A stretch of 36,394 nucleotides of DNA from Gemmatimonadaceae bacterium (GTDB taxonomy: Bacteria; Gemmatimonadota; Gemmatimonadetes; Gemmatimonadales; Gemmatimonadaceae): positions 1 to 36,394 of the forward strand of contig JAICJQ010000021.1 in assembly GCA_025928335.1 (NCBI GenBank), read 5' to 3'. The notes below the pieces were generated by a model that worked only from the letters and a program-made list of their open reading frames with translations, had not been told where the DNA came from and made no database searches. The translations under genes were made by a program, and so were the position numbers. Every line of letters begins with the position of its first letter. Positions within the stretch are counted from its first letter, which is position 1. Of this stretch, positions 1-36,394 are shown in pieces.

Positions 1-9
1 CCGGTTTGC

Positions 10-72
10 GTCGCCCGTCGCCCGTCGCCCGTCGCCCGTCGCCCGTCGCCCGTCGCCCGTCGCCCGTCGCCC
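10..72. repeat. 7-bp tandem array, nine copies of GTCGCCC
   Basis: Nine perfect head-to-tail copies of GTCGCCC (reverse strand GGGCGAC) run from base 10 to 72, followed by a partial GCCC. The unit differs by one base from the GGGCGGC heptamer that makes up the inverted repeats around the four-helix-bundle gene at 5243-5706, and it lies in the same orientation as the right-hand repeat of that unit. The array ends about 165 bases before the LRR gene start. It may be the edge of a similar cassette lying to the left of the window; that is an inference. Confidence 0.9.
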
Positions 73-238
73 GCCCTTGACCCCCTCGGCCTCCGCATCG
101 ACAATTCGAGTAGCGCGCCTTGGGGCGCCTCCTGTCCGCGGCAAGGGAATCTTCCCACCCAAATCGCAGCGAAGGGACGTCGCGTTCTCCCTTTCTCCTG
201 CCTGTGCTCAGCGGACACCAGGCGTCATGGAGGAAGGT

Positions 239-2191
239 ATGACGAACGACGACCCCGTACCCCAAGTCCGCCGGAACCTCGAGAGCCTCAAGAAGGAAGC
301 GAAACGGTGGCTCGACGCGCTCCAGTCAGGGAATCCCGCGGCCCGCGCGCGATTCGAGCAGGCGTGGGGCGAGAAATCCCCGCCCGCCGACGCGTCGCTT
401 CGCGATGTCCAGCACGCACTCGCCCGTGAACACGGCTTTTCCGGCTGGTCCGCGCTGAAAGACGCCGTCGCAGCGCGCAACGACGAAGGTCGACGCGCGC
501 TGGCGTTGTATGAAACGAAAGCCGACGCGCTTCTCGAGGCATATCGGACGGGCACGCCGGACGCGATGGAACGGCACTATCGCCACACCTGGCACAGACG
601 CGCTTGGCCCGCGATGCGACGCTACGTCCAACTGGATCTCGGCAAGCGTCCCGCTGGTGACGTCGACGACGTAGAGATCACACTCGACGACGCTCGTCAT
701 CTCGTCGCCCTCGAGCACGGCTTCGCCGACTGGCGAGCACTCAGCGACTACACCAAAACGCTTCCGGCGACGCGTCGGCGGCTCGCCGCCAAGCCCGTCG
801 GTGTCTTCGCCGCCGACGCGTCGCCGGAAGCGGAGTCGGCGCCGATCGCGACGTCGCGCGACTGGGACGAGATCGTCGCGCTGCTCGCCGCGAACGCGCC
901 GGCGCAGCTCGGCGCGATGGGCCAGATGACCGACGAGATCCTTCGCGACATCGCGCGCATCGACGGCATCGTTGGCTTGCATCTCAATGGGTCGCGCAAC
1001 GTGACCGACGACGGACTGCGGATGCTCGCCGGGATGTCGCGCCTCAAGCGGCTCAGCTTGGGCGGAACGTCGATCACCGATCGCGGCCTCGATGTTCTAC
1101 GACAGCTGCCGGCGCTCGAGAACCTTTCGCTCGCCGGGACCGCGATCACCGACGTCGGCGCGCGCGAGCTCGCGCACTGCCACGCCCTCACGCGACTTGA
1201 TCTCGGATGGACGCGTACCGGCGACCGCGCCATCGCTGCCCTCGCGGGCAAACGGGCGCTCACGCATCTCACGACTGGTGTCGGCGTCAGCGATGCGGGC
1301 ATCCCGTTGCTGCACGAAATCCCGGCGTTCAAATCGTGGCAGGGCGGCGAGTTCAAGAGTGGACTGACGAGCTATGACTCCCAGCCCAATCACCTCACTC
1401 TCCGTGGACCGTTTACCGATCGCGGCATGCAACAGATGCGGGGCCTCGACGGACTCGCCGGCCTCGATCTCGACGACAGCAATCTTACAATTACCGCGGC
1501 GGCACTCGAGCCGCTCGTCTCACTGCCGAATCTGACCTGGCTCGGCGTGGACGCGAAGGACGACTGGATGCCGTACATCGCGCGGATGCCGGCGCTACGA
1601 TTCCTCGGCATCCAGGATACCGTCGCCGGCGACGACGGGTTCGTCGCGCTCGGCCAATCGCAAACGATCGAGCGCATCTGGGGACGGCGCTGCCACAATT
1701 TGCGGAGCCGCGGTTTTCGGGCGCTGGCGAACATGCCGCGGCTTCACGGGCTCTCCGTGAGCTGCCTCAACGTCGACGACTCGGCGATCGCCACGCTTCC
1801 GGCCTTCCCGTCGCTCGTCGAGCTGATGCCGATGGACATCCCCGACGCCGGATACCGCCACATCGGAAAGTGCGAGCATCTCGAGTCGCTTGTCTTGATG
1901 TACTGTCGCGATACGACGGATGCGGCCACGGAGCAGATCACGTCCTTGAGAACACTTAAATACTATTTCAATAGCTACACGACGATAACCGATCGCACGC
2001 CCGAGCTACTCGCGACGATGGATTCTCTGGAGAGAATCACCTTCGATGTGTGCCATAATCTCACGAACGCCGGTGTCGGACTACTGGCGCGATTGCCGCG
2101 CCTGAAACAACTGCGCGTGTCCGGCGCTCACATCACCCGCGAGGTCGCGCGCCCGTTTCGCCCGGATGTCCGCGTACACTGGCGCAGCTAA
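239..2191 (+). CDS. Leucine-rich-repeat protein with duplicated N-terminal EHGF..W modules
   Basis: Predicted 650-residue cytoplasmic protein; no signal peptide or membrane segment is visible. The ATG at 239 is chosen because GGAGG at 229-233 lies five bases upstream; an in-frame ATG at 227 and earlier starts have no such site. The N-terminus (about residues 10-80) carries the LKKEAKRWL...HALAREHGFSGW module often found at the front of ankyrin-repeat proteins, and a second, diverged copy (HLVALEHGFADW) follows near residues 145-170. From about residue 230 to the end there are roughly 24-residue leucine-rich repeats of the RNI/AMN1 type (LxxLxLxxTxITDxGLxxL). Such repeats bind protein partners; the partner is unknown and nothing in the neighbourhood suggests one. 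It is convergent with the permease gene, whose stop is 15 bases away. Confidence 0.85.
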   Translation: MTNDDPVPQVRRNLESLKKEAKRWLDALQSGNPAARARFEQAWGEKSPPADASLRDVQHALAREHGFSGWSALKDAVAARNDEGRRALALYETKADALLEAYRTGTPDAMERHYRHTWHRRAWPAMRRYVQLDLGKRPAGDVDDVEITLDDARHLVALEHGFADWRALSDYTKTLPATRRRLAAKPVGVFAADASPEAESAPIATSRDWDEIVALLAANAPAQLGAMGQMTDEILRDIARIDGIVGLHLNGSRNVTDDGLRMLAGMSRLKRLSLGGTSITDRGLDVLRQLPALENLSLAGTAITDVGARELAHCHALTRLDLGWTRTGDRAIAALAGKRALTHLTTGVGVSDAGIPLLHEIPAFKSWQGGEFKSGLTSYDSQPNHLTLRGPFTDRGMQQMRGLDGLAGLDLDDSNLTITAAALEPLVSLPNLTWLGVDAKDDWMPYIARMPALRFLGIQDTVAGDDGFVALGQSQTIERIWGRRCHNLRSRGFRALANMPRLHGLSVSCLNVDDSAIATLPAFPSLVELMPMDIPDAGYRHIGKCEHLESLVLMYCRDTTDAATEQITSLRTLKYYFNSYTTITDRTPELLATMDSLERITFDVCHNLTNAGVGLLARLPRLKQLRVSGAHITREVARPFRPDVRVHWRS

Positions 2192-2206
2192 CGATCCACC
2201 ACGACG

Positions 2207-4846
2207 TCACTCGGCGCGGAGCGCGATGATCGGGTCTACCCGGCTCGCGCGCCGCGCCGGCAGGTACGACGCGGCGAGCGAGACGAGGATCAGCACGGTC
2301 GCGCCGGTCGCGAACGTCCACGGATCATAGACGCTCATACCGTACACCAGCGATCGCACCGCGCGCACCGCGACGACGGACCCGCCGAGCCCCAGTAGCA
2401 CGCCGACGATGGCGAGCGAGGCACCCTGGCCAAGGACCAGCCCAGTGACACGACGCGGATCGGCGCCGAGCGCGACGCGAATTCCGATCTCGCGCGTGCG
2501 GTCGGCCACGAGATTGGCCAGTACGCCGTAGAGCCCGAGCACCGCCAGCACAGCGGCCAGCGCCGCGAACGATCCGAGCAAGACGAACGTGAATTGTCGC
2601 GGCGCAATCGCCTCGGCGACGATGTCGGTCATCGGCTTCATCGCCGGCGCGGCGAGTGCTGGATCGAGCGACTGCAGCGCTTGCGTGATCGACGGCCCGA
2701 CCGCGCTCGGCGGCCCAGCCGTGCGGATCATCAGCGTGGTATATGGGCTGGCCGCCGACTGACCTAGCGGTGCGTAGGCGACCAGTGACGGGGCCATCTC
2801 GAGATCGCGCTGCAACACATTCTTCACGACACCGACCACTCGAACGATGTTCCCGTCAAATGGCATCGTGCGACCGGTCGCTTTGCCGGCGGGAAAGAGG
2901 TGGTGGGCGAGCATCTCGTTCAGGACGATGACCCGCTCGCTCCCGGCGCGGTCGGTGCTGTCGAACCCACGGCCGTCGAGCAGCGTAGCGCCGATGACGC
3001 GGAAGTAATCGCTTCCCGCTTCGACGACGTCGATCCGCGGCGACTTGTGGCCCGCGCTGTCGGTGGTCGTGTAGGCGAACGCCATTCCGCCGAGCGGAGT
3101 TCCGTGAACGAACGTTGCGTCCGTCACACCCGGTAAGGCGCGAACGCGCGCGAGGAGCGCGTCGAAGAGGGGCATCGCACGCGCGGGGGTGTAGCGCGAT
3201 CGGGGGAGATCGAGCGTAATCGCGGCGAGGTGCTCCGCGCGGAACCCCGGGTCGATCGATGAAACTCTCATTAAGGTTCTGGTGACAAGACCAGCCGCGG
3301 TCAGAAGCACGAGCGCGGTCGCCAGCTGAGCCACGACGAGGAAACGTTGTGTCGCGTGCTGGAGCCGGTTCCTGGTGCTGCGCGGACCGCCCGACGCGAG
3401 CAGCGTGTTGACGTCGCCGCGGGCTGCCGCGACAGCCGGCGCGATGCCGAAGGCAAGCCCCGTCAGCAGCGCCACGGCGAACGTGAAGAGCCATACCGTC
3501 GAGTTGAGGCCGATGTCTTCGACCTTGCCGACCGAAGTGGGGCTGAGATGAACGATGTAGCCGATCGATACCTTTGCAAGCACGAGCCCGAGTGCCGCGC
3601 CACACGACGCCAGCAGCGTGCTCTCGCAGAGAAGAGCGCGGGCGAGTCGCCAACGTCCGGATCCCAAGGCCAGGCGCACAGCCATCTCCCGTCGACGTCC
3701 GGCGGCTCGTGCCAGCGACAGGTTGGCAAGGTTGGCGCAGGCAACCGTCAACAAGATCCCGACGGCCGAGAAGAGCAGGAGAAGAGGCTTGCGCCGATCG
3801 CCGAAGCGTCGGTCGCGCAGCGTCATCACGACGGGTGTGAGGCCTCGCCAGTCAGCATCGCGCGTGACCTCGACGCGCTTGGTGATCGTCGCCAGCTCGG
3901 CACGCGCACTCTCGACTGTCGCGCCGTCGCGCAAGCGGCCGTAGGCGAAATGATAGAAGGTCGCGACGTTGGGATTGGTTCGGGTGAGCGCGCCGGGAGC
4001 AGCGGGCTCGCGCATGCGATATGGCACCCAATACTGCGCGTGCCTGGTCGTCGTGAACCACGCGGGCAGTACTCCGATGACCGTGTGCGGCTCGCCGTCG
4101 ATCGTGACCGTGCTTCCGAGGATGGACTTGTCCCCGCCAAACTGTCCACGCCAAAGACCCTCGTGCAGGATGACCACGTTCGGCCCGCCGCGGCGATCTT
4201 CTTCGGCTGTGAACGTTCTTCCCATGATTGGGCGGACGCCGTAGACGGAAAAATACGTCGTGCTCGCCATCATTCCGGGAAGTTGTCGCGGCCCCGCCTC
4301 GGTCGTGAACACGCCGTCGGTACCGGAGGATACGGTGAGCGTTACGCTCCGCGCGTTGTCGCGCCACGCCGCGTAGTTCACGTCGTCCACGACGCCGTGG
4401 TCCTCACCTTTCGAACTGGTCGAGATCGAGACGATCCGGTCGGGATCCGGATATGGAAGAGGACGCATCACCACGGCGTCGACGATCGTGAACATGGCGC
4501 TGTTGGCGCCGATCCCCAAGGCAAGCGTCAAAATCACCGCGATCGAATAGCTGGGTTTCGCCGCAAGCGCTCGCGCGGCGTAGCGGATATCCCCCATCAC
4601 GCTCTCGATGAGCGGAATCCCACGTTGCTCACGCACTGATTCCGCGGCTGCCGTCATCCCGCCGGTGGAGAGCAGCGCCGTGCGCCGTGCCTCGTCCGGC
4701 GACATGCCGCGCCGAAGGTTTTCGTCGATGTGCATCGCGAGGTGCGCGGCCATCTCTTCGCGCGTCTCATCGTCCGCTCGGCTCGATCCGGCAAGGCCGT
4801 GGACAAACGCGGTGATACGCGCAATCCAGCGACGAAGGACCGTCAT
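2207..4846 (-). CDS. ADOP-family ABC transporter permease (MacB/FtsX type)
   Basis: 879-residue membrane protein of the acidobacterial duplicated orphan permease family. The first ~85 residues are the soluble extension typical of this family (EEMAAHLAMHIDENLRRGMSP region). A first transmembrane helix (SIAVILTLALGIGANSAMF) precedes a periplasmic MacB-like core domain. An FtsX block of three helices (around LLLLFSAVGILLTVACANLA) follows, then a second core domain and a second FtsX block ending in the usual ARRASRVDPIIALRAE. No ATPase gene is adjacent, as is normal for this orphan family; the substrate is unknown. The ATG overlaps the padR stop by four bases (ATGA), and GGAGG sits upstream within padR, so the two genes are cotranscribed and translationally coupled. 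Confidence 0.93.
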   Translation of the reverse strand: MTVLRRWIARITAFVHGLAGSSRADDETREEMAAHLAMHIDENLRRGMSPDEARRTALLSTGGMTAAAESVREQRGIPLIESVMGDIRYAARALAAKPSYSIAVILTLALGIGANSAMFTIVDAVVMRPLPYPDPDRIVSISTSSKGEDHGVVDDVNYAAWRDNARSVTLTVSSGTDGVFTTEAGPRQLPGMMASTTYFSVYGVRPIMGRTFTAEEDRRGGPNVVILHEGLWRGQFGGDKSILGSTVTIDGEPHTVIGVLPAWFTTTRHAQYWVPYRMREPAAPGALTRTNPNVATFYHFAYGRLRDGATVESARAELATITKRVEVTRDADWRGLTPVVMTLRDRRFGDRRKPLLLLFSAVGILLTVACANLANLSLARAAGRRREMAVRLALGSGRWRLARALLCESTLLASCGAALGLVLAKVSIGYIVHLSPTSVGKVEDIGLNSTVWLFTFAVALLTGLAFGIAPAVAAARGDVNTLLASGGPRSTRNRLQHATQRFLVVAQLATALVLLTAAGLVTRTLMRVSSIDPGFRAEHLAAITLDLPRSRYTPARAMPLFDALLARVRALPGVTDATFVHGTPLGGMAFAYTTTDSAGHKSPRIDVVEAGSDYFRVIGATLLDGRGFDSTDRAGSERVIVLNEMLAHHLFPAGKATGRTMPFDGNIVRVVGVVKNVLQRDLEMAPSLVAYAPLGQSAASPYTTLMIRTAGPPSAVGPSITQALQSLDPALAAPAMKPMTDIVAEAIAPRQFTFVLLGSFAALAAVLAVLGLYGVLANLVADRTREIGIRVALGADPRRVTGLVLGQGASLAIVGVLLGLGGSVVAVRAVRSLVYGMSVYDPWTFATGATVLILVSLAASYLPARRASRVDPIIALRAE

Positions 4847-5187
4847 GTCGCCTCCGGTCGTAGCGCGAAGAATGCGGCCATTAGATCAGCCGTCTGCTGC
4901 CACTCGCGCGTCTCGCGCGCCAGCTGCTTCCGCCCCGCCGCGGTAATCGTGTAGTACTTGGCCCGCCGGTTGTTCTCCGACGCCGCCCACGCGCCTTTGA
5001 TGAATCCTTCCTGCTCGAGCTTGATGAGCGCCGGGTAGAGGGTGCCGTAGTTGAGCGCGATCCGCTGCTTGCTCGTTTCTTCGATCCGTCGTGCGATTCC
5101 ATACCCGTGCACCGGTCCAAGGACTTCGAGCGTGCGCAAGACCATCAGCGCCAACGTTCCTTGCCAGACGTCGAGCTTCTCTCCCAC
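4843..5187 (-). CDS. PadR-family transcriptional regulator
   Basis: 114-residue winged-helix regulator with the family's hallmarks: WQGTLALMVLRTLEVLGPVHGYGIARRIEE at the N-terminus, the LNYGTLYPALIKLEQEGFI recognition helix and wing, then the RRAKYYTITAAGRKQL dimerisation part. The start is a GTG at 5187 preceded by AGGAG with about six bases of spacing. It lies directly upstream of, and overlaps by 4 bp with, the ADOP permease; this padR-permease pairing is very common in Acidobacteriota and Gemmatimonadota and suggests that PadR represses its own operon. The ligand is unknown. Confidence 0.95.
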   Translation of the reverse strand: MGEKLDVWQGTLALMVLRTLEVLGPVHGYGIARRIEETSKQRIALNYGTLYPALIKLEQEGFIKGAWAASENNRRAKYYTITAAGRKQLARETREWQQTADLMAAFFALRPEAT

Positions 5188-5195
5188 GGCGGTCT

Positions 5196-5247
5196 CCTAT
5201 GGCGTCCCAATAGGGGTAACGCTTCTCGTATGGGAATGCAATAGGGG
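5196..5247 (-). promoter_or_regulatory. Candidate padR promoter/operator region
   Basis: The 5' region of padR contains a dyad CCTAT (5196-5200) / ATAGG (5210-5214). It also contains two direct copies of CAATAGGGG (5208-5216 and 5239-5247), 31 bp apart. A TTGCAT hexamer on the minus strand (5236-5241) could be a -35 element, but no convincing -10 is seen. The second copy abuts the left inverted repeat of the four-helix cassette. Assignment as PadR binding sites rests on position only. Confidence 0.3.
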
Positions 5248-5264
5248 CGGCGGGCGGCGGGCGA
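5243..5264. repeat. Left 22-bp inverted repeat of the four-helix-bundle unit
   Basis: This 22-base stretch, made of GGGCGGC heptamers, is the exact reverse complement of 5685-5706. The match stops at 5242 and at 5265. The two copies bracket the frameshifted four-helix-bundle gene. A TGCAA lies just outside each copy (5237-5241 and 5709-5713), which could be a short target-site duplication or chance. Confidence 0.85.
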
Positions 5265-5301
5265 ATGACGTCGACATGACGTGCAACGGCTATCGTGGCG
5301 T

Positions 5302-5678
5302 ATGACTAAATCGGCGCATGCTCGCATCGAGTCCCACAGGGATTTGGACGTGTGGAAACTCGGCATACAAGTCGTGCTCGAGATCTACAGGATCACGAAG
5401 ACCCTTCCGGCCGAAGAAAATTTGGTCTTACCGCGCAGGTGCGCCGCGCTGCGGTTTCGATTCCTTCCAACGTCGCTGAGGGCCACAGCCGCCTAGGGTC
5501 TGGTGAGTCCCGACGATTTGTGTCAGTCGCTCGCGGCTCAGTGGCGGAAGTAGATGCGCAGATCGCTGTCGCCGTCGCCCTCGGGTTTCTCAGCTCAGAA
5601 GAGATCGCGCTGCTTTTGCCTGAGCTGGATCGACTAAGCAAGATGTTGTTCAGCCTCTATCGGAGCCTATCGGCCTAA
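5302..5678 (+). pseudogene. Four-helix-bundle protein (S23/IVS-type), frameshifted
   Basis: The reading frame from ATG 5302 gives SHRDLDVWKLGIQVVLEIYRITKTLP, the standard start of the four-helix-bundle proteins first known from 23S rRNA intervening sequences. The homology then moves to the next frame at the A4 run in GAAGAAAATTTGG (about 5413-5425) and continues as KFGLTAQVRRAAVSIPSNVAEGHSR through SLYRSLSA to TAA at 5676-5678. One missing A in that run explains the break; with it restored the protein would be about 125 residues, normal for the family. The rest is well preserved, so the break is recent or is a sequencing error. The molecular role of these proteins is poorly known (a related family, Avd, assists diversity-generating retroelements). 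It sits alone between 22-bp inverted repeats. No good ribosome binding site is seen. Confidence 0.88.
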
Positions 5679-5684
5679 CGAAGA

Positions 5685-5706
5685 TCGCCCGCCGCCCGCC
5701 GCCCCT
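5685..5706. repeat. Right 22-bp inverted repeat of the four-helix-bundle unit
   Basis: Exact reverse complement of 5243-5264, starting six bases after the stop of the four-helix-bundle gene. It reads CGCCCGCC-type heptamers in the same orientation as the GTCGCCC array at the left window edge. When transcribed it could pair with the left copy over 22 bp. Confidence 0.85.
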
Positions 5707-5724
5707 TTTGCAACGGTTTTGCAA
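5706..5724. repeat. Two TTTTGCAA direct repeats, 11 bp apart
   Basis: TTTTGCAA occurs at 5706-5713 and 5717-5724, one helical turn apart, between the right inverted repeat and the VOC gene. The second copy is nearly palindromic (TTTGCAAA). It could be a regulator site for the VOC gene at 5800 or part of the cassette edge; no regulator is implicated. Confidence 0.45.
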
Positions 5725-5799
5725 AGCCCATTGCCCGCCGCGAACTGTCCTCCCATGTTGACTGCCCCTTTCACCATCCCGGACATTCCGGAGGCATCC

Positions 5800-6594
5800 A
5801 TGGCGACAACCGCGACCTCCACCAGCACGAAAGGACGATTCGTCTGGCACGAGCTGCTGACGAAAGACCCGGCAGCGGCGCAGGACTTCTACACGAAGGT
5901 CATCGGTTGGGGAACCCAAAAGTTCCAAGGGTCGATGTCGGGCGACTACACCATGTGGATGGCCGGTGAGACGCCGGTCGGCGGCGTCATGAAGCTTCCC
6001 GCTGATGCAGAGGCGATGGGTGCGCCGCCGAACTGGCTTGCGTACGTCGAGGTTCCCGACGTCGACGAAACGATCGCACTGGCGCAAAAGCTTGGCGGTA
6101 AGGCGCTCATGCCCGTTCAGGACGTTCCGGACGTCGGACGCTTCGCGGTGCTTCAGGATCCCCAGGGAGGTGTGTTCGCGATCATCACGAGCGCTATGCC
6201 GCTCGGTCCCGAAGAAGATCCGCCGGCGCGGACGTTCTCGTGGCATGAGCTGACGACCGCCGATCAGCAGGCCGCCATCCGGTTCTATGAAGAGCTCTTC
6301 GGCTGGGTGAAGCAGGGCGAGTTCGATATGGGACCGATGGGCGTCTATCACATGTACGGCCGCGATCGATTCACCTACGGCGGCATGATGACGAAGCCGC
6401 CCGAAGCGCCGGGGACGTATTGGTTGCATTACATCCAGGTCGCCGACAGCGCCGACGCCGCGGCGAGTCGCGCCACAGCCTTGGGTGCAACGGCCGTCGT
6501 TGGACCGATGGAAGTCCCTGGCGGCGATCGCGTCGCCGTGTTGACCGATCCACAGGGTGCCTACTTCGCCGTGCACTCAAAGGGGGCCAAATAG
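5800..6594 (+). CDS. Two-domain VOC (glyoxalase/bleomycin-resistance fold) protein
   Basis: 264-residue soluble protein made of two tandem vicinal-oxygen-chelate domains. Domain 1 (about residues 12-130) starts GRFVWHELLTKDPAAAQDFY and ends in LQDPQGGVFAI. Domain 2 (about 140-262) starts FSWHELTTADQQAAIRFYEE and ends in LTDPQGAYFAVH. The organisation matches the mycobacterial CFP32-like group; the substrate is unknown and the domains may bind small molecules without catalysis. ATG 5800 is preferred because GGAGG at 5790-5794 lies five bases upstream; an upstream in-frame ATG at 5755 lacks a comparable site. Confidence 0.9.
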   Translation: MATTATSTSTKGRFVWHELLTKDPAAAQDFYTKVIGWGTQKFQGSMSGDYTMWMAGETPVGGVMKLPADAEAMGAPPNWLAYVEVPDVDETIALAQKLGGKALMPVQDVPDVGRFAVLQDPQGGVFAIITSAMPLGPEEDPPARTFSWHELTTADQQAAIRFYEELFGWVKQGEFDMGPMGVYHMYGRDRFTYGGMMTKPPEAPGTYWLHYIQVADSADAAASRATALGATAVVGPMEVPGGDRVAVLTDPQGAYFAVHSKGAK

Positions 6595-6613
6595 CTAAAC
6601 CGCCGTCCTCTTG

Positions 6614-6647
6614 CATCTGAAAGAAATTCGTACAATACTTTCAGATG
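6614..6647 (+). promoter_or_regulatory. Palindromic operator over the promoter and start of the Xre/RES pair
   Basis: Perfect 10-bp inverted repeat CATCTGAAAG (6614-6623) / CTTTCAGATG (6638-6647) with a 14-bp AT-rich spacer. The spacer contains TACAAT (6631-6636), a good -10 hexamer. The right arm includes the first ATG of the antitoxin gene. With that -10, transcription would begin at about 6643, giving a leaderless or nearly leaderless mRNA, which fits the absence of a ribosome binding site. The obvious reading is an autoregulatory site bound by the Xre-type antitoxin. Confidence 0.65.
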
Positions 6648-7031
6648 ATGACAACCCCGATCCGGCCGTCCGCGCGCCGCGCACCCGAGCCCGCGCCAGT
6701 CTTGGCCAAAGCCCTCCTCTCGGCCGCCGGCCGGATCGGAATCCGCAATCGACAGCTCGCCGCCATCATCGGCTCGAGCGAAGCATCCGTCTCACGGTTG
6801 CAGCACGGCCGCGGTCTCGACCCGGACACCAAGGAGGGCGAGCTCGCGCTTCTTTTCCTCCGCCTCTATCGGAGTCTCGACGCGCTTGTCGGCGGCGACG
6901 ACGCCAAGGCACGCGCCTGGCTCCATTCCGAGAATGCCCACCTCGCCGGCGTCCCCGCCGAGCGCATTCGCACCGTCGAAGGACTCGTTGATGTCGTCCA
7001 GTATTTGGACGCGATGCGCGGGCGCCTCTAG
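6645..7031 (+). CDS. Xre/MbcA/ParS-type antitoxin of a RES toxin
   Basis: 128-residue protein. An N-terminal helix-turn-helix (about 30-60, IRNRQLAAIIGSSEASVSRL) is followed by the C-terminal toxin-binding domain of the MbcA/ParS type (about 65-128, LALLFLRLYRSLDALVGGDD...ARAWLHSENAHL...IRTVEGLVDVVQYLDAMRGRL). In this family the antitoxin neutralises the RES enzyme by capping its active site, and the complex represses its own promoter. The start could be ATG 6645 or ATG 6648; neither has a ribosome binding site, and the first lies inside the palindrome. The toxin gene begins 41 bases before this gene ends. Confidence 0.93.
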   Translation: MMTTPIRPSARRAPEPAPVLAKALLSAAGRIGIRNRQLAAIIGSSEASVSRLQHGRGLDPDTKEGELALLFLRLYRSLDALVGGDDAKARAWLHSENAHLAGVPAERIRTVEGLVDVVQYLDAMRGRL

Positions 7032-7761
7032 AATCAGACCGCTCGGCGTCTCGCCCTGGCGGGTCGTCGAGGCGCAGCATCAGGTGTCGACGCGGAAGCT
7101 CGTCGACTCCGCGGAAGAACAGATCCTCCTCGAGGAGCTGATCGACCGCGCCAAGCCGCCGTACACGACGGCGGCGCCGCCGCGTCTCCACTACCTGCTG
7201 GCCACACCATTTCGGTATCCGCCGCTGCGTCACGGGTCGCGCTTCGGACGTCGTCACGAACGTGGCATCTGGTACGGCTCGGAAACGCGCCGGGCCGCGT
7301 TCGCCGAGGTCGCGTATTACAGATTGCTCTTCCTCGAGGGAACGAGTGCCGCGCTCGAGCTCGTTGAAACGCAGCTCACTGCGTTTTCGGTGCGCGCCCG
7401 TTCATCGTGCGGGATCGATCTCACGATGCCGCCGTTCGATGCCTACAGACGAACGATCGCATCGCCGACGAAATACGACGCGACCCAACCGCTGGGCTCG
7501 GCGATGCGCGATGCCGCGGTCGAGCTCTTCCGGTTCCCATCGGCGCGAGACCACGGCGGCATAAACGTCGGAGTCATCGACCCGTCGGTATTCGGAAACT
7601 CTAAACCGCGCGGCTTCGAGACTTGGCATTGTGCCGCATCGCGCTCGCATGTCGAGCTCGCTAGACACGATTTCGCGTCGTGGGCCCGCGAAACGTTTTC
7701 GTTCGCGCGACAGGCGTTCCTGGTCAATGGCGCCCTTCCCGCGCCTGGGCTCGCTTCCTAA
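6991..7761 (+). CDS. RES-domain toxin (NAD+-degrading)
   Basis: 256-residue RES-domain protein. Characterised relatives degrade NAD+ (NAD+ phosphorylase or glycohydrolase), depleting the cell when the antitoxin is lost. The core includes LHYLLATPFRYPPLRHGSRF, RGIWYGSETRRAAFAEVAYYR (the conserved Arg/Tyr/Glu-bearing region) and SVFGNSKPRGFETWHC near the C-terminus. Of the possible starts, ATG 6991 is chosen: it has AAGGA at 6979-6983 with seven bases of spacing and overlaps the antitoxin gene by 41 bp. The homologous part begins about residue 15 (PLGVSPWRVVE), where no ATG, GTG or TTG occurs. Overlap and order (antitoxin first) are typical of a type II system. Confidence 0.92.
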   Translation: MSSSIWTRCAGASRIRPLGVSPWRVVEAQHQVSTRKLVDSAEEQILLEELIDRAKPPYTTAAPPRLHYLLATPFRYPPLRHGSRFGRRHERGIWYGSETRRAAFAEVAYYRLLFLEGTSAALELVETQLTAFSVRARSSCGIDLTMPPFDAYRRTIASPTKYDATQPLGSAMRDAAVELFRFPSARDHGGINVGVIDPSVFGNSKPRGFETWHCAASRSHVELARHDFASWARETFSFARQAFLVNGALPAPGLAS

Positions 7762-7828
7762 CATCGCGCGTTGAAAGGCGTCTAACTACCGTAGCCGCAA
7801 GCCGTTCCCACCTTTAGAGTAGTAGGCG

Positions 7829-8623
7829 ATGATGCCCTCACAACGACTCCTCGAGACTACGCTCATTGGCGCAGCCGCCGTGCTGTTCGCCGGTGCCAGT
7901 TTGCGCGTTCCCGAACGGCAGCCCGTTGTCGCGCCACCGCCGGCGACGACCGCGGCCGTCGACACGACGACCGTACCCGATTCCGCGATCGCCGCGAACC
8001 CGGCGAGCCGCGCGCTCACCGCGTTCGCGTCGATGGTGCATTCGCTGAGCAGTCCAAAGTCGCTCGAATCGGCGGTGAAGAGCTACTTCGCCTTCAAGAC
8101 CGCGCATCCGGATGAGATCAAGAAGCCGCTCCTCTACTTCGTCGACTACGGGCTCCCGAGCACGACGCCGCGAGGCTACGTGCTCAATATGAGTTCGCTC
8201 AAGGTCGTCGAAGGTCCGTTCACGGTTGCGCACGGGCGCGGTTCATCGACCTCGCAGTATGGCCTGCCGACGCGCTTCTCGAATGCCTTCGGGAGCGCCG
8301 CGACCTCGCTCGGCCTTTATGTCACCAAGGCCTTGTACGCGTTTACGGGACACACCGCCGGACGAACCTACTCGTCGGTTGGTCTGCGGTTGCAGGGTGT
8401 ATCCACCGGCTTCAATGACAACGCATTCGCGCGTGGCGTCGTCGCGCACGGAGCGCCGTACGTCACGGCCGACAAAGCAGGCCGTAGCCAGGGTTGTCCG
8501 GCAATGGAGCCGGCGCGCGCGCGGGAGCTCCTGCCAAAGCTTGCCGACGGCGCGATGGTCTATTTGTTCGCACCCGACCAGAACTGGATGTCGCGCGATC
8601 CCTGGCTCGCCGCGAGCAACTGA
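7829..8623 (+). CDS. Murein L,D-transpeptidase catalytic-domain protein (YkuD_2 type)
   Basis: 264-residue exported protein. Residues 1-25 form a signal peptide or anchor (LLETTLIGAAAVLFAGASL), followed by a Pro/Thr-rich linker to about 50. The C-terminal two thirds match the YkuD_2-type L,D-transpeptidase fold. GLYVTKALYAFTGHTAGRTY, GVVAHGAPYV and the catalytic GRSQGCPAM motif (His then Ser-x-Gly-Cys) are all present. It probably acts on periplasmic peptidoglycan peptides or lipoprotein links. ATG 7829 and 7832 are both possible; a weak AGG lies just upstream. Confidence 0.88.
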   Translation: MMPSQRLLETTLIGAAAVLFAGASLRVPERQPVVAPPPATTAAVDTTTVPDSAIAANPASRALTAFASMVHSLSSPKSLESAVKSYFAFKTAHPDEIKKPLLYFVDYGLPSTTPRGYVLNMSSLKVVEGPFTVAHGRGSSTSQYGLPTRFSNAFGSAATSLGLYVTKALYAFTGHTAGRTYSSVGLRLQGVSTGFNDNAFARGVVAHGAPYVTADKAGRSQGCPAMEPARARELLPKLADGAMVYLFAPDQNWMSRDPWLAASN

Positions 8624-8641
8624 CGCAGCATTGTAGCCCGC

Positions 8642-9808
8642 CTAACGTGGCGGCCGAGCCGGCCGCTGCTTCTCCATCACGAGCGTAATCGGAGCGACCT
8701 TTTCCGGCGTTATCTCGACGCCGATCGTCAGATCGTCGTAGCCGGCTTTGGTGATGCGAAGCGGCGTGCCGCCTTCGGGAAGAAATGCAAGACTCACCGT
8801 TCCGGTGACGGTGGTGCGGGCACGCGTTCCCGTCGTCACGTCGGTGACGAATGCCCCCTCGATCGGTTCGCCTGTGTCGCCATCGAAAATACCGAGGATT
8901 CGAAGCCGGTACGCGGCGGGCGCGACCGGCTTCGGTGTTTCCGGCGGCGCCTCCACGACGAATGAATCGTGGCCGGGTTCGTAGACGACGTTCGGCTTGA
9001 GCACGACGAACAGTCCGCCGTTGCTTCCGATCAAGCCGACCGAGTTGTCCGTATCATCGACGTACGTCATCTCGGCGATGTGCTCCGGCTTGATTTCGCT
9101 CAGCACGGTCATCGAGCCGGGAGATAATCCGACGAGCACACCATGCTGTCGCGCGACGGCCATCGCATCGGGCGGCATGAGTCGAATGCGCCGGCCATTC
9201 ACCCACACATTCGTCTCGATCGACGGCGGTTTGTCGTCCTCGGGACACCGGAGTCGCGGCGGCGCGAAGGCGAGTGTCGGGCACTTGCGATAGGTGCTCT
9301 TCACCTGCGTCGACGCCATCGGGCTGCAGTTGCGCCCACAAATCATGTCCGGCTTGATCTTGGCGAGAATGTCCGTCGCATCGAGCAGGAGGGCCGAGCT
9401 CTTCTCGATGTCGTCCGCGTCAATGTGATAGCTCTTGCGCCGGAGATCCTGCTCCGCCGTTACAACGACGGTCTCCAATGCCCGCACCACCGGCTGCAGC
9501 ACGATGTCGAACGCGATCGAGTCCCGGTTGCCACGAAACAAGCGATCGGCTCGAATGAAGCCGATCTTCCGGACGATCAAGCCGAATTCGGCGTGCGTCG
9601 ACGGGTCGGACAGCGGGAGCATGACGCGCCCCCGGTCATCCGTCGTCCCGACGGCGCGCACGTCGCTCAGTCCGTGCACCACGACGACCTCCGCTCCGGG
9701 CACCGGCGCGCGCGCCGTGTCGCGAACCTGAACGATGACGCGCGCCGGTGCCTGTGCGCCGAGGCACCACGGAACGAGTTGGGCAAGAAGGCCGAGTCGA
9801 ATTCTCAC
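8642..9808 (-). CDS. Secreted carboxypeptidase-regulatory-like / TonB-plug-like protein without a barrel
   Basis: 388 residues from a GTG start whose frame is closed by a stop two codons upstream, so the start cannot lie further out. Residues 1-20 are a signal peptide (LGLLAQLVPWCLGAQA). Residues 22-110 form a CarboxypepD_reg-like beta-sandwich. Residues ~113-270 resemble a TonB-receptor plug (ALETVVVTAEQ...VWVNGRRI...IKPEHIAEMTYVDD...GLFVVLKP), with four cysteines (CGRNC, KCP, LRCP) inside it. A second carboxypeptidase-regulatory-like domain (~295-380) closes the protein. No outer-membrane beta-barrel follows, so this is not a transporter. The function is unknown; a surface or periplasmic binding role is plausible. 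A GAGGG abuts the GTG with almost no spacing. Confidence 0.75.
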   Translation of the reverse strand: MRIRLGLLAQLVPWCLGAQAPARVIVQVRDTARAPVPGAEVVVVHGLSDVRAVGTTDDRGRVMLPLSDPSTHAEFGLIVRKIGFIRADRLFRGNRDSIAFDIVLQPVVRALETVVVTAEQDLRRKSYHIDADDIEKSSALLLDATDILAKIKPDMICGRNCSPMASTQVKSTYRKCPTLAFAPPRLRCPEDDKPPSIETNVWVNGRRIRLMPPDAMAVARQHGVLVGLSPGSMTVLSEIKPEHIAEMTYVDDTDNSVGLIGSNGGLFVVLKPNVVYEPGHDSFVVEAPPETPKPVAPAAYRLRILGIFDGDTGEPIEGAFVTDVTTGTRARTTVTGTVSLAFLPEGGTPLRITKAGYDDLTIGVEITPEKVAPITLVMEKQRPARPPR

Positions 9809-9811
9809 CCC

Positions 9812-10119
9812 TCAAAAATGACGTAACGCCGTCCGCAGCACCACCTTCTCACAGTTGTCTTCCTTGTTGTTGAACATCTCATAGCCCCTCGCCGCCGGAC
9901 AGTGGCAGACGGTGCGTGATGACGAAGGTGGGATCGATCGCCCCTGATTGAATGTGCTCGAGCAACGGGCGCAGGTAGCGGTGCACGTGGCAGAAGATCC
10001 GATCCACAAATGGCCGTCGAAGTCACCTTCACGATGCAGACCTGTCGGTTGAGGATCCGCGGGTCTGGCACGTCGGCGACTTCCATCTTCTGGCGGCCCA
10101 TCCAGCACGTTGCTTTCAT
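9812..10119 (-). pseudogene. Zinc-dependent alcohol dehydrogenase remnant with large internal deletion
   Basis: From ATG 10119 the first ~42 codons encode a normal start of the zinc alcohol dehydrogenase / glutathione-independent formaldehyde dehydrogenase-like family (MKATCWMGRQKMEVADVPDP, then [11 protein letters not shown] with the zinc-ligand Cys). The next bases, in another frame, encode the family's C-terminus: [17 protein letters not shown] and [14 protein letters not shown] second frame change near 9890-9900 leads to [21 protein letters not shown]. Intact members have about 390 residues, so roughly 280 codons (the rest of the catalytic domain and the NAD-binding domain) are missing. 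The gene is dead. It lies 22 bp downstream of another internally deleted gene with which it was probably an operon. Confidence 0.85.
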
Positions 10120-10141
10120 CGCGGCGCCTCCACTCAGAGCG

Positions 10142-10708
10142 TTACGGGTTTGTTGTCGGGGCGTGCCGGATGCGGCCCGCGCGCTGCTTCGTCGCGTCTG
10201 AGACGAGTACTTCGCCCGTCTCCATGACCTCCTTGAAGTGGCGCAAGTCGTCCTGCACCTGCTGGCCCGGCTCCTCGCGGAACATCATCGCCAACTTCGA
10301 TCCCAGCTTTCCGAACGGCGGCTCGTACTCCATGTCGACTCGTACTTCGGTGCCCAGTCCGTCAGGCGCTTCCATGAAACGAACCGTTCCGGCGTTCTGC
10401 ACATCGGACCCTTCGACCGAGCGCCAGGAGATGAAATCATTCTCGTGCTCGCCGGTGATGACTGCGTCCCACTCGACGCGTCTCCGGCTGCATCGACAAC
10501 GTCTTGGCTGCCATGACGTCCAGCGCAGTCACGGCGAGGACGTTTGCGGTCGCGAATAAAGTGCGGCCGCGATCGTTATCCGGATTGGCGAGCGCGACAC
10601 CGAGTAAAGCGAGATCGAGCGCGTCACCAGCTACACGCGACCATCCGTCCCGCGGTCGTCGTCAGCGAGGCGTTGGTAGGTCCGAGTCTCTGCGACCTGC
10701 GTAGCCAT
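10142..10708 (-). pseudogene. Cyclase/dehydrase (SRPBCC) remnant with internal deletion and frameshifts
   Basis: The 3' part encodes the end of the SRPBCC-type cyclase/dehydrase family (VEWDAVITGEHENDFISWRS, VEGSDVQNAGTVRF, then REEPGQQVQDDLRHFKEVMETGEV). Just upstream, in another frame, is the family's N-terminal hydrophobic region (WSRVAGDALDLALLGVALAN and ATANVLAVTALDVMAAKTLS). The segment between them, normally about 70-80 residues with the start of the SRPBCC fold, is gone, and a further frame change lies near 10655. The 5' boundary is uncertain; ATG 10708 is only a candidate. Any surviving short ORF (an 86-residue frame ending at 10142) would lack half of the ligand-binding fold. It stands next to the alcohol dehydrogenase remnant, a pairing seen intact in proteobacteria. 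Confidence 0.75.
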
Positions 10709-10774
10709 GCCTGCTTCTGTGCGAAGGGACGCGACACGCAGCAGGAGCCATGCCTCCTCGGCGAGGCGGACGCC

Positions 10775-13700
10775 TCAGTGCAATGGCTCGGCGACGACCG
10801 TCCCGGGCGTCGAGGCTTGTCGCTTTTTGTCGCGCGCGAGGCGACGCTCGATCTTCTTGTTCCACGGATCGAGATACGTGTAGATGACCGGCGTGATGTA
10901 CAGCGTCACGAGCTGTGAGAACGCGAGCCCGCCGACCACGGCGATGCCAAGCGGTCGCCGCGTCTCCGAGCCCATGCCACTCGCCAGCGCGACCGGGAGC
11001 GTGCCGACGAGCGCCGCGACAGTGGTCATCATGATCGGCCTGAACCGCACATGGGCCGCCTCGACGATCGCCGCTTCCGCGTTCGTGTTGCCGCGATGCT
11101 CCGCGTCGAGGGCGAAGTCCACCATCATGATCGCGTTCTTCTTCACGATGCCGATCAGCAAAATGATGCCGACGAACGCGAACACGCTCAGCTCGACATG
11201 AAAGATCCAGAGCGCCAGCAGGGCACCGAACGCGGCGAACGGCAGTCCCGAGAGAATGGTGAGCGGGTGCACGAAGCTCTCGTAGAGGACGCCAAGTACC
11301 ACGTAGATCACGAACACGGCCAATACCACGAGCACCAGCAGACCGGACTGCGTCGACTGAAAGACCTGTGCGGTTCCAGAAAAGTTGGTCGTAATGCCGC
11401 TCGGGAGGGTCTGGGTGGCGAGGCGCTCCATCTCGGCGGTGGCTTCGCCGAGCGATACGCTCGCCGGCAAGTTGAACGAGATGGTGACCGACGGCATCTG
11501 CCCCGAGTGGTTTACCGACACCGGCCCCGCCGACTTGCTGAGCGTGGCGATCGACCTGAGTGGGACGAGAGTGCCCGCCGCCGACCGAACGAACAGCAAC
11601 TGAAGCGCGGACAAATCCTGTTGATATTGCGGCATCAGCTCGATGATCACCGAATACTCGTTGCTCGGCGTGTAGATCAGTCCGACCTGGCGCGAGCCAT
11701 ACGCGTCGTAGAGCGACGTCTCGACTTGTGCCGCCGTGACGCCGAGCGCTGCCGCCCGAACTCGGTTGATGTCGACGTGCACCTCGGGATTGTTGTTCTG
11801 CATGTCGCTCGTCACGTCCTGGAACCGGTCGTCGCCCCGAGCGGCGTCGAGCAGCTTTTGCGCGGCGGGATACAACACGCTGATGTCGGACGCTTGCAGC
11901 GTGAATTGATACTGACTCTTCGACCGGCGGCCGCCGATCTGGATCGCCGGAGGTACCGACGAGTACGCGGCGATGCCCGGGACGCGTGACAGCTTGCCTC
12001 GAAGCTCGTTCACGATCTCGTCGGCCCCGAGCCTTTGTCCGCGCGGCTTGAGCGTGAGTTGAAGCCGGCCATTGTTCGATGCGGCTGAGCCGCCACTGCC
12101 GACGCTCGACATCATTGCCGCGATGTTGGTGTCGCGCCGAACGATATTGGCCACCTGCTGCTGGCGGCGCACCATGCTCTCGAACGAAGTACCCTGCGCC
12201 GCCTCGGTCGTCACGTTGATCTGTCCCGTGTCCTGGTTCGGGATGAAGCCCGTCGGCACGAGCTTGAACAACACGCCGGTCAGAACGAGCACGATGAGCG
12301 AAAACACCATCGAGACTCCGCGGTGGCGCATCGTCCAGTCGAGCGACGTTCTATATCGGGCGAGCAGCCAATCGTACGCCTCCTCCGTCCGCTCGTACAA
12401 CCGTCCGTGCGCCCGCTCCTTCTCTGGTCGCAAGAACCGGCTCGACAGCATCGGTGTGAAGGTGAGTGACACGACTCCCGAGACGAGGATCGCCGTCGCG
12501 ATCACTACGGCGAACTCGCGAAACAGCCGGCCAATGATGCCGCCGAGAAAGAGCAGCGGAATGAAGACCGCCGTCAAAGAGATCGTCATCGAGATGATGG
12601 TGAATCCCACCTCGGCCGCACCGTCGATCGCCGCTTCGAGCGGCGGCTTCCCCATCTCCAGGTGGCGCACGATGTTCTCCAGCATCACGATCGCGTCGTC
12701 GACGACAAAGCCGACGGCGAGCGTGAGCGCCATCAGCGACAGCGTGTCGAGGCTGTAGCCGAGGATGTACATCACCGGAAACGTGCCGATCACCGAGAGG
12801 GGCAGGGCGAGGCTGGGAATCACCGTCGCCCACACGTTGCGGAGGAAGAGGAAGATCACGACGACGACGAGGAACAGCGTCAGGACGAGCGTCCGTTTCA
12901 CGTCACTCACTGCCTCATCGATGCCGACCGATCGGTCGAACAGCGTCTCGACTTTGACGCCACCGGGAATCTCGGCGCGCATCGAGTTCAGCTCGGCGTG
13001 GACCGCATTCGCAACGGCGACGGTGTTCGTGCCCGGCTGACGTTGTACCGCGAGCACGACGGCGCGGACGCCATTGTACCAGCTCGCATTGCGATTGTTC
13101 TCGACGTCGTCGATCACCCGGCCGAGCGCGCCGAGCTGCACCGCGGCGCCATTGCGGAACGTGACCGACAACGCGCGGAACTCCGCCGCGTCTTGCAACT
13201 GCCCGCTCGCCAGAAGCGTGTACGCGGTACTCGGACCCCACAACACGCCGGTCGGCTGACTGACGCTCTGTTCGTTGATCGCCGTCGCGACTTCATCGAT
13301 GCCGATCTTGCGATAGGCGAGCGCGGTCGGGTCGAGCTGCACGCGGACCGCGTACTTCGCCGAGCCGAACACCTGCACCTGCGCCACGCCATCGACCATC
13401 GACAACCGCTGCGCGATCATCGTCTCACCGACTTCATCGAGCGCCGGCATCGAGAGCGTCGGCGACGTCAGCGCGAAGAAGAGAATCGGCGCGGCAGCCG
13501 GGTTCGACTTGCTGTACGAGGGCGGGTTGATCCCCTGCGGGAGCTGGCGCAGCGTCTTGGCGATCGCGGCCTGCACGTCCTGCGCGGCCGCGTCGATACT
13601 GCGGTCGAGCGAGAATTGCAGCGTGATCGACGATGAGCCGAGCGTGGAGGTCGACGTCATGTTGTCGATGCCGGCGATCGCCGAGAACTGCTTCTCGAGT

Positions 13701-13897
13701 GGTGTCGCGACAGCCGCCGCCATCGTCGACGGGCTTGCCCCGGCGAGCGAAGCGCTCACCGTGATCGTCGGATAATCGACGCTCGGCAGGTCGCTGATCG
13801 GCAAATTGCGATATGTCTCGATGCCGAACACGAGGATTCCGACCATCAGCAGGATGGTCATCACCGGCCGCCGAATGAACAGCCCGCTGAAGCTCAT
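10775..13897 (-). CDS. RND efflux pump inner-membrane transporter (MdtB/MdtC-like, HAE1)
   Basis: 1040-residue proton-driven exporter, full length for the family, with 12 expected membrane helices. It opens MSFSGLFIRRPVMTILLMVG. The proton-relay pair Asp400-Asp401 is in GFVVDDAIVMLENI, and the partner Lys is in GIVKKNAIMMVDFAL in the second half. Porter and docking domains lie between helices 1-2 and 7-8. Sequence style (NLPISDLPSVDYPTI) is closest to the MdtB/MdtC branch, which exports drugs, bile salts or novobiocin-like compounds in Enterobacteria; the substrate here is unknown. Its ATG overlaps the adaptor stop as ATGA, so it is the last gene of a coupled three-gene operon. Confidence 0.95.
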   Translation of the reverse strand: MSFSGLFIRRPVMTILLMVGILVFGIETYRNLPISDLPSVDYPTITVSASLAGASPSTMAAAVATPLEKQFSAIAGIDNMTSTSTLGSSSITLQFSLDRSIDAAAQDVQAAIAKTLRQLPQGINPPSYSKSNPAAAPILFFALTSPTLSMPALDEVGETMIAQRLSMVDGVAQVQVFGSAKYAVRVQLDPTALAYRKIGIDEVATAINEQSVSQPTGVLWGPSTAYTLLASGQLQDAAEFRALSVTFRNGAAVQLGALGRVIDDVENNRNASWYNGVRAVVLAVQRQPGTNTVAVANAVHAELNSMRAEIPGGVKVETLFDRSVGIDEAVSDVKRTLVLTLFLVVVVIFLFLRNVWATVIPSLALPLSVIGTFPVMYILGYSLDTLSLMALTLAVGFVVDDAIVMLENIVRHLEMGKPPLEAAIDGAAEVGFTIISMTISLTAVFIPLLFLGGIIGRLFREFAVVIATAILVSGVVSLTFTPMLSSRFLRPEKERAHGRLYERTEEAYDWLLARYRTSLDWTMRHRGVSMVFSLIVLVLTGVLFKLVPTGFIPNQDTGQINVTTEAAQGTSFESMVRRQQQVANIVRRDTNIAAMMSSVGSGGSAASNNGRLQLTLKPRGQRLGADEIVNELRGKLSRVPGIAAYSSVPPAIQIGGRRSKSQYQFTLQASDISVLYPAAQKLLDAARGDDRFQDVTSDMQNNNPEVHVDINRVRAAALGVTAAQVETSLYDAYGSRQVGLIYTPSNEYSVIIELMPQYQQDLSALQLLFVRSAAGTLVPLRSIATLSKSAGPVSVNHSGQMPSVTISFNLPASVSLGEATAEMERLATQTLPSGITTNFSGTAQVFQSTQSGLLVLVVLAVFVIYVVLGVLYESFVHPLTILSGLPFAAFGALLALWIFHVELSVFAFVGIILLIGIVKKNAIMMVDFALDAEHRGNTNAEAAIVEAAHVRFRPIMMTTVAALVGTLPVALASGMGSETRRPLGIAVVGGLAFSQLVTLYITPVIYTYLDPWNKKIERRLARDKKRQASTPGTVVAEPLH

Positions 13898-15384
13898 GGA
13901 CGGCCCGTGCCCGTCGGAGTCGGCGTGGTCGGCGGTCGTCGGGTGGCGGGCGTGGTGCCCGGTGTGGCCACGGGTGCGGTGCTCGGCGTAGAGCTCCGTG
14001 TTGTGTTCGGCGTTGCCGTGCCGGCCGACGTCGCCGCTCCGGTGACCGGCGTCGTCGCTGCCGCGCCACTCGACGAGCCACGAACTGGCGGAGGCAAATT
14101 CGGCTGCGCGACGCCGCTTGCGTTCGTTCCTGTCACGCGACCGTTTGGTGTCGACGCCGGCGCTGCGCTTCCGGGATTGCCCGTCCCGCCCGCTCGACCA
14201 CGTTCGCCCGTCGCCACTTCGCCGCCCGCGACGTTCCCAGTGTTCTGCCCAGCGTTGCTGCCGAGCGAGGCGGCGGCCGTGTCGCCGCCGGTGGTGATGA
14301 TCGCCACGCGTGCGCCCGGATTGAGACGCGACTGTCCATCCGTGACAACCCGCTCACCGGGCGACAAACCCTTTGGAATGACGGTGAGATCGCCTACCTG
14401 CAGACCCGTCTGAACGTTCCGAGTTTGCGCCGTGTTCTTTGCATCGACCACGTACACGAACGAGCCTGTCTGTCCGGTCTGAACGGCATCTGTGGGGACC
14501 GCGAGAACACCGCGTTCCACCGAAACCTCGAGCGTCAGGAACACGAGCTGACCCGGCCAGAGCCGCCGGTCGGCGTTGTCGAATCGCGCCTTGCCGGTAA
14601 CCGTTCCTGTCAGCGAATCAATCGCGTTATCGAGAAAGTCCAGGCGACCGAGCTCGTTGGATGGAGTGCTGTCGCCCGACGTGGCTCGGACAGCGACCGG
14701 GTGTGACGCGACTGCTCGTTGTAGCGGGCTGAAGTCCTGTGACAGAACTGGAAACCTCACGAGCACGGGGCTGATCTGATTGATCACCACCAGCGCGGTA
14801 TTTCCGGGAGTCACATTGTTCCCGGGCCGGACGAGGAGACTTCCCGTTCTCCCGGCAATCGGAGAACGAATCGTCGTGAACCCGAGATTCACTTCGGCGG
14901 CGCGAAGTGCCGCGCGATCGGCAGCGACAGTGGCGGCTTGGGCGACCGCGGTCGCGTGGGTCTGATCTGCCTGCGACCGGCTGACGTATCCCTTGTCGGC
15001 GAGACTTTGGTAGCGTTCGTCGTCACGACGTCCCGCCTCGGCCTGTGCCTGGTCGCGCGCCAGCGTCGCGCGCACCTGATCCAGCGCCGCGCGTAGCGGC
15101 CGCGGATCGATATGGAAGAGGACCTGTCCCTTGCGGACGATGTCTCCTTCCTTGAACGCGACGTCGAGCAGCGAACCACCCACCTGCGCCGTCACCGCGA
15201 CCGATTCCATCGGTTCGACGACGCCGCTCGCCTCAATGTTCACCGGGGCATCGATCAGCCTCGCCGTCGCGACGCGAACCGGCGTACTCTGATTGCCTTT
15301 GCGTCCTTGGGAAGAGCCGCCGCACGCGACAACGGATGCCAGTGCCGCGACCGCGCACAGCCAATTCGTCCGCATAACACTCAT
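13894..15384 (-). CDS. RND periplasmic adaptor lipoprotein with long Pro/Thr/Gly-rich tail
   Basis: 496 residues. The signal peptide ends in the lipobox SVVAC, so the protein should be a lipoprotein anchored in the inner membrane. Barrel-sandwich halves flank a coiled-coil hairpin (about residues 85-165, ALDQVRATLARDQAQAEAGR...). A beta-barrel domain follows, and LDFLDNAIDSLTGTVTGKARF and VLAVPTDAVQTGQTGSFVYVV are family hallmarks. After the last conserved strand (about residue 370) comes a low-complexity tail of about 120 residues rich in Gly, Thr, Pro and Ala, which ordinary adaptors lack. The start used is ATG 15384, overlapping the upstream TolC-type gene as ATGA; an alternative ATG lies at 15375. 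It should link the pump and outer-membrane channel. Confidence 0.93.
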   Translation of the reverse strand: MSVMRTNWLCAVAALASVVACGGSSQGRKGNQSTPVRVATARLIDAPVNIEASGVVEPMESVAVTAQVGGSLLDVAFKEGDIVRKGQVLFHIDPRPLRAALDQVRATLARDQAQAEAGRRDDERYQSLADKGYVSRSQADQTHATAVAQAATVAADRAALRAAEVNLGFTTIRSPIAGRTGSLLVRPGNNVTPGNTALVVINQISPVLVRFPVLSQDFSPLQRAVASHPVAVRATSGDSTPSNELGRLDFLDNAIDSLTGTVTGKARFDNADRRLWPGQLVFLTLEVSVERGVLAVPTDAVQTGQTGSFVYVVDAKNTAQTRNVQTGLQVGDLTVIPKGLSPGERVVTDGQSRLNPGARVAIITTGGDTAAASLGSNAGQNTGNVAGGEVATGERGRAGGTGNPGSAAPASTPNGRVTGTNASGVAQPNLPPPVRGSSSGAAATTPVTGAATSAGTATPNTTRSSTPSTAPVATPGTTPATRRPPTTPTPTGTGRP

Positions 15385-16964
15385 CGCCGGATAGGTGTGG
15401 CGCCGAGCGGAATGTCCGCCCGCCCGTTGAGCTCGAGTGCACCGGCGTCGTGCGCGAGTTGAGCCAGCGCGGTCCGCCACTCCCACTGCGCCTGAATGTC
15501 CGAGGCACGCGCCGAGGCCAAAGCACTGCGCGCCAGTAGCACGTCCACAATTGTGCCGACGCCCTCGCGGTAGCGTCCCAGCGCGACATCCGACGCCTGC
15601 TGCGCCGACCGCAAGAGATCATCTGCCGCGTTGACTCGATCCACCGAAGCCTGCAGCGTGGCGTACGACGCGAATACCTGGACCGTGATCAACTGTGCCG
15701 TCGATTGCACTCGTGCCAGTCCTGCTTGATAGGCGTCCCGTGCCGCGCGCACGTCGTACTGCCGTGAGAAGCCGTTGAAGATCGGAATCTGCAATCCGAG
15801 CACGAGCGAGTAGCTGCGCGCCGTCGTACTGCCGATGCCCCCTTGCAGTTGCTGCGGCACACTCGCCGAGGACGACAACGTCAGCGCGGGAAACCCGGCC
15901 GATCGCGCGATGCGAATTTCAGCCGCCAGGGCCTCGGCGTCCGCTCGCGCCTCCGCGAGGTCGGGTCGCTGCGTGATCGCCCGGTTGATGATCGTGTCGA
16001 CGGAGGCCGAGACGCGCGCGACGGAATCGCATGCTGCGATAGCCGGAATCTCGAAGCGCGCATTTGCAGGGAGGCCCATCGCGGAGGCGAGATTGCCGCG
16101 CGACGCGACAAGGTTGCCCTGGATCGTGGCAAGCTGCAGCCGCGCCTGCGCGAGTGCCGTCCTCGTCTGAAGTACCTCTTCAAGGTTCGCGACGCCGGCG
16201 CGCATGCGCGCTTCCGACGCAGCGGTGTCGGCCTGTGCTTCTTCCACGGCGATGAGCTGTGCGTCGCGAAGCGCGCGCGTCGCCAGAAATGAGAACAACG
16301 CCGACTCGGTCTCGAGCGCGACATCCTCGATCGTCATGTTGTGCGTGAGGTCGAACGAGATCGCGCGTTGTCTTGCCGCTTCGATCGTTCCGGCGCGCCC
16401 GCCCACGTCGAGGAGGAGGTAGTTCAGTGACAATGACGGCGTGAACAGAAAACGCGAGGTCGAAGTTGTGCCCCCAGTCAGTCCGCGCGTCTGACCGGTG
16501 TCGAGCCCGGTCCCGGTCAGCCCTGTTATGGCGCTGCCATTTCCGATCGCCCCCGTTCGAGCAGCGTTCACGTTGGCATTGATGGAGGGAAACAGCGCGC
16601 CGCGCGCCGAGCCATACTGATCCGCGGCGGTCCGCGCGGTCGCCCACGACTGGCGGGTCGCGGGGTTGTTATGCAGTGCCAGATCCAGGACGTCAGCCAT
16701 CGACAGCTGCAGCTCGCCGCCGACGGCTGCCGAGTCACGCCGGAGCGCCGCGGTGACCGCGGGCGCCGCGGGGGGCGCTGCCGGGGGCGATGGCGTACGT
16801 ACCGCTTGCGGCACGGGCCACGGTGTTGCGGGGCCGGCCGGCGCACCGGTCACACCATCGATGCGCGGGGTCGGCGGTGCACAGGCCGCGAGCATCGTGA
16901 CCCAAGTCGCTGCCCACGTGCCGGCGCGACGACTCGTACGATTTCTGGAGCTGCGCGTGATCAT
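15381..16964 (-). CDS. TolC-family outer-membrane efflux channel, predicted lipoprotein
   Basis: 527 residues from ATG 16964 (a TTG at 16979 in frame is the other candidate; neither has a clear ribosome binding site). A basic N-terminus and hydrophobic stretch end in the lipobox MLAAC, suggesting a lipidated OprM/NodT-like channel. A Pro/Ala-rich linker (about 25-70) precedes two outer-membrane efflux repeats. Repeat 1 begins LSMADVLDLALHNNPATRQS. Repeat 2 contains RPDLAEARADAEALAAEIRIARSAGFPALTL and the helical stretch RVNAADDLLRSAQQASDVALGRYREG. It is the first gene of the efflux operon, with promoter sequence expected in 16980-17062, where no convincing -35/-10 pair was found. Confidence 0.92.
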   Translation of the reverse strand: MITRSSRNRTSRRAGTWAATWVTMLAACAPPTPRIDGVTGAPAGPATPWPVPQAVRTPSPPAAPPAAPAVTAALRRDSAAVGGELQLSMADVLDLALHNNPATRQSWATARTAADQYGSARGALFPSINANVNAARTGAIGNGSAITGLTGTGLDTGQTRGLTGGTTSTSRFLFTPSLSLNYLLLDVGGRAGTIEAARQRAISFDLTHNMTIEDVALETESALFSFLATRALRDAQLIAVEEAQADTAASEARMRAGVANLEEVLQTRTALAQARLQLATIQGNLVASRGNLASAMGLPANARFEIPAIAACDSVARVSASVDTIINRAITQRPDLAEARADAEALAAEIRIARSAGFPALTLSSSASVPQQLQGGIGSTTARSYSLVLGLQIPIFNGFSRQYDVRAARDAYQAGLARVQSTAQLITVQVFASYATLQASVDRVNAADDLLRSAQQASDVALGRYREGVGTIVDVLLARSALASARASDIQAQWEWRTALAQLAHDAGALELNGRADIPLGATPIRR

Positions 16965-17062
16965 CCGATTCTGCGCCAATGCACGTCAGAGACCGCGCGG
17001 AATGCATCAACTCGGTTTTCGTGTTAAGCCCGCACAAGGATGCGAGCTCGACGCCAGGGCTC

Positions 17063-17623
17063 TTACGGGACCCAGGTCGTGAAGCGCGCCGCCGGTTCTC
17101 GGGGCTTCGTCGGAGGAACATCGAGCGGCACGCCGACATTCACGATCGCGACGATTCGCTCGTTGTCCGCGACCCCCGCGGCCGCTCGCGCCGCGGGGTC
17201 CGACATCACGCCGCCGGTCTTGATGTGGCTGCCAAGTCCCAGCTCTACCGCGGCGAGCGCCATGTTCTGTACGGCCATCATCGCCGCCGCGTAGTCCTCT
17301 TCGCGAATCTCGGGATCGGTGGCGTTCACGACGGCCACAGCGATCATCAGTGGCAGGTCGCGATGCTCTCGGGCGACCGTCTCGCGGACTTCTCGTCCGC
17401 GCTCGGCATCCTCGAGCTTGCGGGCTTTGCGCTCACCGAGCGCCAACCCGTAGGCGTGCCTCGCCTCGGGACCAAGAACGTAGAAACGCCACGGCTGCGT
17501 GAGTCGATGATTCGGCGCGAGCGCCGCGGCGTCGAGCAACGCCTCGATCTCCTCGCGCGTCACGGGGCGTGAGTCGAAGCGTTTGATCGACCGTCGGGCT
17601 CGAATGGCGTCACGGACTTGCAT
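17063..17623 (-). CDS. Nitroreductase-family FMN oxidoreductase
   Basis: 186 residues from ATG 17623. The frame is open to 17683, but the homology begins at MQVRDAIRARRSIKRFDSRPV, the FMN-binding arginine motif. LLDAAALAPNHRLTQPWRFYVLG and AVQNMALAAVELGLGSHIKTGG are also typical; the C-terminus (VGVPLDVPPTKPREP) matches the usual family end. Members reduce nitro compounds, quinones or flavins with NAD(P)H as soluble homodimers; the substrate cannot be assigned. It is divergent from the LuxR-type gene with a 46-bp gap, so the two may share regulatory sequence. Confidence 0.92.
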   Translation of the reverse strand: MQVRDAIRARRSIKRFDSRPVTREEIEALLDAAALAPNHRLTQPWRFYVLGPEARHAYGLALGERKARKLEDAERGREVRETVAREHRDLPLMIAVAVVNATDPEIREEDYAAAMMAVQNMALAAVELGLGSHIKTGGVMSDPAARAAAGVADNERIVAIVNVGVPLDVPPTKPREPAARFTTWVP

Positions 17624-17669
17624 GCGGTCAAACCTAGCGGCGGCGGGTCGGTCGCGGCGATTTTCCGCC

Positions 17670-18119
17670 GTGCGAAAAATCATTCTCGTTTACGGTCTGC
17701 TCGGCGGCGTACTGATCGCGGGACTCAGGCTGATCGAGTACCGCTATTTGATCGTCGAGCATTCGGTCGAGATCTACGGTGGACTCCTTGCGCTCCTCTT
17801 TTCGGCGCTCGGGATCTGGCTCGGATTGCGGATCACGGGCCGTCGCGAACGTGTCGTCGTGCGCGAGGTGCCTGTCGCGGCCACCACCGGACCATTCATT
17901 CCCGACATCGCTCGGATCGAGCGGCTCGGTATCACGCCCCGCGAGATGGAAATCCTCGAACTGATCGCGGCTGGAATGAGCAACCGCGAAATCGCCGAGA
18001 AGTTGTTCGTCAGCGAGAACACCGTGAAAACACATTCCAGCCGGCTGTTCACCAAGCTGGACGCGCGCCGCCGCACGCAGGTGGTGCAGCGCGCCAAAGA
18101 CGCCGGTCTCATTCCGTAA
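17670..18119 (+). CDS. Membrane-anchored LuxR-type DNA-binding regulator
   Basis: 149 residues from GTG 17670; earlier in-frame starts lie inside the divergent nitroreductase gene and add unrelated basic sequence. Two hydrophobic helices are visible (about 3-20, IILVYGLLGGVLIAGLRL, and 38-56, IYGGLLALLFSALGIWLGL). A short linker leads to a GerE/LuxR helix-turn-helix (about 85-149) with ITPREMEILELIAAGMSNRE and IAEKLFVSENTVKTHSSRLF. There is no receiver domain and no phosphorylatable Asp. It may respond to a membrane signal, or its DNA-binding part may be released. The target is unknown; pepT begins 21 bp downstream and could be cotranscribed. Confidence 0.85.
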   Translation: MRKIILVYGLLGGVLIAGLRLIEYRYLIVEHSVEIYGGLLALLFSALGIWLGLRITGRRERVVVREVPVAATTGPFIPDIARIERLGITPREMEILELIAAGMSNREIAEKLFVSENTVKTHSSRLFTKLDARRRTQVVQRAKDAGLIP

Positions 18120-18140
18120 CGACCCTGTCCTCACGAGCCA

Positions 18141-19382
18141 ATGAATCAACCCAGCGAGTCCGTCGTCGAGCGATTCCTGCGATACGTTCGCGTCGACACC
18201 CAATCGCGCGAAGACGCCACGACGACGCCAAGCACCGATTCACAGTGGACGCTCTCGAGGGGTCTCGTCGAGGAGCTGCGATCGCTCGGCGCGCAAACCG
18301 TCCGAATCAGCGATCATTGCATGATCTACGCGACGATCCCGTCGAATCTTCCGGCCGGCGCCGAAGCCCCCGCACTCGGATTGCTTGCCCACGTCGACAC
18401 GTCACCGGCCGTGAGCGGCGCCGGCGTGACTCCGATCGTGCACCGGGACTACCGCGGCGGCGACATCACGCTGCCCGGCGATCCGACGCAGGTGATCACC
18501 GTCGCGCAGAATCCCGCGCTCAGCGACATGATCGGCGACGATATCATCACGACCGACGGCACGACGCTCCTCGGGTCGGACGACAAGGCCGGTGTCGCCA
18601 CCATCATGACCCTTGTCGACATTCTCGCCCGCAATCCGACGATCCCGCACGGCCCGATTCAAATCGGATTCACGGCCGACGAGGAGATCGGAACCGGCAT
18701 CGACAAATTCGACGTCGAGTCGTTCGGCGCGCGCTTCGCCTATACGGTCGACGGCGGTCCACTCGGCGAGATCAGCGACGAGACGTGGAGCGCTCGTCTG
18801 GCGACAATCGCCATCCGCGGCAAGAACACGCATCCCGGTACGGCGAAAGGTGTGATGGTGAACTCGATGTACGCGCTCGCGGATTTCTTGCTGCGGCTGC
18901 CGCAGGACATGCTTCCCGAAACCACCGAGGACCGCGTCGGCTTCGTCCACCCGTACGCCGGGATCGCCGACGTCGAGGAGTCCAGCATCAAAGTTCTCTT
19001 ACGCGACTTCGAGCTCGACGGGCTGGCGGCGAAGGAACGCCTGCTGCGCGACATCGTCGCCGAAGTCGAGCGGCGTCACGCCGGCATCTCCATTCGCATC
19101 GATATCAAGGAGAACTACAAGAACATGAAGGAGGTGCTGAAGCACCATCCCGAGCTCACACGAAACGCGCTCGAGGCGGCGCGGCGCGCCGGCCTCGAGC
19201 CATTCATGCTCCCGATCCGCGGCGGCACGGACGGCTCCAAGCTCACGTTCCGTGGCTTACCCTGCCCGAACATTTTCACCGGTGGGCACAACTTCCACAG
19301 CAAGCTGGAATTCAACTCTCGCCGAGGACTGGAGAAGACGACGGAAACTCTTCTCCACCTCGTGCAGATCTTCGCCGAGTAG
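18141..19382 (+). CDS. pepT: Peptidase T (tripeptide aminopeptidase)
   Basis: 413-residue cytosolic M20B metallopeptidase that removes the N-terminal residue from tripeptides. Two-zinc ligands are visible: His in LGLLAHVDTSP, bridging Asp in LLGSDDKAGVATIM, catalytic and ligand Glu in IGFTADEEIGTGIDKF, Asp in YTVDGGPLGEI and His in FTGGHNFHSKLEF. The length matches the family. The dimerisation (lid) domain spans about 210-320. ATG 18141 follows a weak ribosome binding site. It converges with the NTF2-like remnant, whose stop is nine bases beyond the pepT stop. Confidence 0.96.
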   Translation: MNQPSESVVERFLRYVRVDTQSREDATTTPSTDSQWTLSRGLVEELRSLGAQTVRISDHCMIYATIPSNLPAGAEAPALGLLAHVDTSPAVSGAGVTPIVHRDYRGGDITLPGDPTQVITVAQNPALSDMIGDDIITTDGTTLLGSDDKAGVATIMTLVDILARNPTIPHGPIQIGFTADEEIGTGIDKFDVESFGARFAYTVDGGPLGEISDETWSARLATIAIRGKNTHPGTAKGVMVNSMYALADFLLRLPQDMLPETTEDRVGFVHPYAGIADVEESSIKVLLRDFELDGLAAKERLLRDIVAEVERRHAGISIRIDIKENYKNMKEVLKHHPELTRNALEAARRAGLEPFMLPIRGGTDGSKLTFRGLPCPNIFTGGHNFHSKLEFNSRRGLEKTTETLLHLVQIFAE

Positions 19383-19391
19383 GCCGGCCGG

Positions 19392-19764
19392 TCAGGGCGT
19401 TTGGTGGGTGCACCCTTCCGTGCGGCGTGAGTCGGCGAGCTGGGTGATCTTCGTCGACGCGCACCTCCGGATCGTAGATCCGCTCGTTCCATACGTCGCC
19501 CGCGGGAGCGCGCGAGATCGCGGCGCCGAATTGTGACGGCATGGTCAGGCTCACGCTTGGCGTTCCGCGGTTGGAAACACCGACCAGGCGCGCCGTGCTA
19601 TCAAACGCCTGGGAGAGCAGTGCAGTGTCCCGGGTTCGCATGGCGTCAAACACCTTCTGGACGGTTGTGAGGATCGCTTCACGATCCGATCCCTGCGCCG
19701 TCGCTGGATGTGGGAGACCGAGAGCGATCAGCGACGACAACAATAGAACGCGCAGTAAGCGCAT
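19392..19764 (-). pseudogene. Secreted NTF2/SnoaL-like protein gene with internal deletion
   Basis: From ATG 19764 (GGAG eight bases upstream) the frame encodes a signal peptide (LLRVLLLSSLIALGLPHPATA) and the first half of an NTF2-like domain (REAILTTVQKVFDAMRTRDT through AGDVWNERIYDPEVRVDE, about 105 residues). The homology then jumps to the next frame, which reads KITQLADSRRTEGCTHQTP and stops at 19392-19394; this is the family's C-terminus. Intact relatives have about 40 more residues between these two parts (strands with a conserved His-Cys-Gly and Gly-Trp-Lys-Ile), so the middle has been deleted. Read without the frame change, the ORF runs into pepT antisense sequence to 19312. It is downstream of and co-oriented with the M28 peptidase. 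Confidence 0.78.
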
Positions 19765-19825
19765 AAACTCGGCTCCGAGCGGCGTGGGAACGGGGTGGGT
19801 GCATAAGGTGACGCCGAGCGCGCGA

Positions 19826-21682
19826 TCAGCGACAAACCGGGTAATTCGGATCTGCCCCGGTGATCGCCGGCCTGTCGCGACGGTTGGCGATCGTCCACAT
19901 GATGTCGTGAATGAAGTGGCCGATCTTCGCCATGTGATCGTAATCGGCGTAGCGCGGCTCGTCCGTCTGTTGGTGGTAGTCCTCCGCATACCCCGTCGAG
20001 AAATACGTGACGGGTACGTTGTGGTGGACGTAATTCACTTGATCGCTGCGGCAGAACCGGTTCATCGGATTCGCCGGCACATCCCATGTTCGGTCGACGG
20101 CCATCTTCACTTCGCCATGTTCGGCGACGGAATCGATGATGTCGCCGAATTCACGCGACAAGCGGCGTGACCCGAGCGTTTGAATCGAATTCGGCCCGCC
20201 GTTGATCACTTGGTCGGCGCGCCCCTTTGCTTCCATGTCCATGTTCAGCGCGGCGACGATCTGATTGAGCGGCACGGTGGGATGATCGGTGAACCAGCGC
20301 GACCCGAGGAGACCCGCTTCCTCGCCCTGATGTGAAACGAAAATGATCGACCGCGCCGGCTTCTCGGCCGCGAACCGTTCCGCGACCTCGAGCAGGATCA
20401 CCGTTCCCGAACCGTCGTCGTCCGCGCCGTTCATGATCGAATCGCGACGGGGCGGACGAATGCTGCGTGCCCGGGCGATCATCGCTTTGATCTCTTTCCA
20501 CTGGTCGTCCGTCGGACGACAGACGGGATCGTTCGCGCCCTGGCGCCGTGTCACCATGTTCACCGCGCGCAGCGAATCGTGATCGACGACCGTCGTATTC
20601 ACGCCGACGTGGTCGTTGTGCGCGCCGACGAGGACGTACTCACTCGCGCGCGCCGGATCGGAGCCCGGAAGAATCGCGATCACGTTGCGAGCCGGCGTGT
20701 CGGACATGCGGAACGCGTAGGTCCACTGCGCTGTGACGGGCTGTCCCATCGCGCCAATGCTCAGCTGATCGACGGGGCGGCCAAACATCGTCTCGGCGAC
20801 CGAGCGCGTGATCGCGCCGGCCGGGAGCGCGCCCGTCGCCGGGGTGACCTGCATGCCCATCCGGCTGTTGAACGCGCCGCGGCCCGTCGTGTCGGTGAGT
20901 GCGACAAAGAGAATTCCCGCCGCGCCGGCACGTTGGGCGCGCGTGTCTCGGGCGCCGCCGCCGCCGCCGCCGCCGCGTCCGCCCCGACCGCCGCCTGCGC
21001 GTGACGCGCTGTCGGATCGTTGCTGCGCTTCGACGCGCGCCGCCGCCGCGGCGCCGAACTTGTTCGGCACGGAGTCACAACGGAGAACCGGCTGTGCGGC
21101 GCGCCCTCCACCGGTCAATCCGGCTTGCGCCGGCGTCGCCGTGAAAACGGCGATCTTGCCCCGGAACACCGCGGGATCGAGCGTCGTCGTGTCGCCAAAT
21201 CGACCGGCGTAGACGACTGGCACGTCGTTGATGTTGGCCGAGCGGCCGACCCCATTCGCTGCCGTCGGAGCGACCGGCACCCAGTCGGTTCGCGGCGTCA
21301 ACGTCTTGCCGGCTGCTACGAGTTTGGAGGCGTTGATGTCAAAGCCGCTGGGACCGTACGGCAGATTCTGAAAGTAGGTGCCGTTGTCCCCACCCGGTTT
21401 CAGCCCGAAGCGCTTGAACTCGCCGGCGATGTACCCAGTGCCCTTGTAGTTGCCGGGTTCACCAATTCGGCGGCCCAACATCGAATCGTCGGCGAAACCG
21501 TAGAGTCGCGTGCGGAGGTCGTTCGCGGTGATCGCCGTCTCGGTAGGACGCGGCGTCCAGGTGGCGGGGCCCTCGTCCGGCCAGACGCGTCCGCCGCTTG
21601 CCACCGGCGGCGCCGCGGACGGCCGATTGGAACCGCCGCAAGCGGCGGCGAAAACGACAATGGCGATCGATCGACGTGACAC
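19826..21682 (-). CDS. M28-family zinc aminopeptidase, lipoprotein, with PA-domain insert
   Basis: 618 residues from GTG 21682, which has GGAG about six bases upstream; the longer frame to 21799 adds no homology. The signal peptide ends in the lipobox FAAAC. A protease-associated (PA) domain lies at about 130-330 and carries a glycine-rich loop (GGRGGRGGGGGGGARD). The M28 catalytic domain follows: ligands His and Asp in VGAHNDHVG, Asp in NGADDDGSGT, catalytic Glu pair in SHQGEEAGLLGS, Asp in NMDMEAKG, and a late His in YVHHNVPVTYF. An unusual insert of about 50 residues lies between the first ligand motif and GADDDGSGT. It probably degrades peptides at the cell surface. The upstream BTAD gene ends 34 bp away on the same strand. 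Confidence 0.93.
   Translation of the reverse strand: MSRRSIAIVVFAAACGGSNRPSAAPPVASGGRVWPDEGPATWTPRPTETAITANDLRTRLYGFADDSMLGRRIGEPGNYKGTGYIAGEFKRFGLKPGGDNGTYFQNLPYGPSGFDINASKLVAAGKTLTPRTDWVPVAPTAANGVGRSANINDVPVVYAGRFGDTTTLDPAVFRGKIAVFTATPAQAGLTGGGRAAQPVLRCDSVPNKFGAAAAARVEAQQRSDSASRAGGGRGGRGGGGGGGARDTRAQRAGAAGILFVALTDTTGRGAFNSRMGMQVTPATGALPAGAITRSVAETMFGRPVDQLSIGAMGQPVTAQWTYAFRMSDTPARNVIAILPGSDPARASEYVLVGAHNDHVGVNTTVVDHDSLRAVNMVTRRQGANDPVCRPTDDQWKEIKAMIARARSIRPPRRDSIMNGADDDGSGTVILLEVAERFAAEKPARSIIFVSHQGEEAGLLGSRWFTDHPTVPLNQIVAALNMDMEAKGRADQVINGGPNSIQTLGSRRLSREFGDIIDSVAEHGEVKMAVDRTWDVPANPMNRFCRSDQVNYVHHNVPVTYFSTGYAEDYHQQTDEPRYADYDHMAKIGHFIHDIMWTIANRRDRPAITGADPNYPVCR
20954..20974. repeat. GCC trinucleotide run inside the M28 gene
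   Basis: Seven consecutive GCC units; on the coding strand they encode the polyglycine stretch of the PA domain. In-frame slippage here would change loop length without breaking the gene. Confidence 0.7.
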
Positions 21683-21716
21683 GAGAAGCTCCGGGATGCA
21701 GAACGTTTGGAGAAAT

Positions 21717-22445
21717 CTATTTACCGCGGATTTGTCGCATGAGTGCCTGTGTTTCCTGCGACGCCTCGATATCGAGCTCGGCGCGCAATCGGCGGGCAAA
21801 ATCGTCGTAGAGTTTTACCGCGCCGGCGCGATCGCCGGCCTGATGAAGCAGTGAGAGCGCCTTTCGCAGGCGGCGTTCGTCCGTCGGTGCCAGGTTGACC
21901 GCACGCCGCGCCCAGCGGGTGGCCGAGGTGAGGTCGGAGCTTGTGGCATACCGCTCGGCGAGCGACCAAGCGCAGCTTCCGGCCATGTCTCGGAAGTGGA
22001 CGCGCTCGTCTTCGAGCCATCGTTCGAATCCCGGCGCGTCGGCGAAGAATCCGTTCAAGAGATCGCCGCGGTACAGCTCGAGGGCGCGCGCGTGGTGTCC
22101 TTGCTTCGCCTCGTCGAGAAAGGCCGCTGCGTCGCACCACACGCTGGGGCTGACGCCGATCTCCTCGTCGCCGCGCGTCACGATGACGTCGTCGCCGACG
22201 GCTTGTCGGAGGGTGTGGAGCGCCTTCCGCAGGGCGGCGCGCGCGTGCTCCTGATCGTGCTCCGGCCAGAACAGCGTCACGAGCCGGTCGCGTCGGTGGA
22301 ACCCGGCCGGTTGCGCGAGGGCAAGGTACAGGAAGAGCGCGGCGCGTTTTGGCTGGGCGGCAAGGCTTTCGGCCCGGTCGCAGCCCGAAATCTCCAGGCC
22401 GCCCAAAACGCGCAGAGTGAGCCCGTTTGTTCGGTCGGAATTCAC
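21717..22445 (-). CDS. BTAD-domain transcriptional regulator (SARP/AfsR-like)
   Basis: 242 residues from GTG 22445. The N-terminal winged-helix domain (about 8-95, LTLRVLGGLEISG ... RDRLVTLFWPEHDQEHARAALRKALHTLRQAVG) is followed by a bacterial transcriptional activation domain of TPR-like helices (about 100-240, FERWLEDERVHFRDMAGSCAW ... RRAVNLAPTDERRLRKALSLL). There is no NB-ARC, kinase or further TPR domain, so it is a minimal SARP-like regulator. The wing starts VIVTRGDEEIGV. It is the first gene of a minus-strand group with the M28 peptidase and the NTF2-like remnant, and divergent from the beta-helix gene across 153 bp. The target is unknown. Confidence 0.9.
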   Translation of the reverse strand: MNSDRTNGLTLRVLGGLEISGCDRAESLAAQPKRAALFLYLALAQPAGFHRRDRLVTLFWPEHDQEHARAALRKALHTLRQAVGDDVIVTRGDEEIGVSPSVWCDAAAFLDEAKQGHHARALELYRGDLLNGFFADAPGFERWLEDERVHFRDMAGSCAWSLAERYATSSDLTSATRWARRAVNLAPTDERRLRKALSLLHQAGDRAGAVKLYDDFARRLRAELDIEASQETQALMRQIRGK

Positions 22446-22598
22446 GCCACGAAACTACTCGGCTCACCTGAGCCCTGTAAGCGCGTCGGGAACGCTCCCG
22501 GGACGGACGCGGAACGCTGACGACACAGCCCGACGACGCCGGCGTCGGAGATTGGTCGTGTGCTCATACCGCGACGCTCTCTGACGACGGAGGTTTCG

Positions 22599-23507
22599 AT
22601 GCAGGATTCCACATCGCGCGGTCGCGCGCTGATCACCCGCGCGCTCGTCCCGACGTATCTGATTCTGATCACCGGGCTGCCGCTCGCCGCGGCAGGCCTG
22701 TTTGCGGCGACGGCGCCGTCGGTGATCTGGGGCGTCGTGGCTCTGACGCTTTTCCCGGCGATCTACGCGGTTGGCTACGTCCTCACGGCCGGCTTGCTCG
22801 CCCGGCTGACGCGCGCGTCGATCGTGCCGGGCCGGTACCCCCGCTCGCTGGGCCACCCCATTTACGGTCCGCGTCGTCTGTACGCGCTGTGCTGGACGGC
22901 GCTCTACTACTGCGGGCCGCTGTACCACGCGGTGCTCGCCATTCCGCTCGCGAAGCGCGTTGTGTTCCGGCTGTTCGGCTATCGCGGCAGCCTCGATTTC
23001 CAGACGTATCCGGACACCTGGCTGCGCGACCTCCCGCTGCTGACGATCGGGAAGGGCGCGTACCTGTCGAACAAGGCGACGATTTCGCCGAACATGTGCC
23101 TGAAGAACGGCAAGATCATCGTGCTCCCGGTGAGCATCGGGGCAAGGACGATGATCGGGCATCTGACGATGATCGCGCCGGGCGTCGACATCGGCGCGGA
23201 TTCCGAGGTGGGCGTCGGCGCGGCGCTTGGGATCAACGTCTCTGTGGGCGGGCACACGCTGATCGATCACGAAGTCATTCTCGACCACGACGCGGCGATC
23301 GGCGACCGGTGCGTTATCGGCACGCGGTCGTACGTCGGACGCAAGGCCGTCATTCGCAGCGGCATCCGACTGCCACCCGCCTCGGTAGTTCCTGCGCGCA
23401 CGGTCCTGACGACGCAGGCCGAGGCTGACGCTCTCCTCGAGCGGGTGGACGCGTGGCGTCCGACCCGAGCGTTCGCGCGAATTGTCGGCAACGGCAGCGT
23501 CAGTTGA
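22599..23507 (+). CDS. Membrane-bound left-handed beta-helix (hexapeptide-repeat) protein
   Basis: 302 residues from ATG 22599, with GGAGG at 22589-22593 five bases upstream (a GTG at 22560 is in frame but unsupported). Two or three N-terminal membrane helices (about 18-70, VPTYLILITGLPLAAAGLFA and VVALTLFPAIYAVGYVLTAG) precede a linker containing GPRRLYALCWTALYYCGPLY. Hexapeptide repeats follow at about 150-265 (IGARTMIGHLTMIAPGVDIG, IDHEVILDHDAAIGDRCVIG). The arrangement resembles the C-terminal membrane/beta-helix part of some NRPS-like Pls/PosA-family proteins, here as a free-standing gene with no adenylation or carrier domain nearby. Acyl- or amino-transfer to a membrane substrate is plausible, not shown. 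Confidence 0.8.
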   Translation: MQDSTSRGRALITRALVPTYLILITGLPLAAAGLFAATAPSVIWGVVALTLFPAIYAVGYVLTAGLLARLTRASIVPGRYPRSLGHPIYGPRRLYALCWTALYYCGPLYHAVLAIPLAKRVVFRLFGYRGSLDFQTYPDTWLRDLPLLTIGKGAYLSNKATISPNMCLKNGKIIVLPVSIGARTMIGHLTMIAPGVDIGADSEVGVGAALGINVSVGGHTLIDHEVILDHDAAIGDRCVIGTRSYVGRKAVIRSGIRLPPASVVPARTVLTTQAEADALLERVDAWRPTRAFARIVGNGSVS

Positions 23508-23569
23508 CGTGACTGTCGTGCGCCTCCCTCACGGGGATCAACACCTACTTCCCTTACCCCCTTCCCAAT

Positions 23570-24445
23570 ATGAAAAAGCTCTTTCGTTTTGTCCGTCCCC
23601 TTGCCGGGGTGGCGCTGTCCATCGCGGTACTGAATCGGCCGATTGGCGCGCAGACGCTTCAGACTTTCGCCGCCCGCGCCGTGGAATCGCCCGACAGGGC
23701 GTGTGCTCAGACGAGTCCTACGACAGCCGTCTTCCTGAGCGGCGCCCTTACCGGCGGCAAGGACAGCTCCAACACGACCGCGACCTCCGGTGCCCTCGGC
23801 ATCTCGCGCCTTTCGCCTACCTGGTCGTTCTCGGGGCAAATCAATATCGCCGCGAAGCAGGACACTGTTCGCGATGGATTCGGCGCGTCGTTGCTCACCC
23901 CCGGTTCCGGAAAAGCGCTCACGGCAGGCCTGCTCGAATGGCGACGGTCGATCGGGAGCTTTTTTGGCTGCGAAAGCCGAGGAAAACTCCCGCGCCTTGT
24001 CCGTGAAATACTTCGGGACGATCACCTGAAAGTTCGCGCGTATGGGACGGTCTCGAGCTCCGTTTGGTCGCTCCCGGTGGCGGGATCGGCGCCGGCGGAA
24101 GCGGTTTCCGTCGTCCCGATCGGCTTCGGCCTCGGCCTCGGTTACACACTGATTGACGAAGCATTCGACGAGAAGCCGGTCGCGGCAGGAATCGTCTTCG
24201 GATTCTCCCGTCGGCTGATTCACGGCGACATCGCCGGCGAATCGCACGACTTGCAGCGCCAAGCCATTCTTGGCACGAGCAAAGAAAGCTTTTCAGGATA
24301 CGAGACCGGTCTCGAGCTGCAGTTCGCCCAGATCAGCGGTGGCGTGACGTTCTACTCGTTCCCGCGGGCGGCCACGGTGCCCGGGTTCTCGCGCGGGCAG
24401 GTCGTCGCCGGATTCTCCATCCGCTCCAACGTCCTCGAGAAGTAG
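23570..24445 (+). CDS. Secreted protein of unknown function
   Basis: 291 residues, not recognised. ATG 23570 gives a clear signal peptide (MKKLFRFVRPLAGVALSIAV, cleavage probably after GAQ near residue 28). The mature part alternates short hydrophobic and Gly/Ser-rich stretches (AVFLSGALTGG, GFGLGLGYTL, VAAGIVFGFSRRL) and ends in a probable beta-strand, VVAGFSIRSNVLEK. This suggests beta-rich, possibly outer-membrane-associated structure. Two cysteines lie in the mature part. No ribosome binding site is evident (pyrimidine-rich leader). It follows the beta-helix gene by 62 bp on the same strand. Confidence 0.7.
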   Translation: MKKLFRFVRPLAGVALSIAVLNRPIGAQTLQTFAARAVESPDRACAQTSPTTAVFLSGALTGGKDSSNTTATSGALGISRLSPTWSFSGQINIAAKQDTVRDGFGASLLTPGSGKALTAGLLEWRRSIGSFFGCESRGKLPRLVREILRDDHLKVRAYGTVSSSVWSLPVAGSAPAEAVSVVPIGFGLGLGYTLIDEAFDEKPVAAGIVFGFSRRLIHGDIAGESHDLQRQAILGTSKESFSGYETGLELQFAQISGGVTFYSFPRAATVPGFSRGQVVAGFSIRSNVLEK

Positions 24446-24560
24446 CGAGGAGCAAGTGAACGGCCGGTGTGTCGTAACCACCCGCGCGGCGGCCGGCAGT
24501 CTGGCGCGACACAGCCCGGACAGATGAACCACGGTACTGATCGGCGATCGAGGCTGGACC

Positions 24561-27500
24561 ATGCGTACAGAAGCTCGAATGCGAGGTCGCTACTTGCTGA
24601 GTTGTAGGGGCAAGGATAAGCTGGTGCCGGTCGCTTCCTCCCGCGACCGAGCGCCGACGCTTTTCGATTCCCGCCCGCGGAGAGTGGCCGGCGTACGTCC
24701 TTCCGAACGCCACCTCCTTCTCTTCGCCGTGACGGCGCAACTCGCGACCCTTCTTCAGGACGCGTTGGGCCCCGCCTATCGCCTCGAGCGCGAGCTCGAG
24801 GCGGGGGGGATGAGCCGTCTTTTCCTCGCGACGGACGTCAAGTTGAGTCGGCAGGTGGTGGTGAAGGTGCTTCCGCCGGATCTCGTGTCGACGGCGAGTA
24901 TCGCGCGGTTCAAGCGGGAGATCGAACTGACGGTGCGGCTGCAGCATCCGCATATCCTCCCGATTCTCACGAGTGGCGAGTGGGGAGACGGACTCTATTA
25001 CATCGCGCCGTACATCCCCGGAGAAAGTTTGCGGGCTCGAATCGAGCGCGAGGGAAAACTGCCGCTCGATGAGGTTTTGAAAATCCTGAAGGATATCAGT
25101 GGTGCGCTCGCTTTCGCACATCAGCGCGGAATCGCACACCGCGATATCAAACCTGGAAACATCCTCCTCGCCGATGGTCACGCGATTCTGGCCGATTTCG
25201 GAATCGCCCGGGCAGTTTCGACCACTGCGACGCCGCTGACGGAAAGCGGGGTTGCTCCAGGAACACCAGCGTACATGGCGCCGGAACTGCCGACCGACGA
25301 GCGAGCGGACGTGTATTCGCTCGGGATCGTCGCTTACGAGATGTTGTGCGGCCATTTGCCTTCAGAGGCGGTGACACTCGGGCTCGTTCTTCGACATCGC
25401 GGCCGCGTCGAACACGACTCCCGTCTTCGCCTTCGTCGCGTAGCGCAGCTGATTGCCGAGACGCTCAGGCGTTCAGCGGCGGAACGTCTCAGTTCTGCCA
25501 GAGTGCTGAATGTCCGCGTCGAATCGTTGGAATCTCTGGGGCGAAGTTGGGCTGTTCTTGGTGGGCTGGCGGTTGCCGCTGTTACCGTGGTCGCGGCGGC
25601 GTTCGTGTGGAAGGGTGACGCACGCGCGCGCGCGGCCGAGGCGTCCGGTCTGGACACAACGCGCGTCATCGTCTTTCCGTTCGACGCATCCACAGTTGGT
25701 GAGGCGGCGGCGTCGCAGGAGCAGATGTCACGTGCCCTCTCACGATGGCGCGGCATTCACGTGGCCGACGCCTTTGAGGTCAGCGAGGCGTTTCGTGCCC
25801 AGAGGCCTACCGACGATGCCGGCCTTCGTCGTGTGGCACGCCGGCTGTCAGTCGGACGGTACATTCGCGGCCGCGTTATTTCTTCTCCGACCGACTCTTC
25901 ACGTTCTGTTCACGCGTCGCTGTACGACGTCGGACTGGGTCGTCTCGCCGAAGCGACGGCGCTCGTTGGCGATCAGCAGGGCGCAGCGAAGGCATACACA
26001 GCGCTCGCCGATTCGCTCTTGCTCCGCGGCACCACTTTCGAGATCGCTAATACGGGGGGAGAACGCAACCTTCCCGCGGCGCAGCTGATGGCGCGTGGGA
26101 TGCGCGCCCTCAATAACTGGGAACTCGACAGCGCGGACGCCGCATTCGCCGAAGCCGCTGCCATCGATGCGTCTGCGCGACGCCCACTGCTCTGGGATGC
26201 GCAGGTGCGTCAATGGGCGGGAAAACCATCCGACGCATGGCTTCCCGAAGTGCGGGCGAGCGTCGCCGACTCGACCTCACTTATGCGATCGGAGCGATGG
26301 CTGGCCGACGCTCTCTTAGCGATTGGGAACCAAGATTTTCCCGCGGCGTGTCTGGTTTATGGGTCAATGATTGGCGCCGACAGCAGCAGCTTCGCGGGCT
26401 GGTATGGACTTGGCGAATGCCACGTTCGTGACAAGATCGTAGTACGAGACCCCCGCAGCCGCACCGGGTGGCGGTTTCGCGCGAGCTACCATCAAGGGCT
26501 TCTTGCTTACACGCGTGCGTTCGAGCTTTTGCCAGCCACGTATCGCGGTTTCCGAGGGAACGCGTACGCGCGCCTACGCTCCCTCCTCCCACTCACTGCG
26601 CGCGAGCTTCTCACTGGCAAGACGCAAACACAACCGCCACAAACGATGTGGGCGCGGGTCGCGCTCATTCACGACACCATCGTGGCCGTGCCAGCGCCGA
26701 TGACGGTCTTCGCTTCCGGACAGTCACCAGTCGACCTCGCTGATAACGCCCGCGCGATCGTGTATTTACGCAGGTTGTTCAGTCGTATTGCAAGAACCTG
26801 GGGAATCGCGTTCCCACAGAGTGCCGACGCGAAGGAGGCGGTCGCCGTTTCGCTTGAGCTGCAGGGCGACGCGAGCGCCGTCGATTCGCTGGCAGCTGTA
26901 GAGCGTTTAACGGTAGACGCTTCATCGAGGCTGCGGGTGGCGGCGGCGAAGATTCTGGCGAAGATAAAATTTGCCATTCCCGAGGATACGGCAAATCTGA
27001 TGTCGGCTCGAGCGTCCGCGGAGTCGCTGCTCGTGGCGAACGACCACCCGCCACCGGCCGATGCGCGCTTTCTGGCACCGGTAGCTGCTGTTCTTGGTCA
27101 ATGCTCGGTCGCCGCTCGCTTTCTTCGAAGAGGAGCCGTCCCAATTCCCGGTCCGGTCGAGATCCCCGCTAGCGTCGCGGGCGACATCTATGCACGCGTC
27201 AGTTATGTGGCTCTTCAATGTCCGATGGCGGGCGATGCTCCAACCATTGGGCAGATCGCTGGTCGAATTGAAGCACTTGGACCCAAGGATCTGGCCGACG
27301 CAGCGGAAGCCGGCGTTTTGCCGTTGATCATTGCATTGAGCGACGATGCGCCCCCCGAGTGGACCAATCGATTCGGCGGTGCCGGCGACTACATCTTGGC
27401 GGCACGCGCTCAGATGCTCCGCGGAGAGCGCGATTCTGCGCGCGCTCGGCTTGCGAGAGTCGACGCAACTCGAAGGTCCGCATTCGCCGGTGACGTAACG

Positions 27501-27767
27501 CCCGACGCCGTCCTTCCGGAGGCGCTGCTGTATCTGCAAATGCGGGACACGCTTTCGGCTGTGCGTGCGCTTGATGAGATGCTTCTCCAAGCGCGACACC
27601 ACGCTCCTGTCGCGGCGGATGAGCCGTGGTACGCCGCCGTTTGGGTCGGCACTCTTATCCGATCGATGGATCTTCGCGCACGGCTACCGGCAACGCCGGG
27701 GAGCGATCCAAAGGTGTGGGCGAGAGCGGTCGCGAAGCTACGGCCGCCACCAGCTTCACGACCCTAA
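24561..27767 (+). CDS. Membrane serine/threonine protein kinase with shortened C-lobe and long extracytoplasmic tail
   Basis: 1068 residues from ATG 24561 (GAGG seven bases upstream). Homology starts only near residue 57, where a GTG (24729) gives VTAQLATLLQDALGPAYRLE, the usual start in Gemmatimonadota kinases, but that GTG lacks a ribosome binding site. Kinase motifs are present: AGGMSRLFLATD loop, VKVLPP with Lys102, HRDIKPGN with Asp195, ADFGIAR, and GTPAYMAPE. Between APE and the final helices the C-lobe is short: the HxDxRADIY-type insert and the usual PF...G...AH block are reduced (APELPTDERADVYSLG, then CGHLPSEAVTLGLVLRHR). One membrane helix at about 330-350 leads to ~710 residues of helical, TPR-like sequence. 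It may be an active kinase with a weakened substrate lobe. Confidence 0.85.
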   Translation: MRTEARMRGRYLLSCRGKDKLVPVASSRDRAPTLFDSRPRRVAGVRPSERHLLLFAVTAQLATLLQDALGPAYRLERELEAGGMSRLFLATDVKLSRQVVVKVLPPDLVSTASIARFKREIELTVRLQHPHILPILTSGEWGDGLYYIAPYIPGESLRARIEREGKLPLDEVLKILKDISGALAFAHQRGIAHRDIKPGNILLADGHAILADFGIARAVSTTATPLTESGVAPGTPAYMAPELPTDERADVYSLGIVAYEMLCGHLPSEAVTLGLVLRHRGRVEHDSRLRLRRVAQLIAETLRRSAAERLSSARVLNVRVESLESLGRSWAVLGGLAVAAVTVVAAAFVWKGDARARAAEASGLDTTRVIVFPFDASTVGEAAASQEQMSRALSRWRGIHVADAFEVSEAFRAQRPTDDAGLRRVARRLSVGRYIRGRVISSPTDSSRSVHASLYDVGLGRLAEATALVGDQQGAAKAYTALADSLLLRGTTFEIANTGGERNLPAAQLMARGMRALNNWELDSADAAFAEAAAIDASARRPLLWDAQVRQWAGKPSDAWLPEVRASVADSTSLMRSERWLADALLAIGNQDFPAACLVYGSMIGADSSSFAGWYGLGECHVRDKIVVRDPRSRTGWRFRASYHQGLLAYTRAFELLPATYRGFRGNAYARLRSLLPLTARELLTGKTQTQPPQTMWARVALIHDTIVAVPAPMTVFASGQSPVDLADNARAIVYLRRLFSRIARTWGIAFPQSADAKEAVAVSLELQGDASAVDSLAAVERLTVDASSRLRVAAAKILAKIKFAIPEDTANLMSARASAESLLVANDHPPPADARFLAPVAAVLGQCSVAARFLRRGAVPIPGPVEIPASVAGDIYARVSYVALQCPMAGDAPTIGQIAGRIEALGPKDLADAAEAGVLPLIIALSDDAPPEWTNRFGGAGDYILAARAQMLRGERDSARARLARVDATRRSAFAGDVTPDAVLPEALLYLQMRDTLSAVRALDEMLLQARHHAPVAADEPWYAAVWVGTLIRSMDLRARLPATPGSDPKVWARAVAKLRPPPASRP

Positions 27768-27794
27768 GTGGAGTTTAGAGGAGAGCAATCTTTG

Positions 27795-27829
27795 TTGGTT
27801 AAACAAATATCACTAATACTATTGTGATA
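27795..27829 (+). promoter_or_regulatory. AT-rich candidate promoter with TATCAC/GTGATA dyad
   Basis: In the 95-bp AT-rich gap between the kinase and the lipoprotein gene, TTGGTT (27795-27800) and TACTAT (27817-27822) are spaced by 16 bp and could be -35 and -10 boxes. A dyad TATCAC (27808-27813) / GTGATA (27824-27829) surrounds the -10. This is the most AT-rich spot in the window. Confidence 0.5.
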
Positions 27830-27862
27830 ATGCCGTGCCACTCTAGACCAAGGAGCCGTGAA

Positions 27863-29104
27863 ATGACTCGGTGGATTCAGAAATCGGTGGTAACGGCGGT
27901 TCGCACCCTCGTCTGCGTGATAGCCGTGAGCGCATGCACATCGCCGAAACAGACGGTCGATACGACATCGGTAAAGGGTCAGCTGTCTGGGGCTGAATTG
28001 GACTCGGCGCGTGTTCGAGCGGCCGTCAAACGCGGGGTACCAGACGAGGCCAGTCTGTTCCTGCTCAAGACGCAAATGTTCAATGGAGCTCTAGTCAGTC
28101 CACTATCTGGCGATGATCAGAAGTTGATCGTCGCCTCGGGTGATCAATACGGGCCGCGCATCTGGGCTTTCGCCGCCGATTCGCTTGATGACTTTGAGGA
28201 CGAAACGTCGTTTGTGCAGCCGCGTCTCGTGGCCGCTCTCTACATTAGCGGCGGGGCACTAAGCGGCGATTACAATCCGCTGAAACTCACGACGGCGGGC
28301 AACTACTGCATATTTTTGCAGCATAACCCGCAATCCGCGGCGGACAAGGGCTGGACCTTTTCGACGATTAACACAAAAAACGTCGGCCTCCCCAGCGAAA
28401 CCGTTTGCAAGAATTTCTCGCCAACGACGCCCCCGGATGGACTCGTGCTCACTGAGCAGGGAGCATTCGGCGAGAGTTTTGATCGCAAGCAGGACTATCC
28501 CGCGACGGTTCGCTTTGTCGACGGCAAGAAGGGTGAGCTCTTTCTCGGAGTGCCGTGTGGAAATCGTCTCTGCATTCTTGGCGCTAAGAACCCGGGAGAC
28601 GTGTATCCGCCGCGTCACACGAAGGTGGCCAAGAGTGTTGTTCATAACGTCCGACTTTGGTATGACGACCAACGCCTTGCCGATTTGGACAACAACGGCA
28701 AGACTGCCCCTTCCGCGTTTGCGCCGACCATCATTCCGGACGCAAGCCTCGGGAACTACTCCGTCGAGGCCTTCAAGAACAAATCCCGTCGGGTCGCGAT
28801 GATTGAAGTCAAGGGCCAGGTGTCGTCCCGATATGCTGCTTGGGGACTCGTCAGTGGCAAGAATTTCCTTTATGTCCAGCTGACCAGCGATGATGAGGGC
28901 GTCGCCCAACTTGTCGACGAGAACGGAAAGGTGTTGCACGACAAGATCCACGTAGCTCGCGACGACGACTTGTCCAAGATCGGTGGGCGACTCGTCCCGG
29001 CTGCTGCGCGCTGGAAATGGTCCGACACCGATGAGCAAATCTGGGTTCGATGTGACGTGGGATGCTGCATGGTCGATCCAGGCGACACGCGTGCGAAGCC
29101 GTGA
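27863..29104 (+). CDS. Lipoprotein of unknown function
   Basis: 413 residues, not recognised. ATG 27863 has AGGAG about seven bases upstream. The signal peptide ends in the lipobox AVSAC (cysteine near residue 25). The mature chain has no obvious domain repeat. It contains cysteine pairs (NYCIFLQ, ETVCKNF; VPCGNRLCIL; VRCDVGCCMVD at the end) suggesting disulphides and an exported location. Base composition is lower in GC than the flanking operons, and TTG/TTT/AAT codons are frequent, consistent with recent acquisition. The TGA stop is followed by a stem-loop and the formate dehydrogenase operon. Confidence 0.75.
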   Translation: MTRWIQKSVVTAVRTLVCVIAVSACTSPKQTVDTTSVKGQLSGAELDSARVRAAVKRGVPDEASLFLLKTQMFNGALVSPLSGDDQKLIVASGDQYGPRIWAFAADSLDDFEDETSFVQPRLVAALYISGGALSGDYNPLKLTTAGNYCIFLQHNPQSAADKGWTFSTINTKNVGLPSETVCKNFSPTTPPDGLVLTEQGAFGESFDRKQDYPATVRFVDGKKGELFLGVPCGNRLCILGAKNPGDVYPPRHTKVAKSVVHNVRLWYDDQRLADLDNNGKTAPSAFAPTIIPDASLGNYSVEAFKNKSRRVAMIEVKGQVSSRYAAWGLVSGKNFLYVQLTSDDEGVAQLVDENGKVLHDKIHVARDDDLSKIGGRLVPAAARWKWSDTDEQIWVRCDVGCCMVDPGDTRAKP

Positions 29105-29110
29105 TTGAGG

Positions 29111-29139
29111 CGGGGCAAACCAGATCCCCACTTGCCCCG
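29111..29139 (+). terminator. Stem-loop between the lipoprotein gene and the formate dehydrogenase operon
   Basis: Perfect 8-bp inverted repeat CGGGGCAA (29111-29118) / TTGCCCCG (29132-29139) with a 13-base loop, starting seven bases after the lipoprotein stop. No T-run follows, so it is at best an unconventional terminator; it could instead be an operator or leader structure for the fdh operon. Confidence 0.4.
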
Positions 29140-29194
29140 GGCTGCATCCCCCGTGCATTCTCCTAACACCAGTTCCACCTTGGAGATGCACGCG

Positions 29195-31168
29195 ATGCAG
29201 CCCCGTTCCAACCCGCCGGGCGCATACCCCCGCCTGACGCAGCCACTCGTCCGCGACAACGGCGTTCTTCGGCCCGCTTCCTGGGACGAAGCACTCGATC
29301 GCGCCGCCGACGGATTCCGTAAATCCTTGGCGACCCATGGTCGCCAAACCACCGGAATCTTCAGCTGCTCGAAGTCGACCAACGAGGTCAACTTCCTGGC
29401 GTCGAAGTTCGCCCGACAGGTCTTCGGCAACAACAACATCGATAGCTGTAACCGGACCTGACACGCTCCCTCGGTCGTCGGTCTGACGACCATCCTGGGA
29501 GCGGGCGGTTCGACCAGCTCATACGAGGAAGCCGAGCATTGTGACTTCGCCTTCCTCTGGGGATCGAACGCCCGTGAGGCGCATCCGATCTGGTTCCATC
29601 ATCTATTGAAAGGAATCCAGAACGGCGCGCAGCTCTATGTCGTCGATCCGCGTCGCACGACCTCGGCTCAATGGGCCGACGTCTGGATGGGGCTCAACGT
29701 CGGAACGGACATCGCGCTCGCCAATGCGATGGCCCGCGAGATCATTCACGCCGGTCTGCAAGACGATACGTTCATCCAGCGCGGTACCAGCAACTATGCG
29801 GCGTATCGCGCCGCGGTCGAGCCGTACACCCTCGACTTCGCGCAGCGCGAAACAGGAATCCCCGCCGAGGTGATTCGCGATGCCGCGCACGCGTACGCGA
29901 AGGCGGATCGCGCGATGATCTGCTGGACGCTTGGCATCACCGAGCATCACAACGCCGTCGACAACGTCTACGCGCTGATCAACCTCGCGCTGCTCACCGG
30001 TCACGTCGGTCGCTACGGGTGCGGATGCAATCCACTCCGTGGACAGAACAATGTGCAAGGCGGCGGCGACATGGGCGCGCTGCCGAACAAGCTTCCCGGA
30101 TTTCAAGACGTCGAGAAGCCGGACCATCGCATCAAATTCGAGCAGGCGTGGCGCCGCGACATCATCCCGAAAGACGGCTGGCATCTCACCGAGATGATTC
30201 ACGCCATGGAAGCAAAGGAGCTCACCGCGCTCTACGTAATCGGTGAGAATCCCGCGCAGTCCGATGCCGATGCGACTCACGTCACGCATATCCTCGAAAG
30301 CCTCGAGCATCTCGTCGTTCAGGAGATCTTCCTGACGAAAACCGCGCAGCTCGCGCATGTCGTGCTGCCCGCGGCCGCGACGTGGGCCGAGGGCGAAGGC
30401 ACCGTCACGAACAGCGAGCGGCGCGTGCAGCGCGTCCGCAAAGCCGTCGACCCGCCCGATGGCGCGCGCGACGAGATCTGGATCATGTCGGAGCTCGCCA
30501 AGCGGCTCGGCTACGATTGGGGTCACCCCACGGCCGAAGATGTATGGAACGAAGTCCGCGCGCTCTCTCCCCAACTGTATGGAATGAGCTTCGAGCGCCT
30601 CGACCAGCTGGGCGGGATTCAGTGGCCGTGTCCGACACTCGATCATCCGGGGACAAAGTTTCTCCACGCGCGGCTTTGGGAGACCGATCACGCCAAGCGC
30701 GGCAGCGCCGCACCGTTCTCGGTCGTCCACCACGAAGGTCCAGTCGAAAAACCGGACGATGAGTATCCTTTTATACTCACCACCGGCCGCCGGCTCGAGT
30801 CGTACAACACCGGCGTTCAAACCGGCGGCTATCTGTCGCCGCTGCATCGCGGTGAGACGGTCGACATGTCTCCCGAAGACGCGTCCGAGCTTGGCGTCGA
30901 CCACGGCGACCTCGTGCGCGTTACCTCGCGACGCGGCACGGTCGTCGCGCCCGTGTACATCGATCGCGGACTGCGGCGGGGCGTCGTGTTCATGACGCTC
31001 CATTTCCCGGACGACGTCGCGACCAATCTGCTCACGATCAACGCAGCCGACCCGAAGTCCGGCACCGCGGAGTTCAAAGCCTGCGCGGTTCGGGTCGAGC
31101 CGGCGCGGACTGTACCCTCGTATGCGGCAGGTCATCGCGAGACCCTCGCCGCGACCGGAGACGACTGA
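29195..31168 (+). CDS. fdhA: Formate dehydrogenase catalytic subunit, selenoprotein (Sec at TGA 29459-29461), lacking the N-terminal Fe-S domain
   Basis: One 657-residue chain read through an in-frame TGA. Before it lies LASKFARQVFGNNNIDSCNRT; after it HAPSVVGLTTILGAGGSTSS and AFLWGSNAREAHPIWFHHLL. In FdhA proteins the residue between SCNRT and HAPS is the molybdenum-ligating Cys or Sec, followed by the catalytic His, so Sec89-His90 is the active site. A SECIS hairpin follows directly. Both halves carry uninterrupted homology: molybdopterin domains to about 500, then the MGD-binding domain (LTTGRRLESYNTGVQTGGYL). It oxidises formate to CO2. ATG 29195 has GGAG nine bases upstream; ATG 29186 abuts it. 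The chain starts in the linker (YPRLTQPLVRDNG) after the usual Fe-S part, which is encoded at 33220-34242. Its stop overlaps the next gene (TGATG). Confidence 0.92.
29462..29503 (+). promoter_or_regulatory. Bacterial SECIS element for Sec insertion at the fdhA TGA
   Basis: Immediately after the TGA, a two-part hairpin forms. The lower stem CGCTCCC (29464-29470) / GGGAGCG (29497-29503) is 7 bp, and an internal loop of TC against ATCCT follows. The upper stem GGTCGTC (29473-29479) / GACGACC (29485-29491) is 7 bp, with apical loop GGTCT (29480-29484). From family knowledge, the E. coli fdhF SECIS has the same GGUCU loop, also 18 nt after the UGA; SelB recognises it. Unlike fdhF, the upper stem here is fully paired, with no bulged U. 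The structure sits within coding sequence and is compatible with the conserved HAPSVVGLTT peptide. Confidence 0.92.
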
Positions 31169-33141
31169 TGGATCTGCACCTGCGGCACGCCGCCCCGACC
31201 GCTGAGGAACGTGCCGCGGTGGATGCGCTGCTTGGACCGCCGCGTTCGGGATGGGATGGCGGCGAACGAGGAAGCACGTACGACGCACACGTCGCGCACA
31301 CCGGACACGAGGTCCGCGCGCGACGCCATTTGCTTCTCCCTGCGCTGCAAGCACTCCAGTCGCGCGTCGGTTGGATCAGCGAGACTGGGCTCGACTACGT
31401 CTGCACGCGGCTCGACGTGCCGCCGGCCGAGGCGTGGAGCGTCGCCACTTTCTACGCGCTGCTTTCGACCACACCGCGCGCACCACGCGTGCTTCATGTC
31501 TGCGACGACGTCGCGTGCAAATGTCGTGGAGCGAATGAGCTGGTCGCGCATCTCGAGCAGACCGTTGGTCCGGCGCATGCCCACGGTCCCGCCGGCGATC
31601 ACGTCGAGATTCCGAGCGGCGCGACGGTCTGGATGCGGTCACCCTGCCTCGGTCTGTGCGATCACGCACCGGCGGCGTTTCTCCAAGAGGCCGGTCAGCC
31701 GTCGCGCGAAGAGCTGATCGGCGAGCTCACACCGGCACAGGCGAACGACATTCTCTCGGCTCGGGCCGGTCGTCGGGCCGCCATGCGCTCGTCAGGCATG
31801 TATGCGATGCAATGGCTCGCCGACGCCGAGCCGATGATGACGGAGACGCAAACCCTCCGCCTGCCACAGACCGAAACCACGCAGCCTAGCTCGGAGTTGC
31901 GTCTGCTGCGACGCATCGACGCCGTCGACCCGACGAGCATCGCCGGCTATCGCGCGAGCGGCGGCTTCGACGCGCTTCGTCGCGCGATCGAGATCGGTTC
32001 CGAGGCGGTGATTCGCGAGGTCATCGACTCGAAGCTGATGGGGCGAGGTGGTGCGGCGTTCCCGACGGGCCGAAAATGGGAAGCCGTCGCCAAGCAGCCG
32101 GCGCGGCCGCACTACCTCATTTGCAACGCCGACGAATCCGAGCCGGGCACGTTCAAGGATCGCGTCCTCATGGAAGGCGATCCATTCTCGATCGTCGAAG
32201 CGATGGCGATCGCGGGCATCGCGACCGGATGCGAGCGCGGGTTCGTCTATATTCGCGGCGAATATCCGCTGGCCACGCAACGACTGCAACACGCGATCGA
32301 CCAGGCGCGCGCCCACGACTTCCTCGGCGACAACATCATCGGGCGCGGCGTCAAGTTCGACATCGAGATCCGGCGCGGCGCCGGCGCGTACATCTGCGGC
32401 GAAGAAACGGCGATCTTCAATTCGATCGAAGGCTATCGCGGCGAGCCGCGCAACAAACCGCCCTTCCCGGCGCAGGCCGGATTGTTCGGTTTGCCGACGG
32501 TCGTCAACAACGTCGAGACGCTGGCCAATATCCCGTGGATCGTGCTCGAGGGCGGCCAGGCATTCGCGTCGATCGGTGCGGGGGGCCAGTCGACCGGGAC
32601 AAAGCTCTTTTGTCTGAGTGGCAACGTGGCCAATCCTGGCGTATACGAAGTTCCGTTCGGGAAGACGCTGCGCGACCTGATCGGGATGTCGGGCGGCGTC
32701 CAAGGTGGCCGGTCGATTCAGGCGATCCTGCTCGGCGGCGCGGCCGGTGTGTTCGTCGGCCCCGACGAGCTCGACATCCCGCTCACCTTCGAGGGCGCGC
32801 GCGCCGCGAAGGCGACGCTCGGCTCTGGCGTCATTGTCGTGTTCGACGATCGTGCCGACATGCCGGACGTCCTTGTACGGATTGCATCGTTTTTCCGCGA
32901 TGAATCGTGCGGTCAATGCGTCCCCTGCCGAGTCGGCACGGTGCGACAGGAGGAAGCGCTCTACCGCATCGCCAGCGGAAAAACGCTCGGCGGCGTAGCC
33001 CAAGAGGTCGCCCTGCTCGACGAGGTTGGCCTCGCGATGAAGGACGCCTCGATCTGCGGACTCGGCCAAACCGCCTACGCCGCGATCGAATCCGCGATCC
33101 ACCGCGTTGGTTTGATCCCACTGGGGTCAGACCCCAATTAG
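31168..33141 (+). CDS. Formate dehydrogenase NuoE-NuoF fusion subunit (NAD+-reducing, FMN and Fe-S)
   Basis: 657 residues joining two subunits that are usually separate. The NuoE/FdsG-like part (about 35-205) holds the [2Fe-2S] cysteines in VCDDVACKC and SPCLGLCDHAP. A linker of about 50 residues leads to the NuoF/FdsB-like part (about 240-650). The latter has the NADH/FMN site in GRGGAAFPTGRKW and CNADESEPGTFKDR, the SLBB region near 490, and the [4Fe-4S] cysteines in ESCGQCVPCRVGT with ICGLGQTA. It passes electrons from the formate dehydrogenase to NAD+ in the cytoplasm. ATG 31168 shares one base with the fdhA stop. The last residues, GSDPN, are encoded by a copy of the TGGGGTCAGACCCC repeat, so the native C-terminus may have been altered. 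Confidence 0.93.
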   Translation: MDLHLRHAAPTAEERAAVDALLGPPRSGWDGGERGSTYDAHVAHTGHEVRARRHLLLPALQALQSRVGWISETGLDYVCTRLDVPPAEAWSVATFYALLSTTPRAPRVLHVCDDVACKCRGANELVAHLEQTVGPAHAHGPAGDHVEIPSGATVWMRSPCLGLCDHAPAAFLQEAGQPSREELIGELTPAQANDILSARAGRRAAMRSSGMYAMQWLADAEPMMTETQTLRLPQTETTQPSSELRLLRRIDAVDPTSIAGYRASGGFDALRRAIEIGSEAVIREVIDSKLMGRGGAAFPTGRKWEAVAKQPARPHYLICNADESEPGTFKDRVLMEGDPFSIVEAMAIAGIATGCERGFVYIRGEYPLATQRLQHAIDQARAHDFLGDNIIGRGVKFDIEIRRGAGAYICGEETAIFNSIEGYRGEPRNKPPFPAQAGLFGLPTVVNNVETLANIPWIVLEGGQAFASIGAGGQSTGTKLFCLSGNVANPGVYEVPFGKTLRDLIGMSGGVQGGRSIQAILLGGAAGVFVGPDELDIPLTFEGARAAKATLGSGVIVVFDDRADMPDVLVRIASFFRDESCGQCVPCRVGTVRQEEALYRIASGKTLGGVAQEVALLDEVGLAMKDASICGLGQTAYAAIESAIHRVGLIPLGSDPN

Positions 33142-33146
33142 GGAAT
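33122..33146. repeat. Palindromic TGGGGTCAGACCCC repeat, copy 1
   Basis: TGGGGTC-A-GACCCCA (33122-33136) is a perfect 7-bp dyad, followed six bases after the last C of CCCC by GGGAAT. It provides the last sense codons and stop of the NuoE-NuoF fusion gene. The same motif recurs 38 bp downstream in the same orientation with the same GGGAAT spacing. Such GGGGTCAGACCCC palindromes recur in many bacterial genomes, often near REP-type transposase (RAYT) genes; none is present here. Confidence 0.8.
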
Positions 33147-33159
33147 AGAAAGCTGATGG

Positions 33160-33184
33160 TGGGGTCAGACCCCGAAATGGGAAT
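33160..33184. repeat. Palindromic TGGGGTCAGACCCC repeat, copy 2
   Basis: Second direct copy, TGGGGTCAGACCCC at 33160-33173, again followed after five bases by GGGAAT. It lies in the 78-bp gap before the Fe-S subunit gene, upstream of its ribosome binding site. Transcribed, each copy gives a short GC hairpin that could stabilise or attenuate the operon mRNA. Confidence 0.8.
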
Positions 33185-33219
33185 GGGACTGCTCGCATGG
33201 AAATGATTCAGGAGAGACG

Positions 33220-34242
33220 TTGACCGCTGTCGCTACAGGACCCCTCGTTCAGCTGCAACGACCGACCTTCGCCACTGATCAGAAGCGGCGAAACTCGGTG
33301 CGCACCGTTACGCTCACGATCGACGGGCAGGCCGTCACGGTGCGCGAAGGCACGACGGTGCTCGAGGCGTGTCGATCGATTGGTATCGAGATTCCGACGC
33401 TCTGTTTTCTCGAGACGCTCCATCCGGTGAACGCGTGCCGCATCTGCGTCGTGGAGATGGAAGGAGCGCGAGTTCTCGTGCCATCCTGCTCGCGCGCCGC
33501 CGAAGAAGGAATGGTCATCAAGACCAAGTCGGAGCGCGTGAACCACAGCCGCAAGCTCGTGCTCGAGATGCTCGCTTCGTCCGTGGATCTCTCGACGACG
33601 CCAAAGGTCGCCGAGTGGATCGAGGAGTATGCGGCGAAACCCGCCCGCTTCGGTCCGCCCGCTCCTCCCGCGCCGGCCGGAACACGCGACGCGTCGATCC
33701 CAGGGCATCATGGGACGCCCGATGCGCGATACGCCGCGACCGTCGCCGAGCCGGCCAAGGTGGACAACGATCTGTACGTCCGCGACTACGCGAAATGCAT
33801 CCTCTGCTACAAATGCGTGGAGGCATGCGGTCCAGATCACCAGAACACGTTCGCGATCGCGGTCGCCGGTCGCGGATTCGACGCGCACATCTCGACGGAG
33901 TTCGCCGTCCCGCTTCCCGAATCGGCGTGCGTCTACTGCGGCAATTGCATCGCGGTCTGTCCCACCGGCGCGCTCATGGCGAAAAAGGAGTTCGACATGC
34001 GCGCCGACGGTAGTTGGGACGAGTCGCGCCAGACGACGACCGACACCATCTGCCCGTATTGCGGCGTCGGGTGCACGCTCAGCCTGCACGTGCAGGACGG
34101 TGAGATCGTGAAAGCGACCTCGCCGCTCGAGAATTCGATCACGCAGGGCAATTTGTGCATCAAGGGCCGCTTCGGCTGGCGCTTCGTGCAGAACACCGCC
34201 GCCGGCACGCCGACGCATAGTGGGAGCGATGGCGGTCACTGA
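33220..34242 (+). CDS. Formate dehydrogenase Fe-S subunit: detached N-terminal domain of FdhA
   Basis: 340 residues from TTG 33220 (GGAG at 33211-33214, five bases upstream). A [2Fe-2S] ferredoxin domain (about 28-105; cysteines in PTLCFLE, ACRICVVE, VPSCSR) comes first. The usual His-Cys3 [4Fe-4S] motif after it is absent (VLEMLASSVDLSTTPKVAEW). Two ferredoxin [4Fe-4S] motifs follow (KCILCYKCVEACG near 195; SACVYCGNCIAVCPTGA near 235). Last is the molybdopterin-enzyme [4Fe-4S] domain (about 275-325), TICPYCGVGCTL and GNLCIKGRFGW, including the Lys that links cluster and molybdenum cofactor in E. coli FDH-H. In ordinary FdhA all this is fused in front of the catalytic domain; here the chain ends right at that junction. 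It must pair with the Sec subunit to complete the active site. Confidence 0.92.
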   Translation: MTAVATGPLVQLQRPTFATDQKRRNSVRTVTLTIDGQAVTVREGTTVLEACRSIGIEIPTLCFLETLHPVNACRICVVEMEGARVLVPSCSRAAEEGMVIKTKSERVNHSRKLVLEMLASSVDLSTTPKVAEWIEEYAAKPARFGPPAPPAPAGTRDASIPGHHGTPDARYAATVAEPAKVDNDLYVRDYAKCILCYKCVEACGPDHQNTFAIAVAGRGFDAHISTEFAVPLPESACVYCGNCIAVCPTGALMAKKEFDMRADGSWDESRQTTTDTICPYCGVGCTLSLHVQDGEIVKATSPLENSITQGNLCIKGRFGWRFVQNTAAGTPTHSGSDGGH

Positions 34243-35077
34243 TCATCCGCTCGTCGGGTTGGGATACGCGCGACCGTCGGAGCCCAGAGAATTCATTCGG
34301 CTTCGAGGACACGATGCGACGTCGTCGTCGGCGGTCGTCGCTGAGGAAGTACCGGTCGCGCTGGTCTACAACGGACGACCGTACGTCGTCGTCATGGCCA
34401 CGCCGGTCGACCTCGAGGATCTCGCCGTCGGGTTCAGCGTCACCGAGGGCGTCGTCGCTGGAGCGAGTGACGTGCGTGGCATGGAAGTCGTGCGCGCGAG
34501 CCACGGCATCGAAGTGCAGATGGAAGTTTCGGCGGCCGACGCCGAGCGGCTGAGCGATCGTGCGCGCGGTTTGGTGTCGCGCACCGGGTGCGGCCTCTGC
34601 GGAGTCGAGACCATTGGCGACGTCCTGCGCCTTCCGGCCATCGTCGCGAACTCGTTGTTCGTCTCCCCCGATGCGTTGTGGAAGGCGGCAAGCGAGCTCT
34701 CGCGTCGTCAGACGATCAACAACGAAACGAGCACCGTGCACGGCGCCGGCTGGGCGACGGCCGACGGCGAGCTGCACGTGGTTCGTGAGGATGTCGGGCG
34801 GCACAACGCGCTCGATAAAGTGCTCGGCGCGTTGGCTCGCGCCGGACGACCGTCGAACGGCGGCTTCGTGGTCGTGACGAGCCGGGCGAGCTACGAGATG
34901 GTGCAGAAGGCCGCGATGTGCGGCGTCGAGCTGTTGGCGGCAATTTCACGTCCGACCGGCCTCGCGATTCGCTTCGCGGAAGCCGCCAACGTAACCCTCG
35001 CCGCGCTCGTACGAGGCGAGAGTGGCAACGTGTACTGTCATCCCCACCGGATTTCACCGACGCAACTTCAGGAGTAA
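34229..35077 (+). CDS. fdhD: FdhD, sulfurtransferase for formate dehydrogenase cofactor
   Basis: 282 residues from ATG 34229; a GTG at 34220 in frame would add three residues, and neither choice has an ideally spaced ribosome binding site. FdhD carries sulfur from a cysteine desulfurase to the bis-MGD cofactor, which formate dehydrogenases need for activity. The conserved C-x-x-C is in RTGCGLCGVE. EEVPVALVYNGRPYVVVMATP, INNETSTVHGAGWA, REDVGRHNALDKVLG and TSRASYEMVQKAA are all family blocks. It overlaps the Fe-S subunit gene by 14 bp, so it is coupled to the enzyme it matures. Confidence 0.95.
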   Translation: MAVTDHPLVGLGYARPSEPREFIRLRGHDATSSSAVVAEEVPVALVYNGRPYVVVMATPVDLEDLAVGFSVTEGVVAGASDVRGMEVVRASHGIEVQMEVSAADAERLSDRARGLVSRTGCGLCGVETIGDVLRLPAIVANSLFVSPDALWKAASELSRRQTINNETSTVHGAGWATADGELHVVREDVGRHNALDKVLGALARAGRPSNGGFVVVTSRASYEMVQKAAMCGVELLAAISRPTGLAIRFAEAANVTLAALVRGESGNVYCHPHRISPTQLQE

Positions 35078-35080
35078 GAC

Positions 35081-36394
35081 GTGAGCACCTCCGTGGTCCC
35101 CTCCGATATCGAAATCGCGCAGCGCGTCAAGATGCGTCCCATCGAGGACGTCGCCGCCGAACTGGGTCTCGAGCGCGACGAGCTCGATCTGTATGGCAAA
35201 TACAAGGCGAAGATTCCGCTCGAGGTCTCGCAGCGTCCGGTGCGCGGGCGGCTCGTCGTCGTGACGGCGACGAATCCGACGCCGGCCGGTGAAGGGAAGA
35301 GCACGGTCTCCGTCGGACTGGCGCAGGCGCTGCGTCGCATGGGGAAGCAGGTCGCGCTCTGCATTCGCGAGCCAAGTCTTGGCCCGGTGTTCGGCGTGAA
35401 GGGTGGCGCGGCCGGTGGTGGCTACGCGCAGGTCGTGCCGATGGACGACATCAATCTCCACTTCACCGGGGATTTCCACGCGATCTCGAGCGCGCACGCG
35501 CTCCTTGCCGCGTTGCTCGACAACCATCTGCACCAGGGGAACGCGCTGGGGATCGACCCGCGCCGCATCACCTGGCCGCGCACGATCGACATGAACGACC
35601 GCGCGCTGCGCAACGTGATCGTCGGGCTTGGCGGCGCCGCGGACGGCGTGCCGCGCGAGGAGCGTTTCGTCATCATTCCGGCCAGCGAGATCATGGCGAT
35701 CGTCGCCCTGGCGACGAGCCCGCAGGACCTCGAGGAGCGGTTGGCGCGGATCATCGTCGGGTCGACGTACGGCTCGGCCAAGCGGCCCGTCACCGCGGGT
35801 GAGCTGCGGGCGACGGGCGCGATGGCGCTTCTGCTCAAGGACGCCATCCGCCCCAATATCGTGCAAACGCTCGAGGGCGGACCGGCCTTCGTGCACGCGG
35901 GACCCTTCGGCAACATCGCGCATGGCTGCAACAGCATCCTCGCCACTCGCTCGGCGCTTGCCCTTGCCGACATCGTCGTCACCGAAGCCGGCTTCGGCTC
36001 GGACCTCGGCGTAGAAAAGTTCTTTAATATCAAGTGTCGAATGGGGGGGCTGCAGCCCGAGGCGGCGGTGGTCGTCGCGACGGTGCGGTCGCTCAAGATG
36101 CACGGCGGCGCCGACAAGAAAAACCTCGGGGTGGAGGATCTCGACGCTCTGCGCCGCGGCCTGCCGAATCTGGAGAAGCATATCGAGAACGTGAGGCACT
36201 TCGGCGTGCCCGGTGTCGTCGCGCTCAATCGGCGGAGCTCGGACACCGACGCCGAGCTGCGCGTGATCGCGGAGTACGTCGAGTCGCTCGGCGTTCCGGT
36301 TGCCCTGACGGAAGTCTGGGAGAAGGGCGGGGCCGGCGGCGAAGCGCTCGGCACGGAGCTGCTTTCGCTGCTCGACAAGAAGCAGGCGGAATTC
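35081..36394 (+). CDS. fhs: Formate-tetrahydrofolate ligase, 3' end outside the window
   Basis: 438 residues visible of a protein normally about 550 long; the frame is open at the window end. It makes 10-formyl-tetrahydrofolate from formate, ATP and THF. The P-loop [18 protein letters not shown] is near residue 67, followed by [71 protein letters not shown] and [20 protein letters not shown], all highly conserved. The start is GTG 35081 with AGGAG six bases upstream, three bases after the fdhD stop, so it belongs to the same operon. Its presence links formate oxidation to folate C1 metabolism. Confidence 0.96.

Follow-up and report, generated by a model that had tools for sequence, protein, structure and literature searches.

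A probable NAD-coupled, selenocysteine-containing formate dehydrogenase in Gemmatimonadota with its alpha subunit split into two genes

We propose that a soil bacterium of the Gemmatimonadaceae very likely encodes a formate dehydrogenase that is coupled to NAD and contains selenocysteine (Sec), and whose alpha subunit is divided between two genes in permuted order. The genes lie at the end of a 36,394-nucleotide stretch (positions 1 to 36,394 of contig JAICJQ010000021.1, assembly GCA_025928335.1), which we call the window. The catalytic part of the alpha subunit is encoded by fdhA-cat, which has a TGA codon at the active site, and the iron-sulfur part is encoded by a separate gene, fdhN. Between them lies a gene for a NuoE-NuoF fusion, and fdhN is followed by fdhD and fhs. 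We think that the split alpha subunit is a more unusual feature than the use of Sec.

Table 1. Features of the proposed formate dehydrogenase operon, in window coordinates
Feature	Position	Strand	Remarks
fdhA-cat	29195..31168	+	Catalytic part of formate dehydrogenase alpha subunit; 657 residues including the putative Sec89
TGA, putative Sec codon (residue 89)	29459..29461	+	Motif SCNRT-U-HAPS
SECIS-like hairpin	29464..29503	+	Upper stem 29474-29479 with 29485-29490; loop GGUCU 29480-29484
NuoE-NuoF fusion	31168..33141	+	Diaphorase: thioredoxin-like [2Fe-2S], FMN/NAD domain, [4Fe-4S]
fdhN	33220..34242	+	Fe-S protein with FdhA N-terminal [4Fe-4S] domain
fdhN, predicted ligands			[2Fe-2S] C62, C73, C76, C90; two [4Fe-4S] motifs C193-C203, C237-C247
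fdhN, last domain			FdhA-type [4Fe-4S] C278, C281, C285, C313, with Lys315
Molybdop_Fe4S4 core within fdhN	34051..34164	+	Codons C278 to Lys315; normally FdhA N-terminus
fdhD	34220..35077	+	Sulfurtransferase for formate dehydrogenase
fhs	35081..36394	+	Formate-tetrahydrofolate ligase; cut by window end

The preliminary description of this DNA had placed the TGA at the catalytic Sec/Cys position of a formate dehydrogenase alpha subunit (FdhA), with homology on both sides, and had expected that ordinary gene calling would yield two fragments. Both statements were borne out. The identity of relatives to the window protein (mean of 28) is 71% for residues 12-88 and 71% for residues 90-640, and the listing of open reading frames breaks fdhA-cat into 29105-29461 (118 amino acids) and 29606-31168 (520 amino acids). 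We assumed that translation starts at the ATG at 29195, but there is a second in-frame ATG at 29186; from 29195 to 31168, the TGA is the sole interruption of the frame. If the TGA is read through, the protein matches positions 52-672 of the 672 positions of TIGR01591 (Fdh-alpha) with a score of 651.6 bits, which is slightly below the curated cut-off of 666.25, and it contains the molybdopterin and dinucleotide-binding domains of FdhA (PF00384 and PF01568). Residue 89 (the TGA), H90, and R282 are invariant among 29 aligned relatives. By analogy with E. coli FdhF, we take Sec89, His90, and Arg282, as well as Lys315 of FdhN, to have catalytic roles.

In our sample of 298 genomes of the phylum, 34 have a close homologue with the in-frame TGA (66-83% identity; in one genome, G169, it is in two pieces). 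We also scanned named genomes, and we examined the best 80 of at least 589 relatives. In these 80 loci, the codon at the Sec site is TGA in 68, TGC in 9, and TGT in 3, so aligning the homologs at residue 89, as had been suggested, turned up only TGA or cysteine codons. Alternatively, the TGA could be a true stop codon (in a pseudogene, because of a sequencing error, or between two short genes), and there would be no selenoenzyme. The two pieces from ORF calling fit this explanation, but we consider it highly improbable. Given that the TGA recurs in so many genomes of the phylum and in most of the best 80 named loci, a chance stop, a pseudogene, or a sequencing error is unlikely; the even conservation before and after the TGA and the cysteine codons as its sole alternatives among these 80 relatives also argue against it.

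The presence of the full machinery for Sec in the same genome is further evidence against a true stop. This genome (4.52 Mb in 281 contigs; 79% complete, with no match to 16S) contains selA (contig C210), selB (C118), selD (C38), and a tRNA-Sec just 3' of selD, each above the cut-off for its family, and ARAGORN identified the anticodon of the tRNA-Sec as UCA. These are all of the components that the preliminary description had proposed to look for. Across the phylum, selA is above the cut-off in 220 of the 298 sampled genomes, and it is listed for 32 of the 34 genomes that have the close TGA homologue. The remaining two genomes (G211 and G038) have selB above the cut-off, and a tRNA-Sec above the cut-off was found in G211 but not in G038. 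We also scanned for tRNAs in 111 loci (the 80 named loci, which are the best 80 of at least 589, and 31 loci from the phylum) and found tRNA-Sec beside formate dehydrogenase in four named loci (L123, L124, L154, and L158). Both selA and selD are in all four of these neighbourhoods and selB is in three of them. The selD of the window's genome (L010:1501-2622) has its own in-frame TGA near the start and is directly followed by tRNA-Sec. A weak match to SelB beside a cysteine-type formate dehydrogenase (L161) was considered as a relic of Sec use, but by eye the sequence reads as EF-Tu, and we rejected it.

It had also been suggested that, if the host belongs to Gemmatimonadota, the enzyme would imply a Sec system in a phylum with no known described example. 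The system is present, and in titles and the starts of abstracts we found no text that describes Sec or selenoproteins in Gemmatimonadota, Gemmatimonadetes, or Gemmatimonas; however, as the counts for selA show, the system is not peculiar to this genome. Titles and the starts of abstracts also gave nothing on point for fdhA or the oxidation of formate in this phylum. The name of the phylum is absent from the main texts of PMC5029168, PMC5322559, PMC1794560, and PMC9312934. The main text of PMC5029168 reports selD in almost all bacterial lineages, and its species table is in the supplement.

Just downstream of the UGA, the RNA folds as a stem with a GGUCU loop, as would be expected for a bacterial SECIS element. 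(In E. coli FdhF, the SECIS has a GGUCU loop at about the same place.) The hairpin matches Rfam's SECIS_3 with 31.7 bits (E = 3.4e-5 in a search of 606 bases), but the gathering score for this family is 63, and no SECIS families were found at Rfam gathering scores. This shortfall is the other point in favour of a true stop. To compare the hairpin across relatives, we tallied distinct sequences only (87 TGA 48-mers, with 13 cysteine copies for contrast). The loop is GGTCT in 85 of the 87 TGA sequences versus 1 of the 13 cysteine copies. Similarly, 99.6% of cells in the six-pair upper stem are paired across the TGA sequences, while three of the upper-stem pairs are intact in only 23-31% of the cysteine copies. 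From these alignments, the hairpin appears to have been retained with TGA and to have decayed in the cysteine relatives, which is hard to reconcile with a true stop.

The pattern of covariation within the stem is mixed. In six sequences, a C-G pair is changed to G-C via two synonymous changes. This is the only stem pair that changed on both sides, and 173 of 500 shuffles equalled this count. The covariation score of the hairpin and the number of its double-change cells both exceeded all 500 shuffles. But if the stem partners are slid by +3 columns, 87.4% of cells still pair, and there are 11 double-change cells as compared to 6 without sliding. The lower stem is poorly kept, as 3 of its 7 pairs hold in just 18-55% of the TGA copies.

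Although the identification as FdhA stood, the picture of one gene interrupted by a TGA did not account for the whole subunit: even the read-through protein is short at its N terminus. In FdhA as modelled by TIGR01591, an N-terminal [4Fe-4S] domain is part of the same chain, and fdhA-cat does not contain this domain. Instead, positions 1-51 of TIGR01591 (Molybdop_Fe4S4) match the end of FdhN. The two proteins together correspond to one solved chain (6tg9_A), with FdhN aligning to 24-303 and FdhA-cat aligning to 305-933. That chain is the alpha subunit of FdsABG from Rhodobacter capsulatus, which has Cys at the active site. As in FdsABG-type enzymes, the operon encodes a NuoE/NuoF-type diaphorase and a NuoG-like Fe-S part, and in sum the same components are present: a 2Fe-2S/4Fe-4S part, a proximal Fe4S4 domain, a pterin part, and a NuoF-type beta subunit. 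Unlike in FdsABG, the Fe-S and pterin parts are not in one alpha chain but in two genes in reversed order, and the active site would contain Sec.

An AlphaFold model of FdhA-cat (from 29 sequences) was of middling confidence (mean pLDDT of 73.3 and pTM of 0.74), and its top matches from Foldseek were 7vw6 and 1fdi (TM-scores of 0.71 and 0.70 by query length, with rmsd above 6). The first is FDH1 of Methylorubrum extorquens (also 7e5z), whose beta subunit matches the NuoF part and is also a NuoE-NuoF fusion. In contrast to our proposal, the alpha subunit of FDH1 is a single chain, and the two proteins match 68-341 and 371-983 of 7e5z_A. The second is E. coli FdhF (formate dehydrogenase H, also 1aa6), a Sec enzyme to which FdhA-cat has a strong match in both sequence and fold; FdhF keeps the Fe4S4 domain in its chain, and FdhA-cat matches it only from residue 60. 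FdhA-cat also has a distant match to FwdB of formylmethanofuran dehydrogenase. In FwdB/FwdD, an FDH-like alpha chain is divided between genes as well, but there it is the C-terminal pterin-binding domain that is detached, whereas here the detached piece is the N-terminal Fe-S part.

To see if the split is conserved, we compiled 112 loci: 31 regions from the phylum, the window, and the 80 named loci (the best 80 of at least 589). Six of these are repeats (L111, L113, L116, L121, L122, and L126 are the same as L051, L057, L058, L068, L071, and L075). We found the split, in permuted order, in 90 of the 112 loci (85 without repeats). In all 90 loci where the Fe4S4 domain was detected (at above 55% identity), it lies downstream on the same strand; in the other 22 loci, the available sequence ends before or inside the position of fdhN. 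As far as the sequence reaches, no Fe4S4 motif is found upstream in the frame of fdhA-cat in any of the 112 loci, where the lead is short in some contigs (about 60 codons in L058 and L116) and the frame of three loci runs open to the start of the contig. The 16 cluster-cysteine patterns and the lysine of the CxKG motif, which is presumably equivalent to the electron-transfer residue Lys44 of E. coli FdhF, are present in all 90 FdhN proteins. The matched cluster domain is followed by a median of 6 residues; the exception is L059, where the frame stays open for another 565 codons, which may be a frame error.

These results also bear on whether FdhN is the donor of the proximal cluster. Sec could be inserted into an FdhA-cat that is self-sufficient, or FdhN could serve a different enzyme and have nothing but the operon in common with FdhA-cat. 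DMSO reductase and some other members of the wider Mo-bisPGD family do not have such a cluster domain, which would allow for this. Nevertheless, we judge it to be unlikely: in all 90 loci with a detected FdhN, it follows FdhA-cat; the domain at its end is the very one that FdhA-cat is missing; and the ligands and the lysine are conserved throughout. We therefore prefer the reading in which FdhA-cat and FdhN would assemble into one alpha subunit. We also considered the absence of an N5-like His-ligated cluster motif as a feature of FdhN. The motif is absent from all 76 of the FdhN proteins that were checked (of the 90, those that match the [2Fe-2S] pattern), but five of the six fused controls lack it too, and in the sixth the match falls on an ordinary ferredoxin motif, so we dropped this idea.

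The rest of the operon is less constant. The position of fdhD varies among the loci. In seven loci from Chloroflexi or Thermomicrobiales (L123, L145, L151, L154, L158, L160, and L163), the NuoE-NuoF gene is about 2 to 8 kb from fdhA-cat and not adjacent to it. In a genome from the same genus, the operon is flanked by seemingly unrelated genes (for efflux parts, amino-acid metabolism, a histidine kinase, and a permease). A scan for promoters and terminators gave nothing useful. The near-palindrome GGGGTCAGACCCC occurs twice, at 33123-33135 (where the NuoE-NuoF frame contains it at its 3' end) and at 33161-33173, where 0.07 matches would be expected by chance (on both strands, with up to 1 mismatch); the pair is possibly a REP-like element. 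Elsewhere in the window, a frame of 609 amino acids (17618-19447) has no match in Pfam or NCBIfam and may or may not be a gene.

Relatives of the split type are taxonomically broad. By the titles of their records, the best 80 of at least 589 come from about ten phyla: Gemmatimonadota, Actinomycetota, Chloroflexi, Thermomicrobiales, Acidobacteria, Rokuibacteriota, Eremiobacterota, Dormiibacterota, Planctomycetota, and Archangium. Since most of these records are metagenome-assembled genomes, the title for any single taxon may be wrong. In plasmid records, all 231 of the 231 FdhA proteins were below 60% identity. We built a quick tree, with long branches between the fused and split groups, and used it for the separation of these groups and for placing the cysteine copies. 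On one side are the nine fused proteins, apart from the split group. The 13 cysteine copies lie within a single clade of 15 rows, along with two Sec copies (support of 100), from Streptosporangiaceae, Pseudonocardiaceae, and Actinoallomurus. Actinoallomurus iriomotensis (L157:6999-10896) has a tandem pair of split-type catalytic genes in front of a single NuoEF-FdhN set; the leading gene has TGA at the site and the other has TGC.

The phylum also contains fused proteins. Nine regions (L082-L090) encode a distant FdhA in which, as in ordinary formate dehydrogenases, a single frame runs from the Fe4S4 domain into the catalytic part; in L090, there is a stop between the ferredoxin part and the Fe4S4-catalytic frame. 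A second family of FdhA in the phylum is fused and putatively contains Sec (NCSRA-U-HAP and variants; L083, L084, L085, L088, L089, L091-L098, L100, and L108), and in all 13 of its 13 distinct copies the GGTCT loop is as far from the TGA as in the split type. Members that we compared (L083, L084, L085, L088, and L089) resemble fdhA-cat in having the TGA at the same site and the loop at the same distance, but their catalytic parts are only about 42-43% identical and the Fe4S4 domain is directly N-terminal in the same frame. In many fused FdhA there is a TAG beside the TGA, and we considered if it was a second recoded stop; the near-end TAGs that we examined are ordinary last stops, so this was rejected.

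We propose the following mechanism, whose steps after the insertion of Sec draw on knowledge of the family. SelA, SelB, SelD, and tRNA-Sec would insert Sec at the UGA, guided by the downstream hairpin. The predicted Sec89, together with His90 and Arg282 at a Mo/W-bisMGD centre, would take electrons from formate, and these would pass from one subunit to the other, reaching the proximal [4Fe-4S] cluster on the separate polypeptide FdhN. The other clusters of FdhN would pass the electrons to the NuoE-NuoF fusion and on to NAD. FdhD would activate the cofactor, and the neighbouring Fhs may link formate to the folate one-carbon pool.

Formate oxidation is the more likely direction. The complex could instead be mainly a CO2 reductase that supplies formate to Fhs for one-carbon assimilation. 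Metal-dependent formate dehydrogenases can run both ways, and fhs is 3' of fdhD in the window and in 17 other loci from Gemmatimonadota (two of them repeats). On the other hand, we detected fhs in no more than 14 of the phylum set's 32 regions (including the window) and in 22 of the 112 loci overall, and oxidation is the easier direction with an NADH-linked diaphorase. We give CO2 reduction as the main role a small but appreciable chance.

If our proposal for the enzyme is correct, it would extend the use of Sec to a major phylum of soil bacteria in which we found no description of it, even though selA is so common in the sampled genomes. We also found no description of a split formate dehydrogenase in the literature, including the available text of PMC8808070, PMC13397495, PMC7325909, PMC7365893, and PMC8318568 and few subscription papers. 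Dividing the alpha subunit in this way would give a much-studied enzyme of CO2 and formate a new architecture. Such enzymes are probably undercounted because the missing domain drops the score under the cut-off for FdhA and because the UGA breaks ORF calling. The split could be tested without selenium, because cysteine copies occur in named strains of actinomycetes (e.g., Nonomuraea and Herbidospora). More tentatively, and we think this has less than an even chance of being right, these proteins may form a widespread and mostly selenium-dependent clade of formate dehydrogenases with a detachable catalytic subunit, in which the pterin/Sec chain and the proximal-cluster chain meet only in the complex. 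With separate chains, the cell could make, sulfurate (through FdhD), or replace the catalytic chain independently of its partner. If so, the tandem Sec and cysteine genes of A. iriomotensis would illustrate such an exchange in nature.
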